Assembly (NCBI GenBank): GCA_021789895.1
Contig: JAJYIU010000005.1
Span: 75,239-139,238 of the forward strand
Reading direction: 5' to 3'
Source of the DNA: Acidobacteriota bacterium
GTDB lineage: Bacteria; Acidobacteriota; Terriglobia; Terriglobales; SCQP01
DNA length: 64,000 bases
This document shows positions 1 through 64,000 of this stretch, in pieces. A program made the position numbers and the translations under genes. The notes under the pieces are model-generated. The model worked only from the letters and a program-made list of their open reading frames with translations. It did not search any database and was not told the DNA's origin. Positions within the stretch are counted from its first letter, which is position 1; every line of letters starts with the position of its first letter.

Positions 1-272
1 CCGAGCTTTTCCCAGTCCCGCCCGCCTCCCCCCCCGCCGACGCCGCGCTCTTTACCAGCAGCTCCACTGTCCGCCACCTGGCCGCCCTGCTCGGTTCGGA
101 TTATTCCCGCCGCCTCGATCGCGTCGCTCTCGGCGCCATCGGCCCCATCACCGCCGCGACTTTGCGGGAACTGAACCTGCGCGTTGCCTTCGCCGCCGAA
201 GAATATACCGCCGCCGGCCTGGTGCGCGCCCTTGTCCGCTATTTTCAAAATCACTTGCGCCTGCATCGCTGA
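1..272 (+). CDS. hemD: Uroporphyrinogen-III synthase, C-terminal part (cut by window start)
   Basis: An open frame entering from the left edge encodes about 89 residues and stops with TGA at 270-272. The visible tail has the features of the uroporphyrinogen-III synthase C-terminal half: 'LFTSSSTVRHL', then 'ALGAIGPITAATLRELNLRV', then the end pattern 'EEYTAAGLVRALVRYF'. The enzyme closes hydroxymethylbilane to uroporphyrinogen III in tetrapyrrole synthesis in the cytoplasm. The N-terminal half and start codon lie outside the window. The call rests on motif recognition only. Confidence 0.8.
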   Translation, partial: ELFPVPPASPPADAALFTSSSTVRHLAALLGSDYSRRLDRVALGAIGPITAATLRELNLRVAFAAEEYTAAGLVRALVRYFQNHLRLHR

Positions 273-470
273 TCCCGAATCGCAGGCGTCGCGCCCCGCC
301 CAGCCCTGAAATTTCGCCCTCGCAGAATTCGGGGCAATTCCGCTTTCGCGTTGTATTCTGGAGTGGAGGACGCTCCAGGCACCATTTGCAATTCGCTCCG
401 CTGCCGGTTTGCTGGCGGCAACGTGTCTGCATCCCATAGTGCTTGGATCAGGAAAGGAGCATCACCCATC

Positions 471-1079
471 ATGGCTTACGAACTGCCGCCGCTTCCCTAT
501 GCCTACAATGCGCTCGAGCCCTACATTGACGAGGCGACGATGCATTACCATCACGACAACCATCACGCCGCCTACGTCAAAAACGTCAATGCCGCGCTCG
601 AAGGCAGCAGCCTGGCGCAGTTGCCGGTCGAGGAAGTCTTGCGCCGGCTCAATGAAGTTCCCGAGGCGCAGCGCACCGCGGTCCGCAACAATGGCGGCGG
701 ACACTGCAACCACAGCATGTTTTGGAAGATCATGAAACCCGGCGGCGGCGGCAAACCCTCCGGCGCCCTGGCCGCCGCGCTCGATAAAAAATTCGGCGGC
801 TTCGACCCGTTCAAAGCGCAGTTCAACGACGCCGGCATGAAACGCTTCGGCTCCGGCTGGGTCTGGCTGGTGTTCAATAATAAAAATCTCGAAATCGTCT
901 CCACCGCCAATCAGGACAGCCCCTACCTCGATGGCAAGTACCCCGTCATGGGCAACGACGTCTGGGAGCACGCTTACTACCTCAAATACCAGTCCAAGCG
1001 TGCGGATTACCTCAATGCCTGGTGGAACGTGGTCAACTGGGACGAAATCAACCGCCGCTACGAAGCCGGCCTGAAATAG
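471..1079 (+). CDS. sodA: Superoxide dismutase, Mn type
   Basis: A 202-residue cytoplasmic superoxide dismutase, normal length for the Fe/Mn family. Metal ligands are visible as His27, His81 ('[11 protein letters not shown]'), Asp163 and His167 ('[12 protein letters not shown]'). Gln148 in 'NQDSP' comes from the C-terminal domain, as in Mn-type enzymes. The frame is open back to 351, but the extra 40 residues do not resemble the family. ATG 471 has a good ribosome binding site (AAGGAG about 10 bases upstream) and gives the classic start '[10 protein letters not shown]'. There is no signal peptide. It follows hemD by about 200 bases and is convergent with the next gene. Metal preference is inferred from sequence. 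Confidence 0.95.
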
Positions 1080-1093
1080 CCTGTTTATTTCGC

Positions 1094-1125
1094 CCGGCGG
1101 CGCGGGCATATTCCCTCGCCGCCGG
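1094..1125. terminator. Hairpin between convergent sodA and the glycosyltransferase gene
   Basis: A perfect 9-bp inverted repeat (CCGGCGGCG / CGCCGCCGG) with a 14-base loop lies in the 66-base gap between two convergent genes. There is no T-run on either side, so this would be a weak or Rho-assisted end. Confidence 0.3.
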
Positions 1126-1145
1126 CGCAGCCCCCGGCCGCCGCC

Positions 1146-2681
1146 TCAGCCGTAGTATTTGAATTTTTTCCAGAATGCCGGCCAGCCCGCCCGCGGCGCC
1201 TGGCAGACAAATATATCGGGATGGTCCCCCGCTTCTTCGTTGCGTAAGTGATAGCGGTTATGCGTGTGCGCCGTCAGCCGGCAGCCGGCGAATTGCCGCT
1301 CCGCGTACCCGCGCGATAGCCCGATCACGATCAGCTCCCGCGGCGGCGGATTTCCATACCCGTCCCGGCGAAATGAATTGATGCCGCTGATGGCGCGGGG
1401 CAGCCCGTAGCGCGGGCCGTACAGATCAATCGCGCCCGCCTCGCCGTAGTTGGCCGCCAGCACTCCCACCCCCGCCCGTTCGGCCGCGGGCAGCGAGTCG
1501 CGCACTTGCGCCGCCGTTTTGACCAGTTCGCGCCAGCCAATCTCTTCCCGCAAATCGTGGTCGGCGGCATTGGCGGCTTGGAACCAGCGTGTGCCCGGCG
1601 GAGCCAGCGGCAGCGTCAGCGCCGAAATCAGTCCCAGGTCGAACGTCAGCGCGATCGCCAGCGCCCAGCCCAGCCGGCGCATTCCCGGCTTCGCCGCGCC
1701 CGCCGCCCGCCGTTCCCACCACGCCGCGCCGGCGGCGTACAGCATCGGATAAGCCGCCACCAGGTAATATCCCCGCCCCTGGGCAACGATAAACAGCAGC
1801 AGCGGAACCAGGTACATCCATCCCAGCGCGCGGTATTGCCGCCCCAGCGCCCCGGCCAGGCTCGCCCACAGCCCGGCCATCGCTAGCGGAAATGCGAAGA
1901 GCGTTATTTTCAACTGGTCCGGCAGAAAGCCGCGGGTGCGCCCTTCGGCGATGTCGCGCGCGTGGATGTGCCGTATGAAATCGAGGTAAATAAAATGATG
2001 CCGGTACTGCCACGCCAGGTTCGGCGCCATCAGCGCCAGCGCCGTCGCCGCCCCTGCCCAGAGCCAGGCTGATTTGAGCAATCGCCGCTCGCGCGTGGCC
2101 AGCAATCCCGCCCCCAGTCCCGCGGCCCAAAATGGCATGGCATACTTGGAGAGCATGCCGGCGCCGATCGCCGCGCCGATCGCCACCCACCAGCGCGGAT
2201 CGCCGGTCTTCAGCATCCGGATCGCCAGATACGCCACCAGCACCCAGCAGAGATAGTCGAACGACACGTACATCATCAGCGAGCCGCCCACCAGGCAAAG
2301 CGGCAATGCGGCCAGCACGGCAATCATTTGCGCCCGGCGTCCGCCGCCCAGCTCGCGCGCCATCCAGCCGGTCAGCACCAGCGCCGCCGCCTGCGCCAGG
2401 CTGGCGAAGAATCGAAACCCGGCCAGCGAGGCGCCGAACAGCCATAGCGATATCCGGCCAAAAAACGGCGTCGCCGGCGGATACGCCACGTATCCCCAGG
2501 CCAGATGCCGGGCATCGTGCAGGGTCTGCAGCTCGTCGCGGTGGAAGCCGTAGCGATTGCCTATCAGCCCATGGAAGATCACCGTGGCCAAGGCGATCGC
2601 CAGCAGCGCGGCGAAATCGCTCGCCGCCCGCTGCCGGTCTGGCGCATCGCCTGGAGCGCTTTGCAGTCCGGTGGCCGGCAT
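1146..2681 (-). CDS. GT39/ArnT-like membrane glycosyltransferase
   Basis: A polytopic membrane protein of 511 residues with roughly ten hydrophobic segments. The N-terminal region has the GT-C fold pattern of dolichyl-phosphate-mannose and ArnT-type transferases: an acidic 'FHRDEL' motif after the first membrane segment (residues 46-51), followed by 'YVAYPP'. Such enzymes use polyprenyl-phosphate sugars on the periplasmic side to glycosylate lipids or proteins; the substrate here is unknown. The frame is open to 2822, but that start would overlap the upstream kinase gene by over 100 bases with Ser/Arg-rich sequence. ATG 2681 leaves a 34-base gap and is preferred. It lies on the same strand downstream of the kinase gene. 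Confidence 0.75.
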   Translation of the reverse strand: MPATGLQSAPGDAPDRQRAASDFAALLAIALATVIFHGLIGNRYGFHRDELQTLHDARHLAWGYVAYPPATPFFGRISLWLFGASLAGFRFFASLAQAAALVLTGWMARELGGGRRAQMIAVLAALPLCLVGGSLMMYVSFDYLCWVLVAYLAIRMLKTGDPRWWVAIGAAIGAGMLSKYAMPFWAAGLGAGLLATRERRLLKSAWLWAGAATALALMAPNLAWQYRHHFIYLDFIRHIHARDIAEGRTRGFLPDQLKITLFAFPLAMAGLWASLAGALGRQYRALGWMYLVPLLLFIVAQGRGYYLVAAYPMLYAAGAAWWERRAAGAAKPGMRRLGWALAIALTFDLGLISALTLPLAPPGTRWFQAANAADHDLREEIGWRELVKTAAQVRDSLPAAERAGVGVLAANYGEAGAIDLYGPRYGLPRAISGINSFRRDGYGNPPPRELIVIGLSRGYAERQFAGCRLTAHTHNRYHLRNEEAGDHPDIFVCQAPRAGWPAFWKKFKYYG

Positions 2682-2715
2682 GATGCTTGATGATCTCCGT
2701 GCGGTCGGCGGAATG

Positions 2716-5370
2716 CTACGGTTGGCCGCTGAATTTCGCCTGCCAGTTGAGCAGCAGTCCGATGGATTGCGCCGCGGTGGGATCGACGCTGGTGACGAAG
2801 ACGAACCGGCTGCCATCGGCATTGACGTCGAAAATGGGATCGGAAAAGCTGGGCAAGCTCACCTGGAAGAGCGGCTGCAGCGATTTGACCTGCACCGCCC
2901 CGCCGCTGAATCCCAGCTCCGCCTCCATCAGCCGATTCCCCATGGAGAGGAAATATAATCGCCCCTGCTTGTCCCACTTGCAGGCCCAGCCGCCGTTTTG
3001 CGAGATCTGAAACTTCCCGCCCGGTCCTGGAAACGGAACCACGTAGTCCTCCGGCCGCCCCGATTCATACGAAAAATAGGCCAGCCAGCGGCCATCGGGA
3101 GAAAACAGGCCGTCGTATTGGCTCGCCTTGACGGGCGCGGGGCGAAACGGCCTTTCCTTGCCGAACAGCGGAATAACCACGTTTTTATAAATCAGGTTCT
3201 TGATGGGCAGCTCATTGACGGAAAGATACCGGCGATCCGGAGACACATCCAGTACGGGGGATTCGTACAGGCCGCCGCCGAGCGTAACCAGCCTTTGCCC
3301 GGCTCCCGAGCCGTTGGCCGGCTTGCGGCAGATAGCGGCAATCGTAGTCGTATGACAGGAATAGACGATATATTTTCCACCCGGGGACCACACCGAAAAG
3401 CCTTTGTAGCCGGGCCCGTAAGTCAACCGCGTTCCGACCCCGCCTCCCGCCGGAAACGACCATAAATCACTGGAATGGCTTTGCTGATTCTGGATATTCG
3501 CTAGAATTTTTTTGCCATCGGGAGAAATCCTGACGGAGATAAACCTCGCCACCGGCCCCAGACTGCCCTGCGGATTCCCGTTGCGGTCGTACCACTCCAT
3601 GTGCCCTTCGACCGTCCCGCCTTGAAAGGCGATAACCCCGGCGCTCGATGCCGAATAGGCATGCGCTTCGGTAAGCGCTACCGCCGTTCCGGATAAACTT
3701 TCTCGGGCGGGATTGAATGGCTGCGCAAAAACCCGCCCATTGCGAATGAATAAAAGATCACCCGCTGCGAATTCAGGCAATCGGGCGTCTTTGAGAATGA
3801 ACTTCTGATCGCTTGCATCGAGCGGCCCCATCCAAATGGATGTGCCGCCGTGGCCGTTATAGACCGTATAGAGGATGCGCCGGCCGTCCAGCAGAAAACT
3901 GGGTTCCACTTGGCCGGACTGTCCGCTTTTGATCGGGACCGGCGTTCTGGCATTGCTTCCGGTGCTGGCAATCGCTTCCAATCCGCCGTTGCAACCCGGC
4001 GTAAAAAGAATCGTCCCGCTCGGACTCCAGGCGCCGCTGAGATTGCTGCATGAAGCATCCGCCAGAATCTGTACGTTCCCGCTTTCGAGATTCACCGTCT
4101 TCAGTTTCTGATCGGCAAAAAAGCCCAGCGAATGCTCATTGGGAGACCAGAAGGGCGCGGCAGCGTCTTGCGTTCCGGCGATGGCGCGGGCTTGGTCCGA
4201 ACCCAGCGAACGGACGTACAGCCTGGTGACGCCGTTTTCATCCGTGGCCGAGAACGCCAATTCCTTCCCATCCGGACTGATGACCACCGGCCCCGCGCCG
4301 AACCCGGCGTCTCGAAATGTAGTCTTCGGCGGCGGAGGAATGTAGGCCAGCACCGGGCTCGCCTGCGGCGCGGCCGCGGCGAATTTCCAGATGGCCAGCA
4401 CCATCAGCAGGCCGGCCGCTAGCAGCCCCGCGACCGCCCACGGCAGCATGCGCCGCAATGGCGAGGCCGGCGTTGCCGCCGTTGCGGCTGCTGCCGCCCC
4501 GGCCGTCAGCAGCAGCATGGCGTCGCCGATGTCGCGCAATCTGCGCCGTGGGTCTTTTTCTAAACAGTGCTGCGCCAGCCTCCGCGCCGCCGCCGGAATC
4601 TTTTCGAAATCGGGCGTCTCTTTCAGCACCGCCGCCAGCGTGTCCGACACTGTCGGGCCGCCAAACGGGCGCTCGCCCGCTAGCATTTCGTATAGCCCCA
4701 CCCCGTACGCCCATATGTCCGCCCTCCGGTCCACATGCTGTCCGCGCGCCTGCTCCGGCGCCATGTACGCCGCCGTGCCCAGCACCGTCCCTGCCAGCGT
4801 TGTCGCCGGCGCCGAAATCGTCGGCGCGTCCAGCCCCGTTCCGCTCGCGCTCGATTCCGTGCTCATCGCCTTCGCCAGCCCGAAATCGAGAATCTTCACC
4901 GCCCCTTCCGGCGTGATCTTCACGTTCGCCGGTTTCAGATCGCGATGGATCACGCCCTTGTCGTGCGCGTACGCCAGCGCCTCCGCGATCTGCCGCGCGA
5001 TCGGCAGCGCCTCTTCCAGCCCCATCGCGCCGCCGCTCCGTATCCTTTCCGCCAGTGTCTCCCCCTCCACCAGTTCCATCACCAGCGCCCGCTCTTCCAC
5101 CCCGTAGATCGCCGCAATGCCGGGATGGTTCAGCGACGCCAGCACCTGCGCCTCGCGTGCAAAGCGCCCGAGCCGCATCGCGTCCCCGGCCACCGCCTCC
5201 GGCAGCAGCTTGATCGCAACTTCGCGGTTTAGCTTGGTGTCCGTCGCCCGCCACACCTCGCCCATCCCGCCCTCGCCCAGTTTGGAAAGCAGCCGGTAAT
5301 GGCCGATGGTTTTTGACCTGCCGGGCGCGGCGCCGCCGGGGCCGGATTCGGGCTGCGGGGGGATCACCAT
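2716..5370 (-). CDS. Ser/Thr protein kinase with TolB-like propeller sensor
   Basis: An 884-residue PknB-type kinase. Residues 24-290 hold the kinase domain: glycine loop 'LGEGGMGEVW', ATP-binding Lys54, catalytic loop 'HRDLKPANVKI' (Asp144), DFG at 162-164, and 'MAPEQARG' in the activation segment. A single membrane segment (about 309-331) follows. The outer part (about 340-884) carries repeated 'SPDGK' and 'WSPxG' blades of a TolB/WD40-like beta-propeller. The layout is a cytoplasmic kinase joined to a periplasmic propeller that may sense ligands or proteins. All catalytic residues are present. This architecture is common in Acidobacteriota. It has a tandem relative immediately upstream (5577-8315). 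Substrate unknown. Confidence 0.92.
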   Translation of the reverse strand: MVIPPQPESGPGGAAPGRSKTIGHYRLLSKLGEGGMGEVWRATDTKLNREVAIKLLPEAVAGDAMRLGRFAREAQVLASLNHPGIAAIYGVEERALVMELVEGETLAERIRSGGAMGLEEALPIARQIAEALAYAHDKGVIHRDLKPANVKITPEGAVKILDFGLAKAMSTESSASGTGLDAPTISAPATTLAGTVLGTAAYMAPEQARGQHVDRRADIWAYGVGLYEMLAGERPFGGPTVSDTLAAVLKETPDFEKIPAAARRLAQHCLEKDPRRRLRDIGDAMLLLTAGAAAAATAATPASPLRRMLPWAVAGLLAAGLLMVLAIWKFAAAAPQASPVLAYIPPPPKTTFRDAGFGAGPVVISPDGKELAFSATDENGVTRLYVRSLGSDQARAIAGTQDAAAPFWSPNEHSLGFFADQKLKTVNLESGNVQILADASCSNLSGAWSPSGTILFTPGCNGGLEAIASTGSNARTPVPIKSGQSGQVEPSFLLDGRRILYTVYNGHGGTSIWMGPLDASDQKFILKDARLPEFAAGDLLFIRNGRVFAQPFNPARESLSGTAVALTEAHAYSASSAGVIAFQGGTVEGHMEWYDRNGNPQGSLGPVARFISVRISPDGKKILANIQNQQSHSSDLWSFPAGGGVGTRLTYGPGYKGFSVWSPGGKYIVYSCHTTTIAAICRKPANGSGAGQRLVTLGGGLYESPVLDVSPDRRYLSVNELPIKNLIYKNVVIPLFGKERPFRPAPVKASQYDGLFSPDGRWLAYFSYESGRPEDYVVPFPGPGGKFQISQNGGWACKWDKQGRLYFLSMGNRLMEAELGFSGGAVQVKSLQPLFQVSLPSFSDPIFDVNADGSRFVFVTSVDPTAAQSIGLLLNWQAKFSGQP

Positions 5371-5499
5371 GTTCCCGGTATTATGACCGAATTGCCCGCC
5401 CGCCGGATTGGCCGAAGTTCCGGAATCGGCATTTTGAGATTTTTATCCGGCTGGCGTTCACCGGCTGTTGTTGGCCTTGGACCCGTGTTCAGTTTGTCA

Positions 5500-5505
5500 A
5501 TTATA
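5500..5505 (-). promoter_or_regulatory. Possible -10 element for the upstream kinase gene
   Basis: Reading on the minus strand, TATAAT lies about 130 bases before the ATG at 5370, with ATTACA 16 bases further upstream as a weak -35. It sits in the 206-base gap between the two kinase genes. No good ribosome binding site precedes ATG 5370. Based on pattern only. Confidence 0.3.
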
Positions 5506-5576
5506 AAGATTCCGGAGAGATTGTAATGAATCGGAGAAATGGATTCTTGGGCCGGCGTTTCCCGCCCGCTCCGCGC

Positions 5577-8315
5577 TTACGGCTCGTGCCAGCGCATGGA
5601 GACGATTTCCTGGCTGCCGGCGTCTTGCAGCAGCAGTGGCTCATCCTGCGGCGTCAGGCCGAGCCAGAGCGGATAGTAGCCCGTCATGTGGAAATTTTTG
5701 ATGTTCGCCACCTCTGTAATCTGGCCATTCAGGTTGACGCGCTTGATCATTCCCGGCGCTAAAAAATAGATCGCCTGGCTGTCGCTGGTCCAATGAGGGT
5801 AACCAGTATTGGTTTTGGCCAAAATGCGCCACTTCCGAGTCGCGAGCGTGTAAAGCGCCAGATAGGACGAATCTTTTGCCAGGGCGGCGATATATTTCCC
5901 ATCCGGCGACCAGCGCGGGCTGAACAGCTTTTCCGAACCTGGTAAAACCGTCGTCCGGCCGGTGGCGAGCGAGTAGATGCGGATTCCCTTCCCCGCCAGC
6001 CCGCTGCTGCCTGAACCGCCGCCAAACACCACCGCTTTGCCATCGGGCGACCAGGTGGGGTCCATTTCCGCGTCAGGATAATTCGGGATGAGCGGCTGGG
6101 GAACGCCGCCGTTGGCGGAGACGATAAAAAGCCGCGGCATGCCCGGCTCGACTGAATAAAAAACGATCTGCGTGCCGTCCGGCGACCACGCCGGCAGCAT
6201 GGCGTAGATTGGCGGCGAGCTGAGCTGGAGCGCGTCGCTGCCGTCGCTGCGGCTGCGCCAGACCGTGCCTTCGGGATATTTCACGTACGCTACCCATTGC
6301 CCGTCTTTCGACCAGGCAATATCCTGCGCCGAGATGCCGTTCAAATAGGGCGTGAATGCGCGCGCCGCGCCGTCGTAGCTTTCCAGTTCGCCGCGTCGAA
6401 TGACGGCGACAGCATAGAGTCGGCGGCCGCGCTTGCCGGGCACCGGATGCCCGTAGGCGATCGTGCCGGAAGTCAACTGCACCGGCTGCCGGCTGGCTTT
6501 ATGCAGCCAACTCCGGTTTTCGCGCACCGCCCAAAGCTGCGGAATCCGATTGCTCAGAGCTTGAAAAATAAAATATTTGCCGTCCGCCGTCCATTGGCCG
6601 CAGCAGTTGCCGGATTTCCAATCCGGAAACATCGTCTGCGCATGGCCGCTGCTGGCGGACACCTGCCAGATGCGCTCATTTTGATCTCGAGGGTTGAGGA
6701 TCGAGTAGCTCAGCCGGTCCATGTGGGGAGACCATGCGGGATCGAAAATCGTGCCTTGCGCGGTCACCAGCTTGCGCGAGCCGGTGCCGTCGGCGTTCGC
6801 GACATAGAGGCTGTCGCCTCGGCAATACGCCAGCTTTTGACCGTCCGGCGACCAGGCGCCAGAATGTCCGTAAGTATCCGCAAGTCGCCGAAGCGCGCCG
6901 CCGAGTACGGGCAAGCTCCACAGGCTGCCCTCGGCCGAGGTGGTGAAGGGGGCCATGAAGAGCAAAAGCTCCGAGCCATCGGGTGAGACGCTATCCACTG
7001 CTACCCGATAGTTTGTCTCCTGGAGGTTTTGGGCCATTCCGATGCGGGCCGCCGCGCCGCCATGAATCGAAACCTGCCAGGCGGAAGTGGCGGAAGTGGA
7101 TGGCGCATAACTGTCAAAGTAGAGCCGCGAACCGTCGGTACCGGCTAAATTTTTGGGCACGGCGCTGTTGGTCAGTTGGGTGAAATCGGAAACCGAAGGC
7201 GGCGGCAGCGACGGCGCCAGCCAGTAGATCAGCGCCAGGATGGCGATCACTGCCAGTCCCACCCCGCCGTAAATACGCTTTCTGTAGCGGCTCGCCAGCG
7301 ACAGAATCAACTCGCGGTCGCTGGAGCTCTCCTCCCGCCGTGGCACGCTGGTTGTACTGGTTACTGCCGCCGGCGCGATGCCTGTGCCCACTGCGGAAAC
7401 CGCCTCGTCCGCCCCGCTGTGGGCGGGCATTTCCGCCGTCCGGCCGGATTGCAGATCGCGCCGCAGCCGTTTCAGATCGGCGCGCATCTCGGCCGCGCTC
7501 TGGTAACGCAGATCGCAGTCTTTCTCAATCGCCTTTTGGATGATCTCTTCCAGCTTCGGCGGCAGGTTGGGATTGAGCCGCAGGGCCGAGGCCGGCGCGC
7601 GGTTTAAAATGGCGTCGAAGGTGGCCGCGGCCGAACTGGCGCCAAAGGCCATGTGGCCGGTCGCCATCTCGTAGAGCACCAGCCCAAAGCTGAACAGATC
7701 GGTGCGCGCGTCCAGCGGTTTGCCATGCGCCTGCTCCGGGCTCATGTAGGCGATGGTGCCCACCACTACGCCTGGGCTGGTCAACTCCGCCGGCTGCAGA
7801 CTAGCGGTGGGCGCCGAGCTGGCGGCCGCCGCCTCGGCCGATTCCACTTTCACTTTGGCCAAGCCAAAATCCAGAATCTTCGCCTGCCCGCGCGCGGTCA
7901 CAAAAATATTGGCCGGCTTGATATCGCGGTGCACGATCCCCTTGCCGTGCGCCGCATCCAGCGCATCGGTAATCTGGATAGCCAGCTCCAGCAGCCGCTC
8001 GGTCTCGAGCGGCGCATGCTGAATTTCGTGTTTTAACGTCTGGCCCTCGAGCAGCTCCATCACGATAAAATGCCGCCCCTCGTGCTCGCCGATGTCGAAG
8101 ATGGTGCAGATATTCGGATGGTTCAGCGACGATGCGGTCTGCGCCTCGCGTTCGAATCGCTCCAGCGCCTGTGCGTCCCGGGCCAGCTCGTCGGGCAAAA
8201 ACTTCAGCGCCACCTGCCGCTTCAGCCGCAAATCTTCGGCTTTATACACCACCCCCATGCCGCCCCCGCCGAGGCGCTCGATGACCCGGTAATGCGAAAC
8301 GATTTCCGGATTCAT
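5577..8315 (-). CDS. Ser/Thr protein kinase with TolB-like propeller sensor (second copy)
   Basis: A 912-residue protein with the same plan as its downstream neighbour. The kinase domain (about 9-285) has '[14 protein letters not shown]', Lys38, catalytic '[10 protein letters not shown]' (Asp131), DFG at 149-151 and '[10 protein letters not shown]'. A membrane segment lies at about 350-367. The C-terminal part (about 375-900) has many 'SPDGxxL' and 'WSPDGK' blades typical of TolB/PD40 propellers. Catalytic residues are intact, so the kinase should be active. The two proteins differ clearly in sequence, so this is an old pair rather than a recent duplication. Function beyond transmembrane signalling cannot be stated. 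Confidence 0.92.
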
Positions 8316-8710
8316 GGGGGAATTGGAGGCGAGTCGAAATCGCCGGCTGCCAAACCGGCGAATTCGGAATCGGAATTGGAAGATTATAGCAAATGTGTAT
8401 TAGACCGGCCGGATCAATTTCCTATGCTGCTTTCGGCGGAAATTGAGCGGCGTCTTTAGCGTCCGTGCACGGCTGCGGGCTTTCTTGCCGGCCTTGTTGG
8501 TTTTCTTCCCGTCAGTGCCGTTTTGCTAAAAAATTTATCTCGGATAAATTTTTTGACGGCCGAAGTGAAACCTCGGGTTAGCAGAAACGTCGCAACAGGC
8601 CGCACCCGCCCAGGAAAACTCGGCTGGGTATATATTGGCCCTGTGGAACCGAGTTCAAAACGGGGATTCCTGTTAAAGCTTGCAAATCCGCAAGCCCGAG
8701 GACAAAAATC
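8316..8710. other. 395-base divergent intergenic region
   Basis: The gap lies between the divergent kinase gene and DUF899 gene. No convincing gene is seen. It must hold the promoters of both neighbours and contains an AT-rich perfect palindrome at 8528-8554, listed separately. Confidence 0.5.
8528..8554. repeat. Perfect 12-bp AT-rich inverted repeat
   Basis: AAAAAATTTATC and GATAAATTTTTT are exact reverse complements separated by TCG. It stands out in a GC-rich genome. It lies between two divergent gene starts, where a terminator is not expected, so an operator or a bidirectional insulator is possible. Confidence 0.6.
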
Positions 8711-9547
8711 ATGCCAAAACCAACTGCGCAGGGAAAGGGCGCAGAGCCCAATGCCATGCATACTCCGCCCATCGTGTCGCCGGAGGCTTGGGAGGCGGCG
8801 CTGCAGCAAATGCTGGCGAGAGAAAAGGCATTCACCCGCGCGCGCGACGCGCTGGCGGCCGAGCGCCGGCGCATGCCCTGGATGGCGGTCGAAAAGTCCT
8901 ATGCCTTCGAAGGGCCGCAGGGCAAGTCCAGCCTGCTGGATTTGTTTGAAGGCCGTCGGCAGTTAATCCTTTATCGCGCTTTTTTCGAGCCGGGAGTGTT
9001 TGGCTGGCCCGAGCATGCCTGCCGCGGTTGCTCCATGCTCGCCGACCAGGTCAGCCATTTGGCGCATCTGAACGCCCGCGACACCACCCTCGCCTATGCC
9101 TCCCGCGCGCCGCAGGCGGATATCGCGCGCCTCAAGTCGCGCATGGGCTGGACCATGCCTTGGTACACCATTCTCGACCGCTTTGATGCGGATTTCGGCG
9201 TCGATCAATGGCATGGCCATAATGTTTTCTATCGCGACGGCGAGCGGGTGTTCCGCACTTATTTCATCAACAACCGCGGCGATGAGGCCTTAGGAACCAT
9301 CTGGAGCTTTCTCGATATCACGCCGCTCGGCCGCCAGGAGAAGTGGGAGGATTCGCCTGCAGGTTATCCTCAGACTCCGCCCTACCAATGGTGGAACTGG
9401 CATGACAATTATGGCGCTGAGACCGCGCCCGACCCGCGATGGCTCGATATTCTTTCCGATCCTTACGGGGCCGCCATTCGCCGGCGCGAGTCGGAAGAGA
9501 AAGGCCGCGGCTGCTGCGGCCCGGGCGAGCCGCGATCAGCGAAATAA
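8711..9547 (+). CDS. DUF899 family thioredoxin-like protein
   Basis: A 278-residue soluble protein recognised as a DUF899 member. It has the family blocks 'RRRMPWMAVEKSYAFEGPQG', then 'SLLDLFEGRRQLILYRAFF', a 'CRGCSMLADQV' CxxC-like site, 'RMGWTMPWYT', and the 'WWNWHDNYG' end. The fold is thioredoxin-like; the biochemical role is not established. The C-terminal tail 'GRGCCGPGEPRSAK' adds a Cys pair. The start follows a modest GAGG site. It is divergent from the kinase gene and convergent with accC. Confidence 0.85.
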   Translation: MPKPTAQGKGAEPNAMHTPPIVSPEAWEAALQQMLAREKAFTRARDALAAERRRMPWMAVEKSYAFEGPQGKSSLLDLFEGRRQLILYRAFFEPGVFGWPEHACRGCSMLADQVSHLAHLNARDTTLAYASRAPQADIARLKSRMGWTMPWYTILDRFDADFGVDQWHGHNVFYRDGERVFRTYFINNRGDEALGTIWSFLDITPLGRQEKWEDSPAGYPQTPPYQWWNWHDNYGAETAPDPRWLDILSDPYGAAIRRRESEEKGRGCCGPGEPRSAK

Positions 9548-9591
9548 GACGGCGAAGTTGAACATGGCGTATCGCCTCACTTTTCAGTGCG

Positions 9592-9708
9592 TCAGATGGT
9601 TTCCAGATTGCAGTTGAGGCCGAGCAGTTCGTCCAGCGCCGGCAACTCGCGTCCGCCGGATTGCAGATCGCGGCAGACCAGGTTTATATCCCGGGCGTCA
9701 TGATCCAT
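9592..9708 (-). CDS. Possible 38-residue protein downstream of accC
   Basis: A short frame begins with ATG 9708, six bases after the accC stop codon, and ends with TGA at 9592. It encodes 38 residues starting 'MDHDARDINLVCRDLQSGG' and rich in Leu/Asp/Glu. Third codon positions are mostly G or C, as in real genes here. No family is recognised. It could also be chance reading-through of the accC trailer. Confidence 0.35.
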   Translation of the reverse strand: MDHDARDINLVCRDLQSGGRELPALDELLGLNCNLETI

Positions 9709-9714
9709 CGCTTG

Positions 9715-11115
9715 CTATTTCGCCGCCGAATTGCGCCGCCGTCCGGCCGGCTGGAAGCGCTGCAGAAAGCCGGTGTCGAAGCGGCCGGCGAGAAAATCGT
9801 CGTCCGCCAGAATGCGCCGGTGCAGCGGAATCGAGGTCTCGATCCCGGTGACGACGAACATCTCCAGCGCGCGGTTCATGCGGCGCAACGCCTCATCGCG
9901 GTCGCGCCCGTAAGCCATCAGCTTGGCCACCAGAGAATCGTAGTAGGGCGGCATCACCGCTTCACTATACAGCGCCGTGTCCACCCGGATGCCGATCCCG
10001 CCGGGCACGTTGAATGCGTCAACTTTGCCGGCCGAGGGGGCGAAGGTTTCGGGGTTTTCGGCGTTGATGCGGCACTCGATCGCATGGCCCTGGTTGACGC
10101 TGGCGTCGTCGCGCAGCACGATCCCGCCCCGGTCGGCTTCGAGCGCGTTTTCCAGCCGCTCGCCCGCGGCAATCCGGATCTGCGCCTTCACCATGTCCAC
10201 GCCGCTGACCCACTCGGTCACGCCGTGCTCGACCTGCAGCCGCGTATTCATCTCGATGAAATAAAGCTGCCCGTCTTCATCCATTAGGAATTCGGCGGTG
10301 CCGGCGTTGGCGTAGCCGATTTCCCGCATCGCGCGCACCAGCTCGTTGCCCATGCGCCGGCGCTCGATCTCCGTCAGCGCCGGCGACGGCGTTTCCTCGA
10401 TCAGCTTCTGGTGGCGGCGCTGGATCGTGCATTCCCGCTCGCCCAAATGCACCACCCGCCCGTATTCGTCTCCCAGAATTTGAAACTCGATGTGCCGCGG
10501 ATGCTCGATGTATTTTTCCAGGTACAAGTCGCCGTTGCCGAATGCGGCCGCGGCTTCGGCGTGCGCGGCGGAATACAGCCCGGGCAATTCCTCGGCGCAG
10601 CGCACGATGCGCATGCCGCGCCCGCCCCCGCCGGCCGTCGCCTTCAGCATCACCGGATAGCCCACGCGCGCGGCGACCGTCGCCGCGTCGGCTTCGTCCT
10701 TGAGCACGCCTTCCGAGCCGGGCAGCACCGGCAGATTGACCTGCATCGCCGCTTCCCGCGCACGCTGCTTTTCCCCCATCATCCGGATCACTTCCGCCGA
10801 TGGCCCGATGAATTTCAACCCGCTGGTGGTGCAGACCTCGGCAAAATTGGCGTTTTCGGAAAGAAACCCGTAGCCGGGGTGGATCGCTTCCGCGTTGGTG
10901 ATCTCGGCGGCGCTGATCACCGCCGGAATGTTCAGGTAGCTTTCGGCCGAGCGCGCCGGCCCCACGCAAACGGCTGCGTCGGCAAAGCGCACCGGCAGGC
11001 TGTTGCGGTCCGCCTCCGAGTACACCACCACCGTATCAATTCCCAGCTCCTTGCAGGCGCAGATGATGCGTAGGGCGATCTCGCCGCGGTTGGCTATCAG
11101 GATTTTTCGGAACAT
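9715..11115 (-). CDS. accC: Acetyl-CoA carboxylase, biotin carboxylase subunit
   Basis: A 466-residue ATP-grasp enzyme that carboxylates the biotin of AccB using ATP and bicarbonate, the first step of malonyl-CoA synthesis. The N-terminus '[18 protein letters not shown]' is canonical and fixes the start at 11115, although the frame is open further upstream. Other family marks are '[15 protein letters not shown]', the glycine-rich ATP loop '[14 protein letters not shown]', and '[10 protein letters not shown]'. The next residue is Gly where Pro is usual (HGVTE for HPVTE). It is five bases downstream of accB and clearly co-transcribed. Confidence 0.96.
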
Positions 11116-11120
11116 TGCGC

Positions 11121-11597
11121 TTAACTGGAACGCAGCGTGAACAGCGGCTGGCCGTATTCCACCGGCTGCCCGCTGGTGACCAGCCGGCTGACGATGGTGC
11201 CGGCGGCTTCGGCTTCGATCTCGTTCATCAGCTTCATGGCTTCGACGATGCAAAGCACCTGCCCGGCCTGTACCCGGTCGCCCGGTTGCACGAAATCGGG
11301 GGCGCCGGGCGAGGGTGCGGAATAGAATGTGCCGACGATGGGTGAGTGGACTGTTATCAACCCTTCCGCCTCGGCCGCTCCCGCCGCCGCGGAAGCCGCG
11401 GCTGTGGGCGCGGCGCTGTGAGACGCCGCCGGCGCGGCTGTCCCGGCAGTGCTGGCGGCTGCCGTTCCCGCCGCCATGGCGGCGCCGGCCGTGCCGCGGC
11501 GTATATGCACCCGGCTGCCCGCCTCCTCCAGCTCGAGTTCGTCCACCTGCTTCTCGATCAGGGTGTCAATCAGTTGGCGTATGAACGCTAAATCCAT
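11121..11597 (-). CDS. accB: Biotin carboxyl carrier protein of acetyl-CoA carboxylase
   Basis: A 158-residue carrier protein. Residues 1-35 form the usual helical start '[17 protein letters not shown]'. A flexible Ala/Thr-rich linker follows (about 40-75). The C-terminal biotinyl domain has '[18 protein letters not shown]' and the biotinylation motif '[10 protein letters not shown]' with its Lys. The frame runs back to 11672, but homology to known BCCP starts supports ATG 11597. It lies 88 bases after the M24 peptidase gene and five bases before accC. Confidence 0.96.
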
Positions 11598-11685
11598 GCC
11601 GGCTCGCTTTCCCGAGATCTCCGCCCGGATTCCCGCATCCAAATTCTGGCCTGTTTTTTGTGGCTTGCGCAATCTCGCGTCCTTT

Positions 11686-12801
11686 TTATAATTCCAGCAA
11701 TTGCTTGGGGCTCGGAGTCAGTACTTCCGCCCCGCGCGCCGTCACCCGCACGACGTCCTCGATCCGCACCCCGCCCCAACCAGGGATATACACCCCCGGT
11801 TCGATGGTAATCACCTCGCCCGCCTTCAGGCAAACGTCCTCGCCGGCGCGGCCGGCGTTCGCTCCCCGCCCAGCCCGGCCGCGCGGCGGCGTGGGCGCGG
11901 CGGCAATTCGCGGCAGCTCGTGAATTTCCAGCCCCAGTCCATGCCCGGTGGAATGCGAAAAATACTGCGCCAGCCGCACCCGGCGCAGCACCCGCCGGCA
12001 GGCGGCGTCCACGGCCGCGGCTTCCACTCCCTCGCGCACCGCCGCAATCCCCGCCATCTGCGCCTCGAGCACGGCCGCATAGATGCTTCGCAGCCGCGCC
12101 GGCGCCGGCCCCAGGCAAACGGTGCGCGTCATATCGCTGCAGTAGCCGCCCAGCCGCACCCCATAATCCAGCAGCAGCGGCTCGCCGCGGCCTGCCCGGC
12201 GTCGTCCCGGATGCGCGTGCGGCAGCGCGCTATTCGGACCGCTGGCCACGATCGTAGCGAAGGCCGTCCCTTCGCCTCCCGCTTGCCGCATCCCATATTC
12301 CAGTTTTCCCGCAATCTCGGTTTCGCTCATTCCCGGCCGCAGTTGCCGCAGCAGGCGCTGGAACACTTCCGAGGCCAGGCGCACCGCGCGCCGGATCGCC
12401 GCAACTTCGGCCGGCTCCTTCTGCATGCGCTGCGCCTCGATCCAGTCCTCCGCTGGCCGCGCCCGCCGCACGTCGCCCAGCAACAGCTTCGCTTCCCGCA
12501 GGCTCAGATGCCCGGCTTCGACCGCCACCTGCCGCGCCGGGCGTATCGCCTCGGCCACCGCTGCATACACGCTGCCGCGCTTTATGATCGCCCGTGCGCC
12601 ATGCACTTCCCGCCGCGCCTGCTCGCGGTACCGCCCGTCGCTCCAGAACCAGGCTTTCTCCGGCCACACCGCCAGCACCCCGGCCGATCCGCTGAATCCG
12701 GTCAGGTACTGTATGTTGGGCAAATGCGTCACCAGCAGCAGCGGCTGGCCGGAATCGGCCAGGCGGCGGCGCAGATTACGCATACGGGCTGAATAGTCCA
12801 T
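11686..12801 (-). CDS. M24 family Xaa-Pro aminopeptidase
   Basis: A 371-residue cytoplasmic metallopeptidase of the PepP/PepQ type, which removes residues next to proline. It has the N-terminal creatinase-like domain ('[13 protein letters not shown]') and the C-terminal pita-bread domain with metal-ligand blocks '[18 protein letters not shown]', then '[13 protein letters not shown]', then 'ITIEPGVY' and 'VRIEDVV'. A low-complexity insert near residue 310 ('[16 protein letters not shown]') is unusual. Gene order peptidase-accB-accC is common in several phyla. Whether it prefers dipeptides or longer peptides cannot be told. Confidence 0.9.
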
Positions 12802-12978
12802 ATTGCCAAAGGATTGATGTTAACAAGTTTTATGTTGCCGTTTGTACTTTTTGCCGCTTGCATGCCTGCCCATCCCGCTCCATTCACTGCTCGCCGAAGC
12901 GAGTTCCTACTTTGGCGGCAAGGGAAATAGTCAACCCGCTGCCATGTTTCGGCATGCAAATGTTCAGGAGGGCCTGGC

Positions 12979-13881
12979 ATGCTGATTTCCAGCCTGCGGC
13001 ACTGGGCGTGTCCCCGCGATGGCGCGTTCCCTTTGCGGCCGCGCGTCGAAACATGGCAGCGCGATGAAGCCTGGGAGGGGCGGCTGGAGTGTCCCGCCTG
13101 CGGCTGCGCTTATTCCTTTCGCCAGGGCCTGCCGAACTTCCTGCCCCGGGATGAGCCCGGCTGGCTGGAACCCGATCAGCAGCTCGAGTTGGTCGAGCGC
13201 AATCGCGCGTTGATGATGCCGCGCACCGGCCGCCAGCTCCATGACGAGCGCGTGGAGGAAGCCGCCGTCTTGCGCTGTTTGGCCGGCTTGCGCCGCGGGC
13301 GTATTCTCGACGCCGGCTGTGGCGTGGGCCGCATGAGCCTCCGTCTGCTGCGCCGCGGGCACGAGGTCGTGGCGCTCGATTTTGCCGCCGGACGCCTGCT
13401 CCATCTCCGCGCCCTCGCCGATGGCCGCCCGCAGTTGAACTGCGCGGTGGCCGAATTGACCCATGCCCCCCTGCGCGCCTGTCACTTCGACGCCGTCGTC
13501 TGCCTCCAGGTGCTGGAACATCTGCCCACGCCCGAGTTGCGCCAGGCTTTGCTCGACCGGCTGCGGCTGGCGCTGCTTCCCGGCGGGCGCCTCGTGCTGA
13601 CGGTTTACAACTACAACCGCGCCCGGCGCCGCGCGGGCGCGCCCGATGCCCGCCACGATTCCGGCATTTTCTATCACTGCTATACCGAAACCGAACTGCG
13701 CCAGGATCTGCACGGCTTCCGCAGTCTGCGGCTGCGCGGGCTGGTTTGCCGCCTTCCAGCCGCTTATCGCCTGCTCGGCCACGCCGGCGTCCTGGGCCGC
13801 CGGCTGGATCGCGCCTTGACCCTCCCCGGCTGGCTCGCCCGCGGCTGGGCCCATCTCTGGCTGGTCCAGGCCGTCAAATAG
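12979..13881 (+). CDS. SAM-dependent methyltransferase with N-terminal zinc-ribbon-like segment
   Basis: A 300-residue class I methyltransferase. The N-terminal 60 residues look like a Trm112-type segment, with 'CPRDGAFPL' and then 'CPACGCAYSF' and 'LPNFLP'. The Rossmann domain starts at 'ILDAGCGVGRMSLRLL' (motif I) and includes 'FDAVVCLQVLEHLP' and 'LLPGGRLVLTVYNYN'. ATG 12979 follows a strong AGGAGG site eight bases upstream. It is divergent from the M24 peptidase and convergent with mscL. The substrate is unknown; the zinc-ribbon plus methyltransferase plan is common in small-molecule and lipid methyltransferases. Confidence 0.85.
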   Translation: MLISSLRHWACPRDGAFPLRPRVETWQRDEAWEGRLECPACGCAYSFRQGLPNFLPRDEPGWLEPDQQLELVERNRALMMPRTGRQLHDERVEEAAVLRCLAGLRRGRILDAGCGVGRMSLRLLRRGHEVVALDFAAGRLLHLRALADGRPQLNCAVAELTHAPLRACHFDAVVCLQVLEHLPTPELRQALLDRLRLALLPGGRLVLTVYNYNRARRRAGAPDARHDSGIFYHCYTETELRQDLHGFRSLRLRGLVCRLPAAYRLLGHAGVLGRRLDRALTLPGWLARGWAHLWLVQAVK

Positions 13882-13899
13882 CGCGATCGAAATTTCTCA

Positions 13900-14331
13900 T
13901 CAGGCCGCGGCGCCGGGAGTGGTCGGCGTCACTTCGGCGGTGCAGTGCGCGCAGCGCCGCGCCTGTACGGGGATGTCGCTCAGGCACTCGGGACATTTGC
14001 GGATGGTGGGGTCGGGCGGCGGTACTTGTTTGTAGCGGCTGACCAGCCTGTTGATCGGCAGCACCACCAGGAAGAAAACGGAAATGCCGATCAGCAGCAG
14101 GCTCAGCAGCGCATTGATGAAATCGCCATAAAGAAATTTCGCGCCGTGGATGGTGAATGCCCAGTAGGCAAAGCTGGGCTTGCCCACGATCGCCGCCACG
14201 ATCGGCGTGATCAGGTCTTTCACCAGCGCGGTCACCACCGCCCCGAAAGCGGCGCCCATCACCACGCCTACCGCCAGGTCCACGACGTTGCCGCGCAGCA
14301 GAAAGTTTTTCAGGTCTTGTGAGACGCTCAT
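13900..14331 (-). CDS. mscL: Large-conductance mechanosensitive channel with C-terminal zinc ribbon
   Basis: A 143-residue MscL. The start 'MSVSQDLKNFLLRGNVVDLA' and first transmembrane helix with 'GVVMGAAFGAVV' are typical, and a second helix lies at about 68-92. The channel opens under membrane tension to release solutes on osmotic downshock. After the second helix, where most MscL proteins carry a helical bundle, there is instead a short linker and a Cys4 zinc ribbon ('CPECLSDIPVQARRCAHC'). It starts 44 bases after the ETF:quinone oxidoreductase stop, on the same strand. Confidence 0.93.
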   Translation of the reverse strand: MSVSQDLKNFLLRGNVVDLAVGVVMGAAFGAVVTALVKDLITPIVAAIVGKPSFAYWAFTIHGAKFLYGDFINALLSLLLIGISVFFLVVLPINRLVSRYKQVPPPDPTIRKCPECLSDIPVQARRCAHCTAEVTPTTPGAAA

Positions 14332-14375
14332 GGCCTATAAATTACCACCACCCACGGAATAGTCACTCCGTCCGG

Positions 14376-16040
14376 TTACATCCCTTCGTAATTGGGCCCG
14401 CCGCCGCCTTCCGGCGGCGTCCAGGTGATGATGCCGTACGGATCCATGAAATCGCAGGTCTTACAATGCACGCAGTTGGAAGCATGCAATTGCAGCCGGC
14501 GCTCATCGCCCTCGCCCGTCAGCTCGTAAACCGCGGCGGGACAAAAGTATTGGCACGGGTTGCCGAATTCGTGCGCGCAGCGCTTCCAGCAAATCTCGGG
14601 ATCGCTGACGTGCAGGTGCGGCGGCTGGTCTTCTTCGTGGCGCGTGCCGGAATGATAGACGTCGGCGAGCTTATCGAAAGTCAGCTTGCCGTCGGGATGG
14701 AAGCCGGGCGGAGCCCCGCCCAGTTCGCCGATCGGCCGCATCCGCAGGTGGCCGGCGGTAGCCGCATATCGCTCGCGCACTCCGCGCCCGCCCGTCAGCA
14801 TTTGCAACCCGGCGTGAACCAGGCCGGGAAAAAGCCCGTGCTCGAAACCCTGGTGAAAGTTCCGCACCGCCCGCAGCTCGCGTCCGATCGGGCCGGAACG
14901 GACCGCTTCGGCGTATGCGTGCAGGCGTTCGGGCTGCTGCTGCGCAAGCGCGTCGTAGGCGGCTTCGGCGGCCAGCCGTCCTGAGTCCAGCGCCAAATGT
15001 ATCCCTTTCAGCCGGCGGCTGTTGAGCAGCCCGGCGCTGTCGCCGGCGATCAGCCAGCCGTCGCCCGCCAGGGGCGGCATCGAAAACCATCCTCCGCTGG
15101 GAATAGTCTTGGCGCCATAGCGCACCAGCTCGCCGCCTTCCAGCAGCCGCCGCACCATCGGATGGGTCTTGAAGCGCTGGAAGAGCGTGTGCGGATCGGT
15201 GCGTGGATCCTCATATTCGAGCCCGGTCACCAGCCCGATCGAGACGCGGTTGTCGGGCAGGCCGTAGATCCAGCCTCCGCCATACAGCGCGGGCGCGTGC
15301 GGCCAGCCCAGCGTGTGCCATACTCGCCCGGCGGGAAACCGCCCCGGCGGCAGCGCCCACAGCTCCTTGACGCCGAGCGAATAGAGCTGCGGGTTTTCGG
15401 CCTGCAGCTTGAGCGCTTCCAGCAATTGCCGGGTCAGCGAGCCGCGGCTGCCTTCCGCCAGCACCACCACCGGCGCGATCAGGTCGTAACCGGGTTCGAA
15501 ATTGGATTTTTTCCGCCCCTGCCGGTCCCAACCTTTATCCCCGGTGCGCACCCCACGCAAACGTCCGGGCGCGCCATCGCGCCAGAGTGGAGCGGTGGCG
15601 GCAGTGCCGGGAAACAGGCTCACCCCGGCGGCTTCGGCGCGCTCCGCCAGCCGCCGCCCCAGCCGGTTGATGGAAATGACGTAGTTGCCGTGATTGCGCA
15701 GCGGCGGCGGCGTGACCGGCAGCCGCCAGCCGCGGCCCGCCGTCAGCGCCAGCACGGCATCTTCGGCGACGGGTATGAATTGCAGGCTGTCCAGCTCGCT
15801 TTCGAAATCGGGCAGCAGCCGGCGCAGCGCTCCCGGGTCCATCACCGCGCCGCTGAGCAAATGGGCCCCGGCCTCCCGGCCTTTCTCCAGCACCAGTATG
15901 TTTTCCTTCAGCAGCGGACGCTCGGGATGGCGGCGGTTATGTTCGTCGAATAGCTCGGCCAGGCGCAGCGCGCAGGCCAGCCCGGCCGGCCCCGCGCCGA
16001 CGATCACGGCCTCGGCCTGCATCTCAGGATGTTCCGTCAT
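14376..16040 (-). CDS. Electron-transfer flavoprotein:quinone oxidoreductase
   Basis: A 554-residue flavoprotein that moves electrons from reduced ETF to the quinone pool at the membrane. The N-terminal FAD site is 'VIVGAGPAGLACALRLAE' (about 13-30). Family motifs include 'HLLSGAVMDPGALRRLLPD', 'GWLIAGDSAGLLNSRRLKGI' and a hydrophobic 'GGGWIYGLPDNRVSIGLV' region. The C-terminus has a single 4Fe-4S ferredoxin-like domain with 'CQYFCPAAVYE' and 'CVHCKTCDFMDP'. It follows etfA by 33 bases, giving a complete etfB-etfA-ETFQO operon for fatty-acid or amino-acid oxidation. Confidence 0.95.
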   Translation of the reverse strand: MTEHPEMQAEAVIVGAGPAGLACALRLAELFDEHNRRHPERPLLKENILVLEKGREAGAHLLSGAVMDPGALRRLLPDFESELDSLQFIPVAEDAVLALTAGRGWRLPVTPPPLRNHGNYVISINRLGRRLAERAEAAGVSLFPGTAATAPLWRDGAPGRLRGVRTGDKGWDRQGRKKSNFEPGYDLIAPVVVLAEGSRGSLTRQLLEALKLQAENPQLYSLGVKELWALPPGRFPAGRVWHTLGWPHAPALYGGGWIYGLPDNRVSIGLVTGLEYEDPRTDPHTLFQRFKTHPMVRRLLEGGELVRYGAKTIPSGGWFSMPPLAGDGWLIAGDSAGLLNSRRLKGIHLALDSGRLAAEAAYDALAQQQPERLHAYAEAVRSGPIGRELRAVRNFHQGFEHGLFPGLVHAGLQMLTGGRGVRERYAATAGHLRMRPIGELGGAPPGFHPDGKLTFDKLADVYHSGTRHEEDQPPHLHVSDPEICWKRCAHEFGNPCQYFCPAAVYELTGEGDERRLQLHASNCVHCKTCDFMDPYGIITWTPPEGGGGPNYEGM

Positions 16041-16073
16041 GCCGCTTCCCGTGATACGGCTCTCCTGCTCCTT

Positions 16074-17072
16074 TTATGCCCTTGCTTTCAGCGCGGCGAT
16101 CAATGCGGGTACGATTTCGAACAGGTCGCCCACCGCCCCGATGTCGGCGGCCTCGAATATGGGCGCGGCGGCATCTTTGTTGATAGCCACGACCGTGCGC
16201 GAGGCTTTCATCCCCACCAGGTGTTGAATCGCGCCCGAGATGCCCAGTGCCAGGTAGAGCCGCGGCGCCACCGTCTGCCCCGAAGAGCCCACCTGGCGGT
16301 CCATCGGCAGCCAGCCGTTGTCGCAGATCGGGCGGGAAGCGGCCAGCTCCGCCCCCAGCAGTTCCGCGAGTTGGCGCGCCAGCTCGATGTTTTTCTCTTC
16401 GCGGATGCCGCGCCCGACGGCAACGATTTTTCCCGCCTGTCCCAGGTCCACCGCCTGGCGCGCTTCGCGGAAGGGCTCGCCGGGGTGCACCCGCGGCGCG
16501 GAAATTTCCGGCTCCAGCGCTTCCACCGGCGCCGCCGCCGGCGCGCGCTCCAGTCCCTCGGCGGAAAAGGCGCCGATCTGCAGGCTGAGGAAAAGCGGCG
16601 GCGGCAGCGTGGAGACGAATTCGGCCGCCAGCTTGCCCTGGTACATCGGGCGGCTGCAGATCAGCCCGCCTTCCTCGCGGCGCAGCGCGGTGACATCGCC
16701 GAGCAGCTCGCGCCCGGCGCGGTCGGCGAGCCGCGGAGCGTAATCGCGCGTCTGGTAGCTGTGGCAAAAAAAGACCCATTGCGGCAGCGCGCGGGCAAGC
16801 AGGGCGCCGGCCGCTTCGATATAGGCTTCCGCCACATAGGGCGAAAGCCGCGCGTGCCGCGCCATCCAGAGCTTTTCGACCCGGAATGCGGCGGCCTGGC
16901 TCGCGGCGGCAGCGGTTTCCTCCGCGTTGCCGAGCACTGCCGCTTCGACTTTCAGTCCGGCGGCGGCGCTTAGTTGTTGCGCCGCCGCCAGCGCTTCGAG
17001 CGCGGCCGGAACGAGCTGCCCGCCGCGTTGTTCGAGAAAAACTAATGCCGTGGGACGAAGTTCGTCGTTCAT
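16074..17072 (-). CDS. etfA: Electron transfer flavoprotein alpha subunit
   Basis: A 332-residue ETF alpha chain. The start 'MNDELRPTALVFLEQRGG' matches the family and lies two bases after etfB, so the longer upstream frame is rejected. The C-terminal FAD domain has 'VAVGRGIREEKNIELARQLA', 'DNGWLPMDRQVGSSGQTVAP' and 'YLALGISGAIQHLVGM', which bind FAD. It pairs with EtfB and passes electrons to the quinone oxidoreductase encoded next. Confidence 0.96.
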   Translation of the reverse strand: MNDELRPTALVFLEQRGGQLVPAALEALAAAQQLSAAAGLKVEAAVLGNAEETAAAASQAAAFRVEKLWMARHARLSPYVAEAYIEAAGALLARALPQWVFFCHSYQTRDYAPRLADRAGRELLGDVTALRREEGGLICSRPMYQGKLAAEFVSTLPPPLFLSLQIGAFSAEGLERAPAAAPVEALEPEISAPRVHPGEPFREARQAVDLGQAGKIVAVGRGIREEKNIELARQLAELLGAELAASRPICDNGWLPMDRQVGSSGQTVAPRLYLALGISGAIQHLVGMKASRTVVAINKDAAAPIFEAADIGAVGDLFEIVPALIAALKARA

Positions 17073-17074
17073 GG

Positions 17075-17875
17075 TTAGGAATTCGGCAGCAGGTGAGCGG
17101 TGCGTAGATGCTCGAATAACTGCCCGGCGATTTGCGCCGCGGGACCTTCGAGCATCACTGTTTGCTTGGTCTTTTGGGGGATGAAGAGGCGGAGCATGCG
17201 CTGCCGGTTGGCGCCCGCGTCCACGCCCAGCTCTTCTAGGGGAATGCGCGCCAGCGGCTTGTTTTTCGCCTGCTTGATGCCGAGCAGCGTGGCGTAGCGC
17301 AGCTTGTTGATGCCCGATTGGATGGTGAGCACCGCCGGCAGCGGAATGTCCAGCCACTGAAAATAGCCGCCTTCCAGCTCGCGCTTGGCCTTGATCCGCG
17401 CTCCGTCGCCGCCGGCCGGCTGCGGCTCGATTTGCATGATGATGGTCGCGTGCGGCAAGCCCAGCCGCTCGGCCAGCAGCACTCCGGTCTGGGCGTAGCC
17501 CATGTCGTCGGATTGCAATCCGGTCAGCGCCAGGTCGAACCCTCCGCCGCTGTCGCGTTGCAGCGCTGCACAGAGGGCGGCGGCGGTGGCGGCCGCGTCG
17601 AGCGCGGCGCCGGCGGGCGCAACCAGGTGCAGCGCGCGGTCGGCGCCCTTGGCCAGCGCTTCCCGCAGCACCTGCGCCGCGCGCTCCGGCCCCAGCGTCA
17701 GCGCCACTACTTCCCCGCCGCCGGCTTCCTTCAGCCGCAAGCCCTCTTCCAGCGCATAAGCGTCGGGCTCGTTCATTTCATAGCCCACGTCCTCGCGTAT
17801 GCCGCCGCCGTCGGCGGTGAGCCGCAGCGGCGCATCCTTGGCCGGCACCTGCTTGAGGCAGACCACGATTTTCAT
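17075..17875 (-). CDS. etfB: Electron transfer flavoprotein beta subunit
   Basis: A 266-residue ETF beta chain beginning 'MKIVVCLKQVPAKDAPLRL'. It has the typical 'MNEPDAYALEEGLRLKE' block, the 'GLQSDDMGYAQTGVLLAERL' block near the AMP site, and the signature region 'KRELEGGYFQWLDIPLPAVL'. It is the first gene of the etfB-etfA-ETFQO cluster. The 154 bases upstream hold no gene and presumably the promoter. Confidence 0.96.
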   Translation of the reverse strand: MKIVVCLKQVPAKDAPLRLTADGGGIREDVGYEMNEPDAYALEEGLRLKEAGGGEVVALTLGPERAAQVLREALAKGADRALHLVAPAGAALDAAATAAALCAALQRDSGGGFDLALTGLQSDDMGYAQTGVLLAERLGLPHATIIMQIEPQPAGGDGARIKAKRELEGGYFQWLDIPLPAVLTIQSGINKLRYATLLGIKQAKNKPLARIPLEELGVDAGANRQRMLRLFIPQKTKQTVMLEGPAAQIAGQLFEHLRTAHLLPNS

Positions 17876-18029
17876 CTAGTTCGCTCCTGTGCGGCGCGCG
17901 CTGTCTTTTGCCGCCGCTCACCTTCGTCCGGCGGCGTCTTCTGGCGCGGCCGGAAACGCAGCGGCGCGGGTGTGGCGGCCTGCGCTGCCCGCCGCCTCGC
18001 GTTGTCTCCCGGTTCCAGCGGCGCGGGCG

Positions 18030-18509
18030 CTAGGGCGCGTGGCAGGCTCCCAGCCCGTTTTTTTCGAAATAGCGCTGGTGATATTCCTCGGCGCGGTAAA
18101 ACGGGCCGGCGGGCAAAATCTGTGTGACGATGGGCCGCGCGAAGGCGCCGCTGCGGTCCATTTCGGCGCGCGATGCCAGCGCTTCCGCCTGCTGCTCGGG
18201 CGTGTGATAGAAAATCGCCGAACGGTATTGTTCGCCGGTATCGGGGCCTTGCCGGTTGAAGGTGGTGGGATCGTGCAACTGCCAGAAATGCCGCAACAGC
18301 TCGCGGTAGGAAACGCGCGCGGAATCGAAGCTGACCTCGACCGCTTCGGCGTGTCCGGTGCCGCCGGCGCAGACTTCACGATAGCTGGGATGGGCGGTGC
18401 TGCCGCCGGTGTAGCCGCTGGCCGCATCGAGCACGCCTGCAATCTGGCGCAACGCGGCTTCCACGCCCCAGAAACAGCCGGCGGCGAAAGTGGCTTTTTC
18501 AGTGGGCAT
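18030..18509 (-). CDS. msrA: Peptide methionine sulfoxide reductase A
   Basis: A 159-residue MsrA that reduces the S-epimer of methionine sulfoxide in proteins. The catalytic motif 'GCFWG' places the nucleophile at Cys12. '[15 protein letters not shown]', '[11 protein letters not shown]' and 'QYRSAIFY' are all present. Cys156 in the C-terminal tail ('LGACHAP') is a candidate resolving cysteine. It is cytoplasmic; no signal peptide is seen. It is on the same strand as the carbamoyltransferase gene 48 bases upstream, which could mean co-transcription. Confidence 0.95.
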
Positions 18510-18557
18510 CAGGATTCCCTCTCCTCGTCTATTGTAGCCACGCCGCCGGCCGCGCCG

Positions 18558-20060
18558 CTATTTGCGCAGCAGCCAGTGGCCGAGCAGCAGGGTATCCAGG
18601 CCGTGGGAGTAAAAAGTTCGGATCGCCTGCCGCGGCGTGGCCACGATCGGCTCGCCCGGGGCGTTGAAAGACGTTTGCACCAGCGCGGGCAGCCCGGCGG
18701 CCTCGCGCATGCGCCATAGCAGGCGATGAAAGAGCGGGTTCTCGCTCTCCCGCGCCAGGTGCAGCCGCAATTCGCCGTTGGGCAGTATCAGTTCGGGCGC
18801 CAGTTCGGCCAGCCGCGGCCGGGGACGCGCCAGCGACGCCAGGGAGCGGCAGTTGGGGCCGGCTTCCGCCCATTCGCCCGCGGCTTCTTCCGGCATTGAG
18901 AGCGCGAAGGGACGGAAGAGCTCGCGATTCTTCACGTAAAGGTTGAGGTTTTCGCCGAGATAGGGCATGGTCGGCGCGGCCAGAATGCTGCGCGCGCCCA
19001 GCGCGCGCGGGCCTAGCTCGGCGGGTCCTTGAAACCACCCCAGAATCCGGTGCGCGGCCAGTTCCTCCACCGCGAGCTCGAGCAGGGCGGCGTCGCTGAG
19101 CCAGGTGGCGCGCAACCGGCAGTTGTCAATCGTTTCTTTGATCTGCTCATCCGTCCAGGCCGGCCCGAGAAACGGGCTGGGGCCGTCGGCGGGCGGCGGC
19201 AGTTCGTCGCCGGCGGCGGCCAGCGCCGCCCCCAGCGCCAGCCCATGCTGTCCGGCGGCGAAGGGAACGCGGACGGGAACTCCGGCGCGTTCGAGCGAGC
19301 GCACCAGCAGCGCATTGTGGGCAAAATCGCCCATCAGGCAGAACTGGCGATTGGCGTCCGCGCGCCGGGCGGCTTGAAACAGCGACAGCAGCCGCGTTTC
19401 CAGCGCTCTCTGCGCCACCGCGGCGCGCTGCTCCGAAGCCAGCGGAGCAATGTATTCCAGTCCTTCCTTGACCGGAAACCCCAGCCCTTCCCCTTCCAAA
19501 CTCCCAGGCATTTCCAACGCGGCTTTGGCGGAAAGGCTTTGCCATTGCAGCCGCTGCTCGGCATGTCGCCAGCCGCAGCGCGCCGCCACCAGGCTGAAGT
19601 ATTCCAACACCGTGCCCGCATAGGGAATCGCCTGGGATGCGAGCCGGCCGTCTTCGGCTTCGACGATGGCGGAATCGGTGTAACGATTCGCCTGCAGGAT
19701 CCAGAGCCGGGGCGCGGCGGTGTAATAGCGCGCCCAGGCGGTCAGGGCCTCGACTGGCGACAGCCAGCGGGTGCCCTCCCGCCTGCGCAGCTCGAGCAGG
19801 GTCGAATCGCGTTCGGCGGCGAAATCGCGGTCGTCGGCGCCGGTGAAAATGACTTGCAGTTGCCCGGATGCCGCCACCTGCCGGGCGGCTTCGCGATGCT
19901 CCCAGGGCATGGCCCGCGCTTGTGCATCCGAGCGCAGCCAGGCGGCAGCGATCGCGCCCGAGCTCATCGCGGCCAGGCCCAGCCAGCGAAAATCCGTCTG
20001 GCCCGGCGGCGTTGCCTGCAGCGCGCCGGCCGCGGGCGCCATGATGGAGCCGGCATTCAT
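18558..20060 (-). CDS. Carbamoyltransferase of the NodU/CmcH type, divergent N-terminus
   Basis: A 500-residue protein whose C-terminal half is a clear Carbam_trans_C domain: 'ILGWFQGPAELGPRALGARS', 'YVKNRELFRPFALSM' and 'LVQTSFNAPGEPIVATPRQA'. The middle segment has 'GDFAHNALLVRSL' and 'HGLALGAALAAAGDELP', typical of the family. The first 200 residues are hard to align: the usual N-terminal 'HDSSA' motif and the metal-binding His pairs are not visible. The C-terminal domain carries the carbamoyl-AMP site. Such enzymes carbamoylate sugars or antibiotics. It is divergent from a nucleotidyltransferase gene, which fits sugar modification. Activity is uncertain. Confidence 0.75.
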   Translation of the reverse strand: MNAGSIMAPAAGALQATPPGQTDFRWLGLAAMSSGAIAAAWLRSDAQARAMPWEHREAARQVAASGQLQVIFTGADDRDFAAERDSTLLELRRREGTRWLSPVEALTAWARYYTAAPRLWILQANRYTDSAIVEAEDGRLASQAIPYAGTVLEYFSLVAARCGWRHAEQRLQWQSLSAKAALEMPGSLEGEGLGFPVKEGLEYIAPLASEQRAAVAQRALETRLLSLFQAARRADANRQFCLMGDFAHNALLVRSLERAGVPVRVPFAAGQHGLALGAALAAAGDELPPPADGPSPFLGPAWTDEQIKETIDNCRLRATWLSDAALLELAVEELAAHRILGWFQGPAELGPRALGARSILAAPTMPYLGENLNLYVKNRELFRPFALSMPEEAAGEWAEAGPNCRSLASLARPRPRLAELAPELILPNGELRLHLARESENPLFHRLLWRMREAAGLPALVQTSFNAPGEPIVATPRQAIRTFYSHGLDTLLLGHWLLRK

Positions 20061-20196
20061 GCTTCGCCCACGATACCGCAGTTTTGCCCGCCAGGTGCGG
20101 CTTCATCGCGTCGGATTTTTCGGCGTGCGCAATTTTTTTCACGCGGCAGCGTGTGAACGTTGCATCCCCTCCCCCAATGCGCTTCCGGAGCCGTCC

Positions 20197-20215
20197 GGTG
20201 TCCACCAAGGACACC
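20197..20215. promoter_or_regulatory. Short inverted repeat upstream of the nucleotidyltransferase gene
   Basis: GGTGTCC and GGACACC are exact reverse complements with a five-base spacer, about 90 bases before ATG 20303 in a divergent gap. It could be an operator. No -10/-35 pair is convincing. Confidence 0.3.
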
Positions 20216-20302
20216 CCCCGTTTTCCCTGGACAAATTCTGGATTCTTGCACCGGATACTCCGCCGGGAAAACCGGTGGAGTGCGCTTGCGCTCTCAACAG
20301 TC

Positions 20303-21112
20303 ATGCTGGGAATCGTGCCCGCTGCCGGCCGTGGCAGCCGCCTGCAACCTCTGGGCTGTTCGAAAGAACTGCTGCCGGTCGGCATGCATTTCCGCGACGG
20401 GCGGCTGAAACCGCGTGCGGTCGCCGAGTACCTGCTCGATCGCATGCTGCTGGCCGGAGCCGATCGCATCGCCATCGTGCTGTCGCCTGAAAAATCCGAC
20501 ATCCTGCGCTATTTTTCCGAAACCGGCTACTGCCGGCATCTTTTCTACCTCTTGCAGCCGCGGCCGGAAGGCCTCTGTGACGCGGTATTCCGCGCCCTGC
20601 CGCACGTGCGCGCGGATGAGCCGGTGCTGATCGGACTGCCCGACACCATCTGGATGCCGAACGATCTCTATCTCCACGCCCTTCGCCCGCAGCCCCACCT
20701 GATTACCTTCCCGGTCGAGGCGGCGGAGCACTTCGACGCGGTGATCGCCGGCCGCGATGGCAGCGTGGAAAAAGTGGAAGTGAAACAGCCGGGAGACCCT
20801 CGCCGTCGCGTCTGGGGGGCGATCACCCTGCCTGGCAGCGACTTCCTCGATATGGCGGCGCTCTGGAACCGCCTTTCGCCGCGCCCGCAATATCTGGGCG
20901 ACTTGTTCAATCGCTGGCTGGCGGCCGGCCGCGCCTTGAGTTGCGATGCGGCCGGGCAATGGTACCTGGATGTGGGCACGCTCGAGGGCTACCGCCAGGC
21001 GCTGGACTGGAGCTGGCGCGAGAGCGACCGGCTCGAACCGGTGGCCATCCCTCGCGCGCGTCTCCCGCTGCCGTCCGGCATTGCGGCGGTGAACCTGAAA
21101 ATGCTAAAGTAG
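20303..21112 (+). CDS. Sugar nucleotidyltransferase (NTP_transferase family)
   Basis: A 269-residue enzyme with the nucleotide-binding signature 'VPAAGRGSRLQPLGCSKELL' at its N-terminus. It also has the substrate segment 'LIGLPDTIWMPNDLY' and the C-terminal 'YLDVGTLEGYRQAL'. It resembles glucose-1-phosphate thymidylyl/uridylyltransferases, which make NDP-sugars from sugar-1-phosphate. The frame is open to 20084, but the signature must sit at the N-terminus, so ATG 20303 is chosen. It ends 11 bases before a tRNA gene. The exact sugar is unknown; it might feed the polysaccharide genes. Confidence 0.85.
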   Translation: MLGIVPAAGRGSRLQPLGCSKELLPVGMHFRDGRLKPRAVAEYLLDRMLLAGADRIAIVLSPEKSDILRYFSETGYCRHLFYLLQPRPEGLCDAVFRALPHVRADEPVLIGLPDTIWMPNDLYLHALRPQPHLITFPVEAAEHFDAVIAGRDGSVEKVEVKQPGDPRRRVWGAITLPGSDFLDMAALWNRLSPRPQYLGDLFNRWLAAGRALSCDAAGQWYLDVGTLEGYRQALDWSWRESDRLEPVAIPRARLPLPSGIAAVNLKMLK

Positions 21113-21123
21113 ATTGCATTCGA

Positions 21124-21198
<75 letters not shown>

Positions 21199-21334
21199 GC
21201 CTTTTCTGCTTCTTTCCTCCGTTACTCCGCTCCGCTCCATCTGCCGCTGCCGATTCAGCTTCCATCGCCTTGGCCTGATTTGTGTTTGTTTGTATATAAA
21301 GGACAGCCGTTAATCCTTTAAGTGAAAGTTTCGC

Positions 21335-22084
21335 CTAGCGTGCGCGCCCCGGCGGCGCGGAGGGTGGCAACGCTGCGTCGGCCGGAGCTGCCGAGTTCGC
21401 AAGCAGCCCGTTCCGGTACAGAAACAGGGCCAGCTCATGGCGCCGCCGCACCCGGCACTTTCGCAGCAGATTGGCGACATGGTATTTGACCGTGCGCTCG
21501 GAAATGTGCAGCTCCGCGGCGATTTCCTTGTTGGTGCGGCTTTCGAGCAGCAGCGGGACTATTTCCCCCTCGCGCGGGCTGATCTGAATCAAGGGAAACG
21601 GTTTTTGCGCGGCGGGTACGCGCGCCAGCAGCATTTCCACCATGCCGGAAAGCATCGTCCGCGGGATCCAGAAAACCCCTTGCGCAAGCTGTTTGACGGC
21701 GCGGGCCAGCTCTTGCGCCATCCGCTCATAGCTGATCAACCCGCGCACGCCCAGAAAAATTAGCGGAAATGCCGAATCCAGGCTGAAGCCCTCGTCGAGC
21801 GCCAGAAACAGCGGCGCAATCCCGCGGCGGCGCAGTTCACCCGCCACGTTTTCGATCAGCAGCAGCGAGCCGTGTACGTCCACAATCTGCACCTGGCTGG
21901 GCTCGACCTCGGCGGGCGCCGCGCCGGGGGATTCCAGCAGGCTGGGATGGAGATTGAATTCGGACGCCGCGAGGCAGTTGCGTACGCGTTCAAGCGCGGC
22001 CTGGTGGGAGGCATAGACCGCGACCTCCAGCCGTGCCGCCGGCGACAGCGAGTGAGTCCCGGAATTGAAAGCTGGTTCAGTCAC
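21335..22084 (-). CDS. Orphan LuxR-type regulator with degenerate receiver-like domain
   Basis: A 249-residue regulator. The C-terminal LuxR helix-turn-helix is clear (about 170-225): 'ISPREGEIVPLLLESRTNKE' followed by 'ISERTVKYHVANLLRK'. The first 150 residues resemble a receiver fold ('LLLIENVAGELRRRGIAPL'), but the usual acidic pocket and phospho-acceptor Asp motif are not recognisable, so control is probably not by phosphorylation. It is divergent from the secreted hydrolase gene, 145 bases away, with inverted repeats between them, so it may control that gene and itself. Confidence 0.8.
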   Translation of the reverse strand: MTEPAFNSGTHSLSPAARLEVAVYASHQAALERVRNCLAASEFNLHPSLLESPGAAPAEVEPSQVQIVDVHGSLLLIENVAGELRRRGIAPLFLALDEGFSLDSAFPLIFLGVRGLISYERMAQELARAVKQLAQGVFWIPRTMLSGMVEMLLARVPAAQKPFPLIQISPREGEIVPLLLESRTNKEIAAELHISERTVKYHVANLLRKCRVRRRHELALFLYRNGLLANSAAPADAALPPSAPPGRAR

Positions 22085-22133
22085 CTGTGTCCTGCTCGAT
22101 CGTGTAGGGTGGAATGAAAAGGTCGCGCGTGGT

Positions 22134-22173
22134 ACAGGTCGTCCGCCTGTCCTTATTTGTCCGGCATGGACAG
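22134..22173. promoter_or_regulatory. Overlapping inverted repeats in the luxR/hydrolase divergent promoter region
   Basis: ACAGG-N7-CCTGT (22134-22150) overlaps CTGTCC-N15-GGACAG (22147-22173). Both lie between two divergent starts. LuxR-type regulators bind such dyads, so this is a candidate operator for the neighbouring regulator. No assay or consensus supports it beyond position. Confidence 0.35.
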
Positions 22174-22229
22174 TGGAATACCCCTCTTAAAAGCTGGATG
22201 ATTAGGGCTTTCCCGTACAGGAAACCCCT

Positions 22230-24491
22230 ATGTCGCCGTCCAGTCATCGTCTGTGGCTTGTTGCTTGCATCCTGAGTTTGTCCTTTCTGTTCGGTGACTG
22301 TGGAGGCAGAATCAGCGATCCGCCGGCGAACACCGCCGCCTCGCAGGCGAAGCCGGCGCTGGCGATCGCCACCGCGTCCTTGCCGGGCGGCGCCGCGCAG
22401 AGCGTCTATCAGGCGAATTTCAGCGCCAGCGGCGGCGAAGCGCCGTATGCCTGGAAATTGAGCGCGGGCGCGCTGCCGGTGGGCCTGAGCCTGAGCGCCG
22501 CGGGCATGATCAGCGGCACTCCCGGCGGCAGCGGCACGGCCAGCTTCAGCGTGACCGTCACTGACGCCGAAGCCGAGCCGCAGTCGGCCAGCGGTAATTT
22601 TCAAATCGTAGTCGCGGCGCCGCCCAAGCCGGTGGCGGCCTTGAGCATCAGCACCGCTTCGCTTCCGGGCGGCATAGCGCAGAGCGCCTATCAGGCGGCT
22701 CTCGTCGCCGGCGGCGGCGAAGCGCCGTACGCCTGGAAGCTGAGCGCGGGCGCGCTGCCGGCGGGCCTGAGCCTGAGCGCTGCGGGCGTGATCAGCGGCA
22801 CCCCCGGCGGCAGCGGCACGGCCAGCTTCAGCATGACCGTCACTGATTCTGAAGCCAGGCCGCAGTCGGCCAGCGGTAATTTTCAAATCGTGGTCGCGGC
22901 GCCGGGCGGGGTTCAATTCGATTCCTATGGCGGGCTGGCGGATATCGCCTCTGGCGCCGGCAACGGCTTTTTCCAGGTCAGGAAGCTGGGCTCGCGCTGG
23001 GTGTTTCTCGACCCGGAGGGGCATCCGTTCTGGATGTTGGGAGTGTTCGCGGTGGATCTCAACACCGACACCTCGGCCGGAACCGCCTACACGCTGAACA
23101 AATACGGCAGCCGGTCCGCCTGGGGCTTGCAGGCAGTGCGGCGGTTGCAAAGCTGGGGCTTCAACGCCGCGGCCGAATACGCCTCCGCCTATGTCGTGCC
23201 GGTCAACCACGACGGCAGCTATGAAACCGGCGATCCGCTGCCGTGGGTGGATATTCTGCGGCCTGCCTATTACAGCCTCCGCAATTACGGCGGCTACGCG
23301 CCGGCTCCGGTCAAGGACCTGGTCGCCGGCCTCGATGCGGAATACACCAACTATCGCGGCGATTCCCTGCCGGATGTCTTCGATCCCGGCTTCGCGGTTT
23401 ACGCTCAAAAATTGGCCGCCGCCAATACCTCGCCGGTGGAAGCGCAGTCGGGCTGGCTGATCGGAACCGCCACCGACGATCTGGACGACCTCTGGGGCTT
23501 CGGCCCGGGTCCGGATCTGCCGGCGGCGCGCCAGACTTCGAATATCGGCTGGCTGGCGCTGTGTACCAACTTCGCCCAAAGCTCGAACCCGAAGCTGGGG
23601 GAAACCTATGCCGACACCAAGGTTTACACCAAGTTCGCCCTGCGCGACTGGCTGGAATCGAAATACGGAACGATTGCGGCGCTGAACGCTGCCTGGGGCT
23701 CGAACTACACCACCTTCGACGACGCCGGCGGCTACGGCGTCGGCGCCGGCCTGCTGGACGAGGATGGACGCAACCCTTGGGTGGGCCGCGACGATGTCGC
23801 CCTGTCCACCGCCGCCCCCCAGGTGCGGGCCGACTTGAATGCTTTTCTCGCCATCTACGCGCAAAAATACTTCTCCATCGTCAGCGCCGCGCTGCGCTCG
23901 GCGCGGCCCAACCAGTTGGTATTCGGGCCGGCGACGCTCAACGGCTGGGGCGGCATCAGCCGCCAGCCGATCCTGGCGGCGGCGGCGCAATATACCGATG
24001 TGGTGCAGGCCAGCATGAGCAGCCAGGCGGTGTACGATTTGAGCCTGCGCTACGCCGGCGACCATCCCTTCGTCACCTGGGTGGGCATGCCGGCCAATCC
24101 GGATTCCGACCTGTCCGCCTACGCCAATCCGGCGGATAATCCCCAGGAATATGCCACCCAGTCGGCGCGCGGCGCCGCCTATGCGCAGCAGGTGGAAAGC
24201 GATTTCGGCTTTAGCGGCAGCGCGGCCGCCGCCGCCCTGGCCGGCAGCAGCAACGTGGTGGGCGCCAAATTCTGGGCTTGGACCGATTCCTGGGGCGAGA
24301 AAACCAACTGGGGATTGGTTTCCTTTCTCGATAATGCCTACGACGGCGTTGAAGATGTCGTCGCCGGCAGCCTCGATTCCTGGGGCTATCCGACCGGGGG
24401 CGAAGCTGGCAATTACGGCGATTTCATCACCCCCGCGCGCGCCGCGAACGCGCAAATCCAACAGCAGTTGCAGCAGGCCTTGCATCCTTGA
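22230..24491 (+). CDS. Secreted glycoside-hydrolase-like protein with two Ig-like (He_PIG) repeats
   Basis: A 753-residue exported protein. A hydrophobic signal (about 8-26) ends in 'LFGDCGG', a possible but atypical lipobox with Asp before Cys. Two near-identical putative Ig modules follow (about residues 42-130 and 133-224), each with 'AYQA/VYQANF', 'GGEAPYAWKLSAGALP' and 'GLSLSAAGxISGTPGGSGTA'. The rest (about 240-750) resembles a TIM-barrel, clan GH-A/agarase-like enzyme: 'WVFLDPEGHPFWMLGVF', 'LQSWGFNAAAEY', 'FGPATLNGWGG' and 'GAKFWAWTDSWGEKTNWGL'. A Tat-exported paralogue lies in the exopolysaccharide operon (47489-49165). It probably acts on polysaccharide at the cell surface; the substrate is unknown. 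Confidence 0.75.
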   Translation: MSPSSHRLWLVACILSLSFLFGDCGGRISDPPANTAASQAKPALAIATASLPGGAAQSVYQANFSASGGEAPYAWKLSAGALPVGLSLSAAGMISGTPGGSGTASFSVTVTDAEAEPQSASGNFQIVVAAPPKPVAALSISTASLPGGIAQSAYQAALVAGGGEAPYAWKLSAGALPAGLSLSAAGVISGTPGGSGTASFSMTVTDSEARPQSASGNFQIVVAAPGGVQFDSYGGLADIASGAGNGFFQVRKLGSRWVFLDPEGHPFWMLGVFAVDLNTDTSAGTAYTLNKYGSRSAWGLQAVRRLQSWGFNAAAEYASAYVVPVNHDGSYETGDPLPWVDILRPAYYSLRNYGGYAPAPVKDLVAGLDAEYTNYRGDSLPDVFDPGFAVYAQKLAAANTSPVEAQSGWLIGTATDDLDDLWGFGPGPDLPAARQTSNIGWLALCTNFAQSSNPKLGETYADTKVYTKFALRDWLESKYGTIAALNAAWGSNYTTFDDAGGYGVGAGLLDEDGRNPWVGRDDVALSTAAPQVRADLNAFLAIYAQKYFSIVSAALRSARPNQLVFGPATLNGWGGISRQPILAAAAQYTDVVQASMSSQAVYDLSLRYAGDHPFVTWVGMPANPDSDLSAYANPADNPQEYATQSARGAAYAQQVESDFGFSGSAAAAALAGSSNVVGAKFWAWTDSWGEKTNWGLVSFLDNAYDGVEDVVAGSLDSWGYPTGGEAGNYGDFITPARAANAQIQQQLQQALHP
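22351..22903 (+). repeat. Two tandem copies of a ~275-base coding repeat
   Basis: Bases 22351-22620 and 22625-22903 are close direct copies inside the hydrolase gene. They encode the two Ig-like modules, with long identical stretches around 'GGCGGCGAAGCGCCGTA' and 'CAGTCGGCCAGCGGTAA'. The likeness suggests recent duplication or gene conversion. Confidence 0.85.
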
Positions 24492-24510
24492 GCCGCGCCG
24501 GCGCGGCGCC

Positions 24511-24547
24511 GAAAAACGGAAGTCCGGCGCGCGGTCCGCCGGACTTC
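24511..24547 (-). terminator. Terminator of the PEP-CTERM gene
   Basis: On the minus strand, an 11-bp perfect stem (24519-24529 with 24537-24547, seven-base loop) is followed by CGTTTTTC. It lies about 80 bases after the PEP-CTERM stop codon and looks like a Rho-independent end. The hairpin also lies 28 bases beyond the convergent hydrolase gene. Confidence 0.6.
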
Positions 24548-24593
24548 TGCAAAAAGCCACCACCGGTTGGAGGCGACGAGGTGATCCCCCGCG

Positions 24594-24618
24594 GCCCAAC
24601 CGGCGGCGCCGGTTGGGC
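24594..24618 (-). terminator. Second strong hairpin after the PEP-CTERM stop codon
   Basis: GCCCAACCGGC and GCCGGTTGGGC form a perfect 11-bp stem with a three-base loop, seven bases after the PEP-CTERM stop. No T-run follows. It may protect the mRNA 3' end or act with the next hairpin. Confidence 0.45.
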
Positions 24619-24625
24619 AACGGGT

Positions 24626-25366
24626 TTAGCTTGCCGCCTTCATGCCTCCCTGGTACCGCAGGCGCCGGCGCAACACGCCGCCGAGCATCAGCAGTCCGGC
24701 GCCAAACAGCAGCAATGAGCTGGGCTCCGGGGTGGGAGTGATGCTGGAAGAAATCAGTGTCGCGACTTCCGACAAACTGGTGCCTTCCAGGGTGGAAATG
24801 CTGACCGGCGATGTGAATTGCACGTTCAATTGCATCACCCCGCCGTTGCTGCTGAATGCCGAGGCTAAAATGCCCCCGGTAATGGTCATGTTGGCCGCCA
24901 TATTTTCGTTAAAGCTGCCAATCATGGAGCCGCTGCCGACGGTCGGTCCCGGCTGTTGATAGAAATTCACCAGGTCGAGCGACCCCGACAGCAACGTCCC
25001 GCTCTGGCTGCCGGCGGTGCCGGTGAGCGTGAAGTTGATCGGCGAAGTCGCATTGACGGTGAACAATCCGGCAGTGGTGCTCGATGGCGTTAAGCTGATC
25101 GAGTTGGCCGTGGAGGTGATGTCGAACGAACCGGTGGACGATAACGATCCCGTCCCACTCTCCGTGCCGGTCAGTGAGCAAGCGCCGCCGGTGCACGTCC
25201 CCAGGGCGACCCCGATGGTGTTCGTGCCCGAGCCTTGCCCGGTAAACGTGACGCTCTGGCCTGGCCCGCCTTCCATCGTGATGCCGCTTTGCGCCGCTAA
25301 CGGCGCACTTACAGCCAGCAGTAGGAAAGCAGCCAGCGCCAGTCCCGTTACCCATTTTCGCTGCAT
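24626..25366 (-). CDS. PEP-CTERM sorting-domain protein
   Basis: A 246-residue exported protein. An N-terminal signal peptide (about 1-26, 'WVTGLALAAFLLLAVSAPLA') leads into a Gly/Ser/Thr-rich body with little charge. The C-terminus has the PEP-CTERM signal: 'TPTPEPSSLLLFGAGLL', a hydrophobic helix, then 'RRRLR'. Eight further residues ('YQGGMKAAS' region) follow the basic patch, a longer tail than usual. Exosortase should cut at the PEP motif and attach or release the protein at the surface. The longer frame start at 25396 is rejected because ATG 25366 has a strong GGAGG site. A sigma54-type promoter lies upstream. Confidence 0.88.
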   Translation of the reverse strand: MQRKWVTGLALAAFLLLAVSAPLAAQSGITMEGGPGQSVTFTGQGSGTNTIGVALGTCTGGACSLTGTESGTGSLSSTGSFDITSTANSISLTPSSTTAGLFTVNATSPINFTLTGTAGSQSGTLLSGSLDLVNFYQQPGPTVGSGSMIGSFNENMAANMTITGGILASAFSSNGGVMQLNVQFTSPVSISTLEGTSLSEVATLISSSITPTPEPSSLLLFGAGLLMLGGVLRRRLRYQGGMKAAS

Positions 25367-25426
25367 ACCTGATTCCTCCGAATCGTACATATCCAACCCT
25401 CCTGAAGGAGAGTCGCCTGGGTAACT

Positions 25427-25444
25427 AGCATTTCTCCTGCCACT
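25427..25444 (-). promoter_or_regulatory. Sigma54 (-24/-12) promoter of the PEP-CTERM gene
   Basis: Read on the minus strand, GTGGCAGGAGAAATGCT has GG and GC exactly ten bases apart, as needed for sigma54 (consensus TGGCAC-N5-TTGC). The predicted start near 25416 gives a 50-base leader that contains the strong GGAGG site before ATG 25366. Confidence 0.65.
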
Positions 25445-25877
25445 GAACTCACTTCCCGTGTGCGCAAAAAATGTGTCATCCCGCGGATTTCAGAAACCGC
25501 GCCGGCTCACCAACTTGCCGTCCCGCCGCATCCGCGTGCGCAAGCCGCTGGCGTTGGCGGCGGCAATCGCTTGCGGCTTCGGCATCAAGCCTTTGCACAA
25601 CCCTAGGAACCGCGCCCGCGGCCGCAACGAAAACATTTCGCTTCCCCTGCAAGCGGTGGCAGACTGCGGCTGCCGTCAATCCCGCAAAAGCCGGGCTGCG
25701 GCGGAATCCGCGCCGCCTCGGTGCCGCCGGAATGGCGCGGCCGGCCCTCCGCCGCGCAACCGCGGGGCCCGCATGCTCAATTGGGCGGCAGGACGCCGGC
25801 CGGGATCGTAACTGGTTTGATGGACCGTGGTTATTTTATTTATGTAAGGATTGCCGGCCGCGCGCCGGCGCTTCGCG

Positions 25878-25910
25878 CGCGGCCGGAACGGATGGGCCGT
25901 TCCGGCCGCG
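25878..25910 (-). terminator. Long hairpin after the sigma54 activator gene
   Basis: A perfect 14-bp stem with a five-base loop (ATGGG) begins 16 bases after the activator stop codon on the minus strand. There is no clear T-run. A second GC-rich dyad lies just beyond. It is likely a transcript end or stabiliser. Confidence 0.45.
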
Positions 25911-25925
25911 GCGGCTTCCGGCGTT

Positions 25926-27176
25926 CTATTCCATCCCCGTCGAGGCGGCCTGGGCCGGCATCGTTTCCGAATAACTGTGCGGCCGCAGTTGATAGCGCTG
26001 TAATTTGTTCAGCAGCGCGCGGTAGCTGATGTTCAGCACGCGCGCGGCGCTGCTGCGGTTCCAGCGGGTTTCTTCCAGTACGCGGGCGATGGTTTCGCGC
26101 TCCAGCTCGCTTTTCGCGTTGCGCACGATGGCCTTCAAATCGCGCCCGTTGTGCGGTTCGTGCTCGGGCGCCGGCGCGAACGCCGCCGCCGCGGGCGCGG
26201 CCGCGGGCAGGCTCCGCAACTCGTGCAGCACCTCGTCGCCGAAGATGAGATAGCGCTTGATCACGTTTTCCAGCTCGCGCACATTGCCCGGCCATTCGTA
26301 ATGCGTGCACAGTTCCTGCAGTTCCGGCGAAATCGGGCGCGGCTCGCAGCCGTACTGGATGGCAAAGCGTTCGAGATTGTAAGCCAGCAGCGGCAGAATG
26401 TCTTCCTGCCGGTCGCGCAGCGGCGGCAGGGTGATCGAGAAAACGTTGAGCCGGAAAAACAGGTCTTCGCGGAAACGCTTCTCGATCAGCGCTTGGTGCA
26501 CGTTGATATTCGTCGCCGCCAGCACGCGCACGTCGGCGTACACCTCGGTGCGCCCGCCCAGCCGGGTGAAACGGTGGTCTTGCAGCACGTGCAGCAGTTT
26601 TGCCTGCAGCATGGGCGACATTTCGCCAATCTCGTCCAGCAGGATGGTGCCCTTCTGGCAGAGCTCGAATTTTCCCGGCTTGCTCCGCATCGCCCCGGTG
26701 AAGGCGCCCGGCTCGTAGCCGAACAGCTCGCTTTCCAGCAGCTCGTCGGGAAGAGCGGCGCAATTGACTTTGAGAAAGCGGTGATGGCGGCGCTCGGAAT
26801 GATGATGGATGAGGCGGGCGACGGCTTCCTTGCCGCAGCCGCTCTCGCCCAGAATGAGCACCGGCACGTCGAACTCGGCCAATTGCTGGCTGCGTTTATA
26901 AATGGCCTGCATCACCGGGCTGCGGGCGATGAACTGCCCCTCGCCTTCCAGCGGCTCGTTGATCAATGTGGCCGGGCTGGAGTCCAGCGTGTTCGGCGCC
27001 AGCGCGTGCAGCGCGCGCCCGGAGTGATGCCGCATCAGCGCTTCGCCGGCATACGCCGTCCGCATCGGGCTGGCGTCGAAGATCGGCGCGGCGCATGCGT
27101 TCGGGTTGGCAGGCTGGGCTTGCGAGCTTCCCGCAGGTCGAGAGCTGACTAAACTAAAAGAAGAGTTTGATCTCAT
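25926..27176 (-). CDS. Sigma54-dependent activator without receiver domain
   Basis: A 416-residue enhancer-binding protein. Residues 1-80 are low in complexity and hold no recognised sensor domain. The AAA+ domain (about 84-320) has Walker A 'GESGCGKE' (110-117), the sigma54 contact loop 'GAFTGA', and Walker B 'ILLDEIGEM'. The C-terminal Fis-type helix-turn-helix ends '...WNRSSAARVLNISYRALL'. It would bind upstream sites and open sigma54 promoters. ATG 27176 is chosen over 27215 because GGAG lies upstream and the extra residues are not conserved-looking. It sits between the PEP-CTERM gene and an orphan receiver, so it is a candidate regulator of exopolysaccharide/PEP-CTERM promoters. Confidence 0.9.
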   Translation of the reverse strand: MRSNSSFSLVSSRPAGSSQAQPANPNACAAPIFDASPMRTAYAGEALMRHHSGRALHALAPNTLDSSPATLINEPLEGEGQFIARSPVMQAIYKRSQQLAEFDVPVLILGESGCGKEAVARLIHHHSERRHHRFLKVNCAALPDELLESELFGYEPGAFTGAMRSKPGKFELCQKGTILLDEIGEMSPMLQAKLLHVLQDHRFTRLGGRTEVYADVRVLAATNINVHQALIEKRFREDLFFRLNVFSITLPPLRDRQEDILPLLAYNLERFAIQYGCEPRPISPELQELCTHYEWPGNVRELENVIKRYLIFGDEVLHELRSLPAAAPAAAAFAPAPEHEPHNGRDLKAIVRNAKSELERETIARVLEETRWNRSSAARVLNISYRALLNKLQRYQLRPHSYSETMPAQAASTGME

Positions 27177-27384
27177 ATGATGCTCGTTTCTCCTATACTC
27201 TGGAAGCACCGCCACGGTTTATATAGGAACATTCGTGCATTTTTGCGGCAATCCGGGAATCCCGGAAATATGCCAAAAATTTCCTGGAAACTGAAAAATT
27301 CTTGAACTTCCGGCTGCAACGCCGGGCTTGAGGTTGGAGTCTAAATCCTGTTCCGGCGGACAGTTAGCGGGTAAGGGCGGGGGC

Positions 27385-27792
27385 TTAGGAAGTGCTTTCA
27401 AAAGGCGGGGAATGCGGCTCGGACGCCAGCATCGCCTCCACCGCCGTCAACAGTTGCGAGGCAATCAGTTTCTTCGATAAAAACGCCTCCGCGCCGCATT
27501 CCAGCGCGGCAGCCTGATAATGCGGCTCGGAATGGGCGCTGCACACCAGAATCTTGCACCCGGGCCATTCCGCGTGGATGCCGCGGATGGCTTCCAGTCC
27601 GCTGTAGCCGGGCATTGCCAGATCCATGATGACCAGGTCGGGATGCCAGAGCCGGGCCAGCGCCACTGCCTCGCGCCCGTCGGAGGCTTCCCGCACTTGG
27701 TACCCGCCCGGGCTTTCTTCCAGGGTGCGCTTGGCCAATTGGCGGAAATAGCGCTCGTCATCCACGACCAGGACGTGTTTGACCGCCTTCAT
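27385..27792 (-). CDS. Single-domain response regulator (CheY-like)
   Basis: A 135-residue receiver domain alone. It has the acidic pair in 'VLVVDDERYFRQL', the phospho-acceptor Asp in 'LVIMDLAMPGYSG' and the Lys of 'FLSKKL'. No output domain is present. It lies about 210 bases upstream of the receiver-less sigma54 activator on the same strand, so it could act with it in trans; this is inference. It could also serve the stressosome-linked histidine kinase nearby. Confidence 0.9.
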   Translation of the reverse strand: MKAVKHVLVVDDERYFRQLAKRTLEESPGGYQVREASDGREAVALARLWHPDLVIMDLAMPGYSGLEAIRGIHAEWPGCKILVCSAHSEPHYQAAALECGAEAFLSKKLIASQLLTAVEAMLASEPHSPPFESTS

Positions 27793-28023
27793 GCGTGTTT
27801 CGCTGAACCATCCGTCTTCGCGCGGGTTGGGGATAAAATCCCCGGCCGGGCCCCGGCATGGCCGCCTCCCCGCGGGTTAAGTTGCGCCGGCAACTGCACT
27901 TTTGCCGAGCCTACATGTGCGGCACGTCAAAAAACCATGCGGGAAATCATGTAAGCCGCCGCCGAAAAATCCCATAAACAGGCGGAATGCTCCGGCGGTC
28001 TAACTCTCTGGCGAAGGCCGCGG

Positions 28024-28659
28024 TCAGGGTTCGATCATGCCGCGGCGGATCGCATAGCGCACCAGCCCCGCGATGGAATGGATATTGAGTTTTTCCATGA
28101 TATGGCCGCGGTGCGATTCGGCGGTTTTTACGCTGATGCCGAGCAGCGAAGCGATTTCCTTGGTGCTTTTGCCTTCGGCGACGAGTTGCAGCACCTGGCG
28201 CTCGCGCGCGCCGAGCGAATCGGGAGCGGGCTCGGCGCTGTTGAGGTAGGCGCGCACCACGGTGCCGGAAACGTCTGGGCTGAGGTACAGTCCGCCGCGC
28301 ACCGCCTCCTGCACCGCCTGTAGCAATTCGGAGGCGGATTTGGTTTTCAGCACGTACCCGCTGATGCCGGCTTGCAGCGCTTGCAGCACGTAGGGCTCTT
28401 CGATGTGCATGGTCAGCAGCACCACTCGGGTTTGAGGCGCGGAATGGATGATCTCCCGCGCCGCCTCCATGCCGTTGAGCAGCGGCATGCGCAGGTCGAG
28501 AATGGCAACCTGGGGATGCAGCGTCTGCACCAGCCGCACCGCTTCCTGGCCGTCGGCGGCTTCGCCCACGATTTCGTAGCCCGCGCGCTCGAGCAGGGCG
28601 CGAAATCCTTCGCGCACGACCTCATGATCATCGGCCAGCAGCAGGCGTGCCAGCGCCAT
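28024..28659 (-). CDS. NarL/LuxR-type response regulator at the end of the stressosome operon
   Basis: A 211-residue response regulator. The receiver (1-120) has 'LLLADDHEVVREGF', the phospho-acceptor Asp55 in 'AILDLRMPL' and 'GYVLKTKSA'. The DNA-binding domain (about 146-205) has 'LGARERQVLQLVAEGKSTKE' and 'ISVKTAESHRGHIMEKL'. ATG 28659 is supported by a GGAGGGAG site; the frame upstream belongs to the histidine kinase gene, which it overlaps by 32 bases. It is almost surely the partner of that kinase. Target genes are unknown. Confidence 0.92.
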   Translation of the reverse strand: MALARLLLADDHEVVREGFRALLERAGYEIVGEAADGQEAVRLVQTLHPQVAILDLRMPLLNGMEAAREIIHSAPQTRVVLLTMHIEEPYVLQALQAGISGYVLKTKSASELLQAVQEAVRGGLYLSPDVSGTVVRAYLNSAEPAPDSLGARERQVLQLVAEGKSTKEIASLLGISVKTAESHRGHIMEKLNIHSIAGLVRYAIRRGMIEP

Positions 28660-29587
28660 AATATTCTCCCTCCGGGGGTAGCGGTAACGATAATTGGATG
28701 GCGGTGCCGGCGCCCGGCTTGGAAGCGATTTGCATTTCCCCGCCCAATCCATGCATGCGCTCGCGCATGCCTAAAAGGCCCAGGCTGTGCGCCGCGCCCG
28801 GCTGGCGCGGATCGAACCCACATCCGTTATCTTCAATCTTAAGCTCAACCCGCCCTTGGCTCGTCTGCAATTGCAGCCGCGCCCGGGTGGCGCGGGAATG
28901 TCGCACCAGGTTGTTGAGTCCCTCCTGGGCGCAGCGGTACAGCGCCACCTCGAATGGCGGGGGCAGCCGGCGCCGCAGCCGGTCGTCCGTCTGGATCGGT
29001 ATGCCGGAGCGGGCGGCGATGCCCTGGGCAAGAAAGTCGATCGCCGGCCCCAGTCCCAGGTCGTCGAGAATCGTCGGGCGAAACTCGTGCGAGAGGCGCC
29101 GCAGTTGGCTTTCCACCGCATCCAGCATGCCCTTGATCTCGTCGAGAAAGCCGGCGGCGGTGGGCGGCAGCTCCTGGCGGGCCTGATCGACGCGGATGAA
29201 CAGGCAGGTGAGCAACTGCCCCGACTCGTCGTGCAGGGCATGGGCCAGCTTGCGCAGCTCGTCTTCCAGCCGCTGGTTGATGCCGCGCAGGGCGGCGTTG
29301 GCCTCGCTGAACCCGCTCAGCGACATTTCGAAGCTGGAAAGCGCCTCGGCCAGCAGGCGGCCGGCGGCGCGCAGCCGCTCGGTGGAAACCCCCTCGGGCG
29401 GCAGCGCCGCCAGCACCTGGTGGTGCAGCTCGATCAGCGGCAGAATGCCGCTGCCTTCCCGCAGCAGCCGGCGGCCGAGCAGGTACGCGGCATGTAGCGC
29501 GGCCTCGCTCTCGTCGCGCAAATATTTTTCCAGCGCCTGGCGGTAAAGGGCGGTGGTATCGGACTGCGGGTTCGCCAGGCTGGCCAT
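28628..29587 (-). CDS. Histidine kinase with RsbU-like N-terminal domain
   Basis: A 319-residue soluble histidine kinase. Residues 10-105 resemble the RsbU N-terminal domain, the part that RsbT binds in Bacillus: 'YRQALEKYLRDESEAALHAA', 'LGRRLLREGSGILPLIELHH' and 'ALRGINQRLEDEL'. The HisKA_3 helix follows with 'LAHALHDESGQLL' (phospho-acceptor His119). The ATPase domain has N-box 'EGLNNLVRHS', 'DNGCGFD' and 'LGLLGMRERM'. There are no membrane segments. It starts one base before the phosphatase gene's stop region on the same strand and overlaps the response regulator gene. It appears to be the output of the stressosome genes upstream. Confidence 0.88.
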   Translation of the reverse strand: MASLANPQSDTTALYRQALEKYLRDESEAALHAAYLLGRRLLREGSGILPLIELHHQVLAALPPEGVSTERLRAAGRLLAEALSSFEMSLSGFSEANAALRGINQRLEDELRKLAHALHDESGQLLTCLFIRVDQARQELPPTAAGFLDEIKGMLDAVESQLRRLSHEFRPTILDDLGLGPAIDFLAQGIAARSGIPIQTDDRLRRRLPPPFEVALYRCAQEGLNNLVRHSRATRARLQLQTSQGRVELKIEDNGCGFDPRQPGAAHSLGLLGMRERMHGLGGEMQIASKPGAGTAIQLSLPLPPEGEYYGAGTPAAGR

Positions 29588-30190
29588 TTAACTCGCTCCC
29601 TGGTAGCGGGCCACCACCAGCAGCGCATCGTCGGCGGCCGGCGCCTGCACCGCGTAGCGGCGCAGCATGGCTTGCGCTATGCGATCGAGTGCGGCGTCTT
29701 GCGGCCCGATCGGATCGGTGTACTGCATGCGTATGCCGTCCGTGTACATGATCAGCATATCCCCGGCGTGTACCGGCAGCATCGTGGCCTGCAATCGGGG
29801 CAGGTGGTGCCCCACCACGCCGGCGCGCAGCAGCAGGTGCTCGCGCTCGGCGTCGGTGCGCACCAGCATCGCTTCGATATTGCCCACCCCCATCCAGGTC
29901 ATGGTGTTTTCGCGCTCGTCGAAACTGGCCAGGCTGAGGCACAGCCCGCGGCTGCCTTGTAGCGCTCCATGGCACCGCCGGGTCAGGGCGATGACCGATT
30001 CAGCGGCTGCGTTCTGCATCAGGCTCACCGCGCGGGCGGAGGCTTCGGCGGCTTCCGGACCGTGCCCCAATCCGTCCATCACCGCTACCAGCGCGCCGCC
30101 GTGGGGATAAAAACGCACCATGCAGGCGTCGCCGGAAACGGTTTCGCCGGGGCGGGCGCGCGAGGAGCTCGCCCAATCCAGAATGGGCAT
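29588..30190 (-). CDS. RsbX/SpoIIE-type PP2C phosphatase
   Basis: A 200-residue single-domain PP2C-like phosphatase. Metal-binding motifs are 'VAVMDGLGHGPEA', 'GVGNIEAML', 'MLIMYTDGIRMQY' and the terminal 'ADDALLVVARY'. RsbX in Bacillus removes phosphate from RsbS and RsbR to reset the stressosome; this protein has the same size and place. Its ATG (30190) overlaps the rsbT stop codon as TGATG, which means translational coupling. The longer start at 30205 is rejected. It has no RsbU-type N-terminal domain, which is on the histidine kinase instead. Confidence 0.87.
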   Translation of the reverse strand: MPILDWASSSRARPGETVSGDACMVRFYPHGGALVAVMDGLGHGPEAAEASARAVSLMQNAAAESVIALTRRCHGALQGSRGLCLSLASFDERENTMTWMGVGNIEAMLVRTDAEREHLLLRAGVVGHHLPRLQATMLPVHAGDMLIMYTDGIRMQYTDPIGPQDAALDRIAQAMLRRYAVQAPAADDALLVVARYQGAS

Positions 30191-30585
30191 CAGCGTAGCT
30201 CCCACTTCACCGCCGTCACCACCGTGCCCGCGCCGTAAGTGGATTTCAACTCGAACGTGTCCATCAGGCGTTTCACCCCCGGCAGCCCCAGCCCCAGTCC
30301 GCCGGAAGTGGAAAAACCGTCCTGCAGTGCGCGTTCGATATCCACGATGCCGGGCCCCTGGTCGCGGGCGATCACCATGATCCCGCGCCGCCCGCCTTCG
30401 TTCAATAACCGCAGCTCGATTTCGCCTTCGTGCGCATATAAAAGGATGTTGCGTGCCAGTTCGGAGATGGCGGTGGCTAGAAGGGTGATATCGATGGATG
30501 AAAATCCCGCTTGCAGCCCGAGCGCGCGCCCTTTCTGGCGCGCCGCCAGAACGTCGGTATCGGCCCGGATCGGGATGTGTTCCAT
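30190..30585 (-). CDS. rsbT: RsbT-like switch kinase
   Basis: A 131-residue GHKL kinase of the RsbT type. Motifs are the N-box 'AISELARNILLYA', G1 'DQGPGI' and G2 'GGLGLGLPGVKRLMD'. In the stressosome model it is held by RsbR/RsbS, phosphorylates them on stress, and is then freed to bind an RsbU-type domain. ATG 30585 lies one base after the rsbS stop codon (TAGCATG), which supports coupled reading; a GTG nine bases upstream is possible. The cognate RsbU-like domain seems to be on the histidine kinase two genes downstream. Confidence 0.9.
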   Translation of the reverse strand: MEHIPIRADTDVLAARQKGRALGLQAGFSSIDITLLATAISELARNILLYAHEGEIELRLLNEGGRRGIMVIARDQGPGIVDIERALQDGFSTSGGLGLGLPGVKRLMDTFELKSTYGAGTVVTAVKWELR

Positions 30586-30586
30586 G

Positions 30587-31009
30587 CTAGCCACGGGGAT
30601 GGAGCAAATTGCGCGGGCCGGCGCTTTGGCGCGGGCGGCTGCCCAGGGCTTTCACGCTGCGCTGCTTGCGATCCAGATAGGCCAGCCCTTCTTCTAAATC
30701 CAGCGCCGTGGTCACGCCTTCCAGCGAAAGCCCGAGTTGCACCATGGCGAAGGCCAGGTCGGCATGAATGCCGACGATTACGGTTTCCGCGCCGCGGAAC
30801 CCGGTCATATGGGCGATATCCCGTAAAGTGCGGCAGGCGAAGGAGTCGAGCACGTCCACGGCGGTGACATCCACGATCAGTCCGCGCGAACGGTAGCGGC
30901 CCACCTGCTCCACCAGCGTGCGCCGTAACTGCGCCAGATCGGCGTCGGTCAGGGCGGATTGCACGGTGGCAATCAGATATGGCCCCTGTTTCAGGACAGG
31001 GACATCCAC
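30587..31009 (-). CDS. rsbS: RsbS-like STAS protein of the stressosome core
   Basis: A 140-residue single STAS domain. It has the core motif 'GLIVDVTAVDVLDSFACRTL' with Ser56 at the place of the serine that RsbT phosphorylates in Bacillus RsbS. The C-terminal 20 residues are an Arg/Pro-rich tail beyond the usual length. RsbS and RsbR form the stressosome scaffold that holds RsbT. It starts 22 bases after rsbR. Confidence 0.9.
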   Translation of the reverse strand: MDVPVLKQGPYLIATVQSALTDADLAQLRRTLVEQVGRYRSRGLIVDVTAVDVLDSFACRTLRDIAHMTGFRGAETVIVGIHADLAFAMVQLGLSLEGVTTALDLEEGLAYLDRKQRSVKALGSRPRQSAGPRNLLHPRG

Positions 31010-31031
31010 TTCAGCTCCTTTCGGACGCGGC

Positions 31032-31952
31032 TCAGGCCTCGGGGGTCTCGCCCGCGAAGTGCACGACTTTGTATCCGAGCAGGCGTTCCGCTTCCTCGAT
31101 GCCGCCTTGCAAGTCGCCCACCGTGGTCATCTTGCCGAGATCAACGCCGATGGTCACCAGCGTCTGGGCGATTTCGGGTGAAAGGCCGGTGACGATCACG
31201 GTGGCGCCGAGCAGGCGCGAGGCTTCCACCGTCTGCACCAGGTGGTTGGCGACCGTGGCGTCCATCGCGGCCACGCCGGTGATGTCAATCACCACCACCT
31301 TGGCGCGGTTGGTGCGGATGCCGCGCAGCAGCTGCTCGGTGAGCTGGCGCGCCCGCTGCGGATCGATCACCCCGATGATCGGCAGAATCAGCAGTCGCTC
31401 GCGCACCTGCAAGACCGGGGTGGAAAGCTCGCGAATGGCCTCTTGCTGCTCGCGGATGATGCGCTCGCGCTCCTGCACGAAGCCGACGGCGACGGTGTTG
31501 GCAATGCGGTTGGCCGCGGGTTCGTAGGCGTCCAGAATTCGGTTCAGCTTGGTGAAATCGCCTTGATATTTGGCGAAGAGCGAGCGCGCCAGCACGTCGC
31601 GCAGCAGCAGCACGATGCCGACCACCTCGTGGGTTTCGACGCCGCGCGGAATGATGCGCTCCGAGAGGTTGCGCGCATAGGCCTGCAGGGCCTCGAACGT
31701 GCCGGTTTCCAGCGCTTCCACGTAGTTGTCGTACACCGACGTGGCTTCGGCGAAGATTTCTTCTTTCGTCATCGCCGTCAGCAATTCCGCTTCGGTGATG
31801 CGGCGCGCCCACTCTTCGCGCAACTGGGTGCGGTTCTGGCGAAGGTGCGCCACTAGTTCGCGCAGCAGCGACGTAGTGGATTCGGAGCCGATCGCGATCT
31901 TCGCTGGAAGGGGTGCGGATGCCGGAGCGGCCGGGCCTTTAGAACCTTTCAT
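31032..31952 (-). CDS. rsbR: RsbR-like stressosome protein
   Basis: A 306-residue protein with a helical N-terminal sensor domain (about 25-165, 'LRELVAHLRQNRTQLREEWA') and a C-terminal STAS domain (about 188-300). In Bacillus RsbR two threonines in the STAS domain are phosphorylated. The matching places here look like Pro198 ('GVIDPQRA') and Ala232 ('MDATVANHL'), with Thr233 next door; this alignment is from memory. ATG 31952 has a strong GGAGG site; the frame to 31997 is rejected. It heads the operon rsbR-rsbS-rsbT-phosphatase-histidine kinase-regulator. Confidence 0.9.
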   Translation of the reverse strand: MKGSKGPAAPASAPLPAKIAIGSESTTSLLRELVAHLRQNRTQLREEWARRITEAELLTAMTKEEIFAEATSVYDNYVEALETGTFEALQAYARNLSERIIPRGVETHEVVGIVLLLRDVLARSLFAKYQGDFTKLNRILDAYEPAANRIANTVAVGFVQERERIIREQQEAIRELSTPVLQVRERLLILPIIGVIDPQRARQLTEQLLRGIRTNRAKVVVIDITGVAAMDATVANHLVQTVEASRLLGATVIVTGLSPEIAQTLVTIGVDLGKMTTVGDLQGGIEEAERLLGYKVVHFAGETPEA

Positions 31953-32001
31953 GCCTATCCTCCATCCTGTCGCTTGAAAAATTTTGCAACCGGGCAATAT
32001 G

Positions 32002-32030
32002 AAATTACGCGGTAATTCAGAATAGTCTAA
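32002..32030 (-). promoter_or_regulatory. Candidate promoter of the stressosome operon with palindrome in the spacer
   Basis: On the minus strand TTAGAC (32025-32030) and TAATTT (32002-32007) are 17 bases apart, giving a start near 31995 and a leader of about 43 bases. A dyad AATTAC-N3-GTAATT (32003-32017) overlaps the -10, so a repressor could act there. Confidence 0.35.
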
Positions 32031-32228
32031 GCGCTCGTCTGCTTGTCAAGCCGGGACCGCTTTTTTCCCTCGCCGGCCAAAGTATGGGGAAAACGCCGGA
32101 AAAAACACCGACGTAAGCCGGTGATAGCTGGCCGGATCGTAAAAAGCTGCGCAGAGAGGGAAAAAGCCTGCGGCTTTGCAATCCCGAAAAACCCGGACTG
32201 CCGGTTCAGGGTTTCTCCGCATGACTTT

Positions 32229-32245
32229 TGGCAGCGTAAGTGCAC
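32229..32245 (+). promoter_or_regulatory. Sigma54 (-24/-12) promoter of the export operon
   Basis: TTGGCAGCGTAAGTGCA has GG (32230-32231) and GC (32242-32243) ten bases apart and matches the sigma54 consensus well. The start site would be near 32255, just before ATG 32261. This rules out the upstream GTG at 32240 as a start codon and implies a nearly leaderless message. Confidence 0.65.
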
Positions 32246-32260
32246 TTTCTTGGCTCAGTT

Positions 32261-33349
32261 ATGAAAGCTCCCGAATGGCCTGCCCTGCCCAGCCTGCTCA
32301 ACCCGCCCGGCGCTCCGGACAATGGCGATGAGGCGACCCCGCCGGAAGACGTGATCTTCGGCGTCAGCCCCGCCATGCAGCAGGTCCGCACGCGCCTGGA
32401 ACGGATTGCGCCCACCAATATCCCCATTCTGATCACCGGCGAAAGCGGCACCGGCAAAGAGGTCATCGCGCGCTTGATTCATCGGCGTTCGAATTGGGCC
32501 TCCGGTCCGCTGGTGAAAGTGAACTGCCCGGCGATTCCCGGCAGCCTGCTGGAAAGCGAGCTGTTCGGCTATGAGAAAGGCGCCTTTACCGGCGCCAATC
32601 TCAGCAAGCCGGGCCGGGTGGAGCTGGCCCATGAAGGCACGCTGTTTCTGGATGAAATCGGCGAGCTCGATCCGGGGTTGCAATCCAAGCTGCTGCAGTT
32701 GCTCCAGGAAAACTGCTTCATGCGCCTGGGCGCGCAGCAGGAAAGCCGGGTGCACATGCGCTTCCTCTGCGCCACCAATCGCCACCTCGAGGCCGAGGTG
32801 GAGGCGGGCCGCTTTCGCCAGGACCTCTATTACCGCATCAACGTGGTCAGCCTTTCGCTGCCGCCGCTGCGCGAGCGCGCGCAGGATATCCCCGTGCTGG
32901 TGGATTACTTCCTGCGCCAGTTTTCCGCCCGCTATGAGCGCCCCCTGGAGCCGCTGACCCCTGCCCAGATGGCCATGCTGCGCGCCTACGGCTGGCCCGG
33001 CAATCTCCGCGAGCTGGAAAACCAGATCAAAAGCTATGTGGTGTTGGGCACGCTGCAGCGCGTGGAGAACGAGTCGCCTCACCGCTCCGCCGACGCCGGC
33101 GCGCGCCTCGCCGGTGAGATCAGCCCGGATGGCTCGTTTCCGCTGAAAAACGTCACTCGTCAGGCCATCCATGAGATGGAGCGCGAAATCATCCTGAAGG
33201 TACTGGAAGCGAATCAATGGAACCGCAAGCAGACTGCCCAGGTCTTACGCATCAGTTATCGCGCCTTGCTCTACAAGCTCAAGGAAGCCGGCATCACCCG
33301 CCGGCGCGGCTCGCTGGCGGTGCAGTCGCCCAGCGAGCCGGCGGCATGA
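32261..33349 (+). CDS. Sigma54-dependent activator heading the polysaccharide export operon
   Basis: A 362-residue enhancer-binding protein without a receiver domain. After about 30 unremarkable residues comes the AAA+ domain with Walker A 'GESGTGKE' (60-67), the sigma54 loop 'GAFTGA', and Walker B 'TLFLDEIGEL'. The Fis-type C-terminus is '...WNRKQTAQVLRISYRALL', nearly the same recognition helix as the activator at 25926-27176. It overlaps the wza-like gene by four bases (ATGA), so it is part of the operon it probably controls. Its own promoter is sigma54-type, which suggests autoregulation or control by the other activator. Confidence 0.92.
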   Translation: MKAPEWPALPSLLNPPGAPDNGDEATPPEDVIFGVSPAMQQVRTRLERIAPTNIPILITGESGTGKEVIARLIHRRSNWASGPLVKVNCPAIPGSLLESELFGYEKGAFTGANLSKPGRVELAHEGTLFLDEIGELDPGLQSKLLQLLQENCFMRLGAQQESRVHMRFLCATNRHLEAEVEAGRFRQDLYYRINVVSLSLPPLRERAQDIPVLVDYFLRQFSARYERPLEPLTPAQMAMLRAYGWPGNLRELENQIKSYVVLGTLQRVENESPHRSADAGARLAGEISPDGSFPLKNVTRQAIHEMEREIILKVLEANQWNRKQTAQVLRISYRALLYKLKEAGITRRRGSLAVQSPSEPAA

Positions 33350-33966
33350 GGCGCGTCTGGAAGATGGGGTGCGCCGCCGGCTTGGCGTTGGCGCTGGCCG
33401 GGTTTGCCCCGCAGCAGCCCCCCAAATCCAAGCCCAAGCCGCCGGCAAAATCCGGCGCCCGGCAAAAGCCGCGCGCCGACCCGGCCAGCTACGTCATTGG
33501 CGTCGGCGATGTGCTCGATGTGGATGTCTGGCAGAGCAAGGAAGTATCGCGCGAAGTGCCGGTGCGTCCCGACGGCCAGATTTCCCTGCCGTTGGCCGGG
33601 CAAATCCAGGCCAGCGGGCGCACCCCGGAGCAATTGCAGGCGCGCATCGCTTCCCGGCTGAGCCGCTATATGGACCATCCTGCGGTCACCGTGATCGTGG
33701 AAAAGGTGGGCAGCCGCTACTTTAGCGTGCTCGGCAATGTGTTGAAGCCGGGGCGGTATTCCCTCCAGACGCCGACCTGGCTGCTGCAGGCCCTGGCGGA
33801 GGCGGGCGGTTTCACTCCCTTCGCCGATCGTGGCGGCATCCTGCTGCTGCGCATGACCTCGAAGGGCCAGCTCCGCTACCGCATCAACTACAACGACATC
33901 ATTCATGGCAACAAGCCGTATGAGAACGTGCGGCTCAAACCCGGCGACACCATCGTCGTGCCGTGA
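33346..33966 (+). CDS. Polysaccharide export protein (Wza/EpsA-like)
   Basis: A 206-residue exported protein. A signal segment (about 8-20) and a Lys/Pro-rich linker precede the poly-export domain ('YVIGVGDVLDVDVWQSKEVS', about 45-125) and one SLBB domain (about 130-205, 'FSVLGNVLKPGRYSL'). Such proteins line the outer-membrane channel for exopolysaccharide. No clear lipobox is seen. It overlaps the activator gene (ATGA) and is eight bases before the outer-membrane barrel gene. The short form with a single SLBB domain is common in exosortase-linked loci. Confidence 0.9.
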   Translation: MRRVWKMGCAAGLALALAGFAPQQPPKSKPKPPAKSGARQKPRADPASYVIGVGDVLDVDVWQSKEVSREVPVRPDGQISLPLAGQIQASGRTPEQLQARIASRLSRYMDHPAVTVIVEKVGSRYFSVLGNVLKPGRYSLQTPTWLLQALAEAGGFTPFADRGGILLLRMTSKGQLRYRINYNDIIHGNKPYENVRLKPGDTIVVP

Positions 33967-33973
33967 GCTGCTT

Positions 33974-35266
33974 ATGAGGCGCTTTCGCTTCCCTTTTTGC
34001 CGGTGCGCTGCCTGGATCGTTGCGGCCGCGCTCGGCGCCGCCGCGCTGCTGTCGGCGCAAGAGCCCACCCCCGCGGCCTCCACCGCCAGCGGCGTGGTGC
34101 AGGATATCGGCTGGTCCGAGCAGACGGCTTACAACAGCAATGCCGGCGGCAACAACCAGCGCCCGCTGCCCACCCTCGAACAGGATATTTTGGGCTTCAT
34201 CAGCATCGGCCAGAGCGATGAAATCAACGGCTGGAGCCTGAAATACCGACCCTTGGCGCAGTTCTACCTGCAGGCCCCCAACTTGGATGGCTTGAGCCAC
34301 AGCCTCCGCGGCGCGTTTCACTGGATGCCGTCGCCCCGCTGGAAATTGTCCGCCGATGGTTGGGGTCTTTACCTGCGCGGCTTTCCCGCGCTCGCCACCG
34401 GCGGCGTGGCGGCCGGCAGCTACCGCCCCCAATCCAGCGTCTTCATCACCAACGTCCGCGAAGTGGACGCCCGCGGCCGGATGGCGCTGGATTACCTCTT
34501 CAGCCCGCGCACCATCATGGAAGTCTTCGGCTCCTACCAGGTGCGCCGCTTCCCGCATGCCAGCTTTTCCTCCACCGGCGTCACCGATCTGAATGCGCTG
34601 CAGTCCGGCGTGGGTCTCAAGCTGCAGGTCACGCCGCGCACGCAATGGATGCTGGTGGGCCAATACGACAACATCGGTTTCGGCACGACCGCGCATATCG
34701 CCGCCGAAAGCGCTTTGCTGACCTGGACCCACCGCTTCACCCACCAGGCCTCGCTGCGCATCTATGGCGGGCCGGAATACAGCACCTTGCACGAAACCCT
34801 GCCCTTCATGCTGGCCGGCCTGAATTTCATCCTCCGCATCCACCGCAACCGCACTTACCCTACGGTGGGAGCGCAATTCTGGGAGCACCGCGGCATCTGG
34901 ACCTGGCAGATCGGCGGCCAGCATCAGATCAGCAACGGCGGCGGCATCTTCCCCGTGCCGGTGGTCTCCGATACCCTTTCTTACCGGCTCGATCATCCGC
35001 TGGTCAACGGCTGGCATTCCCGCCTGGGGGTGGATTATGCCCGCATGCATACGCTGGATAGCGGGTTCCTCTCCGCCCACGTGCAAGCCCTGAGCTTTGG
35101 CCTCGACCTGCGCCACAAAATTTCCGATCACCTCGCGCTCGACCTGAACGGCAACTATTTGTTGCAGCGGGCGGGCGGCTTCTTGCACGTCCCGCCGGCG
35201 GTGAACCGCACCTTCGCCGGGCTGCGCCTGTCCTATGACTGGCGCGGTTGGCCCAACTCGCAATAA
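33974..35266 (+). CDS. Outer-membrane beta-barrel protein of the polysaccharide locus
   Basis: A 430-residue protein with a signal peptide (about 8-29, ending 'LLSAQE'). The rest has many alternating hydrophobic strands and aromatic residues, such as 'WSLKYRPLAQFYLQAP' and 'RTIMEVFGSYQVRRF', as in outer-membrane barrels. The C-terminal strand is 'FAGLRLSYDWRGW'. No enzyme motif is seen. In PEP-CTERM loci a barrel protein often sits next to Wza and Wzz and may form part of the exit channel; that role here is inferred from position. It is between the Wza-like and Wzz genes with short gaps. Confidence 0.75.
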   Translation: MRRFRFPFCRCAAWIVAAALGAAALLSAQEPTPAASTASGVVQDIGWSEQTAYNSNAGGNNQRPLPTLEQDILGFISIGQSDEINGWSLKYRPLAQFYLQAPNLDGLSHSLRGAFHWMPSPRWKLSADGWGLYLRGFPALATGGVAAGSYRPQSSVFITNVREVDARGRMALDYLFSPRTIMEVFGSYQVRRFPHASFSSTGVTDLNALQSGVGLKLQVTPRTQWMLVGQYDNIGFGTTAHIAAESALLTWTHRFTHQASLRIYGGPEYSTLHETLPFMLAGLNFILRIHRNRTYPTVGAQFWEHRGIWTWQIGGQHQISNGGGIFPVPVVSDTLSYRLDHPLVNGWHSRLGVDYARMHTLDSGFLSAHVQALSFGLDLRHKISDHLALDLNGNYLLQRAGGFLHVPPAVNRTFAGLRLSYDWRGWPNSQ

Positions 35267-35274
35267 TCACGACC

Positions 35275-36840
35275 ATGCCCTCTTCCCCTTCCAGTTCTTC
35301 CTTGACCCGGCCGCCGATGACCTGGCAGTCCATTCAGTCGCTGGCCCTGCGGCGGCGCTGGTGGTTCTTGATCCCGTTTTTTTCCGCCTGGGCGGTCGCC
35401 TTTTCTCTCAGCCTGCTGCTGCCGCGCCGCTATCAGTCGCAGGCGTTGATGCTGGTCGAGCAGCAGACGGTGCCGAAAGCCTATGTCCAGCCCAACGTGG
35501 TGTTCAATGCCGAGATGCTGCTGCAAAATATGGCGCAGCGCATCCTCAGCCGCTCGCGCCTGGAACAGATCGTAATCAAAGACGATCTCTACCCTCGCAT
35601 CCAGTCCACCCTGGGGCCGGAAGCGGCGGTGCGGGCGCTGCGCAAGGATATCAGCATCACCCCGGCGCCGCTCGGCGGGCTGCCGCTCGATACTCAGCAT
35701 GACTGGACCGCTTTCCGTATCGCCTACACCGGCGATTCCCCCTCCCAGGCGCGGCAGGTCGCGACCCAGTTGACCTCCTCGTTTATCGAGGAAAATCTCA
35801 AGGTTACGCAGCAGGCCTCGGATCAGACCACCTCGTTTCTGACGCAGCAGTTGCAGCAGGCGCAGCAGGCGGTGGCGCGCGACGAGCAGCGTATCCAGAA
35901 TTTCGAACGGCGCAATCTCGGCACCCTGCCGAACCAGAACCAGGCCAATCTGGCCGTCGTGCTCAGCCTGCAAAGCCAGTTGGGCGATGCGCAAGGCGCG
36001 CTGCTGCGCAGCCAGCGGCAGATCGCCTACGACCGCAACCTGCTGAAACAGCAGCACAACTATGCCGCCGCCGCGCCGCTCATCGAGCGCCTGAATAAGC
36101 TGCAACTGAAGCTTTCCGATCTGCGCTCCCGCTATACCGACGCCTATCCTTCGATTCCGCAACTGCAGCAGGAGATTGCGCAGTTGCAAACCAAGCTGGC
36201 CCAGGTTGAAAAAACCCCCGATAACTCTTCGCCGGCGGAAATTCAGAACACCTTGGCGGGCATGCCGTCGCGCAATCAGATCCAGAGCCAGTTGCAGGCG
36301 GAGCAGTTGATCGAAGCGCGCGAGCAGCGCCAGGTGGCCGCGCTGCGGCATTCGCTCCAGCAGTATCAATTCCGCCTTAATCAGGAACCGGTGCGCGGCA
36401 ACCAGTTGGCGTCGTTGGAAACCCAATATCAGCAGGATCAGGGCAACGCCGCCTCGCTGCTGATGAAACTGAACAGTTCCAAGCTGGCGACGCAATTGGA
36501 GCAGCGCCAGGGCGGGGCCCAATTCCGGCCGGTGGATTCGCCCAGCCTGCCGCAGCAGCCGGTCTGGCCGAAGCCGCTGCAATTCAGCGGGTTTGGATTA
36601 TTGGCCGGCCTCGCCTTGGGCCTGGCGATCGCGGCCGCGGCCGAGTTCCGCCAGGACCAGATCCACTCCTCGCTGGAATTGGCGCAGTTAGGCCTGCCGC
36701 CCATCCTCAGCCGCATTCCGCCGCTGCACACCACCCTCGACCGGGTGCGGCGCCGGACTCTGCGCAGCGTCGAATGGGCCGCGATGGTCGTGATGCTGGG
36801 CGCGATTGTGCTCGGAAATTACTTGCTGATTCGCCACTGA
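35275..36840 (+). CDS. Wzz-type chain-length/co-polymerase protein
   Basis: A 521-residue inner-membrane protein. A first membrane helix (about 30-48) and a Wzz domain ('RRYQSQALMLVEQQTVPKAY') are followed by a long periplasmic coiled coil (about 180-420), rich in Gln and with repeated 'LQQAQQAVARDEQRIQNFER'-type heptads. A second membrane helix (about 440-465) and a cytoplasmic tail end the conserved part; a third hydrophobic segment is at the C-terminus. Wzz proteins set polysaccharide length and contact the BY-kinase, which is encoded next. ATG 35275 is eight bases after the barrel gene. Confidence 0.9.
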   Translation: MPSSPSSSSLTRPPMTWQSIQSLALRRRWWFLIPFFSAWAVAFSLSLLLPRRYQSQALMLVEQQTVPKAYVQPNVVFNAEMLLQNMAQRILSRSRLEQIVIKDDLYPRIQSTLGPEAAVRALRKDISITPAPLGGLPLDTQHDWTAFRIAYTGDSPSQARQVATQLTSSFIEENLKVTQQASDQTTSFLTQQLQQAQQAVARDEQRIQNFERRNLGTLPNQNQANLAVVLSLQSQLGDAQGALLRSQRQIAYDRNLLKQQHNYAAAAPLIERLNKLQLKLSDLRSRYTDAYPSIPQLQQEIAQLQTKLAQVEKTPDNSSPAEIQNTLAGMPSRNQIQSQLQAEQLIEAREQRQVAALRHSLQQYQFRLNQEPVRGNQLASLETQYQQDQGNAASLLMKLNSSKLATQLEQRQGGAQFRPVDSPSLPQQPVWPKPLQFSGFGLLAGLALGLAIAAAAEFRQDQIHSSLELAQLGLPPILSRIPPLHTTLDRVRRRTLRSVEWAAMVVMLGAIVLGNYLLIRH

Positions 36841-36846
36841 CCATCT

Positions 36847-37683
36847 ATGCCAATCTCCCTCTTTTCCGGATCCCGTACTATGTCTACCTTGCCGATGCCC
36901 GCCCCTCGCCTGTCCGTTCCCGCAGCCGCTCCCGAACCCGCGCGCGTGCCGCTGGAGCCGCCGTGGTCGCAGGCGCAGTTGCTGCCCGACAATCTGAATC
37001 CCCATCCCCGCCTGATCGCCTGGACCCGCCCGCAGGAAATGGAAGCGGAACAGTTCCGGCGCCTGGCGGTGCGGTTGCAGAACCTGCGCGGCCAGCGAAA
37101 AATGCAACTGCTGGTGATCACCAGCGGCGCGCCGCGCGAAGGCAAAAGCCTGATTGCCGCCAATCTGGCGATGATCCTGGCGCGCCTGCGCCAGGATCGG
37201 GTGTTGCTGCTGGAAGGCGATCTGCACCGCCCCACGCTCATGCATCGGCTGAAACTTTCGGAAAAAACCCCGGGCTTGGGCAACTGGCTCGAGGGCCAGG
37301 TGCCGCTGCCCGATTGCCTGTGGCGCCATCCGGTTGAGCCGCTCTGGCTGATCCCCGCCGGGCAGGTCACCCGCCCCCCGCTGGAACTCCTGGAACGGGC
37401 GCAATTGTCCGAATTCGCGCAGCAATTCCGGCAGAATTTCGATTGGGTGCTGGTGGATGCGCCGCCGGTCTTGCCCTTGGCCGATGCCAGCCATTGGACT
37501 GGCATCGCCGATGGCGTGCTGCTGGTGATCCGCCAGCACCTCACCCGCCGCAGTGAAATCCGTCAGGTTCAGGAACTGCTGAGCCCGCCGCTGCTGGCCG
37601 GCGTGGTCTTGAATGACAGCAGCGGCCCCGAGCATCGCTACTATTCGCAGTACTATTACAGCCGCCGCCGCTCGAAAGACTGA
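36847..37683 (+). CDS. BY-kinase (Wzc/CapB-type tyrosine kinase)
   Basis: A 278-residue ATPase with the bacterial tyrosine kinase motifs: Walker A 'SGAPREGKS' (about 93-101), Walker A' 'LLLEGDLHRP' (about 120-129) and Walker B 'VLVDAPPVLPLADA'. The C-terminus has a Tyr cluster ('HRYYSQYYYS') for autophosphorylation. Together with the Wzz protein it controls polymer length and export. It is the last gene of the first operon; a hairpin terminator follows. ATG 36880 is an alternative start. Confidence 0.9.
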   Translation: MPISLFSGSRTMSTLPMPAPRLSVPAAAPEPARVPLEPPWSQAQLLPDNLNPHPRLIAWTRPQEMEAEQFRRLAVRLQNLRGQRKMQLLVITSGAPREGKSLIAANLAMILARLRQDRVLLLEGDLHRPTLMHRLKLSEKTPGLGNWLEGQVPLPDCLWRHPVEPLWLIPAGQVTRPPLELLERAQLSEFAQQFRQNFDWVLVDAPPVLPLADASHWTGIADGVLLVIRQHLTRRSEIRQVQELLSPPLLAGVVLNDSSGPEHRYYSQYYYSRRRSKD

Positions 37684-37724
37684 AGCCCCTCCTGCCGCAT
37701 GCCGGCTGTGCCCCGCCCCCAGCT

Positions 37725-37760
37725 CCCCGCCGGAGCTCCGGCGCGGGGCGCAAGTTTTTT
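37725..37760 (+). terminator. Rho-independent terminator of the export operon
   Basis: A GC-rich hairpin with the perfect palindrome GCCGGAGCTCCGGC and flanking C/G runs is followed by CGCAAGTTTTTTCC, ending about 77 bases after the BY-kinase stop codon. It separates this operon from the next one. Confidence 0.65.
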
Positions 37761-37888
37761 CCTGCACTGAAGTTTTTTTCGCTGTCCCCCCCTGTCGGAC
37801 CTTATGAATGTTTCTGCCGCGCCCGCTATGGCTTTGCACATTCGCTCCCCCCGCGCCCGGCCGCTGCCGCCGCCGCCTTGCCGTTTCG

Positions 37889-37925
37889 CTGCAATCGGCT
37901 GCGGCTCTGCTGCCGCGGATTGCAG
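37889..37925 (+). promoter_or_regulatory. Inverted repeat upstream of the sigma54 promoter (candidate activator site)
   Basis: CTGCAATC (37889-37896) and GATTGCAG (37918-37925) are perfect reverse complements, 75-110 bases before the -24 element. The segment between holds CTGCGGCTCTGC, which resembles sequences upstream of the other two sigma54 promoters. The distance fits an enhancer-binding protein site. Confidence 0.35.
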
Positions 37926-37999
37926 AGTCGCGTCGTTGCGCGCCGGCGCCGCCCGGCCCGCCTCCGGGAAAACCCGGTAATTGAATTCCTCCCGCCGGA

Positions 38000-38016
38000 T
38001 TGGCAGCGCAATTGCC
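38000..38016 (+). promoter_or_regulatory. Sigma54 (-24/-12) promoter of the long polysaccharide operon
   Basis: TTGGCAGCGCAATTGCC fits the sigma54 consensus very well: GG (38002-38003) and GC (38014-38015) ten bases apart, with TTGC at -12. The start site would be near 38027, giving a leader of about 55 bases before ATG 38082. Confidence 0.75.
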
Positions 38017-38081
38017 AAGTCTTTGAATTATCAGGCGCGGTGAAGTGATGGTGCCGCGGGCTTTTTCGCCGAACCAATTCC

Positions 38082-39392
38082 ATGCGATCCGCTTTGGCCT
38101 GCATACCGCGAAGAGTCGTGTTGCTGCTGCTTTCCGAAGCTTTGCTGGTGGTGAGCGCGCTGATGCTGGGAACGTTTGCCCGCCTGGGTAGCGCTGCCGG
38201 CTGGATGCTGGCGCGGCAGAATGACGGCGCCCGCATTGCCGTGGTGGGCGGCGTCTGCATGCTGTGCATGTATTACTACGATCTCTACGACTCCTCCATG
38301 CTGATCAACCTGCGGCTGGCGCTGGCGCGCCTGCTGCAGGTGCTGGGAACGGCGGCGCTGATCCTGGCGTTGCTCTACACCGCTTTTCCCAGCCTGACTC
38401 TCAGCCGCCAGTCCATCTTCTTGGGCCTGGCGCTCGCCGGGGTGCTGGTGGCCGGCTGGCGCCGGCTCTTCTTTCAACTGAGCCGCGCGTCCTGGTTGAA
38501 CGAACCGGTGCTGATGGTCGGGGATGGCGCGCTCGCGGAAAAGCTGGCGGGCGAGTTTCTGTCGCGGCCGGAACTGGGCATGCGCCCGGCCGCTTCGGCT
38601 TGTGCCGCGGAAGCTTGGAATCCGGCCGGCGCCGCCCCGCTGCGCCGCGCCATCGTGACCCTGCCGCAACCCTGGCCGGATTGGGTGCAGCGGCTGGGCG
38701 AGCGCGGTATGCGGCTGCAGGATGGTGCGGCGATGTACGAGCGCATCACCGGCCAGGTCGCGCTCGAAGCCGGCCGCGCCCCCCGCGTTCCCGCGCGCGC
38801 CCGCATCACCCTGCGCCGGAAACGGCTGTTTTCGCTCTTGCTGGCCGCCGCCGGCCTCTTGCTGGCCTGGCCGTTGATGTTGCTGATCGCGCTCGCCATC
38901 CGCCTGGATTCGCCCGGGCCGGCCCTCTTCCGCCAGCGCCGCGTCGGCTGGCAGGGGCGGCCGTTCACGTTGCTGAAGTTCCGCTCGATGGTCGTCGGTG
39001 CCGATGCCGGCGGCAATGCGCAGCCGGCGGCGCCCAACGACCCGCGCTGTACCCGCCTCGGCCGCTGGCTCCGCCGCTGCCGCCTGGATGAGCTGCCGCA
39101 GCTTTGGAATATCTTGCGCGGCGACATGAGCCTGGTGGGCCCGCGGCCCTTCGTGCCCGAGCAGGAAGCGGCCTGCGCCCGCGCCATCCCGGGCTACTCC
39201 CTGCGCTGGCAGGTGCCGCCAGGCGCGACCGGATGGGCGCAGGTGCACCGCGGCTACTGCGCCACCTTGGAAGATAACCGCGAAAAACTGGCCTACGACC
39301 TCTTCTATGTCAAAAACCTCTCCTTCTCGCTCGACCTGGTGATTCTGTTCCAGACATTGAAAATCCTGCTGCTCGGCCGGGGAGGGAGATGA
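38082..39392 (+). CDS. Polyprenyl-phosphate sugar phosphotransferase (initiating transferase)
   Basis: A 436-residue membrane protein of the exopolysaccharide glycosylphosphotransferase family. Four or five hydrophobic segments fill residues 10-130, a nucleotide-binding-like region follows, and the catalytic bacterial sugar-transferase domain is at about 240-430: 'LIALAIRLDSPGPALFRQRR', 'TLLKFRSM', 'RLDELPQLWNILRGDMSLVG' and 'PRPFVPEQE'. It moves the first sugar-1-phosphate to undecaprenyl phosphate. It follows a sigma54 promoter and overlaps the next gene by four bases. Confidence 0.93.
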   Translation: MRSALACIPRRVVLLLLSEALLVVSALMLGTFARLGSAAGWMLARQNDGARIAVVGGVCMLCMYYYDLYDSSMLINLRLALARLLQVLGTAALILALLYTAFPSLTLSRQSIFLGLALAGVLVAGWRRLFFQLSRASWLNEPVLMVGDGALAEKLAGEFLSRPELGMRPAASACAAEAWNPAGAAPLRRAIVTLPQPWPDWVQRLGERGMRLQDGAAMYERITGQVALEAGRAPRVPARARITLRRKRLFSLLLAAAGLLLAWPLMLLIALAIRLDSPGPALFRQRRVGWQGRPFTLLKFRSMVVGADAGGNAQPAAPNDPRCTRLGRWLRRCRLDELPQLWNILRGDMSLVGPRPFVPEQEAACARAIPGYSLRWQVPPGATGWAQVHRGYCATLEDNREKLAYDLFYVKNLSFSLDLVILFQTLKILLLGRGGR

Positions 39393-40570
39393 TGGCTTTC
39401 TGGCATGCCGCCGCGGCGCTGGGCTTCTGGGGCTCCTTGACGGCGCTGCTCTACACCTATCTGTTTTATCCCCTCCTGCTCTCGGTGGGCTACACCGCGG
39501 CCGAGTTGCGCGCCGCCTGGCGGCGCATGCAGCGCGGCCCGCTGGGGCCGCACCCGGCGCCCGCCCGCTACGAGCCCGCCGTCAGCGTGGTCGTGGCCGC
39601 GCACAACGAAATTGATACGCTGCCCGGCTTGGTGGAGTCGCTGCGCCGGTGCGATTACCCGGAAGGCCGGGTGGAGCTGGTGGTGGTTTCCGATGGCTCC
39701 GGCGACGGCACTGCGGAATGGCTGCAAGCCCGGCCGGAGCCCTGGATTCGCTCCATCCTCCTGCCGCGGCAAAAGGGCAAGGCGAACGCGCTCAATTGCG
39801 GCGTCGCGGTGGCCCGGCATGAGTTGCTGGTCTTCACCGATGCCAGCACCCGCCTGCTGCCGCACACCTTGAATATGCTGGCGCGCCATTTTCAACACCC
39901 TCGCGTCGGCGTGGTCTGCGGCCTGCTGCGTTTCATGCACAACCGCCAATCGGCGGGAACCGAAGGCGTGTATTGGGGCTACGAATGCCTGCTCCGCCTG
40001 ATGGAAGACCGGCTGGGCGCGACGCTGACCGCCAGCGGCGCGCTTTACGCGCTGCGGCGGCGATGCTTCCCCGCGCTCAAGCCCACGACCCTGATTGAAG
40101 ATTTCGTCATCCCCATGCATGCCCGGCGGCTCGGCTACCAGGTGCGCTATGACCCGGAAGCGGTGGCGCTGGAATTTCCGGCCGCGACCCTGGGCGGCGA
40201 ATTTGCGCGGCGAACGCGGCTGGCGATGGGCAGTTTTCGCGTCTTCGGCGAGCTCTTGCGGACTCCGCTCGACGGCGTTACGCGCTGGGCGCTGCTCTCG
40301 CACAAATTCATGCGCTGGCTGGCGCCCATCTTCCTGCTGGGCATGCTGCTGACCTCGCTGGCGCTGTGGCATCAGGCGATTTATCGGACGCTCGCCCTGG
40401 GGCAGATCGGCCTGTATCTGTGGGCGGTGGCCGGCGGACGCGGCTGGGCGCCGGGCGCCCGGCTGGCGCGCATGCTCTATTACTTCCTCGCTATGAACCT
40501 CGCCCTGTTCTGGGGCATGCTGCGGGCGCTGCGCCGCCGGGAGGAAACCAGTTGGCAACGCGCGGCTTGA
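39389..40570 (+). CDS. Family 2 glycosyltransferase
   Basis: A 393-residue membrane glycosyltransferase. One N-terminal helix (about 8-33) precedes the GT-A domain: 'VSVVVAAHNEIDTLPGLVES', 'VVVSDGSGDGTAEWL', 'KANALNCGVAVA' and the acidic 'VFTDAST'. A later 'EDFVIPMHARRLGY' block fits processive GT2 enzymes. Three helices end the protein. It starts at ATGATG after GGGAGG, overlapping the upstream stop; either ATG could be used. It likely adds the next sugar to the lipid carrier on the inner face of the membrane. Confidence 0.92.
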   Translation: MMAFWHAAAALGFWGSLTALLYTYLFYPLLLSVGYTAAELRAAWRRMQRGPLGPHPAPARYEPAVSVVVAAHNEIDTLPGLVESLRRCDYPEGRVELVVVSDGSGDGTAEWLQARPEPWIRSILLPRQKGKANALNCGVAVARHELLVFTDASTRLLPHTLNMLARHFQHPRVGVVCGLLRFMHNRQSAGTEGVYWGYECLLRLMEDRLGATLTASGALYALRRRCFPALKPTTLIEDFVIPMHARRLGYQVRYDPEAVALEFPAATLGGEFARRTRLAMGSFRVFGELLRTPLDGVTRWALLSHKFMRWLAPIFLLGMLLTSLALWHQAIYRTLALGQIGLYLWAVAGGRGWAPGARLARMLYYFLAMNLALFWGMLRALRRREETSWQRAA

Positions 40571-41316
40571 ATTCGGCTTGCATCCTGCTCTTTCATGGGC
40601 TGCTGGATGCCGGGGAAAACGGCGGCCGCTTCGCCCTCCCGGCGCGCCGCTTCAGCCGCTGGCTGCGGCGCTTGCGCGCGGCCGGGCAGTCTTGCCCGGC
40701 TCTGCCCGCCTGGTGGGCCCATCCCGCGCCCGGCGGATTGCAGGCGGTGCTCGCCTTCGATGACGGCGGCGAAAGCGATTTCCGGCTGGCTTTCCCGCGG
40801 CTGCTGGAGGCGGGCCTGTCGGCCGTGTTTTTCATCAATACCGCCCGCGTCGGCGCGCCCGGCTGCCTGAGCTGGAACCAGATCCGCGAAATGCGCCGTG
40901 CGGGCATGTCGTTTCAATCCCACGGGCACGATCATGTCGCGCTGACCCGCCTGGACGCGGCGGAGTTGGATGCGCAACTGCGCCGCTCGCGCCAGTGCCT
41001 CGAAGACCGTCTGGGCGAGGCGGTGGAATTTCTGGCCGCGCCCTATGGCTGCTGGAATCAGCGCGTGCAGGCGGCGGCGCTGCGCGCGGGCTACCGCGCC
41101 CTGTGTACTTCGCAAGCCGGCCTGGCGCAGCCGGGAAGCGCTTTGCTGCCGCGCAACGCGGTGCGGCGCTACACCTCGGATTTGGGCTTTTGGGCGCTGT
41201 TGCGCGGCTCGAGCGGCTATCTGGCCATGCGCCGGCTGCGCTCCGCATTGCTGGCCGTGCCGCGCCAGTGGCTGCTGCGCGGCTCCGCCATCCACGCGCC
41301 GGGACCGGAATTATGA
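40552..41316 (+). CDS. Polysaccharide deacetylase (NodB/CE4), TTG start
   Basis: A 254-residue CE4-type enzyme. Motif 1 is 'LAFDDGGESD' (catalytic and metal Asp pair), motif 2 is 'SHGHDHVALTRL' (metal His pair) and motif 3 is 'LAAPYGCWN'. No signal peptide is seen, so it may act in the cytoplasm or be non-classically placed. No ATG fits: the frame opens inside the GT2 gene, and the first codon with a proper ribosome site (GGGAGG, seven bases upstream) is TTG 40552, giving 'MATRGLNSACILLFHGLL'. It overlaps GT2 by 19 bases and the next gene by four. Confidence 0.83.
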   Translation: MATRGLNSACILLFHGLLDAGENGGRFALPARRFSRWLRRLRAAGQSCPALPAWWAHPAPGGLQAVLAFDDGGESDFRLAFPRLLEAGLSAVFFINTARVGAPGCLSWNQIREMRRAGMSFQSHGHDHVALTRLDAAELDAQLRRSRQCLEDRLGEAVEFLAAPYGCWNQRVQAAALRAGYRALCTSQAGLAQPGSALLPRNAVRRYTSDLGFWALLRGSSGYLAMRRLRSALLAVPRQWLLRGSAIHAPGPEL

Positions 41317-42482
41317 ACGAGGCCCACGTTTACGTGCTCATGGACGCGCTCGGCTGGCCGGTGGCCGAAACCCACGGCTTTCTTACCGGCCTGCTGCCTC
41401 ACCGCCGCCCTTTGCGCACCATCCTCGGGTTCAGCTCGGGCGCCATTCCCAGCATCCTCACCGGCATGACGCCCGATCGCCACGGCCGCTGGAATTTGTT
41501 GTACTTCGATCCGGAGCATTCCCGCTTCCGCTGGCTCCGTCCGGCCAGCCGGCTGCCCGAGCGCTGGCTCAATCACCGTCTGGCGCGGCGCGGCCTGCAG
41601 GAGCTCGGCCGCCGCATGCTGGGCTGCGGCCCCGGCTTCGAATGCTGCGTGCGTCCGCAACTGTTGCCCTGGTTCGCCTGGGCCGAAACCCGCGATCTTT
41701 ACCAGCCGGGTAGTCTCGAACCCGCCGCCAACATCTTCGACCTTTGGGCCGAAGCCGGACTGCCGTTCCGGATTTACAGCTATCGGCAGGGCGGCGATCT
41801 CGAGCTGCTGGGCCGCGCGGCGCAAGACTTGGAAGCCGGCCGCGCCGTCGCCTATTTCATTTATCTCTGCGAGCTGGATCATTTCCTCCATCGCTTTCGC
41901 GGCGATGCGCCCGCCGAACGCGGCTTCCTGCAGCGTTATGACGGCCCGCTGCGCTTGCTCTACCGCGCGCTCGAGCGCCGCGGCCGTCCGGTGAATTTCC
42001 ACCTGTTTTCCGATCACGGCATGACCCCGGTTGCCCGCCGCGAGGATTTAGCCGGCGCCCTGGCGCGCCTCCCCTGGCGCATGCCCCAGCATTATCTGGC
42101 GGTGTTGGATTCCACCCTGGCGCGGTTTTGGTTTTTCCATCCCGGCGCCGAAGACGCTATCCGCGCCTGCTGCGCGGAATCCGGCTGCGGCCGAATGCTG
42201 GCGGCGGACGAATTGAAGGCGCTCGGCATCTGGTTCCCGGATGGGCGCTATGGCCAGGCCGTTTATTTGCTGCCGCCGGGCTGCATGTTTTCCCGCAGCG
42301 ATTTCCATGGCGGCGCCTGGAATCCGCGCGCGATGCACGGCTACCATCCCGGCGACGCCAACTCCGATGCGGTGTTGCTCTCCAGCCGCCCGCTGCCGCC
42401 GGATCTGAGCGATATCACCGGCCTCCACCGCCTGCTTTGCCAGCCGCTGGCCGGCGTCAGGCAAAGCGCGGGAGCGGCCTGA
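41313..42482 (+). CDS. Alkaline-phosphatase-fold phosphodiesterase-like protein
   Basis: A 389-residue protein of the type I phosphodiesterase/nucleotide pyrophosphatase superfamily. The first metal Asp is in 'YVLMDALGWP'. The nucleophile region is 'GAIPSILTGMTPDRHG'. Other metal ligands are in 'CELDHFLHRF', 'LFSDHGMTP' and 'MHGYHPGDANSD'. No signal peptide is seen. In sugar clusters such proteins may hydrolyse or transfer phospho-groups; the substrate here is unknown. ATGA overlaps join it to the deacetylase gene, and the next gene starts five bases after its stop. Confidence 0.8.
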   Translation: MNEAHVYVLMDALGWPVAETHGFLTGLLPHRRPLRTILGFSSGAIPSILTGMTPDRHGRWNLLYFDPEHSRFRWLRPASRLPERWLNHRLARRGLQELGRRMLGCGPGFECCVRPQLLPWFAWAETRDLYQPGSLEPAANIFDLWAEAGLPFRIYSYRQGGDLELLGRAAQDLEAGRAVAYFIYLCELDHFLHRFRGDAPAERGFLQRYDGPLRLLYRALERRGRPVNFHLFSDHGMTPVARREDLAGALARLPWRMPQHYLAVLDSTLARFWFFHPGAEDAIRACCAESGCGRMLAADELKALGIWFPDGRYGQAVYLLPPGCMFSRSDFHGGAWNPRAMHGYHPGDANSDAVLLSSRPLPPDLSDITGLHRLLCQPLAGVRQSAGAA

Positions 42483-42487
42483 TTCCC

Positions 42488-43684
42488 ATGTCCCCCTCCC
42501 GCCGCATTTCGGTCCTCCACTATTCCGGCTCGCGCGTGCGCGGCGGCGCGGAAGAACATCTGCTGACGCTGCTGCGCGGCCTCGATCGCGCCCGGCTGAA
42601 ACTCTATCTCGCCTGCGCGCCCGAACTGCTCGCCCGGCTGCAGCCGGATTTGCCCTGGGATGTCGCCTGCATCCCCATCGCCCTGCATCCCGCGCGGCTG
42701 GGCGCGGCGCGGGAATTTTGCCGCGCCCTGCGCCGCCACCGCATTGACCTCGTCCACTCCCATCTGTTTTCCGCCAGCCGGCTGGCTTCGCCGCTGGCGC
42801 GCTGGTGCGGGGCGCGCACCGTCGAAACTCCGCATGTGCGCGAAAGTTGGCGCCGCGGCTGGAAGCGCTGGTATGCACCCGATCGCCTGCTCGGCCGGGC
42901 CGTGGACGCCTATATTGCGGTCTCCGCGGCCAATGCCGGCTACCTGGTCCGGGAAAAACGGCTGCCGGCGGCCAAAGTCCGTCTGATCCGCAACGGCATC
43001 GAGCTGCGGCGCTTTGAGCAATTGCCCGCGGGCGAATCTTTGCGCGCCTCGCTCGGCTTCCATCCTCGCGATTGCGTCCTCCTGGCCGCCGCCCGCCTGG
43101 AGCCGCAAAAAGGTCATGACGTGCTGCTCGAGGCGCTGGCCCGGGCGCGCGCCGATGCTCCCCGCTTGCGGCTAGTCTGCGCGGGAGACGGCAGCCGCCG
43201 GCAGGAGTTGCAAGCCCAGGCCCGGCGCCTGCGCCTGGATGGCATCGTGCGCTGGGTGGGCTTCCAAAACCCGATCGAGCCCTGGATGGCGATGGCCGAC
43301 GTCTTCGTGCTGCCCTCGCATTATGAAGGCCTGCCGCTGGCGGCCATGGAGGCAATGGCGGCCGGCCTGGCGGTTGTCGCCAGTGCCGTGGATGGAACGC
43401 AGGAGCTGATCGCCGATGGCGGCAATGGCTTGCTTGTCCCGCCCGGCGATGTCGCACTGCTGGCCGCGGCCTTGCGGACCCTGGCCGGCAGCGAGCCCCT
43501 GCGCCGTCGTCTTGGCAGTGCGGCTCGCGCCTGGGCGTTTGAGTACTGCGGCGATGCGGCTCAGCTTCGGGCGACCGAGCGCCTTTACCTGCAGCTCTGC
43601 CCCGCCGCCTGCGGCTCCGGCTTGCGCCAACCCACGCCGCTGCCGCTGGCGGAATCCTCGCTCGGCCTCCGGAGGCGTGCATGA
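42488..43684 (+). CDS. Family 4 glycosyltransferase
   Basis: A 398-residue GT-B enzyme. The N-terminal acceptor half starts 'VLHYSGSRVRGGAEEHLLTL'; the C-terminal donor half has 'LLAAARLEPQKGHDVLLEAL', 'LVCAGDGSRRQELQ' and the donor-binding 'LPSHYEGLPLAAMEAMAAGL'. It is soluble or peripheral. It probably adds a sugar during assembly of the lipid-linked repeat unit. ATG 42488 is chosen because the start pattern is at its N-terminus; the frame is open further upstream but within the phosphodiesterase gene. Confidence 0.92.
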   Translation: MSPSRRISVLHYSGSRVRGGAEEHLLTLLRGLDRARLKLYLACAPELLARLQPDLPWDVACIPIALHPARLGAAREFCRALRRHRIDLVHSHLFSASRLASPLARWCGARTVETPHVRESWRRGWKRWYAPDRLLGRAVDAYIAVSAANAGYLVREKRLPAAKVRLIRNGIELRRFEQLPAGESLRASLGFHPRDCVLLAAARLEPQKGHDVLLEALARARADAPRLRLVCAGDGSRRQELQAQARRLRLDGIVRWVGFQNPIEPWMAMADVFVLPSHYEGLPLAAMEAMAAGLAVVASAVDGTQELIADGGNGLLVPPGDVALLAAALRTLAGSEPLRRRLGSAARAWAFEYCGDAAQLRATERLYLQLCPAACGSGLRQPTPLPLAESSLGLRRRA

Positions 43685-44892
43685 GCGCCACCGTGCCGCT
43701 GCGTCTGGCCGGAATCACCCACGCTTCCGAGTTGCGCGCCGCGATCGAATCCGCCGTTGTCAACTGCCTGGCGCAGGCCTATCGGCATCCCCCGGCGCTG
43801 GTGCTGGCCGGAAGCCTGGCGCGCGATGAAGCCACGTTCCTCGACACCGGGTCTCGCTGGCGCCTGCTGGGCGACGCCGAATTTTTGTTGTTCTGCGCGC
43901 GCCGTCGCGAACTCCCCGCTCCGGCGCGGCTCGACGAAATCTCCCGCCGCGCCATGGCTTGGCTCCAGGCCCGCGGCGTGGACGCCAAAATCGAAATCTC
44001 CGCCTGCACCCTCCGTTACTTGCGCCGCATGCCGCCCCATCAGTTTGGCTTTGAGCTGCGGCGTCATGGCCGGGTGCTGCTCGGGCCGCCCCGCCTGCTG
44101 CAGTCCATCCCGCGTTTCTCCAATCGCCAGGTTCCCCCCGATGACGCCTTCCGCTTGCTGTGCAACCGCTTGCTGGAATGGCTGGAGCACGCGCCCGTGC
44201 TCTCGTCCTCGACGCCGGCGGAGCCGCCGGCGTCCTATGCGCGCTTGAAGCTGCTGCTCGACATGGCGACTTCGTATCTGGTCTTCCTCGGCCAATATGC
44301 CTCCACCTACCAGCGCCGGGCCGACCGGCTTTTGGCGCTGGACGCGGCGGCGGCCCGGCAAGCCCCCTGGGATTTGCAGCGCTTTGCGCGGCTGGTGCAG
44401 GCGGCGACGGTCTGGAAACTGAGCCTGCATCGGCCGGAGGAAGGCATGCCCGCGGAATTGCCTTCCGGGCGGGAGCTGTTGCATGCGGCGCATGCCTTGT
44501 GGCGATGGGAAGCTGCCCGCCTGCTGCGGCTGGCGCCGCAAACCGGCGATGCGGAAATCATGCAAGCCTGGGCGCGCCGGCAGCCCCGCTCCCAACGTTG
44601 CCGGGGATGGCTGTGGACCGCCCGCTCCGGCTTCCGCAGCCGCCTTCGCCCGCTGCCTTGGCGGCATTGGCTGCGTCTGAGCTGGTGCGGCTCGCCGCGC
44701 GCCTGCGTCTATCGGGCCGGCCTGGCGTTGTTGTTCGAGCCGCCGCCGCTTTCGCCCCGCCGGCTGCTCGAGCTGGCAAAACTGTTGCCCCTGTCCGGCG
44801 CGGCGCGGAATCGGCAAGAAATTTCCCCGCCTGAGCTGGCGCGCGAAGTGAGCTGGAATTACCGGCTCTTGCTCGCCCCCACCCGGCACTGA
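43681..44892 (+). CDS. Uncharacterised protein with nucleotidyltransferase-like N-terminus
   Basis: A 403-residue protein of unknown function inside the polysaccharide operon. Residues 35-75 have 'LVLAGSLARDEATF' and then 'WRLLGDAEFLLFC', which resemble the GS...DxE signature of polymerase-beta-type nucleotidyltransferases. The rest is helical, with many Arg and Leu, and has no recognised domain. No signal peptide or clear membrane span is seen. It overlaps the GT4 gene by four bases (ATGA), so it is produced with the cluster. It could be a transferase acting on sugars or a structural adaptor; neither is proven. Confidence 0.7.
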   Translation: MSATVPLRLAGITHASELRAAIESAVVNCLAQAYRHPPALVLAGSLARDEATFLDTGSRWRLLGDAEFLLFCARRRELPAPARLDEISRRAMAWLQARGVDAKIEISACTLRYLRRMPPHQFGFELRRHGRVLLGPPRLLQSIPRFSNRQVPPDDAFRLLCNRLLEWLEHAPVLSSSTPAEPPASYARLKLLLDMATSYLVFLGQYASTYQRRADRLLALDAAAARQAPWDLQRFARLVQAATVWKLSLHRPEEGMPAELPSGRELLHAAHALWRWEAARLLRLAPQTGDAEIMQAWARRQPRSQRCRGWLWTARSGFRSRLRPLPWRHWLRLSWCGSPRACVYRAGLALLFEPPPLSPRRLLELAKLLPLSGAARNRQEISPPELAREVSWNYRLLLAPTRH

Positions 44893-44919
44893 GCGCGCTT
44901 GGCCGGCCCAGGAGATCCC

Positions 44920-46170
44920 ATGAACCTGCTTTACCTCACCCTCGATTCCCCGCTCCCGGCCGACAATGGCATGCGGCAGCGCACCTGGATGCTGCTCGAA
45001 TGCCTCCAGCGCCTCGGCTGCCGCACCACGTTGGTCGCCCTCGCCGAAATCGGCGCCGGCTGCCGCGAGCGCCTGCAAGCGGCGGTTGGTGAAGTTCACT
45101 CCGCGCCGGGCCGGGCTTCTTCGCTCGCGGTCGCGGCTTCGCGGCTGGCCGCGCTGCCGGCCGCTTGGCCGGCCTCCGCCTGGCGCTATCGCTCGCGGAC
45201 GGCGCGCCGCCTCATTGCCCGCCTGCTCGCAAACCGCGCCTTCGATGCGGTGCTGGCCGACACCGTCTTCGCTCCGGTCAATTTGCCGCGCCGCCACCCG
45301 CCGCTGATCGTCAACCACCCCGACGTCGAACATCGCATTCTGGCCCGCTATGCCGCCTGTGCGCCCCGCCCCTGGCTCCGCGCCTACGCCCGTTGCGAAG
45401 CCGCCAAGCTGCGCCGTTGGGAAGCGGCGGTCGCCCGCCGGGCGCGGCTCAGTCTCGCCTGTTCGGAAGAGGATGCGCGCGTGCTGCGGCAACTGGCAAT
45501 TCCGGCATCCCTGGTGGCCGTCGTCCCCAACGGCGTGGACGAAAGCTATTGGCAGCCACCCCGGCGCGCTCCCGAGCCGGATTGCATCGCTTTTACCGGC
45601 GCGCTGGATTGGTTTCCCAACCGCGACGCGGTGCAATTTTTCGCCGCCCGGATTTTGCCGCGGCTGCGCGCGCTGGTTCCGGCGGCTAAATTTCTGGTGG
45701 TGGGCCGGCGCCCTCCGCGGGAATTCGTTCGCCGTATTTGTCAGACGCCGGGGGTGGAGTTCAGTGGCAGCGTGGACGATGTCCGGCCCTGGCTGGCGCG
45801 CGCGGCCGTCTTTGCCGCGCCCTTGCGGATTGGCAGCGGCACGCGGCTGAAACTGCTGCAAGCCGGCTGCCTGGGCATGGCGATGGTCTCTACCCGGCTG
45901 GGCGCCGAGGGGCTGGCGTTCGAGCCGGAGCGTGAAATTCTGCTGGCCGACGATCCCGATGCCTTTGCCCAGGCCATCGCGCGCCTGCTGGCCGATGCCG
46001 GCCTGCGGCAGCGCCTCGGCAGCGCTGCCCGCCGCCATGCGATCGAACGCTACGGCTACGCCGCCTGCCGTACCCAGTTGGAAAATGCCCTGCGCGCCCT
46101 GCTGCCGCAAACCGCGCCGCTGGCTTCCCGCTCGCGGTCCGTCACCGCCTTCGAGGAGGCGGGAGCATGA
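44920..46170 (+). CDS. GT-B glycosyltransferase, PEP-CTERM locus type
   Basis: A 416-residue glycosyltransferase. The start 'MNLLYLTLDSPLPADNGMRQ' is typical of sugar transferases found in exosortase-linked loci, and ATG 44920 has GGAG upstream. The C-terminal half has 'FTGALDWFPNRDAVQFFAAR', 'FLVVGRRPP', 'VRPWLARAAVFAAPLRIGSG' and 'KLLQAGCLGMAMVSTRLGAE'. It probably adds a sugar to the repeat unit. It overlaps the polymerase/ligase gene by four bases. Confidence 0.9.
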   Translation: MNLLYLTLDSPLPADNGMRQRTWMLLECLQRLGCRTTLVALAEIGAGCRERLQAAVGEVHSAPGRASSLAVAASRLAALPAAWPASAWRYRSRTARRLIARLLANRAFDAVLADTVFAPVNLPRRHPPLIVNHPDVEHRILARYAACAPRPWLRAYARCEAAKLRRWEAAVARRARLSLACSEEDARVLRQLAIPASLVAVVPNGVDESYWQPPRRAPEPDCIAFTGALDWFPNRDAVQFFAARILPRLRALVPAAKFLVVGRRPPREFVRRICQTPGVEFSGSVDDVRPWLARAAVFAAPLRIGSGTRLKLLQAGCLGMAMVSTRLGAEGLAFEPEREILLADDPDAFAQAIARLLADAGLRQRLGSAARRHAIERYGYAACRTQLENALRALLPQTAPLASRSRSVTAFEEAGA

Positions 46171-47492
46171 TCCTTTTTTATCTCCTCATCTCGGCCATGC
46201 CGCTGACCCGGCATCCGCTCTGGGAAAAATTCGTCAGCGACTTTACCGTCATCAAGTACATCGGCTCGGCCTGCCTGCTCTATGCCATCGCCCACGGCAT
46301 GGTGGCGCGCGAGCGCGCTCCCTTGGGCGAAAGCTGGCAAATGCGCTGCACCGCGCTGCTGGTGGCTTGGGCGGTGATTTCTTATGGCATCCAGGGGCCG
46401 CCGATCGGCTGGGCGTTAAGCCCGCTGATGAGCTATTTCTCTTTCCTCATCCTGCTCTTCGTCACGCTCAAAATCGTGGATACCCCGCGTCGCCTGCGCC
46501 ATGTGCTCTGGGCCTTCATCGCCTCGCTCAGCCTGGCCTCGCTCTACGTCATTCGCGAATGGCAGAAATATCACGCCTTATATGCCTATTTCCGCCCCGG
46601 CTGGGTAACCGGCGACCCCAACTACTACACCGCTTCCGTGCTGCTCGGCATCCCGCTGGCGCTGGTGTTGGCGCGGGAATTGGACTCGCGCTGGCAGCGC
46701 CTGGCGATGTTCGGCGCGGCCATTGTCCTCCTGCTGGGTACCGCGCTCGCGGCGTCGCGCGGCGGGCTGCTGGGTTTGTTGGCGGGGGTCATTTTCCTGG
46801 CGCGGCGGCGGCGGCGCCTGCTGCGCTGGGCGCTGGTGGCGGCGCTGTTGCTGCCGCCGGCATTGTTTTGGCGCTCCTCGCCGCTGGAGCGCCTGCTGCA
46901 TCCCACCGTCTCCGATCGCAAGGCGGCCGACACCCGCCTGGCGCTCTGGCAAGCCGGCCTGGATATGATCCGCCGCCATCCGCTGGCCGGCATTGGCTTG
47001 GGAAATTTTAAATACGAAGTGCAGCAGTACGCCCCCGGCAACGCCAATCTGGACCATATCGCCCATAACGCTTACATCGAAATCGCCGCCGAAATGGGAC
47101 TGCCGGCCTTGTTCGTTTACCTGTGGATTCTGTTTGCCGGTTGGCAAAGCTTGGGGCGTGCGGCGCGCATGGAAGAGTTGCCGGGCTGGATGTCCGCCTC
47201 GGCGCGCGGCCTGCAAGCCGGCTTGCTCAGTTTCTCCGTCAGCCAGTTCTTCCTCTCCGCCCAGTACACCAAAATGCTCTGGCTGGTCATCGCGCTTTCC
47301 GCCTGCATGCCGATGCTGTGCCGCGTCGCGCTCGCCGAGGCAGCCGCGGCAGCGGAAGCAGCCGAGGCCTCCGCGCCGGAAGCCGCTGCCGCCGCCGCGG
47401 CCCCGGCCGGCGCCGCCCTGGCAGATTTTGATCCGGAAATGGATGCCCCGCTTCCCGCCCCGCCGGTGCGCGCCTGGGAGAACCTCGCATGA
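46167..47492 (+). CDS. O-antigen ligase/polymerase-like membrane protein (Wzy_C family)
   Basis: A 441-residue polytopic membrane protein with about ten helices. The large periplasmic loop has the Wzy_C pattern 'HPLAGIGLGNFKYEVQQYAP' then 'HIAHNAYIEIAAEMGLPALF'. Members polymerise repeat units or ligate glycans; in exosortase loci they are often called exosortase-A-associated O-glycosylation ligases. The C-terminal 45 residues are Ala/Glu/Pro-rich. It is joined by four-base overlaps to both neighbours. Polymerase versus ligase cannot be decided. Confidence 0.88.
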   Translation: MILFYLLISAMPLTRHPLWEKFVSDFTVIKYIGSACLLYAIAHGMVARERAPLGESWQMRCTALLVAWAVISYGIQGPPIGWALSPLMSYFSFLILLFVTLKIVDTPRRLRHVLWAFIASLSLASLYVIREWQKYHALYAYFRPGWVTGDPNYYTASVLLGIPLALVLARELDSRWQRLAMFGAAIVLLLGTALAASRGGLLGLLAGVIFLARRRRRLLRWALVAALLLPPALFWRSSPLERLLHPTVSDRKAADTRLALWQAGLDMIRRHPLAGIGLGNFKYEVQQYAPGNANLDHIAHNAYIEIAAEMGLPALFVYLWILFAGWQSLGRAARMEELPGWMSASARGLQAGLLSFSVSQFFLSAQYTKMLWLVIALSACMPMLCRVALAEAAAAAEAAEASAPEAAAAAAAPAGAALADFDPEMDAPLPAPPVRAWENLA

Positions 47493-49165
47493 ACGATCGT
47501 CGCTCTGATTTGTGGCTCTCGCGGCGCGGGTTCCTGCAATCCGGCGGCAGTGCCGCGCTGCTGGCGGCTTGGTCCGCCCCGCTTCCCCCCGGGCGCGACC
47601 GCTTTGGCGGGCTGTTGACCCGCGCTATCGCTCCGCCGGACGAGCATTTTCGCGTCATCCGCGCCCGCGAGCGCTGGATGTTCGCCACTCCCGATGGGCA
47701 TCCCTTCTGGATGCTGGGCGTTTTCGATGTCAATTTGTCCACCTCCGAATATTTGCCGGGACATTCCTACCACGGCAACATCCTCGCCAAATACGGTTCG
47801 GAAACGGCCTGGGGCCGGCAGATGGCGCGGCGGCTGCGGCGCTGGGGATTCAACACCCTGGCCGAGTATTCCAGTTCTTACGCCCTGCCGGTGCCGTTGG
47901 ACGGCCGCCCGGCGAACCCGGTGCCGTTGCCTTTCCTCGCCTTGATCCGGCCGTCGTATTACAGCCTGCGCAATCGTTGGCGCCTCGCCTCCGGCGCGGT
48001 CAAAGACATCGTGGCCGCCACCGATCCCGCCATCTATACCGGCTGGCGCCGCGAAGGGCTGCCCGATGTTTTCGATCCGCTCTTCTCGGCTTACGCCGAA
48101 ATGGAAGCTGCGCAACTGGCCCGTCGCCTGCCGCCCTCGCCTTACCTCCTGGGCGTCGCCACCGATGACGCCCAGGATCTGTTCGGCTTCGGCCCCGGGC
48201 CGGCGATTGCCGCCGCGCGTGTGCATCCCCATATCGGCTGGCTGGTGCTGGCCGCCAATCCCCGGGTTCGCGAAAACCCGGAGCTGCGCGAGCGCTATGC
48301 GAATCCGTCGTTGTTTTCCAAGCTGGCGCTGCGCGCTTGGCTGCGTCGGCGTTACCCGGCGATTGCGGAACTGAACCGCGCCTGGGGCTCGCATTACACC
48401 TCGTTTGGCAGCGATGGCGGCTGGCCTCGCGGCCGCGGCTGGCTGGATGAAAGCGGGCGGAATCCCTGGGTGGGGCGGGATTACAAAACGCTCTCGGCCG
48501 CTGCGCCCGCGCTGCGCGCCGATCTGGATGGCTTTTTGTATGAGTTCGCGCGCCGCTACTTCCAGGCCGTCTGTGCTGCCTGCCGCCGCCATTTTCCCGG
48601 CAAGCTGGTCTTCGGCCCGGCCACGCTGAATGGCTGGGGCGGCTTGACCCGCGCCCCCATCCTGCGCGCGGCGGGCCAGTTCCTGGATGTAGTGCAAGCC
48701 AACGCGGATTCCGCCGAAATCCTGAACGCGACCCTGCAAGCCGCCGGCGATCGCCCGCTGGTCGCCTGGATGGGCATGGCGGCCAACGCCGATTCCGATC
48801 TCGCCGATTACCTCCCGCCGCAGGGCACCCCGCTCTACACCACCCAGCCGGCGCGCGGCCAGGCCTACGCCCGCGCGCTGCGCCGCGCCTTCACCCTCGC
48901 TTCGGCTCGCGGCCTGCGCCCCCTGGCAGGCGTGAAGTTCTGGGCCCTGGTGGACTCCTGGCCGGAAAAAACCAACTGGGGCTTGGTCACTTTTCGCGAC
49001 AATGCCTACGACGGGCGCGAGGCGGTGCGCGCGGCGGCTCGCGATCCCTGGGGCTACCCCACCGGCGGCGAAGCGCGCGATTACGGCGATAGCCTGGGCG
49101 CTATTCAGCGCGCCAACCACGCGCTGGCCGCGCGCCTCGCCACCGAAATCGCGAGGCGGCTATGA
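47489..49165 (+). CDS. Tat-exported glycoside-hydrolase-like protein within the polysaccharide operon
   Basis: A 558-residue protein with a twin-arginine signal at residues 8-30 ('SRRGFLQSGGSAALLAAW'). The body is a paralogue of the C-terminal part of the protein at 22230-24491: shared blocks include 'DGHPFWMLGVFDVN', 'FGPATLNGWGGLTR' and 'GVKFWALVDSWPEKTNWGL'. The fold seems to be a clan GH-A-like TIM barrel. Tat export means it folds before crossing the membrane. It is linked by ATGA overlaps to the polymerase and flippase genes, so it likely trims or degrades the same polymer in the periplasm. No catalytic acid pair is assigned with certainty. Confidence 0.78.
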   Translation: MNDRRSDLWLSRRGFLQSGGSAALLAAWSAPLPPGRDRFGGLLTRAIAPPDEHFRVIRARERWMFATPDGHPFWMLGVFDVNLSTSEYLPGHSYHGNILAKYGSETAWGRQMARRLRRWGFNTLAEYSSSYALPVPLDGRPANPVPLPFLALIRPSYYSLRNRWRLASGAVKDIVAATDPAIYTGWRREGLPDVFDPLFSAYAEMEAAQLARRLPPSPYLLGVATDDAQDLFGFGPGPAIAAARVHPHIGWLVLAANPRVRENPELRERYANPSLFSKLALRAWLRRRYPAIAELNRAWGSHYTSFGSDGGWPRGRGWLDESGRNPWVGRDYKTLSAAAPALRADLDGFLYEFARRYFQAVCAACRRHFPGKLVFGPATLNGWGGLTRAPILRAAGQFLDVVQANADSAEILNATLQAAGDRPLVAWMGMAANADSDLADYLPPQGTPLYTTQPARGQAYARALRRAFTLASARGLRPLAGVKFWALVDSWPEKTNWGLVTFRDNAYDGREAVRAAARDPWGYPTGGEARDYGDSLGAIQRANHALAARLATEIARRL

Positions 49166-50673
49166 ACGCTGCCCCGCAGGCCGATCTCTGGCTGGAGCTG
49201 CCGGAAAACCTGCGCCGGCCGGCGCTGCGCGGCATTCGCTGGACGCTCTGGCTTTCCGCGGCCGCGGTGCCGTTCAGCTTCGGCACCCGCATCCTGCTGG
49301 CGCGCATGGGACCGCACGTGCTGGCGGTCTACGGCCTGCTGCTGGTGTATATCAACTTCGTCTCCGCATTTTTCCTGCTGGGCGGAAATGCCGTCGTCAT
49401 CCGCTATTTGCCCGCGGTGCCGCGCCCGCGGCAGCCCGCCTTTCTGCGCAGCTACGCCGCCGTAACCGCCGCCTGGCTGGCGCTGTGGATGCTTCCCGCC
49501 TGGCTGGCCCCCGGCTGGCTGCGCCTGCTGTTTGGCTCGCTGGCCACCGCCCGCCTCTGCCGCGAAGCGGTGCTGTTGGCGCCGCTGGTCATCCTGTTTT
49601 CCCTCTCGCTGGCCGCGCTGAAAAGCTTGATGGAAATCGATCGCGCGCAGGTGCTCTATCGCCTGGTCACCATCGGCAGCTTTGGCGCCTATGGGCTGCT
49701 CTTCCTGCTGGCGCGGCAGAATTTCCGCCGCCATCCGGCGGCCTGGATCGGCGGCGTGTACTTCTCGCTCGTGGCCATTGCGGGCGCTCTCGCCCTCTTG
49801 CGGCTGCGCGCGCGCCTGCCCCGGACAACCCGCCGGCGTTGGCATCTGCCCTCCGGGTTCTGGCGCTTCACTTTCTCGCTCGAAAGCGTCAGCATGCTTG
49901 GCTTCTTCGCCGCCGAATTGGACATGCTGTTTGTGCTGCACAGCGGCGGCTTGCGCCGGCTCGGCGGCTATGTCGCGGTGATGACGCTGGGCCTGGCGCT
50001 GGTGCCGCTGTTGAAATTGCTGCTGGAAAGCCTGATGGCCTCGCTGACCAACGCCCTGGCGCTGGGTGATCTGCGCGCCGGCGGCGCCCTGGTCGCCGCT
50101 TACGCCCGCCTGCTGCTGCCGGCAATTTTGCTGTTCGGCGCCGGCCTGGCCGCCTGGGCGCCGCTGTGGCTGAGCATTTTGGGCGCGGCCTATACCGGCC
50201 TCTCGCTGGCGCTGGTGCTGGCTGCCTGTGGCGCGATGATTTACGGGCTGAATTGCCTGGCCGGTTCGCTGCTCTCGGCTATGGGTTTTCCGCAATCCGA
50301 GCTGATCGCAAAATTGGCCAGCATCGGCGCCTTCGTCGCCGCTTTTTTCCCGCTCTGGCGGCGCGACGGATTGCTCGGTGCGGTCGCCGCCTGGTGCCTG
50401 GCCCAGGCGGTTTACCTGGCGCTGAACGGCTGGGCGCTGCTGCGCCGCGCTCCCTTCCCGCTGGCCTGGCTGCCCCGCAGCGTGTCTGCCTTTTTCGTCG
50501 CCCTGACCCTCGCCGCCGGCCTGGCCGCGGCCCTGCCGCCCGGCGATTGGCTCTTGCGCGTCGCCGGCTGGCTGCTCCCGGCCGCCGCCTACGCCGCCCT
50601 GGCTCGTTATTCCCCGGCTGAGCTGCGCCAGTTGGCCGGCCTGCTGCTGCCGGGAAAATTTTCGCTGGAGTGA
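49162..50673 (+). CDS. Wzx-type polysaccharide flippase
   Basis: A 503-residue membrane protein with about 12-14 helices and the layout of Wzx/MATE-type flippases, starting 'RGIRWTLWLSAAAVPFSFGT'. It would move lipid-linked repeat units to the periplasmic side. There are no soluble domains. It overlaps the hydrolase gene by four bases and is followed by the GT4-methyltransferase gene. Confidence 0.87.
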   Translation: MNAAPQADLWLELPENLRRPALRGIRWTLWLSAAAVPFSFGTRILLARMGPHVLAVYGLLLVYINFVSAFFLLGGNAVVIRYLPAVPRPRQPAFLRSYAAVTAAWLALWMLPAWLAPGWLRLLFGSLATARLCREAVLLAPLVILFSLSLAALKSLMEIDRAQVLYRLVTIGSFGAYGLLFLLARQNFRRHPAAWIGGVYFSLVAIAGALALLRLRARLPRTTRRRWHLPSGFWRFTFSLESVSMLGFFAAELDMLFVLHSGGLRRLGGYVAVMTLGLALVPLLKLLLESLMASLTNALALGDLRAGGALVAAYARLLLPAILLFGAGLAAWAPLWLSILGAAYTGLSLALVLAACGAMIYGLNCLAGSLLSAMGFPQSELIAKLASIGAFVAAFFPLWRRDGLLGAVAAWCLAQAVYLALNGWALLRRAPFPLAWLPRSVSAFFVALTLAAGLAAALPPGDWLLRVAGWLLPAAAYAALARYSPAELRQLAGLLLPGKFSLE

Positions 50674-50678
50674 TGCCG

Positions 50679-52676
50679 ATGTCTCGACTGCGTGTCTTGC
50701 ATGTGGAAGTGGGCGGCGCGTGGGGCGGTTCGCTGCGCGCCCTGGAACTCTATCTCCGCCACGCCGATCGCCGGCGCATGGAACACGACCTCTGGCTTTA
50801 TTACCCCACCCCCGGGGCGGAAGAATTTTCCGGCTTGTGTCGTAACCTCGAAATCTTGTTCCCCGCCCCGCCGGCGCGGGCCCGCGGACGTGGCCGCTTC
50901 CGCCTTCCACTGCGCCGTTTGGCTCGCCGCTTTCCCGCTGCCGCCGGCGCCTGGCAACTGGCCCGCTCCCTGCCCTTGGCCTGGCGGCTGTGGCGGCGCT
51001 TGCGCGCCGCTCCCTACGATCTGGTGCATATCAATAACACCTTTACCTATCAGCCGGCCACCTTGCTGGCGGCGCGCATGGCCCGCGTACCCGTCGCCGC
51101 GCATCTCCGCAACCCCGTCCCCGGCCACTGGCTTGAGCGCCGGCTGGCGGCCCTGGCCGCGCTGCTGATCCCCATTCACTCCGGCCAGGAACGGCAACTG
51201 CAAGCCTGGCCCTCGCCGCCGGCCATCGCCCGTTGTCCCGACGCGGTCGCCCTCGCCCCGGCCTCGCCCGTGCGCGTCCATCAACTCCGGCGGCGCTTCT
51301 GCGGCTCCTATGGCCCGGGCGCCCCTTTGATCGGTTCGCTCGGACGCCTGGAGCCGCAAAAAGATTACGCCTGCCTGGTTGAAGCCGCGGCGGCGGTGCT
51401 GCGCGAGTTCCCGCGCGCGCGCTTCATTGTCGCCGGTGAAGGCCCCGATCGCCCGGCCCTGGAAGCCGCCATCCATGCCCATGGGCTGCAGGCCAATTTC
51501 AGCCTGATCGGCTTCTGCCCCGAGCCGGAGAACTTTCTCGGCGCGCTCGATCTTTACGTCTCCAGCTCGCGCTGGGAAGGTCTGCCGCTGGCGGTGCTGG
51601 AAGCGATTGCCGCCGGCGTCCCGGTGGTCGCCACCCGTGCCGGCGCCACTGCCGAAGTGGTCACCCCCAATCAGACCGGCTGGCTGGCGCCGGTGCATGC
51701 CCCGGCCGAGCTTGCCGCTTGCATCGCCGCCGCCCTGCGGCGGCCGGAGCGAACCCGCCATTTGGCGGAACAGGCCCGCAGCCGCCTGGCCGCCTTCTCG
51801 CCCGTGCATTCCGCGGCGCGGCTCGATGCGGCGTTCCTCCAAGCCGCCAGCACCGTGCAGCGCGTCCGCAGCTTCTATGAAGATGCCTATGGCTTGCCCG
51901 CCTGGCAGCGCCAGCAGTTGCAGCCGGACCACGCCCCCGGCGCCCGCTTCTCCAAAATGTGGTACCGCGCCGCCATGCGTGAACTGCTGCCCGCCCTGCC
52001 GCTGCGCGGCGCCCGCATCCTGGAAGTCGGCGCCGGCTACGGCTATCTCGCCTCCTGGCTGCTCGCCCAGGGAGCCGCCTCCTATGTCGCCACCGACGTC
52101 GCGGCCAGCGGACTTAGCCAGCTCCCCCGCCTCCCCCGCTGCCATGCCGCGCTGGCCGACGGCGGCCGCCTGCCCTTCGCCGCCCGGCAATTCGATCTGG
52201 TGATTTGCATGGAGGTGCTCGAGCACGCCCCCGATCCGGAAAAATTGCTGGATGAGTGCATGCGCGTCTTGCGCCCCGAAGGCTGCCTGCTGTTGAGCAG
52301 CCCGAATTATTGCAACCTGTTCCTGCCGCTGAAATGGCTGGCGGATTGCGGCCTGCCCGCCTGCCGCCGCTATTTGCGCCGTCAGATCCTCGACCGCACC
52401 CTGTTCGCCTTCGGCGTGCGCGCCCAACTGCTCCGCCGCGGCGAAATCCTCCAGCAGCGCGCCGTGCGGCTGCATCCGCCGTTGTTCGAACAGTTCGATC
52501 GCCGCTTTGCCGCCGGCCATCCGCTGGTGCGCTTGAATGATTTTCTCTTCGCCTGGGAGCGGCGGCATGGCGGCCGCGCGCCCTGGCGCTATTTCGGGCT
52601 GCATACCTGTTTTCTGGCGCGCCCCGCGGCGCAGCCCGCCGCCGCCGCCCCGGAACTGGAGCGGACCGCCGCCTGA
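50679..52676 (+). CDS. Fusion of family 4 glycosyltransferase and SAM methyltransferase
   Basis: A 665-residue two-domain enzyme. The N-terminal GT-B part (about 1-395) starts 'VLHVEVGGAWGGSLRALELY' and has 'LGRLEPQKDYACLVEAA', 'FIVAGEGPDRPALE' and 'SSSRWEGLPLAVLEAIAAGV'. The C-terminal class I methyltransferase (about 420-600) has motif I 'ILEVGAGYGYLASWLL' and 'FDLVICMEVLEHAPDPEKLL'. It may add a sugar and then methylate it, perhaps capping the chain. ATG 50679 is preferred for its eight-base spacing from GGAG; GTG 50670 and ATG 50673 are possible. It is the last gene before a 119-base gap. Confidence 0.88.
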   Translation: MSRLRVLHVEVGGAWGGSLRALELYLRHADRRRMEHDLWLYYPTPGAEEFSGLCRNLEILFPAPPARARGRGRFRLPLRRLARRFPAAAGAWQLARSLPLAWRLWRRLRAAPYDLVHINNTFTYQPATLLAARMARVPVAAHLRNPVPGHWLERRLAALAALLIPIHSGQERQLQAWPSPPAIARCPDAVALAPASPVRVHQLRRRFCGSYGPGAPLIGSLGRLEPQKDYACLVEAAAAVLREFPRARFIVAGEGPDRPALEAAIHAHGLQANFSLIGFCPEPENFLGALDLYVSSSRWEGLPLAVLEAIAAGVPVVATRAGATAEVVTPNQTGWLAPVHAPAELAACIAAALRRPERTRHLAEQARSRLAAFSPVHSAARLDAAFLQAASTVQRVRSFYEDAYGLPAWQRQQLQPDHAPGARFSKMWYRAAMRELLPALPLRGARILEVGAGYGYLASWLLAQGAASYVATDVAASGLSQLPRLPRCHAALADGGRLPFAARQFDLVICMEVLEHAPDPEKLLDECMRVLRPEGCLLLSSPNYCNLFLPLKWLADCGLPACRRYLRRQILDRTLFAFGVRAQLLRRGEILQQRAVRLHPPLFEQFDRRFAAGHPLVRLNDFLFAWERRHGGRAPWRYFGLHTCFLARPAAQPAAAAPELERTAA

Positions 52677-52795
52677 GCGCCGCGGGCGCCCGCTGCCTTC
52701 GCCGCGCCCGCGCGGAGTTGTGACATGCAAAATCGGTTTCCGCCCCGGCGGTCCGGCCGGCCAACCTGCGCTGGCCGCGCCGTGTCCTTGCCGGC

Positions 52796-53815
52796 ATGCG
52801 CAAATTTTTGCGGCTTTTAGTTATGCCTGCCGCTAATTTACCTTCCGCCAGCTTGCCGCCCGCGCCGGATCCGGCGCTGCCGGACAATGGCAAACCGATT
52901 GCACTCCCCTTCCCTATGTCCGCTCGCGCCGATGCCGTGGCGATAGCCGCCCGGTTCTCCTCCGCCCCGCGCGTCCTCTCGCGCGCCACGGCGCTTTGGG
53001 CGTCCGCGGTCGCCGCCGCCTTCCTGCTGCTTTACGCGCCGGTGCTGCTGCGGCTGGGCGAGCAACTGTTCGCGCGCGAGTCCTACGCCTACGGTTTCCT
53101 GGTGCCCATTTTTAGCGGCATGCTGATCTGGCGCCGCCGCCGCGAGCTGCTGGCGTTGCCGCTGCGCCCGTCCAATTCCGGCCTGCTCTGGATGCTGTCT
53201 GCCGCGGCCTTGCTGGTGGTGGGCAGCCTGGGGGCTGAGCTGTTGTTGACCCGCTGGTCCTTATTATTAATGCTGGCCGGCTTGATTGCGCTGCTGCTGG
53301 GCCGCGCCTGGCTGCGCGCGCTGTGCTTCCCGCTCGGATTCCTGCTGTTCATGTTCCCGCTGCCGGCGGTGATCTATTACCAGATCACGTTCCCGCTGCA
53401 GGTGCTGGCCAGCCGCTTTGGCGTCTGGCTGCTGGCCTTCACTTCTCTGCCTGTCCTGCGCCAGGGCAATCTGATCAGCCTGCCTCATTTCACCCTCGAC
53501 GTGGTGGCGGCCTGCAGCGGATTGCGCTCGCTGCTGTCGCTGCTTGCGCTGGCGGTCGCCTACGGCTATCTCGCCGAAGCCCGGCTCTGGCGCCGCCTGC
53601 TGCTGGTGGCTGCCACCCCGCCGTTGGCGATTGCCGCCAATGGCGCCCGCATCGCGCTCACCGCCGCGCTGGCCTATCGTCTCGGCCCCCAGGTCGAGCA
53701 TGGCTTTTGGCACCTGCTCACCGGCTTGGTGGTGTTCCTGCTGACCGTCGGCGGGCTGATCGGGTTGCACGGCCTCTTGCGGCTGCTGCCGCCGCCGGAG
53801 CCTTCCCATGCCTGA
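52796..53815 (+). CDS. Exosortase (PEP-CTERM transpeptidase/protease)
   Basis: A polytopic membrane protein of up to 339 residues with about eight helices. The catalytic triad is visible: Cys240 in 'VVAACSGLRSL', Arg285 in 'ANGARIALTA', and His306 in 'HGFWHLLTG'. Exosortase cuts PEP-CTERM proteins after secretion. The start is unclear: ATG 52796, 52823 and 52916 are all in frame and none has a strong ribosome site; the last gives the usual family length. A 119-base gap separates it from the glycosyltransferase genes. EpsI overlaps its end by eight bases. Confidence 0.93.
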   Translation: MRKFLRLLVMPAANLPSASLPPAPDPALPDNGKPIALPFPMSARADAVAIAARFSSAPRVLSRATALWASAVAAAFLLLYAPVLLRLGEQLFARESYAYGFLVPIFSGMLIWRRRRELLALPLRPSNSGLLWMLSAAALLVVGSLGAELLLTRWSLLLMLAGLIALLLGRAWLRALCFPLGFLLFMFPLPAVIYYQITFPLQVLASRFGVWLLAFTSLPVLRQGNLISLPHFTLDVVAACSGLRSLLSLLALAVAYGYLAEARLWRRLLLVAATPPLAIAANGARIALTAALAYRLGPQVEHGFWHLLTGLVVFLLTVGGLIGLHGLLRLLPPPEPSHA

Positions 53816-54452
53816 TTCTCCCGCCTCCTCGCGCCTGCTCTTCGCGCTGGTGTTTCTGCTGGCGCTCTTCGGCTTGCTGCACGCCTTGATGGCCCAGCCG
53901 GCGGTGCCGCCGACGCTCTCGCTCCGCCTCTTCCCCATGCGGCTCGGCGGCTGGCAGGGAAAAAACCAGCCGTTTTCAGCTCACGTGCTCGCCGCCCTGG
54001 GCCTGCGCGATTACCTGAACCGCGTTTATACCAACCCGGCGGGGCGCGTGCTGGGTTTCTACATCGCTTACTACCCGCGCCAGAAGTTCGGCACCGATAT
54101 CCATTCGCCCAAGCATTGTCTGCCCGGCTCGGGCTGGGAACCCATTGCGGTCCAATCGGCCGCCATCCCCGTGCCCGGCAGCGCGCCGGCGCGGGTGAAT
54201 TCCTACCTGGTCGAGCGCGGCTGGCAGCGCGACCTGGTCCTGTACTGGTTCCAGGGGCGCGGGCGCGTGCTGCGCAGCGAGCTGCAGGGCAAGTGGTTCC
54301 AGATCTGGGATGGCCTGGTGCGCCGGCGCAGCGATGAAGCCCTGGTCCGCATCGTCGTCCCCGTCACCGGCAGCCGGGTGGCGGCGCGCCGCCGCGCCAT
54401 CGCTTTTGCGCGCCTGGCTTGGCCGCATTTGCGCGCTTACATCCCCAACTGA
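53808..54452 (+). CDS. epsI: EpsI family protein (DUF3485)
   Basis: A 214-residue protein with one N-terminal membrane segment (about 9-28). It has the EpsI signature 'DIHSPKHCLPGSGWEP' with conserved His and Cys. EpsI is fused to or next to exosortase in many genomes and is thought to work with it; the reaction is unknown. Its ATG overlaps the exosortase gene by eight bases, and the TPR gene starts ten bases after its stop. Confidence 0.92.
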   Translation: MPDSPASSRLLFALVFLLALFGLLHALMAQPAVPPTLSLRLFPMRLGGWQGKNQPFSAHVLAALGLRDYLNRVYTNPAGRVLGFYIAYYPRQKFGTDIHSPKHCLPGSGWEPIAVQSAAIPVPGSAPARVNSYLVERGWQRDLVLYWFQGRGRVLRSELQGKWFQIWDGLVRRRSDEALVRIVVPVTGSRVAARRRAIAFARLAWPHLRAYIPN

Positions 54453-54462
54453 GGTCTTATTT

Positions 54463-56754
54463 ATGTCCCGCTTGCATTGTTTTTCTGTATTGCCGCGGCT
54501 GGCCCTGGCCGGCGCCGGATTGTTTTTGCTGCTGTTGGCCGACTGCCGCCGGCAATCGCCGGCCGAGGAAATGCGCGCCGCCGGCCAGGCCTTGCGGCAG
54601 CACAAGTACGCTACCGCCGTCATCGAATACCGCCGCGCCCTGCAGCAGCGGCCGCGCTCGGTGCGCGCCTCCTACGGCCTGGCGCGCGCCGAACTGGCGT
54701 TGAAAGACTGGCCGGCCGCCTTCACCGCCCTGCGCCGCTGCCTGGTGTTGAACCCCAACTTCGTTCCCGCCCGCCTGAATCTGGCGCGGCTGTATTTTTT
54801 CGATCGCCAGTATGACAACGCGATCCGGCAAGCCTCCCGCATCATCCAAGGCCAGCCGCAAAACGCCGCCGCCTGGCAGGTGAAGGCGGCCGCGGAAGGC
54901 GGCGCCGGCCGCCTGCAGGCTTCCCAGCGCGACTTCCGCCATCTGACCCAACTCCAGCCGCGCGATCCCAATGCCTGGATCAACCTGGCGCTCATGGATG
55001 TCCGTCTGCATCAGCTCGCCCCGGCCGGCCGCCATCTGCGCCGCGCCCAGGCGCTGGCCCCCGCCCTTCCCCTCGCCTACCTCGACCTGGCCGGCTTGGC
55101 CCGCGTGCAGGGAGACGCCGCCGCGGTCCCGGTGATCCTGCGCCAGGGCATCGCGCATGCGCCGAAAAGCATCGCGCTGTATCTCGCCTTGGCCAATGAC
55201 CGTTTGCAAGCCTCGGGCCGCCCCGCGGCGGAAGCCGTGCTCGGCCGCTTGCGCGCCGTCCGCCCCCGCGACGCCGATGTGGCGCTGCGGGTGGGCGATT
55301 TTTGCTACCAATCCGGCTTTTTCCGGCAGGCCCGGCGCTCCTACCGGCGCGGTTTGCAGAGCGCCGCATCGCCCATCCGCTTGACCTTGCAACACCACTT
55401 GCTCCGCCTTGAGCTGCACCTGCGGCAATGGAGCGCGGCGCAAGCGCTGGCGCTGGACCTGCTGCGCCGTCATCCCGGCGATTTCGACGCCCGCCTGGCG
55501 CAGGCGCGGCTCTGGCTGCAGCAGAATCGGGTGCTGAAAGCTTCCGGCCAGCTCCACGTGCTGGTTTCAAACCGCCCCGGCTCGGCGCAGGCCAGCTATT
55601 ACCTCGGCCTCGCCGAATGGGCGCAGGGCGATCGCCATTCCGCCCTGCAGCAACTCCAGCTCGCTCATCAGAACGCGCCGCGCGCGCCCAACGTCGTTCG
55701 CGGCCTGGCGCGCATGAACCTGGCAATGGGACGCCTGCAAACCGCCTGGCACTATGCCCAAATCTACCAGGCGCTGGCGCCGCGCGCGCCCGCCAGCGCG
55801 CAACTGCTCGGCACGGTGGCGCTGGCGCGCGGCGATTGGGCCGCCGCCCGCGCCGCGCTGCAACAGGCCCTGGCCGCCAGCCCGGGAAACCTTCAGCTCC
55901 AGCTCCTGCTCGCCCAGGCCGATCTTGGTGCCGGCCGGCCCGCCGCCGCCGGCCAGCTCTATGCCAGCTTGCTGGCAAGCCATCCCCATTCCAGCGCTGC
56001 CGCCGGCGCGGCCATCAACTTCTTCGCCCGGCGCAGCCAGTGGCCGCAGGCGCTGCAAGTGGCGCAAAACTACTCCCGTGCCAATCCCCGGGACGCGCAA
56101 GGCTCCTGGCTGCTGGCCACCATCGAGCTGCAGCGTAATCAGCTGCCGGCCGCCGCCGCCGATCTCCACCGCGCGCTGCAGCGCAATCCCCGCCTGCTCT
56201 CCGCGGTGCTCGATCTGGGGCGCCTGCGGCAGCAGCAGAATAACCTGCCCCGCGCCCTCTATTGGTATCAGCGCGCTTCCGTCTTGCAGCCGGACTTCCC
56301 GCCCTTGTTGACGATGATCGGCAATCTCTATCTCGCGCAAGACAATCTTGACCGCGCGCGGCAGTATTATCGCCAGGCGCTCGCTGCCGACTCGCAATTT
56401 GCCCTGGCGCAGGCCAATCTGGCCTGGGTGTACGCCCAGCAACAGGACAATCTGCCCCAGGCCTTGATCCTCGCCCAGCAGGCCGCCCGCCGCCTTCCCA
56501 ATACCGCTTCCGTGGTGGATACCCTCGCCTGGGTCTACTTCCGCATGCACAGCTTTGACAGCGCCATCCCGCTGCTCCGCCGCTGTGTCGCCGCCGCCCC
56601 CGCCAATCCCATGTTCCGCTATCACCTCGGCCGCGCCTTGCTGGCCGGCGGCCATAAGCGGGAAGGCCGCCGCCAGTTGGAGCGCGCGTTGCAGCTCAAC
56701 CTGCCGGCCCAGCTCAGCCATCGCGCCCGCGGCTATCTGGTCGCGCAAAACTGA
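54463..56754 (+). CDS. PrsT-like TPR-repeat lipoprotein of the PEP-CTERM system
   Basis: A 763-residue secreted protein made of about 20 tetratricopeptide repeats, such as 'ATAVIEYRRALQQRPRSVRA' and 'ALAQANLAWVYAQQQDNLPQ'. The signal segment (about 8-28) ends 'LLLLADCRRQ', a lipobox-like Cys with the unusual Asp at -1. Size and position match the PEP-CTERM-system TPR lipoprotein family (PrsT). It probably scaffolds the polysaccharide or PEP-CTERM machinery in the periplasm. It is the last gene of the long operon and convergent with the DUF4234 gene. Confidence 0.85.
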   Translation: MSRLHCFSVLPRLALAGAGLFLLLLADCRRQSPAEEMRAAGQALRQHKYATAVIEYRRALQQRPRSVRASYGLARAELALKDWPAAFTALRRCLVLNPNFVPARLNLARLYFFDRQYDNAIRQASRIIQGQPQNAAAWQVKAAAEGGAGRLQASQRDFRHLTQLQPRDPNAWINLALMDVRLHQLAPAGRHLRRAQALAPALPLAYLDLAGLARVQGDAAAVPVILRQGIAHAPKSIALYLALANDRLQASGRPAAEAVLGRLRAVRPRDADVALRVGDFCYQSGFFRQARRSYRRGLQSAASPIRLTLQHHLLRLELHLRQWSAAQALALDLLRRHPGDFDARLAQARLWLQQNRVLKASGQLHVLVSNRPGSAQASYYLGLAEWAQGDRHSALQQLQLAHQNAPRAPNVVRGLARMNLAMGRLQTAWHYAQIYQALAPRAPASAQLLGTVALARGDWAAARAALQQALAASPGNLQLQLLLAQADLGAGRPAAAGQLYASLLASHPHSSAAAGAAINFFARRSQWPQALQVAQNYSRANPRDAQGSWLLATIELQRNQLPAAAADLHRALQRNPRLLSAVLDLGRLRQQQNNLPRALYWYQRASVLQPDFPPLLTMIGNLYLAQDNLDRARQYYRQALAADSQFALAQANLAWVYAQQQDNLPQALILAQQAARRLPNTASVVDTLAWVYFRMHSFDSAIPLLRRCVAAAPANPMFRYHLGRALLAGGHKREGRRQLERALQLNLPAQLSHRARGYLVAQN

Positions 56755-56833
56755 GCCGTGGCGGCCCGCAAGTCCGCCGCTGCAGCCCTATGCAATTCCG
56801 CCGGCAATTGCGCCGGGATAAGCCGCGAACTTT

Positions 56834-57460
56834 TTAGGCGCCCATCGCGCGCGTAAGTCCATTTCTGGTCGCTTCTATTGCCAAACGATTGCAAGCGCTT
56901 TGTATTTGCGAAATGGCTACCGGGAAGAGCACTAGCCAGGAAATTATATTGGCATAGGGAATGATCAATGTAATCACCGAGGCGAGCATGAGTCCGCGCG
57001 ATATCGGCGGCGCCTGATTGCGCAACCGAGACTGGAAATTGATGCGGTCAACCAGTCGGAGCCAAAATACAAAGACCCAATAAACATTAAAAAATGGGAT
57101 GAATAGGAAGCCAATGGCTTTGCCTGCGCGAAAATCGTCGGCCCGGACATGAGGCAATTTCGAATGTTTCAGCCCCATATAGATCGTGGTAAATATCCCT
57201 AGCGTCAAATAGTGCAGCACGATGGCTCCGCCGGTGGGGAATGTCTCCAACATCCCATGCCGCTGGAATTGTGCCCGTTGCTCGGGCGGAATGCGGTTGA
57301 TATCAAAATCGGGACGATATACGCCCATCAGGTCAACCCCGGAAGGAGATAGGGGTGAGGTAACGGAAACACCGCAATGGGTGCAGGTAGTTGCTGTCGC
57401 CGGTATTTGTTGACCGCATTGCCCGCAATATTTCATTTGCAGATCATTGATATTGTTCAT
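56834..57460 (-). CDS. Zinc-ribbon DUF4234-like membrane protein, lower GC
   Basis: A 208-residue protein. The N-terminus holds a zinc ribbon 'YCGQCGQQIPATATTCTHCG'. The C-terminal part has four hydrophobic segments with 'TLGIFTTIYMGLKHSKLPHV' and 'FFNVYWVFVFWLRLVDRIN', as in DUF4234 proteins. Function unknown. The gene is visibly poorer in G and C than its neighbours and next to a tRNA, which suggests later arrival. ATG 57460 follows AGAGG at good spacing. Confidence 0.75.
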   Translation of the reverse strand: MNNINDLQMKYCGQCGQQIPATATTCTHCGVSVTSPLSPSGVDLMGVYRPDFDINRIPPEQRAQFQRHGMLETFPTGGAIVLHYLTLGIFTTIYMGLKHSKLPHVRADDFRAGKAIGFLFIPFFNVYWVFVFWLRLVDRINFQSRLRNQAPPISRGLMLASVITLIIPYANIISWLVLFPVAISQIQSACNRLAIEATRNGLTRAMGA

Positions 57461-57965
57461 GACTTTGCCTCTTAACCAGGCTACCTATGTTATGTCCTTG
57501 GCAAGCGCAGTATAAACCTGTCGGGTGTGTTTGCAATCACATTTTTTACAATTGGTATTTCCCGCGGCGGCCCTGTGCCCCGCTCATGTTCCGATGGGCC
57601 GCGGCCCGCCCTCTCTAGCTCGATACCGCATGCGGGAGTTTGTCGCGTTCGAATGCGCCTGGCTATGAGTTCACCCTGGGGAGTTGTTTACGATGAAAGC
57701 AAATGAGTAGGTCGAAGTTTGCGGTTGGGACGGTCGGAGTTTTTATGCTAGGTTTCCGCCCTCCGTGGCATTTAAGCTCTGCCTTGCTCTCCCTTGCGCG
57801 CGCGGCGCCGAAGCTGTCAATTTCGCCTTCCCCGGTGCGGCTATGTTAAAATTTTTTTTGTCGCGCCTGTAGCCGGCCGCCCTGGTTCCCAACCCGGGTG
57901 CGTGCTCCCCGGAAATGCGCAACTGGCGCGGCGCGGCGGCAGCCGGCATGCTTCCCTCGTTTTCC
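57461..57965. other. 505-base lower-GC gap before tRNA-Cys
   Basis: No gene is seen. The first 300 bases are AT-richer than the rest of the window, like the adjoining DUF4234 gene. A T-run (AAAATTTTTTTTG at about 57846-57858) may belong to the tRNA promoter region or an old terminator. No direct repeat of the tRNA 3' end is seen. Confidence 0.5.
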
Positions 57966-58025
<60 letters not shown>

Positions 58026-58040
<15 letters not shown>

Positions 58041-58601
58041 ATTCATCGCTCCTGGTTCCGCCTGCGCGGCGTCTGGCGCGCTTGCGCTCGGCTCGCGCGC
58101 CAAAAATGTGATCATCAGCCGGCCGCCCAGCAGAACGATGGGCAGCAGCAGCGCCCAGAGCATCATCCAGTCCCGGCGCGTGTCGGCGGCGCGCATTTCC
58201 AGCCCCAGCAGCACCGCCGCGAGCAGCAGCAGCACCAGCGACAGGCCGCGGTGAAAGCGGCGCAGCTCCGATTGCACCCAGCTATCGAGCCGGTGTTCGA
58301 TCTCGCGGCCATCCTGCGAGTCGGTGCAATTGGGCTTGCAATGGCAGGCATTGCAGGCGTGCCCGGACGCCCGGTACACCACCACGCGCCGGCGCTCGTC
58401 GCTTGCGCTGCGCTGCAGGTGCTGGCCGGTGGGGCATTGCCACAAATCCAGTTCGTGATGGTACGTGAACCCCGCGACGCGCAGCCGCTCCGAGCGCCGG
58501 TGCGTGCTTTGGGCCAGCCATTCCAGGGCGAAAGCGATGCCCACCAGCGCCGCCGCGTAGCCGGCGGTATAGAGCACCTCGGCATGAAAACCGGCGGTCA
58601 T
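58026..58601 (-). CDS. Membrane protein with transposase-like Cys domain, coupled to norB
   Basis: A 191-residue protein. One N-terminal helix (about 9-29), a soluble central domain (about 42-115) and two C-terminal helices (about 119-137 and 147-166) are seen. The central domain has 'FTYHHELDLWQCPTGQHL' then 'CNACHCKPNC' (Cys56, 83, 86, 88, 92). This pattern is like the Cys-rich segment of IS1182-type transposases, but the catalytic DDE parts are absent. Its ATG overlaps the norB stop (ATGA), so it is made with nitric oxide reductase. Its stop codon lies within the opposite-strand tRNA-Cys gene. Function unknown; metal or redox binding is possible. Confidence 0.7.
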
Positions 58602-60892
58602 GGCCTCGGCCCGCCCGCTTCCACCACCTCGGTAAATAAACTCGCGTCCGCTTCCTCCGCCCCCGCCTGCGCTTTCCGGTGCCGCACCCCGGCCCAGGTC
58701 AGGTAGAGAATCGGCAGCACGCCCCCGGCGATGAATAAAACGTCGCCCGGCAGGCGCAGCCAGGTGATCAGCACGTTGGTTCGATTGGTGAGCGACTTCA
58801 GCGAACGGGCGTAAAAATAACCGTCGTTGACCGAGTAATAGAGCTGCAGGATGCCGAGCGGAAACAGCGATGCGAACACCATCCAGGCCAGGCCCAGGTT
58901 CAATGACCAGAAACCGGTTTTGGCCGCCCGGTCGGACCAGCGCTCTTCGGGAATCATGTACCGCAGGCAGAACAGCGCCAGCCCGACCGCCAGCATGCCG
59001 TACACCCCCATCATCGCCGCATGCCCGTGATTTGGCGTCAGCGCGGTGCCGATTTCATAGTAGGAGACGATCGGCAGGTTGATTAGGAAACCGAAAATGC
59101 CCGCGCCCAAAAAATTCCAGAAGCCCACCGCCGCCAGAAACATGACCGCCCAGAAATGCGGGAAGCGGGTGCGCGCGCCCGCTTCCTGCACCGCCCCCAA
59201 TTGCAGAAAGCTCCAGGCTTCCAGGGTGAGGAAGGTCAGCGGTATCACTTCCGCCGCCGAGAAAAACGCGCCCAGCGCCATGTGCGCCGCCGGCTCCCCG
59301 GAAAAATACAAATGGTGCATGGTGCCGATCACGCCGCCGGCCGAATAGAGGATCACGTCGAGATATATCATCGCCAGCGCCACCCGCTCGTGCACCACCC
59401 CCAGCAGCACGAACAGGTAGGCGACCATCACCGTGGTGAAAAGTTCGAGAAAATCCTCCACCCACAAATGCACCACCCAGAACCGCCAGAAATCGGTGGT
59501 GGTGAAATTCTCCGCCGGGTGCGCCAGCAGGCCCACGGCGTAAAACGCGGGAATCGCCAGGGCGGCAAAGAAGAACAGCCATGGCATGTTGCCGACCTGT
59601 TCCTGCCGCAGCCGCTGGCGCAATCCGCGGAAGAGTATCCCCACCCAGAAGACCAGGCCCAGGCTCAGCAGAATTTGCCAGAAGCGCCCCAGGTCGAGAT
59701 ACTCGAATCCCTGGTCGCCAAACCATTGCCACGCATGCCGCATCCAGCCTTCGATCCCCGCGTATTCGCCCGCCAGGCTTCCCACCACCACGATCACCAG
59801 CGCGCCGAGCAGCGCGTAGGCCAGTTTGGCCTGGTGCCGCGGCTCGCGGCCCGCGATCATGGGGACCAGGAATATGCCCGCCGCCAGAAAGGAGGTGGCG
59901 ACCCAGAAGATCGCCAGTTGGATATGCCACGTGCGGGCGATATTGAAGGGCAGCCACCGGGCCAGCGGCAAGCCGAAAAAACTCGAAATGTCGGCGCGGT
60001 AGTGTTCGCTGGCCCCGCCCAACAGGGTTTGCAGCAGAAACAGCGCGGCCATCACGAAAAAAAACCACGCCGTGGAGCGCTGTGCCGGCGTCAGCGCCAC
60101 CGTTCCCGGTGAGCGGAAGGTAATTTTGGCGCGTTCCTTGCCATGCCAGCCGAGCAGGTTCCAGCGCCCGAATACCGCCAGCAGCAGCCCGATGCCGCCC
60201 AGCAGCGCAATCAGGGAAATCACGCTCCAGACCACGGCGTCGGCGCTGGCATGATTGCCGACCAGCGGCTCCGGCGGCCAGTTGTTGGTGTAGCTATACG
60301 GCAGGCCCGGACGCAGCGCCGAGGCCGCCCACGCCGACCAGCTGAAGAATGCCGTAAGCTGGCGGATTTTTGAAGCGTTGGTGATCGGACGCGGGCGCAG
60401 CCCGGTTCTGTCCGAGGGCTGCGCAAAGAACGCGGCGTAATGCCGCACCATGTCGCCATACGCCTGCGCCTGCGCCGCCGAATATACCAGCCTGCCGGTC
60501 GCCGGATCGTAGCGGTTGGCCTTGAAATCCGCGATGGTCTGTTGCCGCGCCCGGTCCGAATGCGCGCCGCCGTAATCGGCTTCCGCTTCGAGCGCGGCGC
60601 GGTGAAGATAATCGGCGGTGAAATCGGGGCCGAGATAGGCGCCATGGCCGAAAATCGTGCCATATTCCATCAAGCCGTTGCGCAGGAAAATCTGCTGCCC
60701 GGCGATGATGTCCCCCCCGGTAAAAAGAACCTGCCCCGCCGGTTCCACCACGGCCGCGGGAATCGGCGGCTCGTCCTGGTAGGTCTTGTACGCCAGGATG
60801 CCCATCACCGTGAAACCGAAGAGCAGTACGATCGCCACCGCCTGCAGCCAGCCGCGGGCGACCAGCAGCCGGCGTTTTTCAGCGCCCATCAT
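58598..60892 (-). CDS. norB: Quinol-dependent nitric oxide reductase
   Basis: A 764-residue qNor that reduces NO to N2O with electrons from quinol. The N-terminal extension has a cytochrome-c-like fold without a heme-binding CxxCH ('GGDIIAGQQIFLRNGLMEYG', 'GAYLGPDFTADYLHR'). The catalytic core has 14 or so helices with heme and FeB ligands in 'ARTWHIQLAIFW', 'WVVHLWVEDFLELFTTV', 'MHHLYFSGEP' and 'TPNHGHAAMMGVYGM'. ATG 60892 has AGGAG six bases upstream; the longer frame is rejected. The product may protect against NO or serve denitrification. It is coupled to the small membrane protein downstream. Confidence 0.95.
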   Translation of the reverse strand: MMGAEKRRLLVARGWLQAVAIVLLFGFTVMGILAYKTYQDEPPIPAAVVEPAGQVLFTGGDIIAGQQIFLRNGLMEYGTIFGHGAYLGPDFTADYLHRAALEAEADYGGAHSDRARQQTIADFKANRYDPATGRLVYSAAQAQAYGDMVRHYAAFFAQPSDRTGLRPRPITNASKIRQLTAFFSWSAWAASALRPGLPYSYTNNWPPEPLVGNHASADAVVWSVISLIALLGGIGLLLAVFGRWNLLGWHGKERAKITFRSPGTVALTPAQRSTAWFFFVMAALFLLQTLLGGASEHYRADISSFFGLPLARWLPFNIARTWHIQLAIFWVATSFLAAGIFLVPMIAGREPRHQAKLAYALLGALVIVVVGSLAGEYAGIEGWMRHAWQWFGDQGFEYLDLGRFWQILLSLGLVFWVGILFRGLRQRLRQEQVGNMPWLFFFAALAIPAFYAVGLLAHPAENFTTTDFWRFWVVHLWVEDFLELFTTVMVAYLFVLLGVVHERVALAMIYLDVILYSAGGVIGTMHHLYFSGEPAAHMALGAFFSAAEVIPLTFLTLEAWSFLQLGAVQEAGARTRFPHFWAVMFLAAVGFWNFLGAGIFGFLINLPIVSYYEIGTALTPNHGHAAMMGVYGMLAVGLALFCLRYMIPEERWSDRAAKTGFWSLNLGLAWMVFASLFPLGILQLYYSVNDGYFYARSLKSLTNRTNVLITWLRLPGDVLFIAGGVLPILYLTWAGVRHRKAQAGAEEADASLFTEVVEAGGPRP

Positions 60893-61010
60893 CTCTGGCT
60901 CCTGTTGGCTTCGCGATTCCGCGCTTCCCGCTATGGTGCTCCCGGCGATGCCCCTTCGCCTCGGCGCCCGGAATGACGCCTGCCGCCGCCGCCCTTCAGG
61001 CCGGCGGCAC

Positions 61011-62258
61011 CTATGAGGACGCAACCTGCGGGCGCTCCTGCGGCGCCAGCCGCGAGATCCGTATGCGCCCGATCAGCCCCCCTGAAACCTCTTCTATGCG
61101 GAAGCGCAGGTTCTCGATTTCGAGAATCTCGCCCTTTTCCGGTATGCGGTGAAACTGGTCGAGCAGCAGCTCGGTCAGCGTTTTGCTTTCCGGCAGGTCG
61201 GTCTGGAACAGCGAGTTGACGTTGCGGCCGCGGGTCTCGCCGTGGGCGAGTATCTCGTCTTTGGAAATGCGCTTGATCACCTGCGGCACCACGTCTTTTT
61301 CGTCAATGATCTCGCCCACCAGCTCTTCCAGGCAGTCTTCCAGCGTCACCACCCCCGAGGGCTCGCCATGCTCGTCAATCACGATGGCCAGGTGGGTGCG
61401 CGCGATCTGAAACTCGCGCAGCAGCTCGTCCGCCAGCAGTTGTTCGGGCGCCAGCAGCGGCTTTTTGGCGAAGGCGCGCACGCGTTCCTGCCCGCGCCCG
61501 CTCTGCAGCGCGATCAGCAGGTCGCGCTGGTGTACCACCCCCAGCACGCGTGTGAAACTGTGGTCGGCCACCACCGGTATGCGCGAGTGGCGCGCCCCGA
61601 TAATGCGCTCGCGCGCCTGCTCCAGCGTGGCCTCGGCTTCCAGATAAAATACCTGGCCGCGCGGCGTCATCAGGTCGCGCGTGGTGACGTCGTTGAGCTT
61701 GAAAATGCGCTGGATCATGGCCGCTTCGTCCGGCTCGATCGCGCCCGAGCGCGCCCCCAGCATGGCCAGCTCCTCGATCTCTTCTTCGGAAATCTCCGCC
61801 GGCTTTTCCGTCGAAATCAGCCCGGCGAGAAAGTAAGTGAAGCGGATGAAGGGATTGAGCGCGCGCACCAGCAGGTGCAAGGGCCGCGCCGCGCGCAGCG
61901 CCAGCGTGTCGGCGACCCGCACGCCCACGATCTTGGGCACCAGCTCGGCAAACACCACCGCTAGCGCGGTGAACAGCACCAGCAGCAGGCTGGCCCGCGC
62001 CCGGCCGTATCGTACCAGCGCGACCGCGCCCACCACCCAGGCGGCCACGATGGTGACGATGTTCGAGAGCGTGACCAGCGCCGCCAGCGGCTTCTGAATC
62101 TCGGCTTTGAGCGCTTCCAGCGTCGCCCCGCCGGGCTTGCCTTCGGCGCGGGCCACTGCCGCGCGCGCGGCGGGCACGGCGAGCAGCGCCGCCTCGGTCG
62201 CCGAAATCAGCGCATTGCAGGCCAGGGCGATGACGATCAGAAGTATGAAACCGAGCAT
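61011..62258 (-). CDS. CNNM/CorC family transporter-like protein (DUF21 + CBS pair)
   Basis: A 415-residue membrane protein. The DUF21 domain (about 1-165) has the 'LISATEAALLAV' start and 'LFTALAVVFAELVPKIVGVR' block. A CBS pair (about 185-310) has 'DVTTRDLMTPRGQVFYLE' and 'VVTLEDCLEELVGEIIDEKD'. A CorC/HlyC domain ends the protein. The family is linked to magnesium or cobalt efflux; older names say 'hemolysin'. It lies about 120 bases upstream of norB on the same strand. Confidence 0.92.
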   Translation of the reverse strand: MLGFILLIVIALACNALISATEAALLAVPAARAAVARAEGKPGGATLEALKAEIQKPLAALVTLSNIVTIVAAWVVGAVALVRYGRARASLLLVLFTALAVVFAELVPKIVGVRVADTLALRAARPLHLLVRALNPFIRFTYFLAGLISTEKPAEISEEEIEELAMLGARSGAIEPDEAAMIQRIFKLNDVTTRDLMTPRGQVFYLEAEATLEQARERIIGARHSRIPVVADHSFTRVLGVVHQRDLLIALQSGRGQERVRAFAKKPLLAPEQLLADELLREFQIARTHLAIVIDEHGEPSGVVTLEDCLEELVGEIIDEKDVVPQVIKRISKDEILAHGETRGRNVNSLFQTDLPESKTLTELLLDQFHRIPEKGEILEIENLRFRIEEVSGGLIGRIRISRLAPQERPQVASS

Positions 62259-62387
62259 CGCTTCGCCGGGCGCTCCGCGCCCGCGAATCTCATTTTATCA
62301 TTCGCCGCCCGCCGCCGCCGCTTGCTCCCCTGGACGATTCTATTGCGGCTTTGAATCCCGCGCGGCCTTGAATCCCCGCCCCCCGCT

Positions 62388-64000
62388 TCAGGCCACATGC
62401 ATGCGGCTGGCCAGCGGCGCCGCCGCCGCCGCCTCGCCCCCGGCTCCGGCTTGCGCCTCCAGCTCCCGCCGGATCGCCAGGCACTGTTGCGCCATGTACG
62501 TCAACTGCTCGCGGTTGAGCCCCTGGTGGATGGGCAGCTCGATGATCGTCCGGCGCAGCTCCGCCGACTCCGGAAACTCGGCCTCGTCCTCCGCGCCTTC
62601 CCTCCAGGTGGAAACTGCGCCCACTCCGGCCTGCCAAAGCCGGCGGCAAAACTCGTCTTTGTGCGCTGAGCGCAGCAGCAGAAACAGCGGCGCCGCTTCC
62701 GGCGCCGGCGGCGCGATCGGCTCCGGCCAGCCGCCGCGCAGCAGGCTCCGCCGCAGGCACTCGTAGTTGTGCCGCCGCTCCATCACGATCTGCTTCCAGT
62801 CGTAGCTGCGAATGAACAGCCGCGCCGCCCGGCTCGCCCGCCAATCCAGCCGCTCCGTCGCCAATGGGTTCATGCCCGGCATCGCATACCGCCGCCCGCT
62901 GCGTTCGCGCCAGCGCAGCCGTTCGGCGGCGCGCCGCAGCCGCGCGCCTCCCTCCGCATGCGCGCATTCGAACCCGCTCAGCCAGTTGCGCCAGCAGCCG
63001 CTCAGGGTGTCGGCCAGCGGCGGGCGCCGCTGCCGCCGGAATGGCCAGCCCAGCGGCGGCGCCGCCAGCCACAGCAGCGCGCCGTGCGGCGTCGGATAGG
63101 TCTTGTGCAGGCAGTAGATCGCCGCATCGCCCGCGCTGCCCACCGCCCTTCCCTGCGATTGCGCGTAAAGACTGAGCGCGCAGTCTTCGATCAGCCGCAG
63201 CCCGTGCTGCCGCGCAAATCGTTCCAGCGGCGCCGCCGGATGCGCGTTGCCGAAGTAATGGATCACGTACAGCCCGCGCGTGCGCGGCCCCACCCGCCGC
63301 GCGGCATCGTCCAGATCGAGCGTCAGATCGCGCCGCACGCGGTAGTAAACCACCCGCATCCCCGCCGCCGCCAGCGCCGCCGCCTCGATCCCGTGATGAT
63401 ACGCCGGCACCAGCACCTGGTCGCCCGGCTGCCAGCCCATCGCCGCCGGCACCGCATAGATCGCGTTGCGCGCCTCGTAATGCCAGCTCAGCCGTCCCGG
63501 CGCTCTTCCCGCCGCCCATTCCGCGCTGAACGGAAACGGCGGCATTCGCCGCCAGCGCAGGTCGCGCAGCCGCCACACCGGCCATTGCGGCACCTTGATC
63601 CCCGCTCCCCCTGCCCCCGGTTCCAGCTTGGCCGCCGGCGCCGCGCCCGCCCCCGCCGCGCTCGCCGCCGGCATCTTGGACGCCGCCGGCGCCGGTGCCT
63701 TGCTCAATTCTATTTTCCCCGCTGCGCCCGCCGCCTGCGCCGCCGGCCTCCGCCGCCCTTCCGGCTGCAGCCCGGCGTGCACTCGCGCCCGCCACCAGAT
63801 CATCTGCCCGCGCACGCTGCGCTGGTACAGCCGCAAATGCACCAGCTCTTCCACCCGCCCGCTCCAGTCCGCCATCCAGGGTTGATCCACCCCCAGAAAC
63901 TCATACCGCTCGCAGCCTTCCGCCGCCGCCCACGCCAGCAGCCGCTGGCGCAGCAGGCTGCCCGGCGAATAGCGTTGCAGCCCGGCATCGTAGCCGATTT
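62388..64000 (-). CDS. Fusion of GNAT/FemAB-like acyltransferase and DegT/DnrJ aminotransferase (5' end outside window)
   Basis: The frame is open from 62388 to the right edge, so the start is missing. The first visible residues ('GYDAGLQRYSPGSLLRQRLL', then 'CERYEFLGVDQPW') look like the end of a CelD/FemAB-type GNAT domain. A low-complexity Ala/Pro/Lys linker follows. The rest is a DegT/DnrJ/StrS aminotransferase: 'YEARNAIYAVPAAMGWQPGD', 'LIEDCALSLYAQSQG' and 'CLHKTYPTPHGALL' with the PLP Lys. Such parts make amino-sugars and acylate them. A GTG at 63890 is not the true start. A role in surface polysaccharide is plausible. Confidence 0.8.
   Translation of the reverse strand, partial: IGYDAGLQRYSPGSLLRQRLLAWAAAEGCERYEFLGVDQPWMADWSGRVEELVHLRLYQRSVRGQMIWWRARVHAGLQPEGRRRPAAQAAGAAGKIELSKAPAPAASKMPAASAAGAGAAPAAKLEPGAGGAGIKVPQWPVWRLRDLRWRRMPPFPFSAEWAAGRAPGRLSWHYEARNAIYAVPAAMGWQPGDQVLVPAYHHGIEAAALAAAGMRVVYYRVRRDLTLDLDDAARRVGPRTRGLYVIHYFGNAHPAAPLERFARQHGLRLIEDCALSLYAQSQGRAVGSAGDAAIYCLHKTYPTPHGALLWLAAPPLGWPFRRQRRPPLADTLSGCWRNWLSGFECAHAEGGARLRRAAERLRWRERSGRRYAMPGMNPLATERLDWRASRAARLFIRSYDWKQIVMERRHNYECLRRSLLRGGWPEPIAPPAPEAAPLFLLLRSAHKDEFCRRLWQAGVGAVSTWREGAEDEAEFPESAELRRTIIELPIHQGLNREQLTYMAQQCLAIRRELEAQAGAGGEAAAAAPLASRMHVA

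Follow-up and report, generated by a model that had tools for sequence, protein, structure and literature searches.

A stressosome operon of the phylum Acidobacteriota, encoded on the minus strand of the window (the whole stretch of DNA analysed, 64,000 nucleotides), joins rsbR, rsbS, rsbT and an rsbX-like phosphatase gene to a histidine kinase with an N-terminal RsbU_N domain and to a NarL-type response regulator. Its sequence makes it likely that this rsbRSTX stressosome has a two-component output, in which freed RsbT would dock on the RsbU_N domain of the kinase and shift kinase activity. An earlier note on this DNA had proposed such wiring and had offered a domain transplant as its explanation; the wiring gains from the RsbU_N match and from strong comparative-genomic support, but the transplant is not a new explanation, since wiring and explanation are already published for Proteobacteria, to which the window adds a further phylum.

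Operon organization and stressosome proteins

All six genes stand in the unbroken order that the earlier note had described, from position 31952 to 28024 (Table 1). The rsbR start codon (ATG, 31952) is the same as in the orthologue at locus L017, where gene order is identical and the kinase is 75% identical to that of the window; L017 is the closest named relative, and the placement of the host in Acidobacteriota rests on it. The rsbS and rsbT genes overlap by 8 bases and the rsbT and PP2C genes by 16, the kinase ATG directly abuts the PP2C stop codon, and the likely start of the regulator is ATG 28659, a small correction that gives a 32-base overlap with the kinase gene. The host assembly is a draft of 79 contigs. 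The palindrome upstream of rsbR was considered as a regulon site and set aside, its extended form being single-copy in the genome; candidates for an upstream motif shared across families were 8-10-mers barely above shuffles and GC-rich or Shine-Dalgarno-like, and therefore no regulator site is claimed.

Table 1. Coordinates of the operon genes, of elements within the kinase gene and of upstream features in the window.
Feature	Coordinates	Strand	Basis
rsbR: helical N-terminal sensor and STAS domain	31032..31952	-	Pfam STAS; best PDB match Listeria RsbR, E 2.6e-35
rsbS: single STAS domain, DSF serine motif	30587..31009	-	Pfam STAS
rsbT: switch kinase	30190..30594	-	HATPase_c_2
rsbX-like PP2C feedback phosphatase	29588..30205	-	SpoIIE domain; RsbX 3w40, E 1.6e-12
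Histidine kinase with N-terminal RsbU_N	28628..29587	-	Pfam and profile matches
Presumed docking site for RsbT: RsbU_N domain at kinase residues 15-88	29324..29545	-	Pfam PF08673
Predicted long helix covering kinase residues 69-117/118, made up of the RsbU_N end and the linker up to His119	29234..29383	-	AlphaFold2 model, pLDDT >90
Codon of phosphoacceptor candidate His119	29231..29233	-	HisKA_3 match 110-173 and position
NarL-type response regulator: receiver and GerE HTH	28024..28659	-	Pfam Response_reg, GerE
Tentative promoter ahead of rsbR: TTGACA - 19 bases - TATTCT	32019..32049	-	Sequence and upstream-region alignment; conserved in L017
Palindrome ATTACCGCGTAAT between presumed promoter and rsbR	32004..32016	-	Conserved in L017

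RsbR has the features of an RsbR-type protein (N-terminal sensor, C-terminal STAS domain and a Thr in the ELSTPV linker); its second site, at the position of B. subtilis Thr205, is Ala, and no conserved haem-ligand His was seen in it. The DSF motif of RsbS is kept in 12 of 12 orthologues and the ATP-site residues of RsbT are invariant (RsbT alignment A1), as in RsbS and RsbT of stressosome modules. The proteins resemble those of stressosomes in sequence and fold; by analogy with B. subtilis and Moorella, the core would be expected to assemble to megadalton size and to release RsbT in a stress-dependent manner.

Pfam gives a SpoIIE/PP2C domain only for the operon phosphatase, in line with the earlier statement that it lacks RsbU_N. 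Besides the RsbX structure listed in Table 1, its structural matches include 3zt9 (E 9.5e-20), an entry deposited as SpoIIE-type; the RsbX match, taken with the position of the protein right after rsbT, indicates that it is most likely RsbX, the reset phosphatase, and the lack of RsbU_N would then be explained because the protein is RsbX and not RsbU. RsbX resets RsbR and RsbS. Single-domain PP2C proteins in RSTX modules have been assigned to RsbX, not RsbU (Heinz 2022, PMC9237108). The absence of an anti-sigma factor or sigma-B gene from the operon, also noted earlier, holds, and none of the components of sigma-B partner switching (RsbU phosphatase, RsbV, RsbW and SigB as output) is encoded in it. 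Genome-wide, no sigma-B/F/G factor scored above the cut-off (best 133 bits versus 234); an rsbV/rsbW-like pair is present on a separate contig, C74.

The RsbU_N domain of the kinase

The resemblance of the kinase N-terminus to RsbU that the earlier note had pointed out is borne out by the profile search proposed there: residues 15-88 match Pfam RsbU_N (PF08673) significantly, with 44.1 bits (E 2e-11) against a cut-off of 25.5, and the score ranged from 44.1 to 47.4 bits across two Pfam searches. By a genome-wide search, this is the sole RsbU_N of the host. The kinase is soluble and its other Pfam domains are HisKA_3 (110-173) and HATPase_c (214-304), which, with the adjoining NarL-type regulator, place it among kinases of the NarX/NreB/DesK type; the HisKA_3 match and position agree with His119, named earlier, as the phosphoacceptor candidate. 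No further input domain on the kinase was recognised by Pfam, which would make RsbT its main input.

By itself, the window kinase sequence matches RsbU in the PDB weakly. When the profile is built from Acidobacteriota kinases alone (12 N-termini), its significant PDB matches are the four entries for B. subtilis RsbU, at E 1.5e-8 to 5e-7, and no others; a 25-sequence N-terminus profile, which takes in Pseudomonadota proteins chosen by the Pfam model, matches RsbU with E 1.9e-16. The AlphaFold model of the N-terminus has four helices (pLDDT 92.5), and in this model the last helix, which includes the linker, runs unbroken from residue 69 to 117, reaching the phosphoacceptor. A Foldseek search of the N-terminal model against the PDB gave nothing significant (RsbU 2j6z, a weak match, at rank 45 with E 1.6), and the identification of RsbU_N therefore rests on sequence profiles.

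RsbT residues are given in what we take to be the B. subtilis numbering, which agrees with the residue numbers in PMC12143880. Residues reported to matter for binding are Glu24, Tyr28, Ile74 and Ile78 of RsbU and Arg19, Arg23 and Asn24 of RsbT (PMC12143880). In the window kinase, Glu28 is the counterpart of RsbU Glu24 and is invariant (25/25), while Tyr28 is replaced by His32 and Ile74 and Ile78 by Ala and Ser (mapped by eye). Among true RsbT proteins (defined below), Arg19 and Arg23 do not vary, and RsbT Asp92 is not conserved; the two arginines are also retained in most RsbTs of operons without RsbU_N and, tried as a discriminating test, therefore neither discriminate nor prove binding.

Linkage of rsbT and RsbU_N across genomes

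The RsbT profile sets true RsbT (193 bits or more) apart from both RsbW-like proteins and an RsbT-like class. Across a sample of 396 Acidobacteriota genomes, true RsbT gave 18 matches in 17 genomes and RsbU_N was found in 15; the two occur together in 14 (p 5e-22, a statistic that ignores relatedness), and in each of these 14 an RsbU_N protein adjoins rsbT. In the three RsbT genomes without RsbU_N, rsbT is no more than about 600 bases away from the end of its contig, and the extra RsbT, in G019 (L166), stands alone. Three RsbU_N proteins, at L110, L111 (below cut-off) and L222, have no recognised rsbT alongside. RsbU_N is absent from the other sampled genomes of the window's own order and its distribution is therefore patchy; a related order holds six further RsbU_N proteins, all in or beside rsbT operons.

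Most of the effectors beside rsbT have the form RsbU_N-HisKA_3-HATPase and precede a NarL-type regulator. Other architectures, called on draft contigs with mechanically chosen gene starts, include RsbU_N-HisKA with a receiver protein (L103), RsbU_N-PAS-GAF-HisKA-HATPase-REC (L102), RsbU_N-PAS-PAS-HisKA_3 (L105) and RsbU_N-GAF-sigma54-HTH (L108, L219), and in two other sampled phyla RsbU_N was found on kinases, GGDEF and HD proteins. The range of effectors that bear RsbU_N beside rsbT (HisKA_3 and HisKA kinases, hybrids, GGDEF, HD and sigma-54 activators) fits RsbU_N as a docking module. The published idea of a portable RsbT docking site thus extends to a further phylum, where the site is near universal among true RsbT operons. 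Four loci from the kinase search (L033, L047, L062 and L064) were rejected as stressosome loci, no stressosome genes being recognised at any of them; the genomes of L033 and L062 have no RsbU_N.

Proposed mechanism, alternatives and known systems

The near-perfect co-occurrence and adjacency of RsbU_N and RsbT make the switching of the kinase by RsbT the best-supported reading. The invariance of Glu28 and the RsbT-like/kinase fusions of a second operon class also speak for it. RsbR and RsbS would make up the core and retain RsbT, which upon stress would phosphorylate the core and then depart; in the kinase dimer, free RsbT would dock on RsbU_N and on the linker helix, altering the balance of kinase activities, most likely towards more autophosphorylation at His119, which would lead to phosphorylation of the NarL-type regulator and to transcription, and RsbX would dephosphorylate the core and so reset the system. 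That RsbT would bind RsbU_N, and with this sign of effect, is suggested by B. subtilis and Moorella; the linker mechanism has been demonstrated for RsbU itself and the same mechanism proposed for RsbU_N kinases (eLife 2025, PMC12143880). Against docking stand the changes at Asp92, Tyr28, Ile74 and Ile78, the weak Foldseek result and the RsbU_N proteins at L110, L111 and L222.

Some of the same observations would suit a kinase that is merely co-expressed with the stressosome and whose RsbU_N serves dimerisation only or another partner: dimerisation is a function of RsbU_N in its own right (PMC12143880), a number of the RsbT contact residues are not conserved and three RsbU_N proteins lack a recognised adjoining rsbT. 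Near-perfect co-occurrence and adjacency with rsbT over many effector types argue the other way, and this reading is unlikely. RsbT is itself a protein kinase whose ATP site is intact, and it might control the histidine kinase through serine/threonine phosphorylation instead of docking on it allosterically, a route that Heinz et al. put forward for effectors that lack RsbU_N (PMC9237108); that proposal concerned a different kind of effector, whereas the window kinase has a known docking domain, and such control is quite unlikely here. It is highly improbable that the PP2C phosphatase is the output, substituting for RsbU on the rsbV/rsbW-like pair of contig C74 while kinase and regulator form a separate system: the pair does exist, but the phosphatase is RsbX-like, without RsbU_N and in the RSTX position, no sigma-B-type factor in the genome exceeds the cut-off, and kinase and regulator are conserved within the operon.

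The proposed control of the kinase by docked RsbT has close counterparts. In Proteobacteria, proteins encoded downstream of rsbRSTX were reported to carry RsbU_N (Heinz 2022, PMC9237108), and RsbU_N histidine kinases in rsbT operons have been named, with the NreB kinase MBI3545564.1 modelled with AlphaFold (eLife 2025, PMC12143880). These share with the window RSTX followed by an RsbU_N kinase effector for which RsbT docking is proposed; they belong to another phylum, and globin-coupled RsbR was the selection criterion for the Heinz set. The B. subtilis sigma-B stressosome has the same RsbR, RsbS, RsbT, RsbX and RsbU_N target domain, whereas the window places RsbU_N on a histidine kinase and rsbX right after rsbT and lacks the RsbU-RsbV/RsbW/SigB branch. 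The Moorella thermoacetica stressosome, as described in work cited in PMC12143880 (Quin 2012), has an RsbU_N-GAF-GGDEF effector and thus, as proposed for the window, RsbU_N on a non-phosphatase effector under RsbT control, with c-di-GMP as output in place of two-component phosphotransfer. Vibrio vulnificus RSTX-D1-D2 likewise combines RSTX with a downstream two-component module and no SigB; unlike the window kinase, VvD1 lacks RsbU_N, and no interaction of it with RsbT was found (Heinz 2022, PMC9237108).

In a literature search, stressosome and Acidobacteria were named together only in a blue-light review. Possibly new are RsbU_N on sigma-54 activators, a second operon class with RsbT-like/kinase fusions, and the near invariance of the RsbR sensor domain. 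It is conceivable, if somewhat short of probable, that in Acidobacteriota this one RsbR sensor feeds interchangeable outputs plugged in through RsbU_N (HisKA_3, HisKA and hybrid kinases and, under a different RsbR sensor, directly a sigma-54 activator) and that the second operon class achieves this through its fusion of an RsbT-like domain to the kinase. The stressosome would then serve two-component and sigma-54 systems alike as a general front end, with no need for partner switching. Small soluble kinases without another recognised input domain offer a direct test bed for RsbT control of a histidine kinase.

No description of this second operon class was found in the literature search, which does not prove its absence, and no RsbU_N was found at second-class loci. 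Its gene order is rsbR-rsbS-rsbT, an RsbT-like/RsbX fusion, RsbT-like-HisKA-HATPase-REC and a receiver-kinase protein, and relatives carry it both within the same order and in further families. The class may represent a distinct wiring, in which RsbT-type domains are linked to histidine kinases by fusion.

RsbR sensor domain and second phosphosite

The variable part of RsbR proteins is usually the sensor domain, yet across eleven operons with RsbU_N, the presumed RsbT docking domain, the N-terminal sensor domain of RsbR is 81–98% identical (window protein and orthologues, alignment A3). Most of the kinases of these operons share ~37–46% identity, the nearest relative excepted, and RsbR is conserved far beyond the remainder of the operon. 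Such unusual conservation makes it likely that these sensors share a conserved signal. The domain is all-helical in an AlphaFold model, and its matches to globin sensors are weak. At the second RsbR phosphosite (the position of B. subtilis Thr205, after Asp231) the window protein carries Ala and its orthologues Ser, Thr, Asn or Ala, a pattern from which phosphorylation control there appears to be different or moved by one residue.

Proposed stressosome outputs at other loci

At two loci, L108 and L219, rsbR-S-T-X and a second RsbT precede a sigma-54 activator with an N-terminal RsbU_N; the stressosome apparently drives this activator directly. This domain type is absent from the legend of Heinz 2022 (PMC9237108). 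The sensor domain of the L108 RsbR is divergent (19% identity).

Coordinates of features in the window and at comparison loci
Feature	Coordinates	Setting
RsbR	window 31032-31952	window operon
Second RsbR phosphosite	window 31257-31262	within RsbR
Stand-alone receiver protein	window 27385-27792	downstream of operon
Sigma-54 activator without receiver domain	window 25926-27215	flanks operon
Sigma-54 activator without receiver domain	window 32240-33349	flanks operon
RsbU_N-GAF-sigma54 activator-HTH protein	L108:4068-5909	downstream of rsbR-S-T-X and second RsbT
RsbU_N-GAF-sigma54 activator-HTH protein	L219:4457-6460	downstream of rsbR-S-T-X and second RsbT
Stand-alone RsbU_N protein (103 residues)	L215:6905-7216	adjoins rsbT/RsbU_N-kinase/regulator operon
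Orphan RsbU_N kinase with regulator	L110:7202-8227

In the Pseudomonadota-sampled genomes, rsbT is often followed by two tandem RsbU_N proteins (L157, L159, L162), for example an HD or GGDEF protein and then a PAS hybrid kinase; a single RsbT may therefore control a pair of outputs. The stand-alone RsbU_N protein of L215 might compete for RsbT. No rsbT was found at the L110 locus; its genome (G092) encodes a full stressosome at another place, and the orphan kinase is a candidate for control in trans. A second operon class (L167, L192-L200), in which RsbU_N was not found, has the order R-S-T-[RsbT-like+RsbX]-[RsbT-like+HisKA+HATPase+REC]-[REC-kinase].

Receiver protein beside the window operon

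The stand-alone receiver has counterparts in the same position at L017, the nearest named relative (74%), and at L100 (51%). Besides the NarL-type regulator, the operon's kinase may also act on this receiver.
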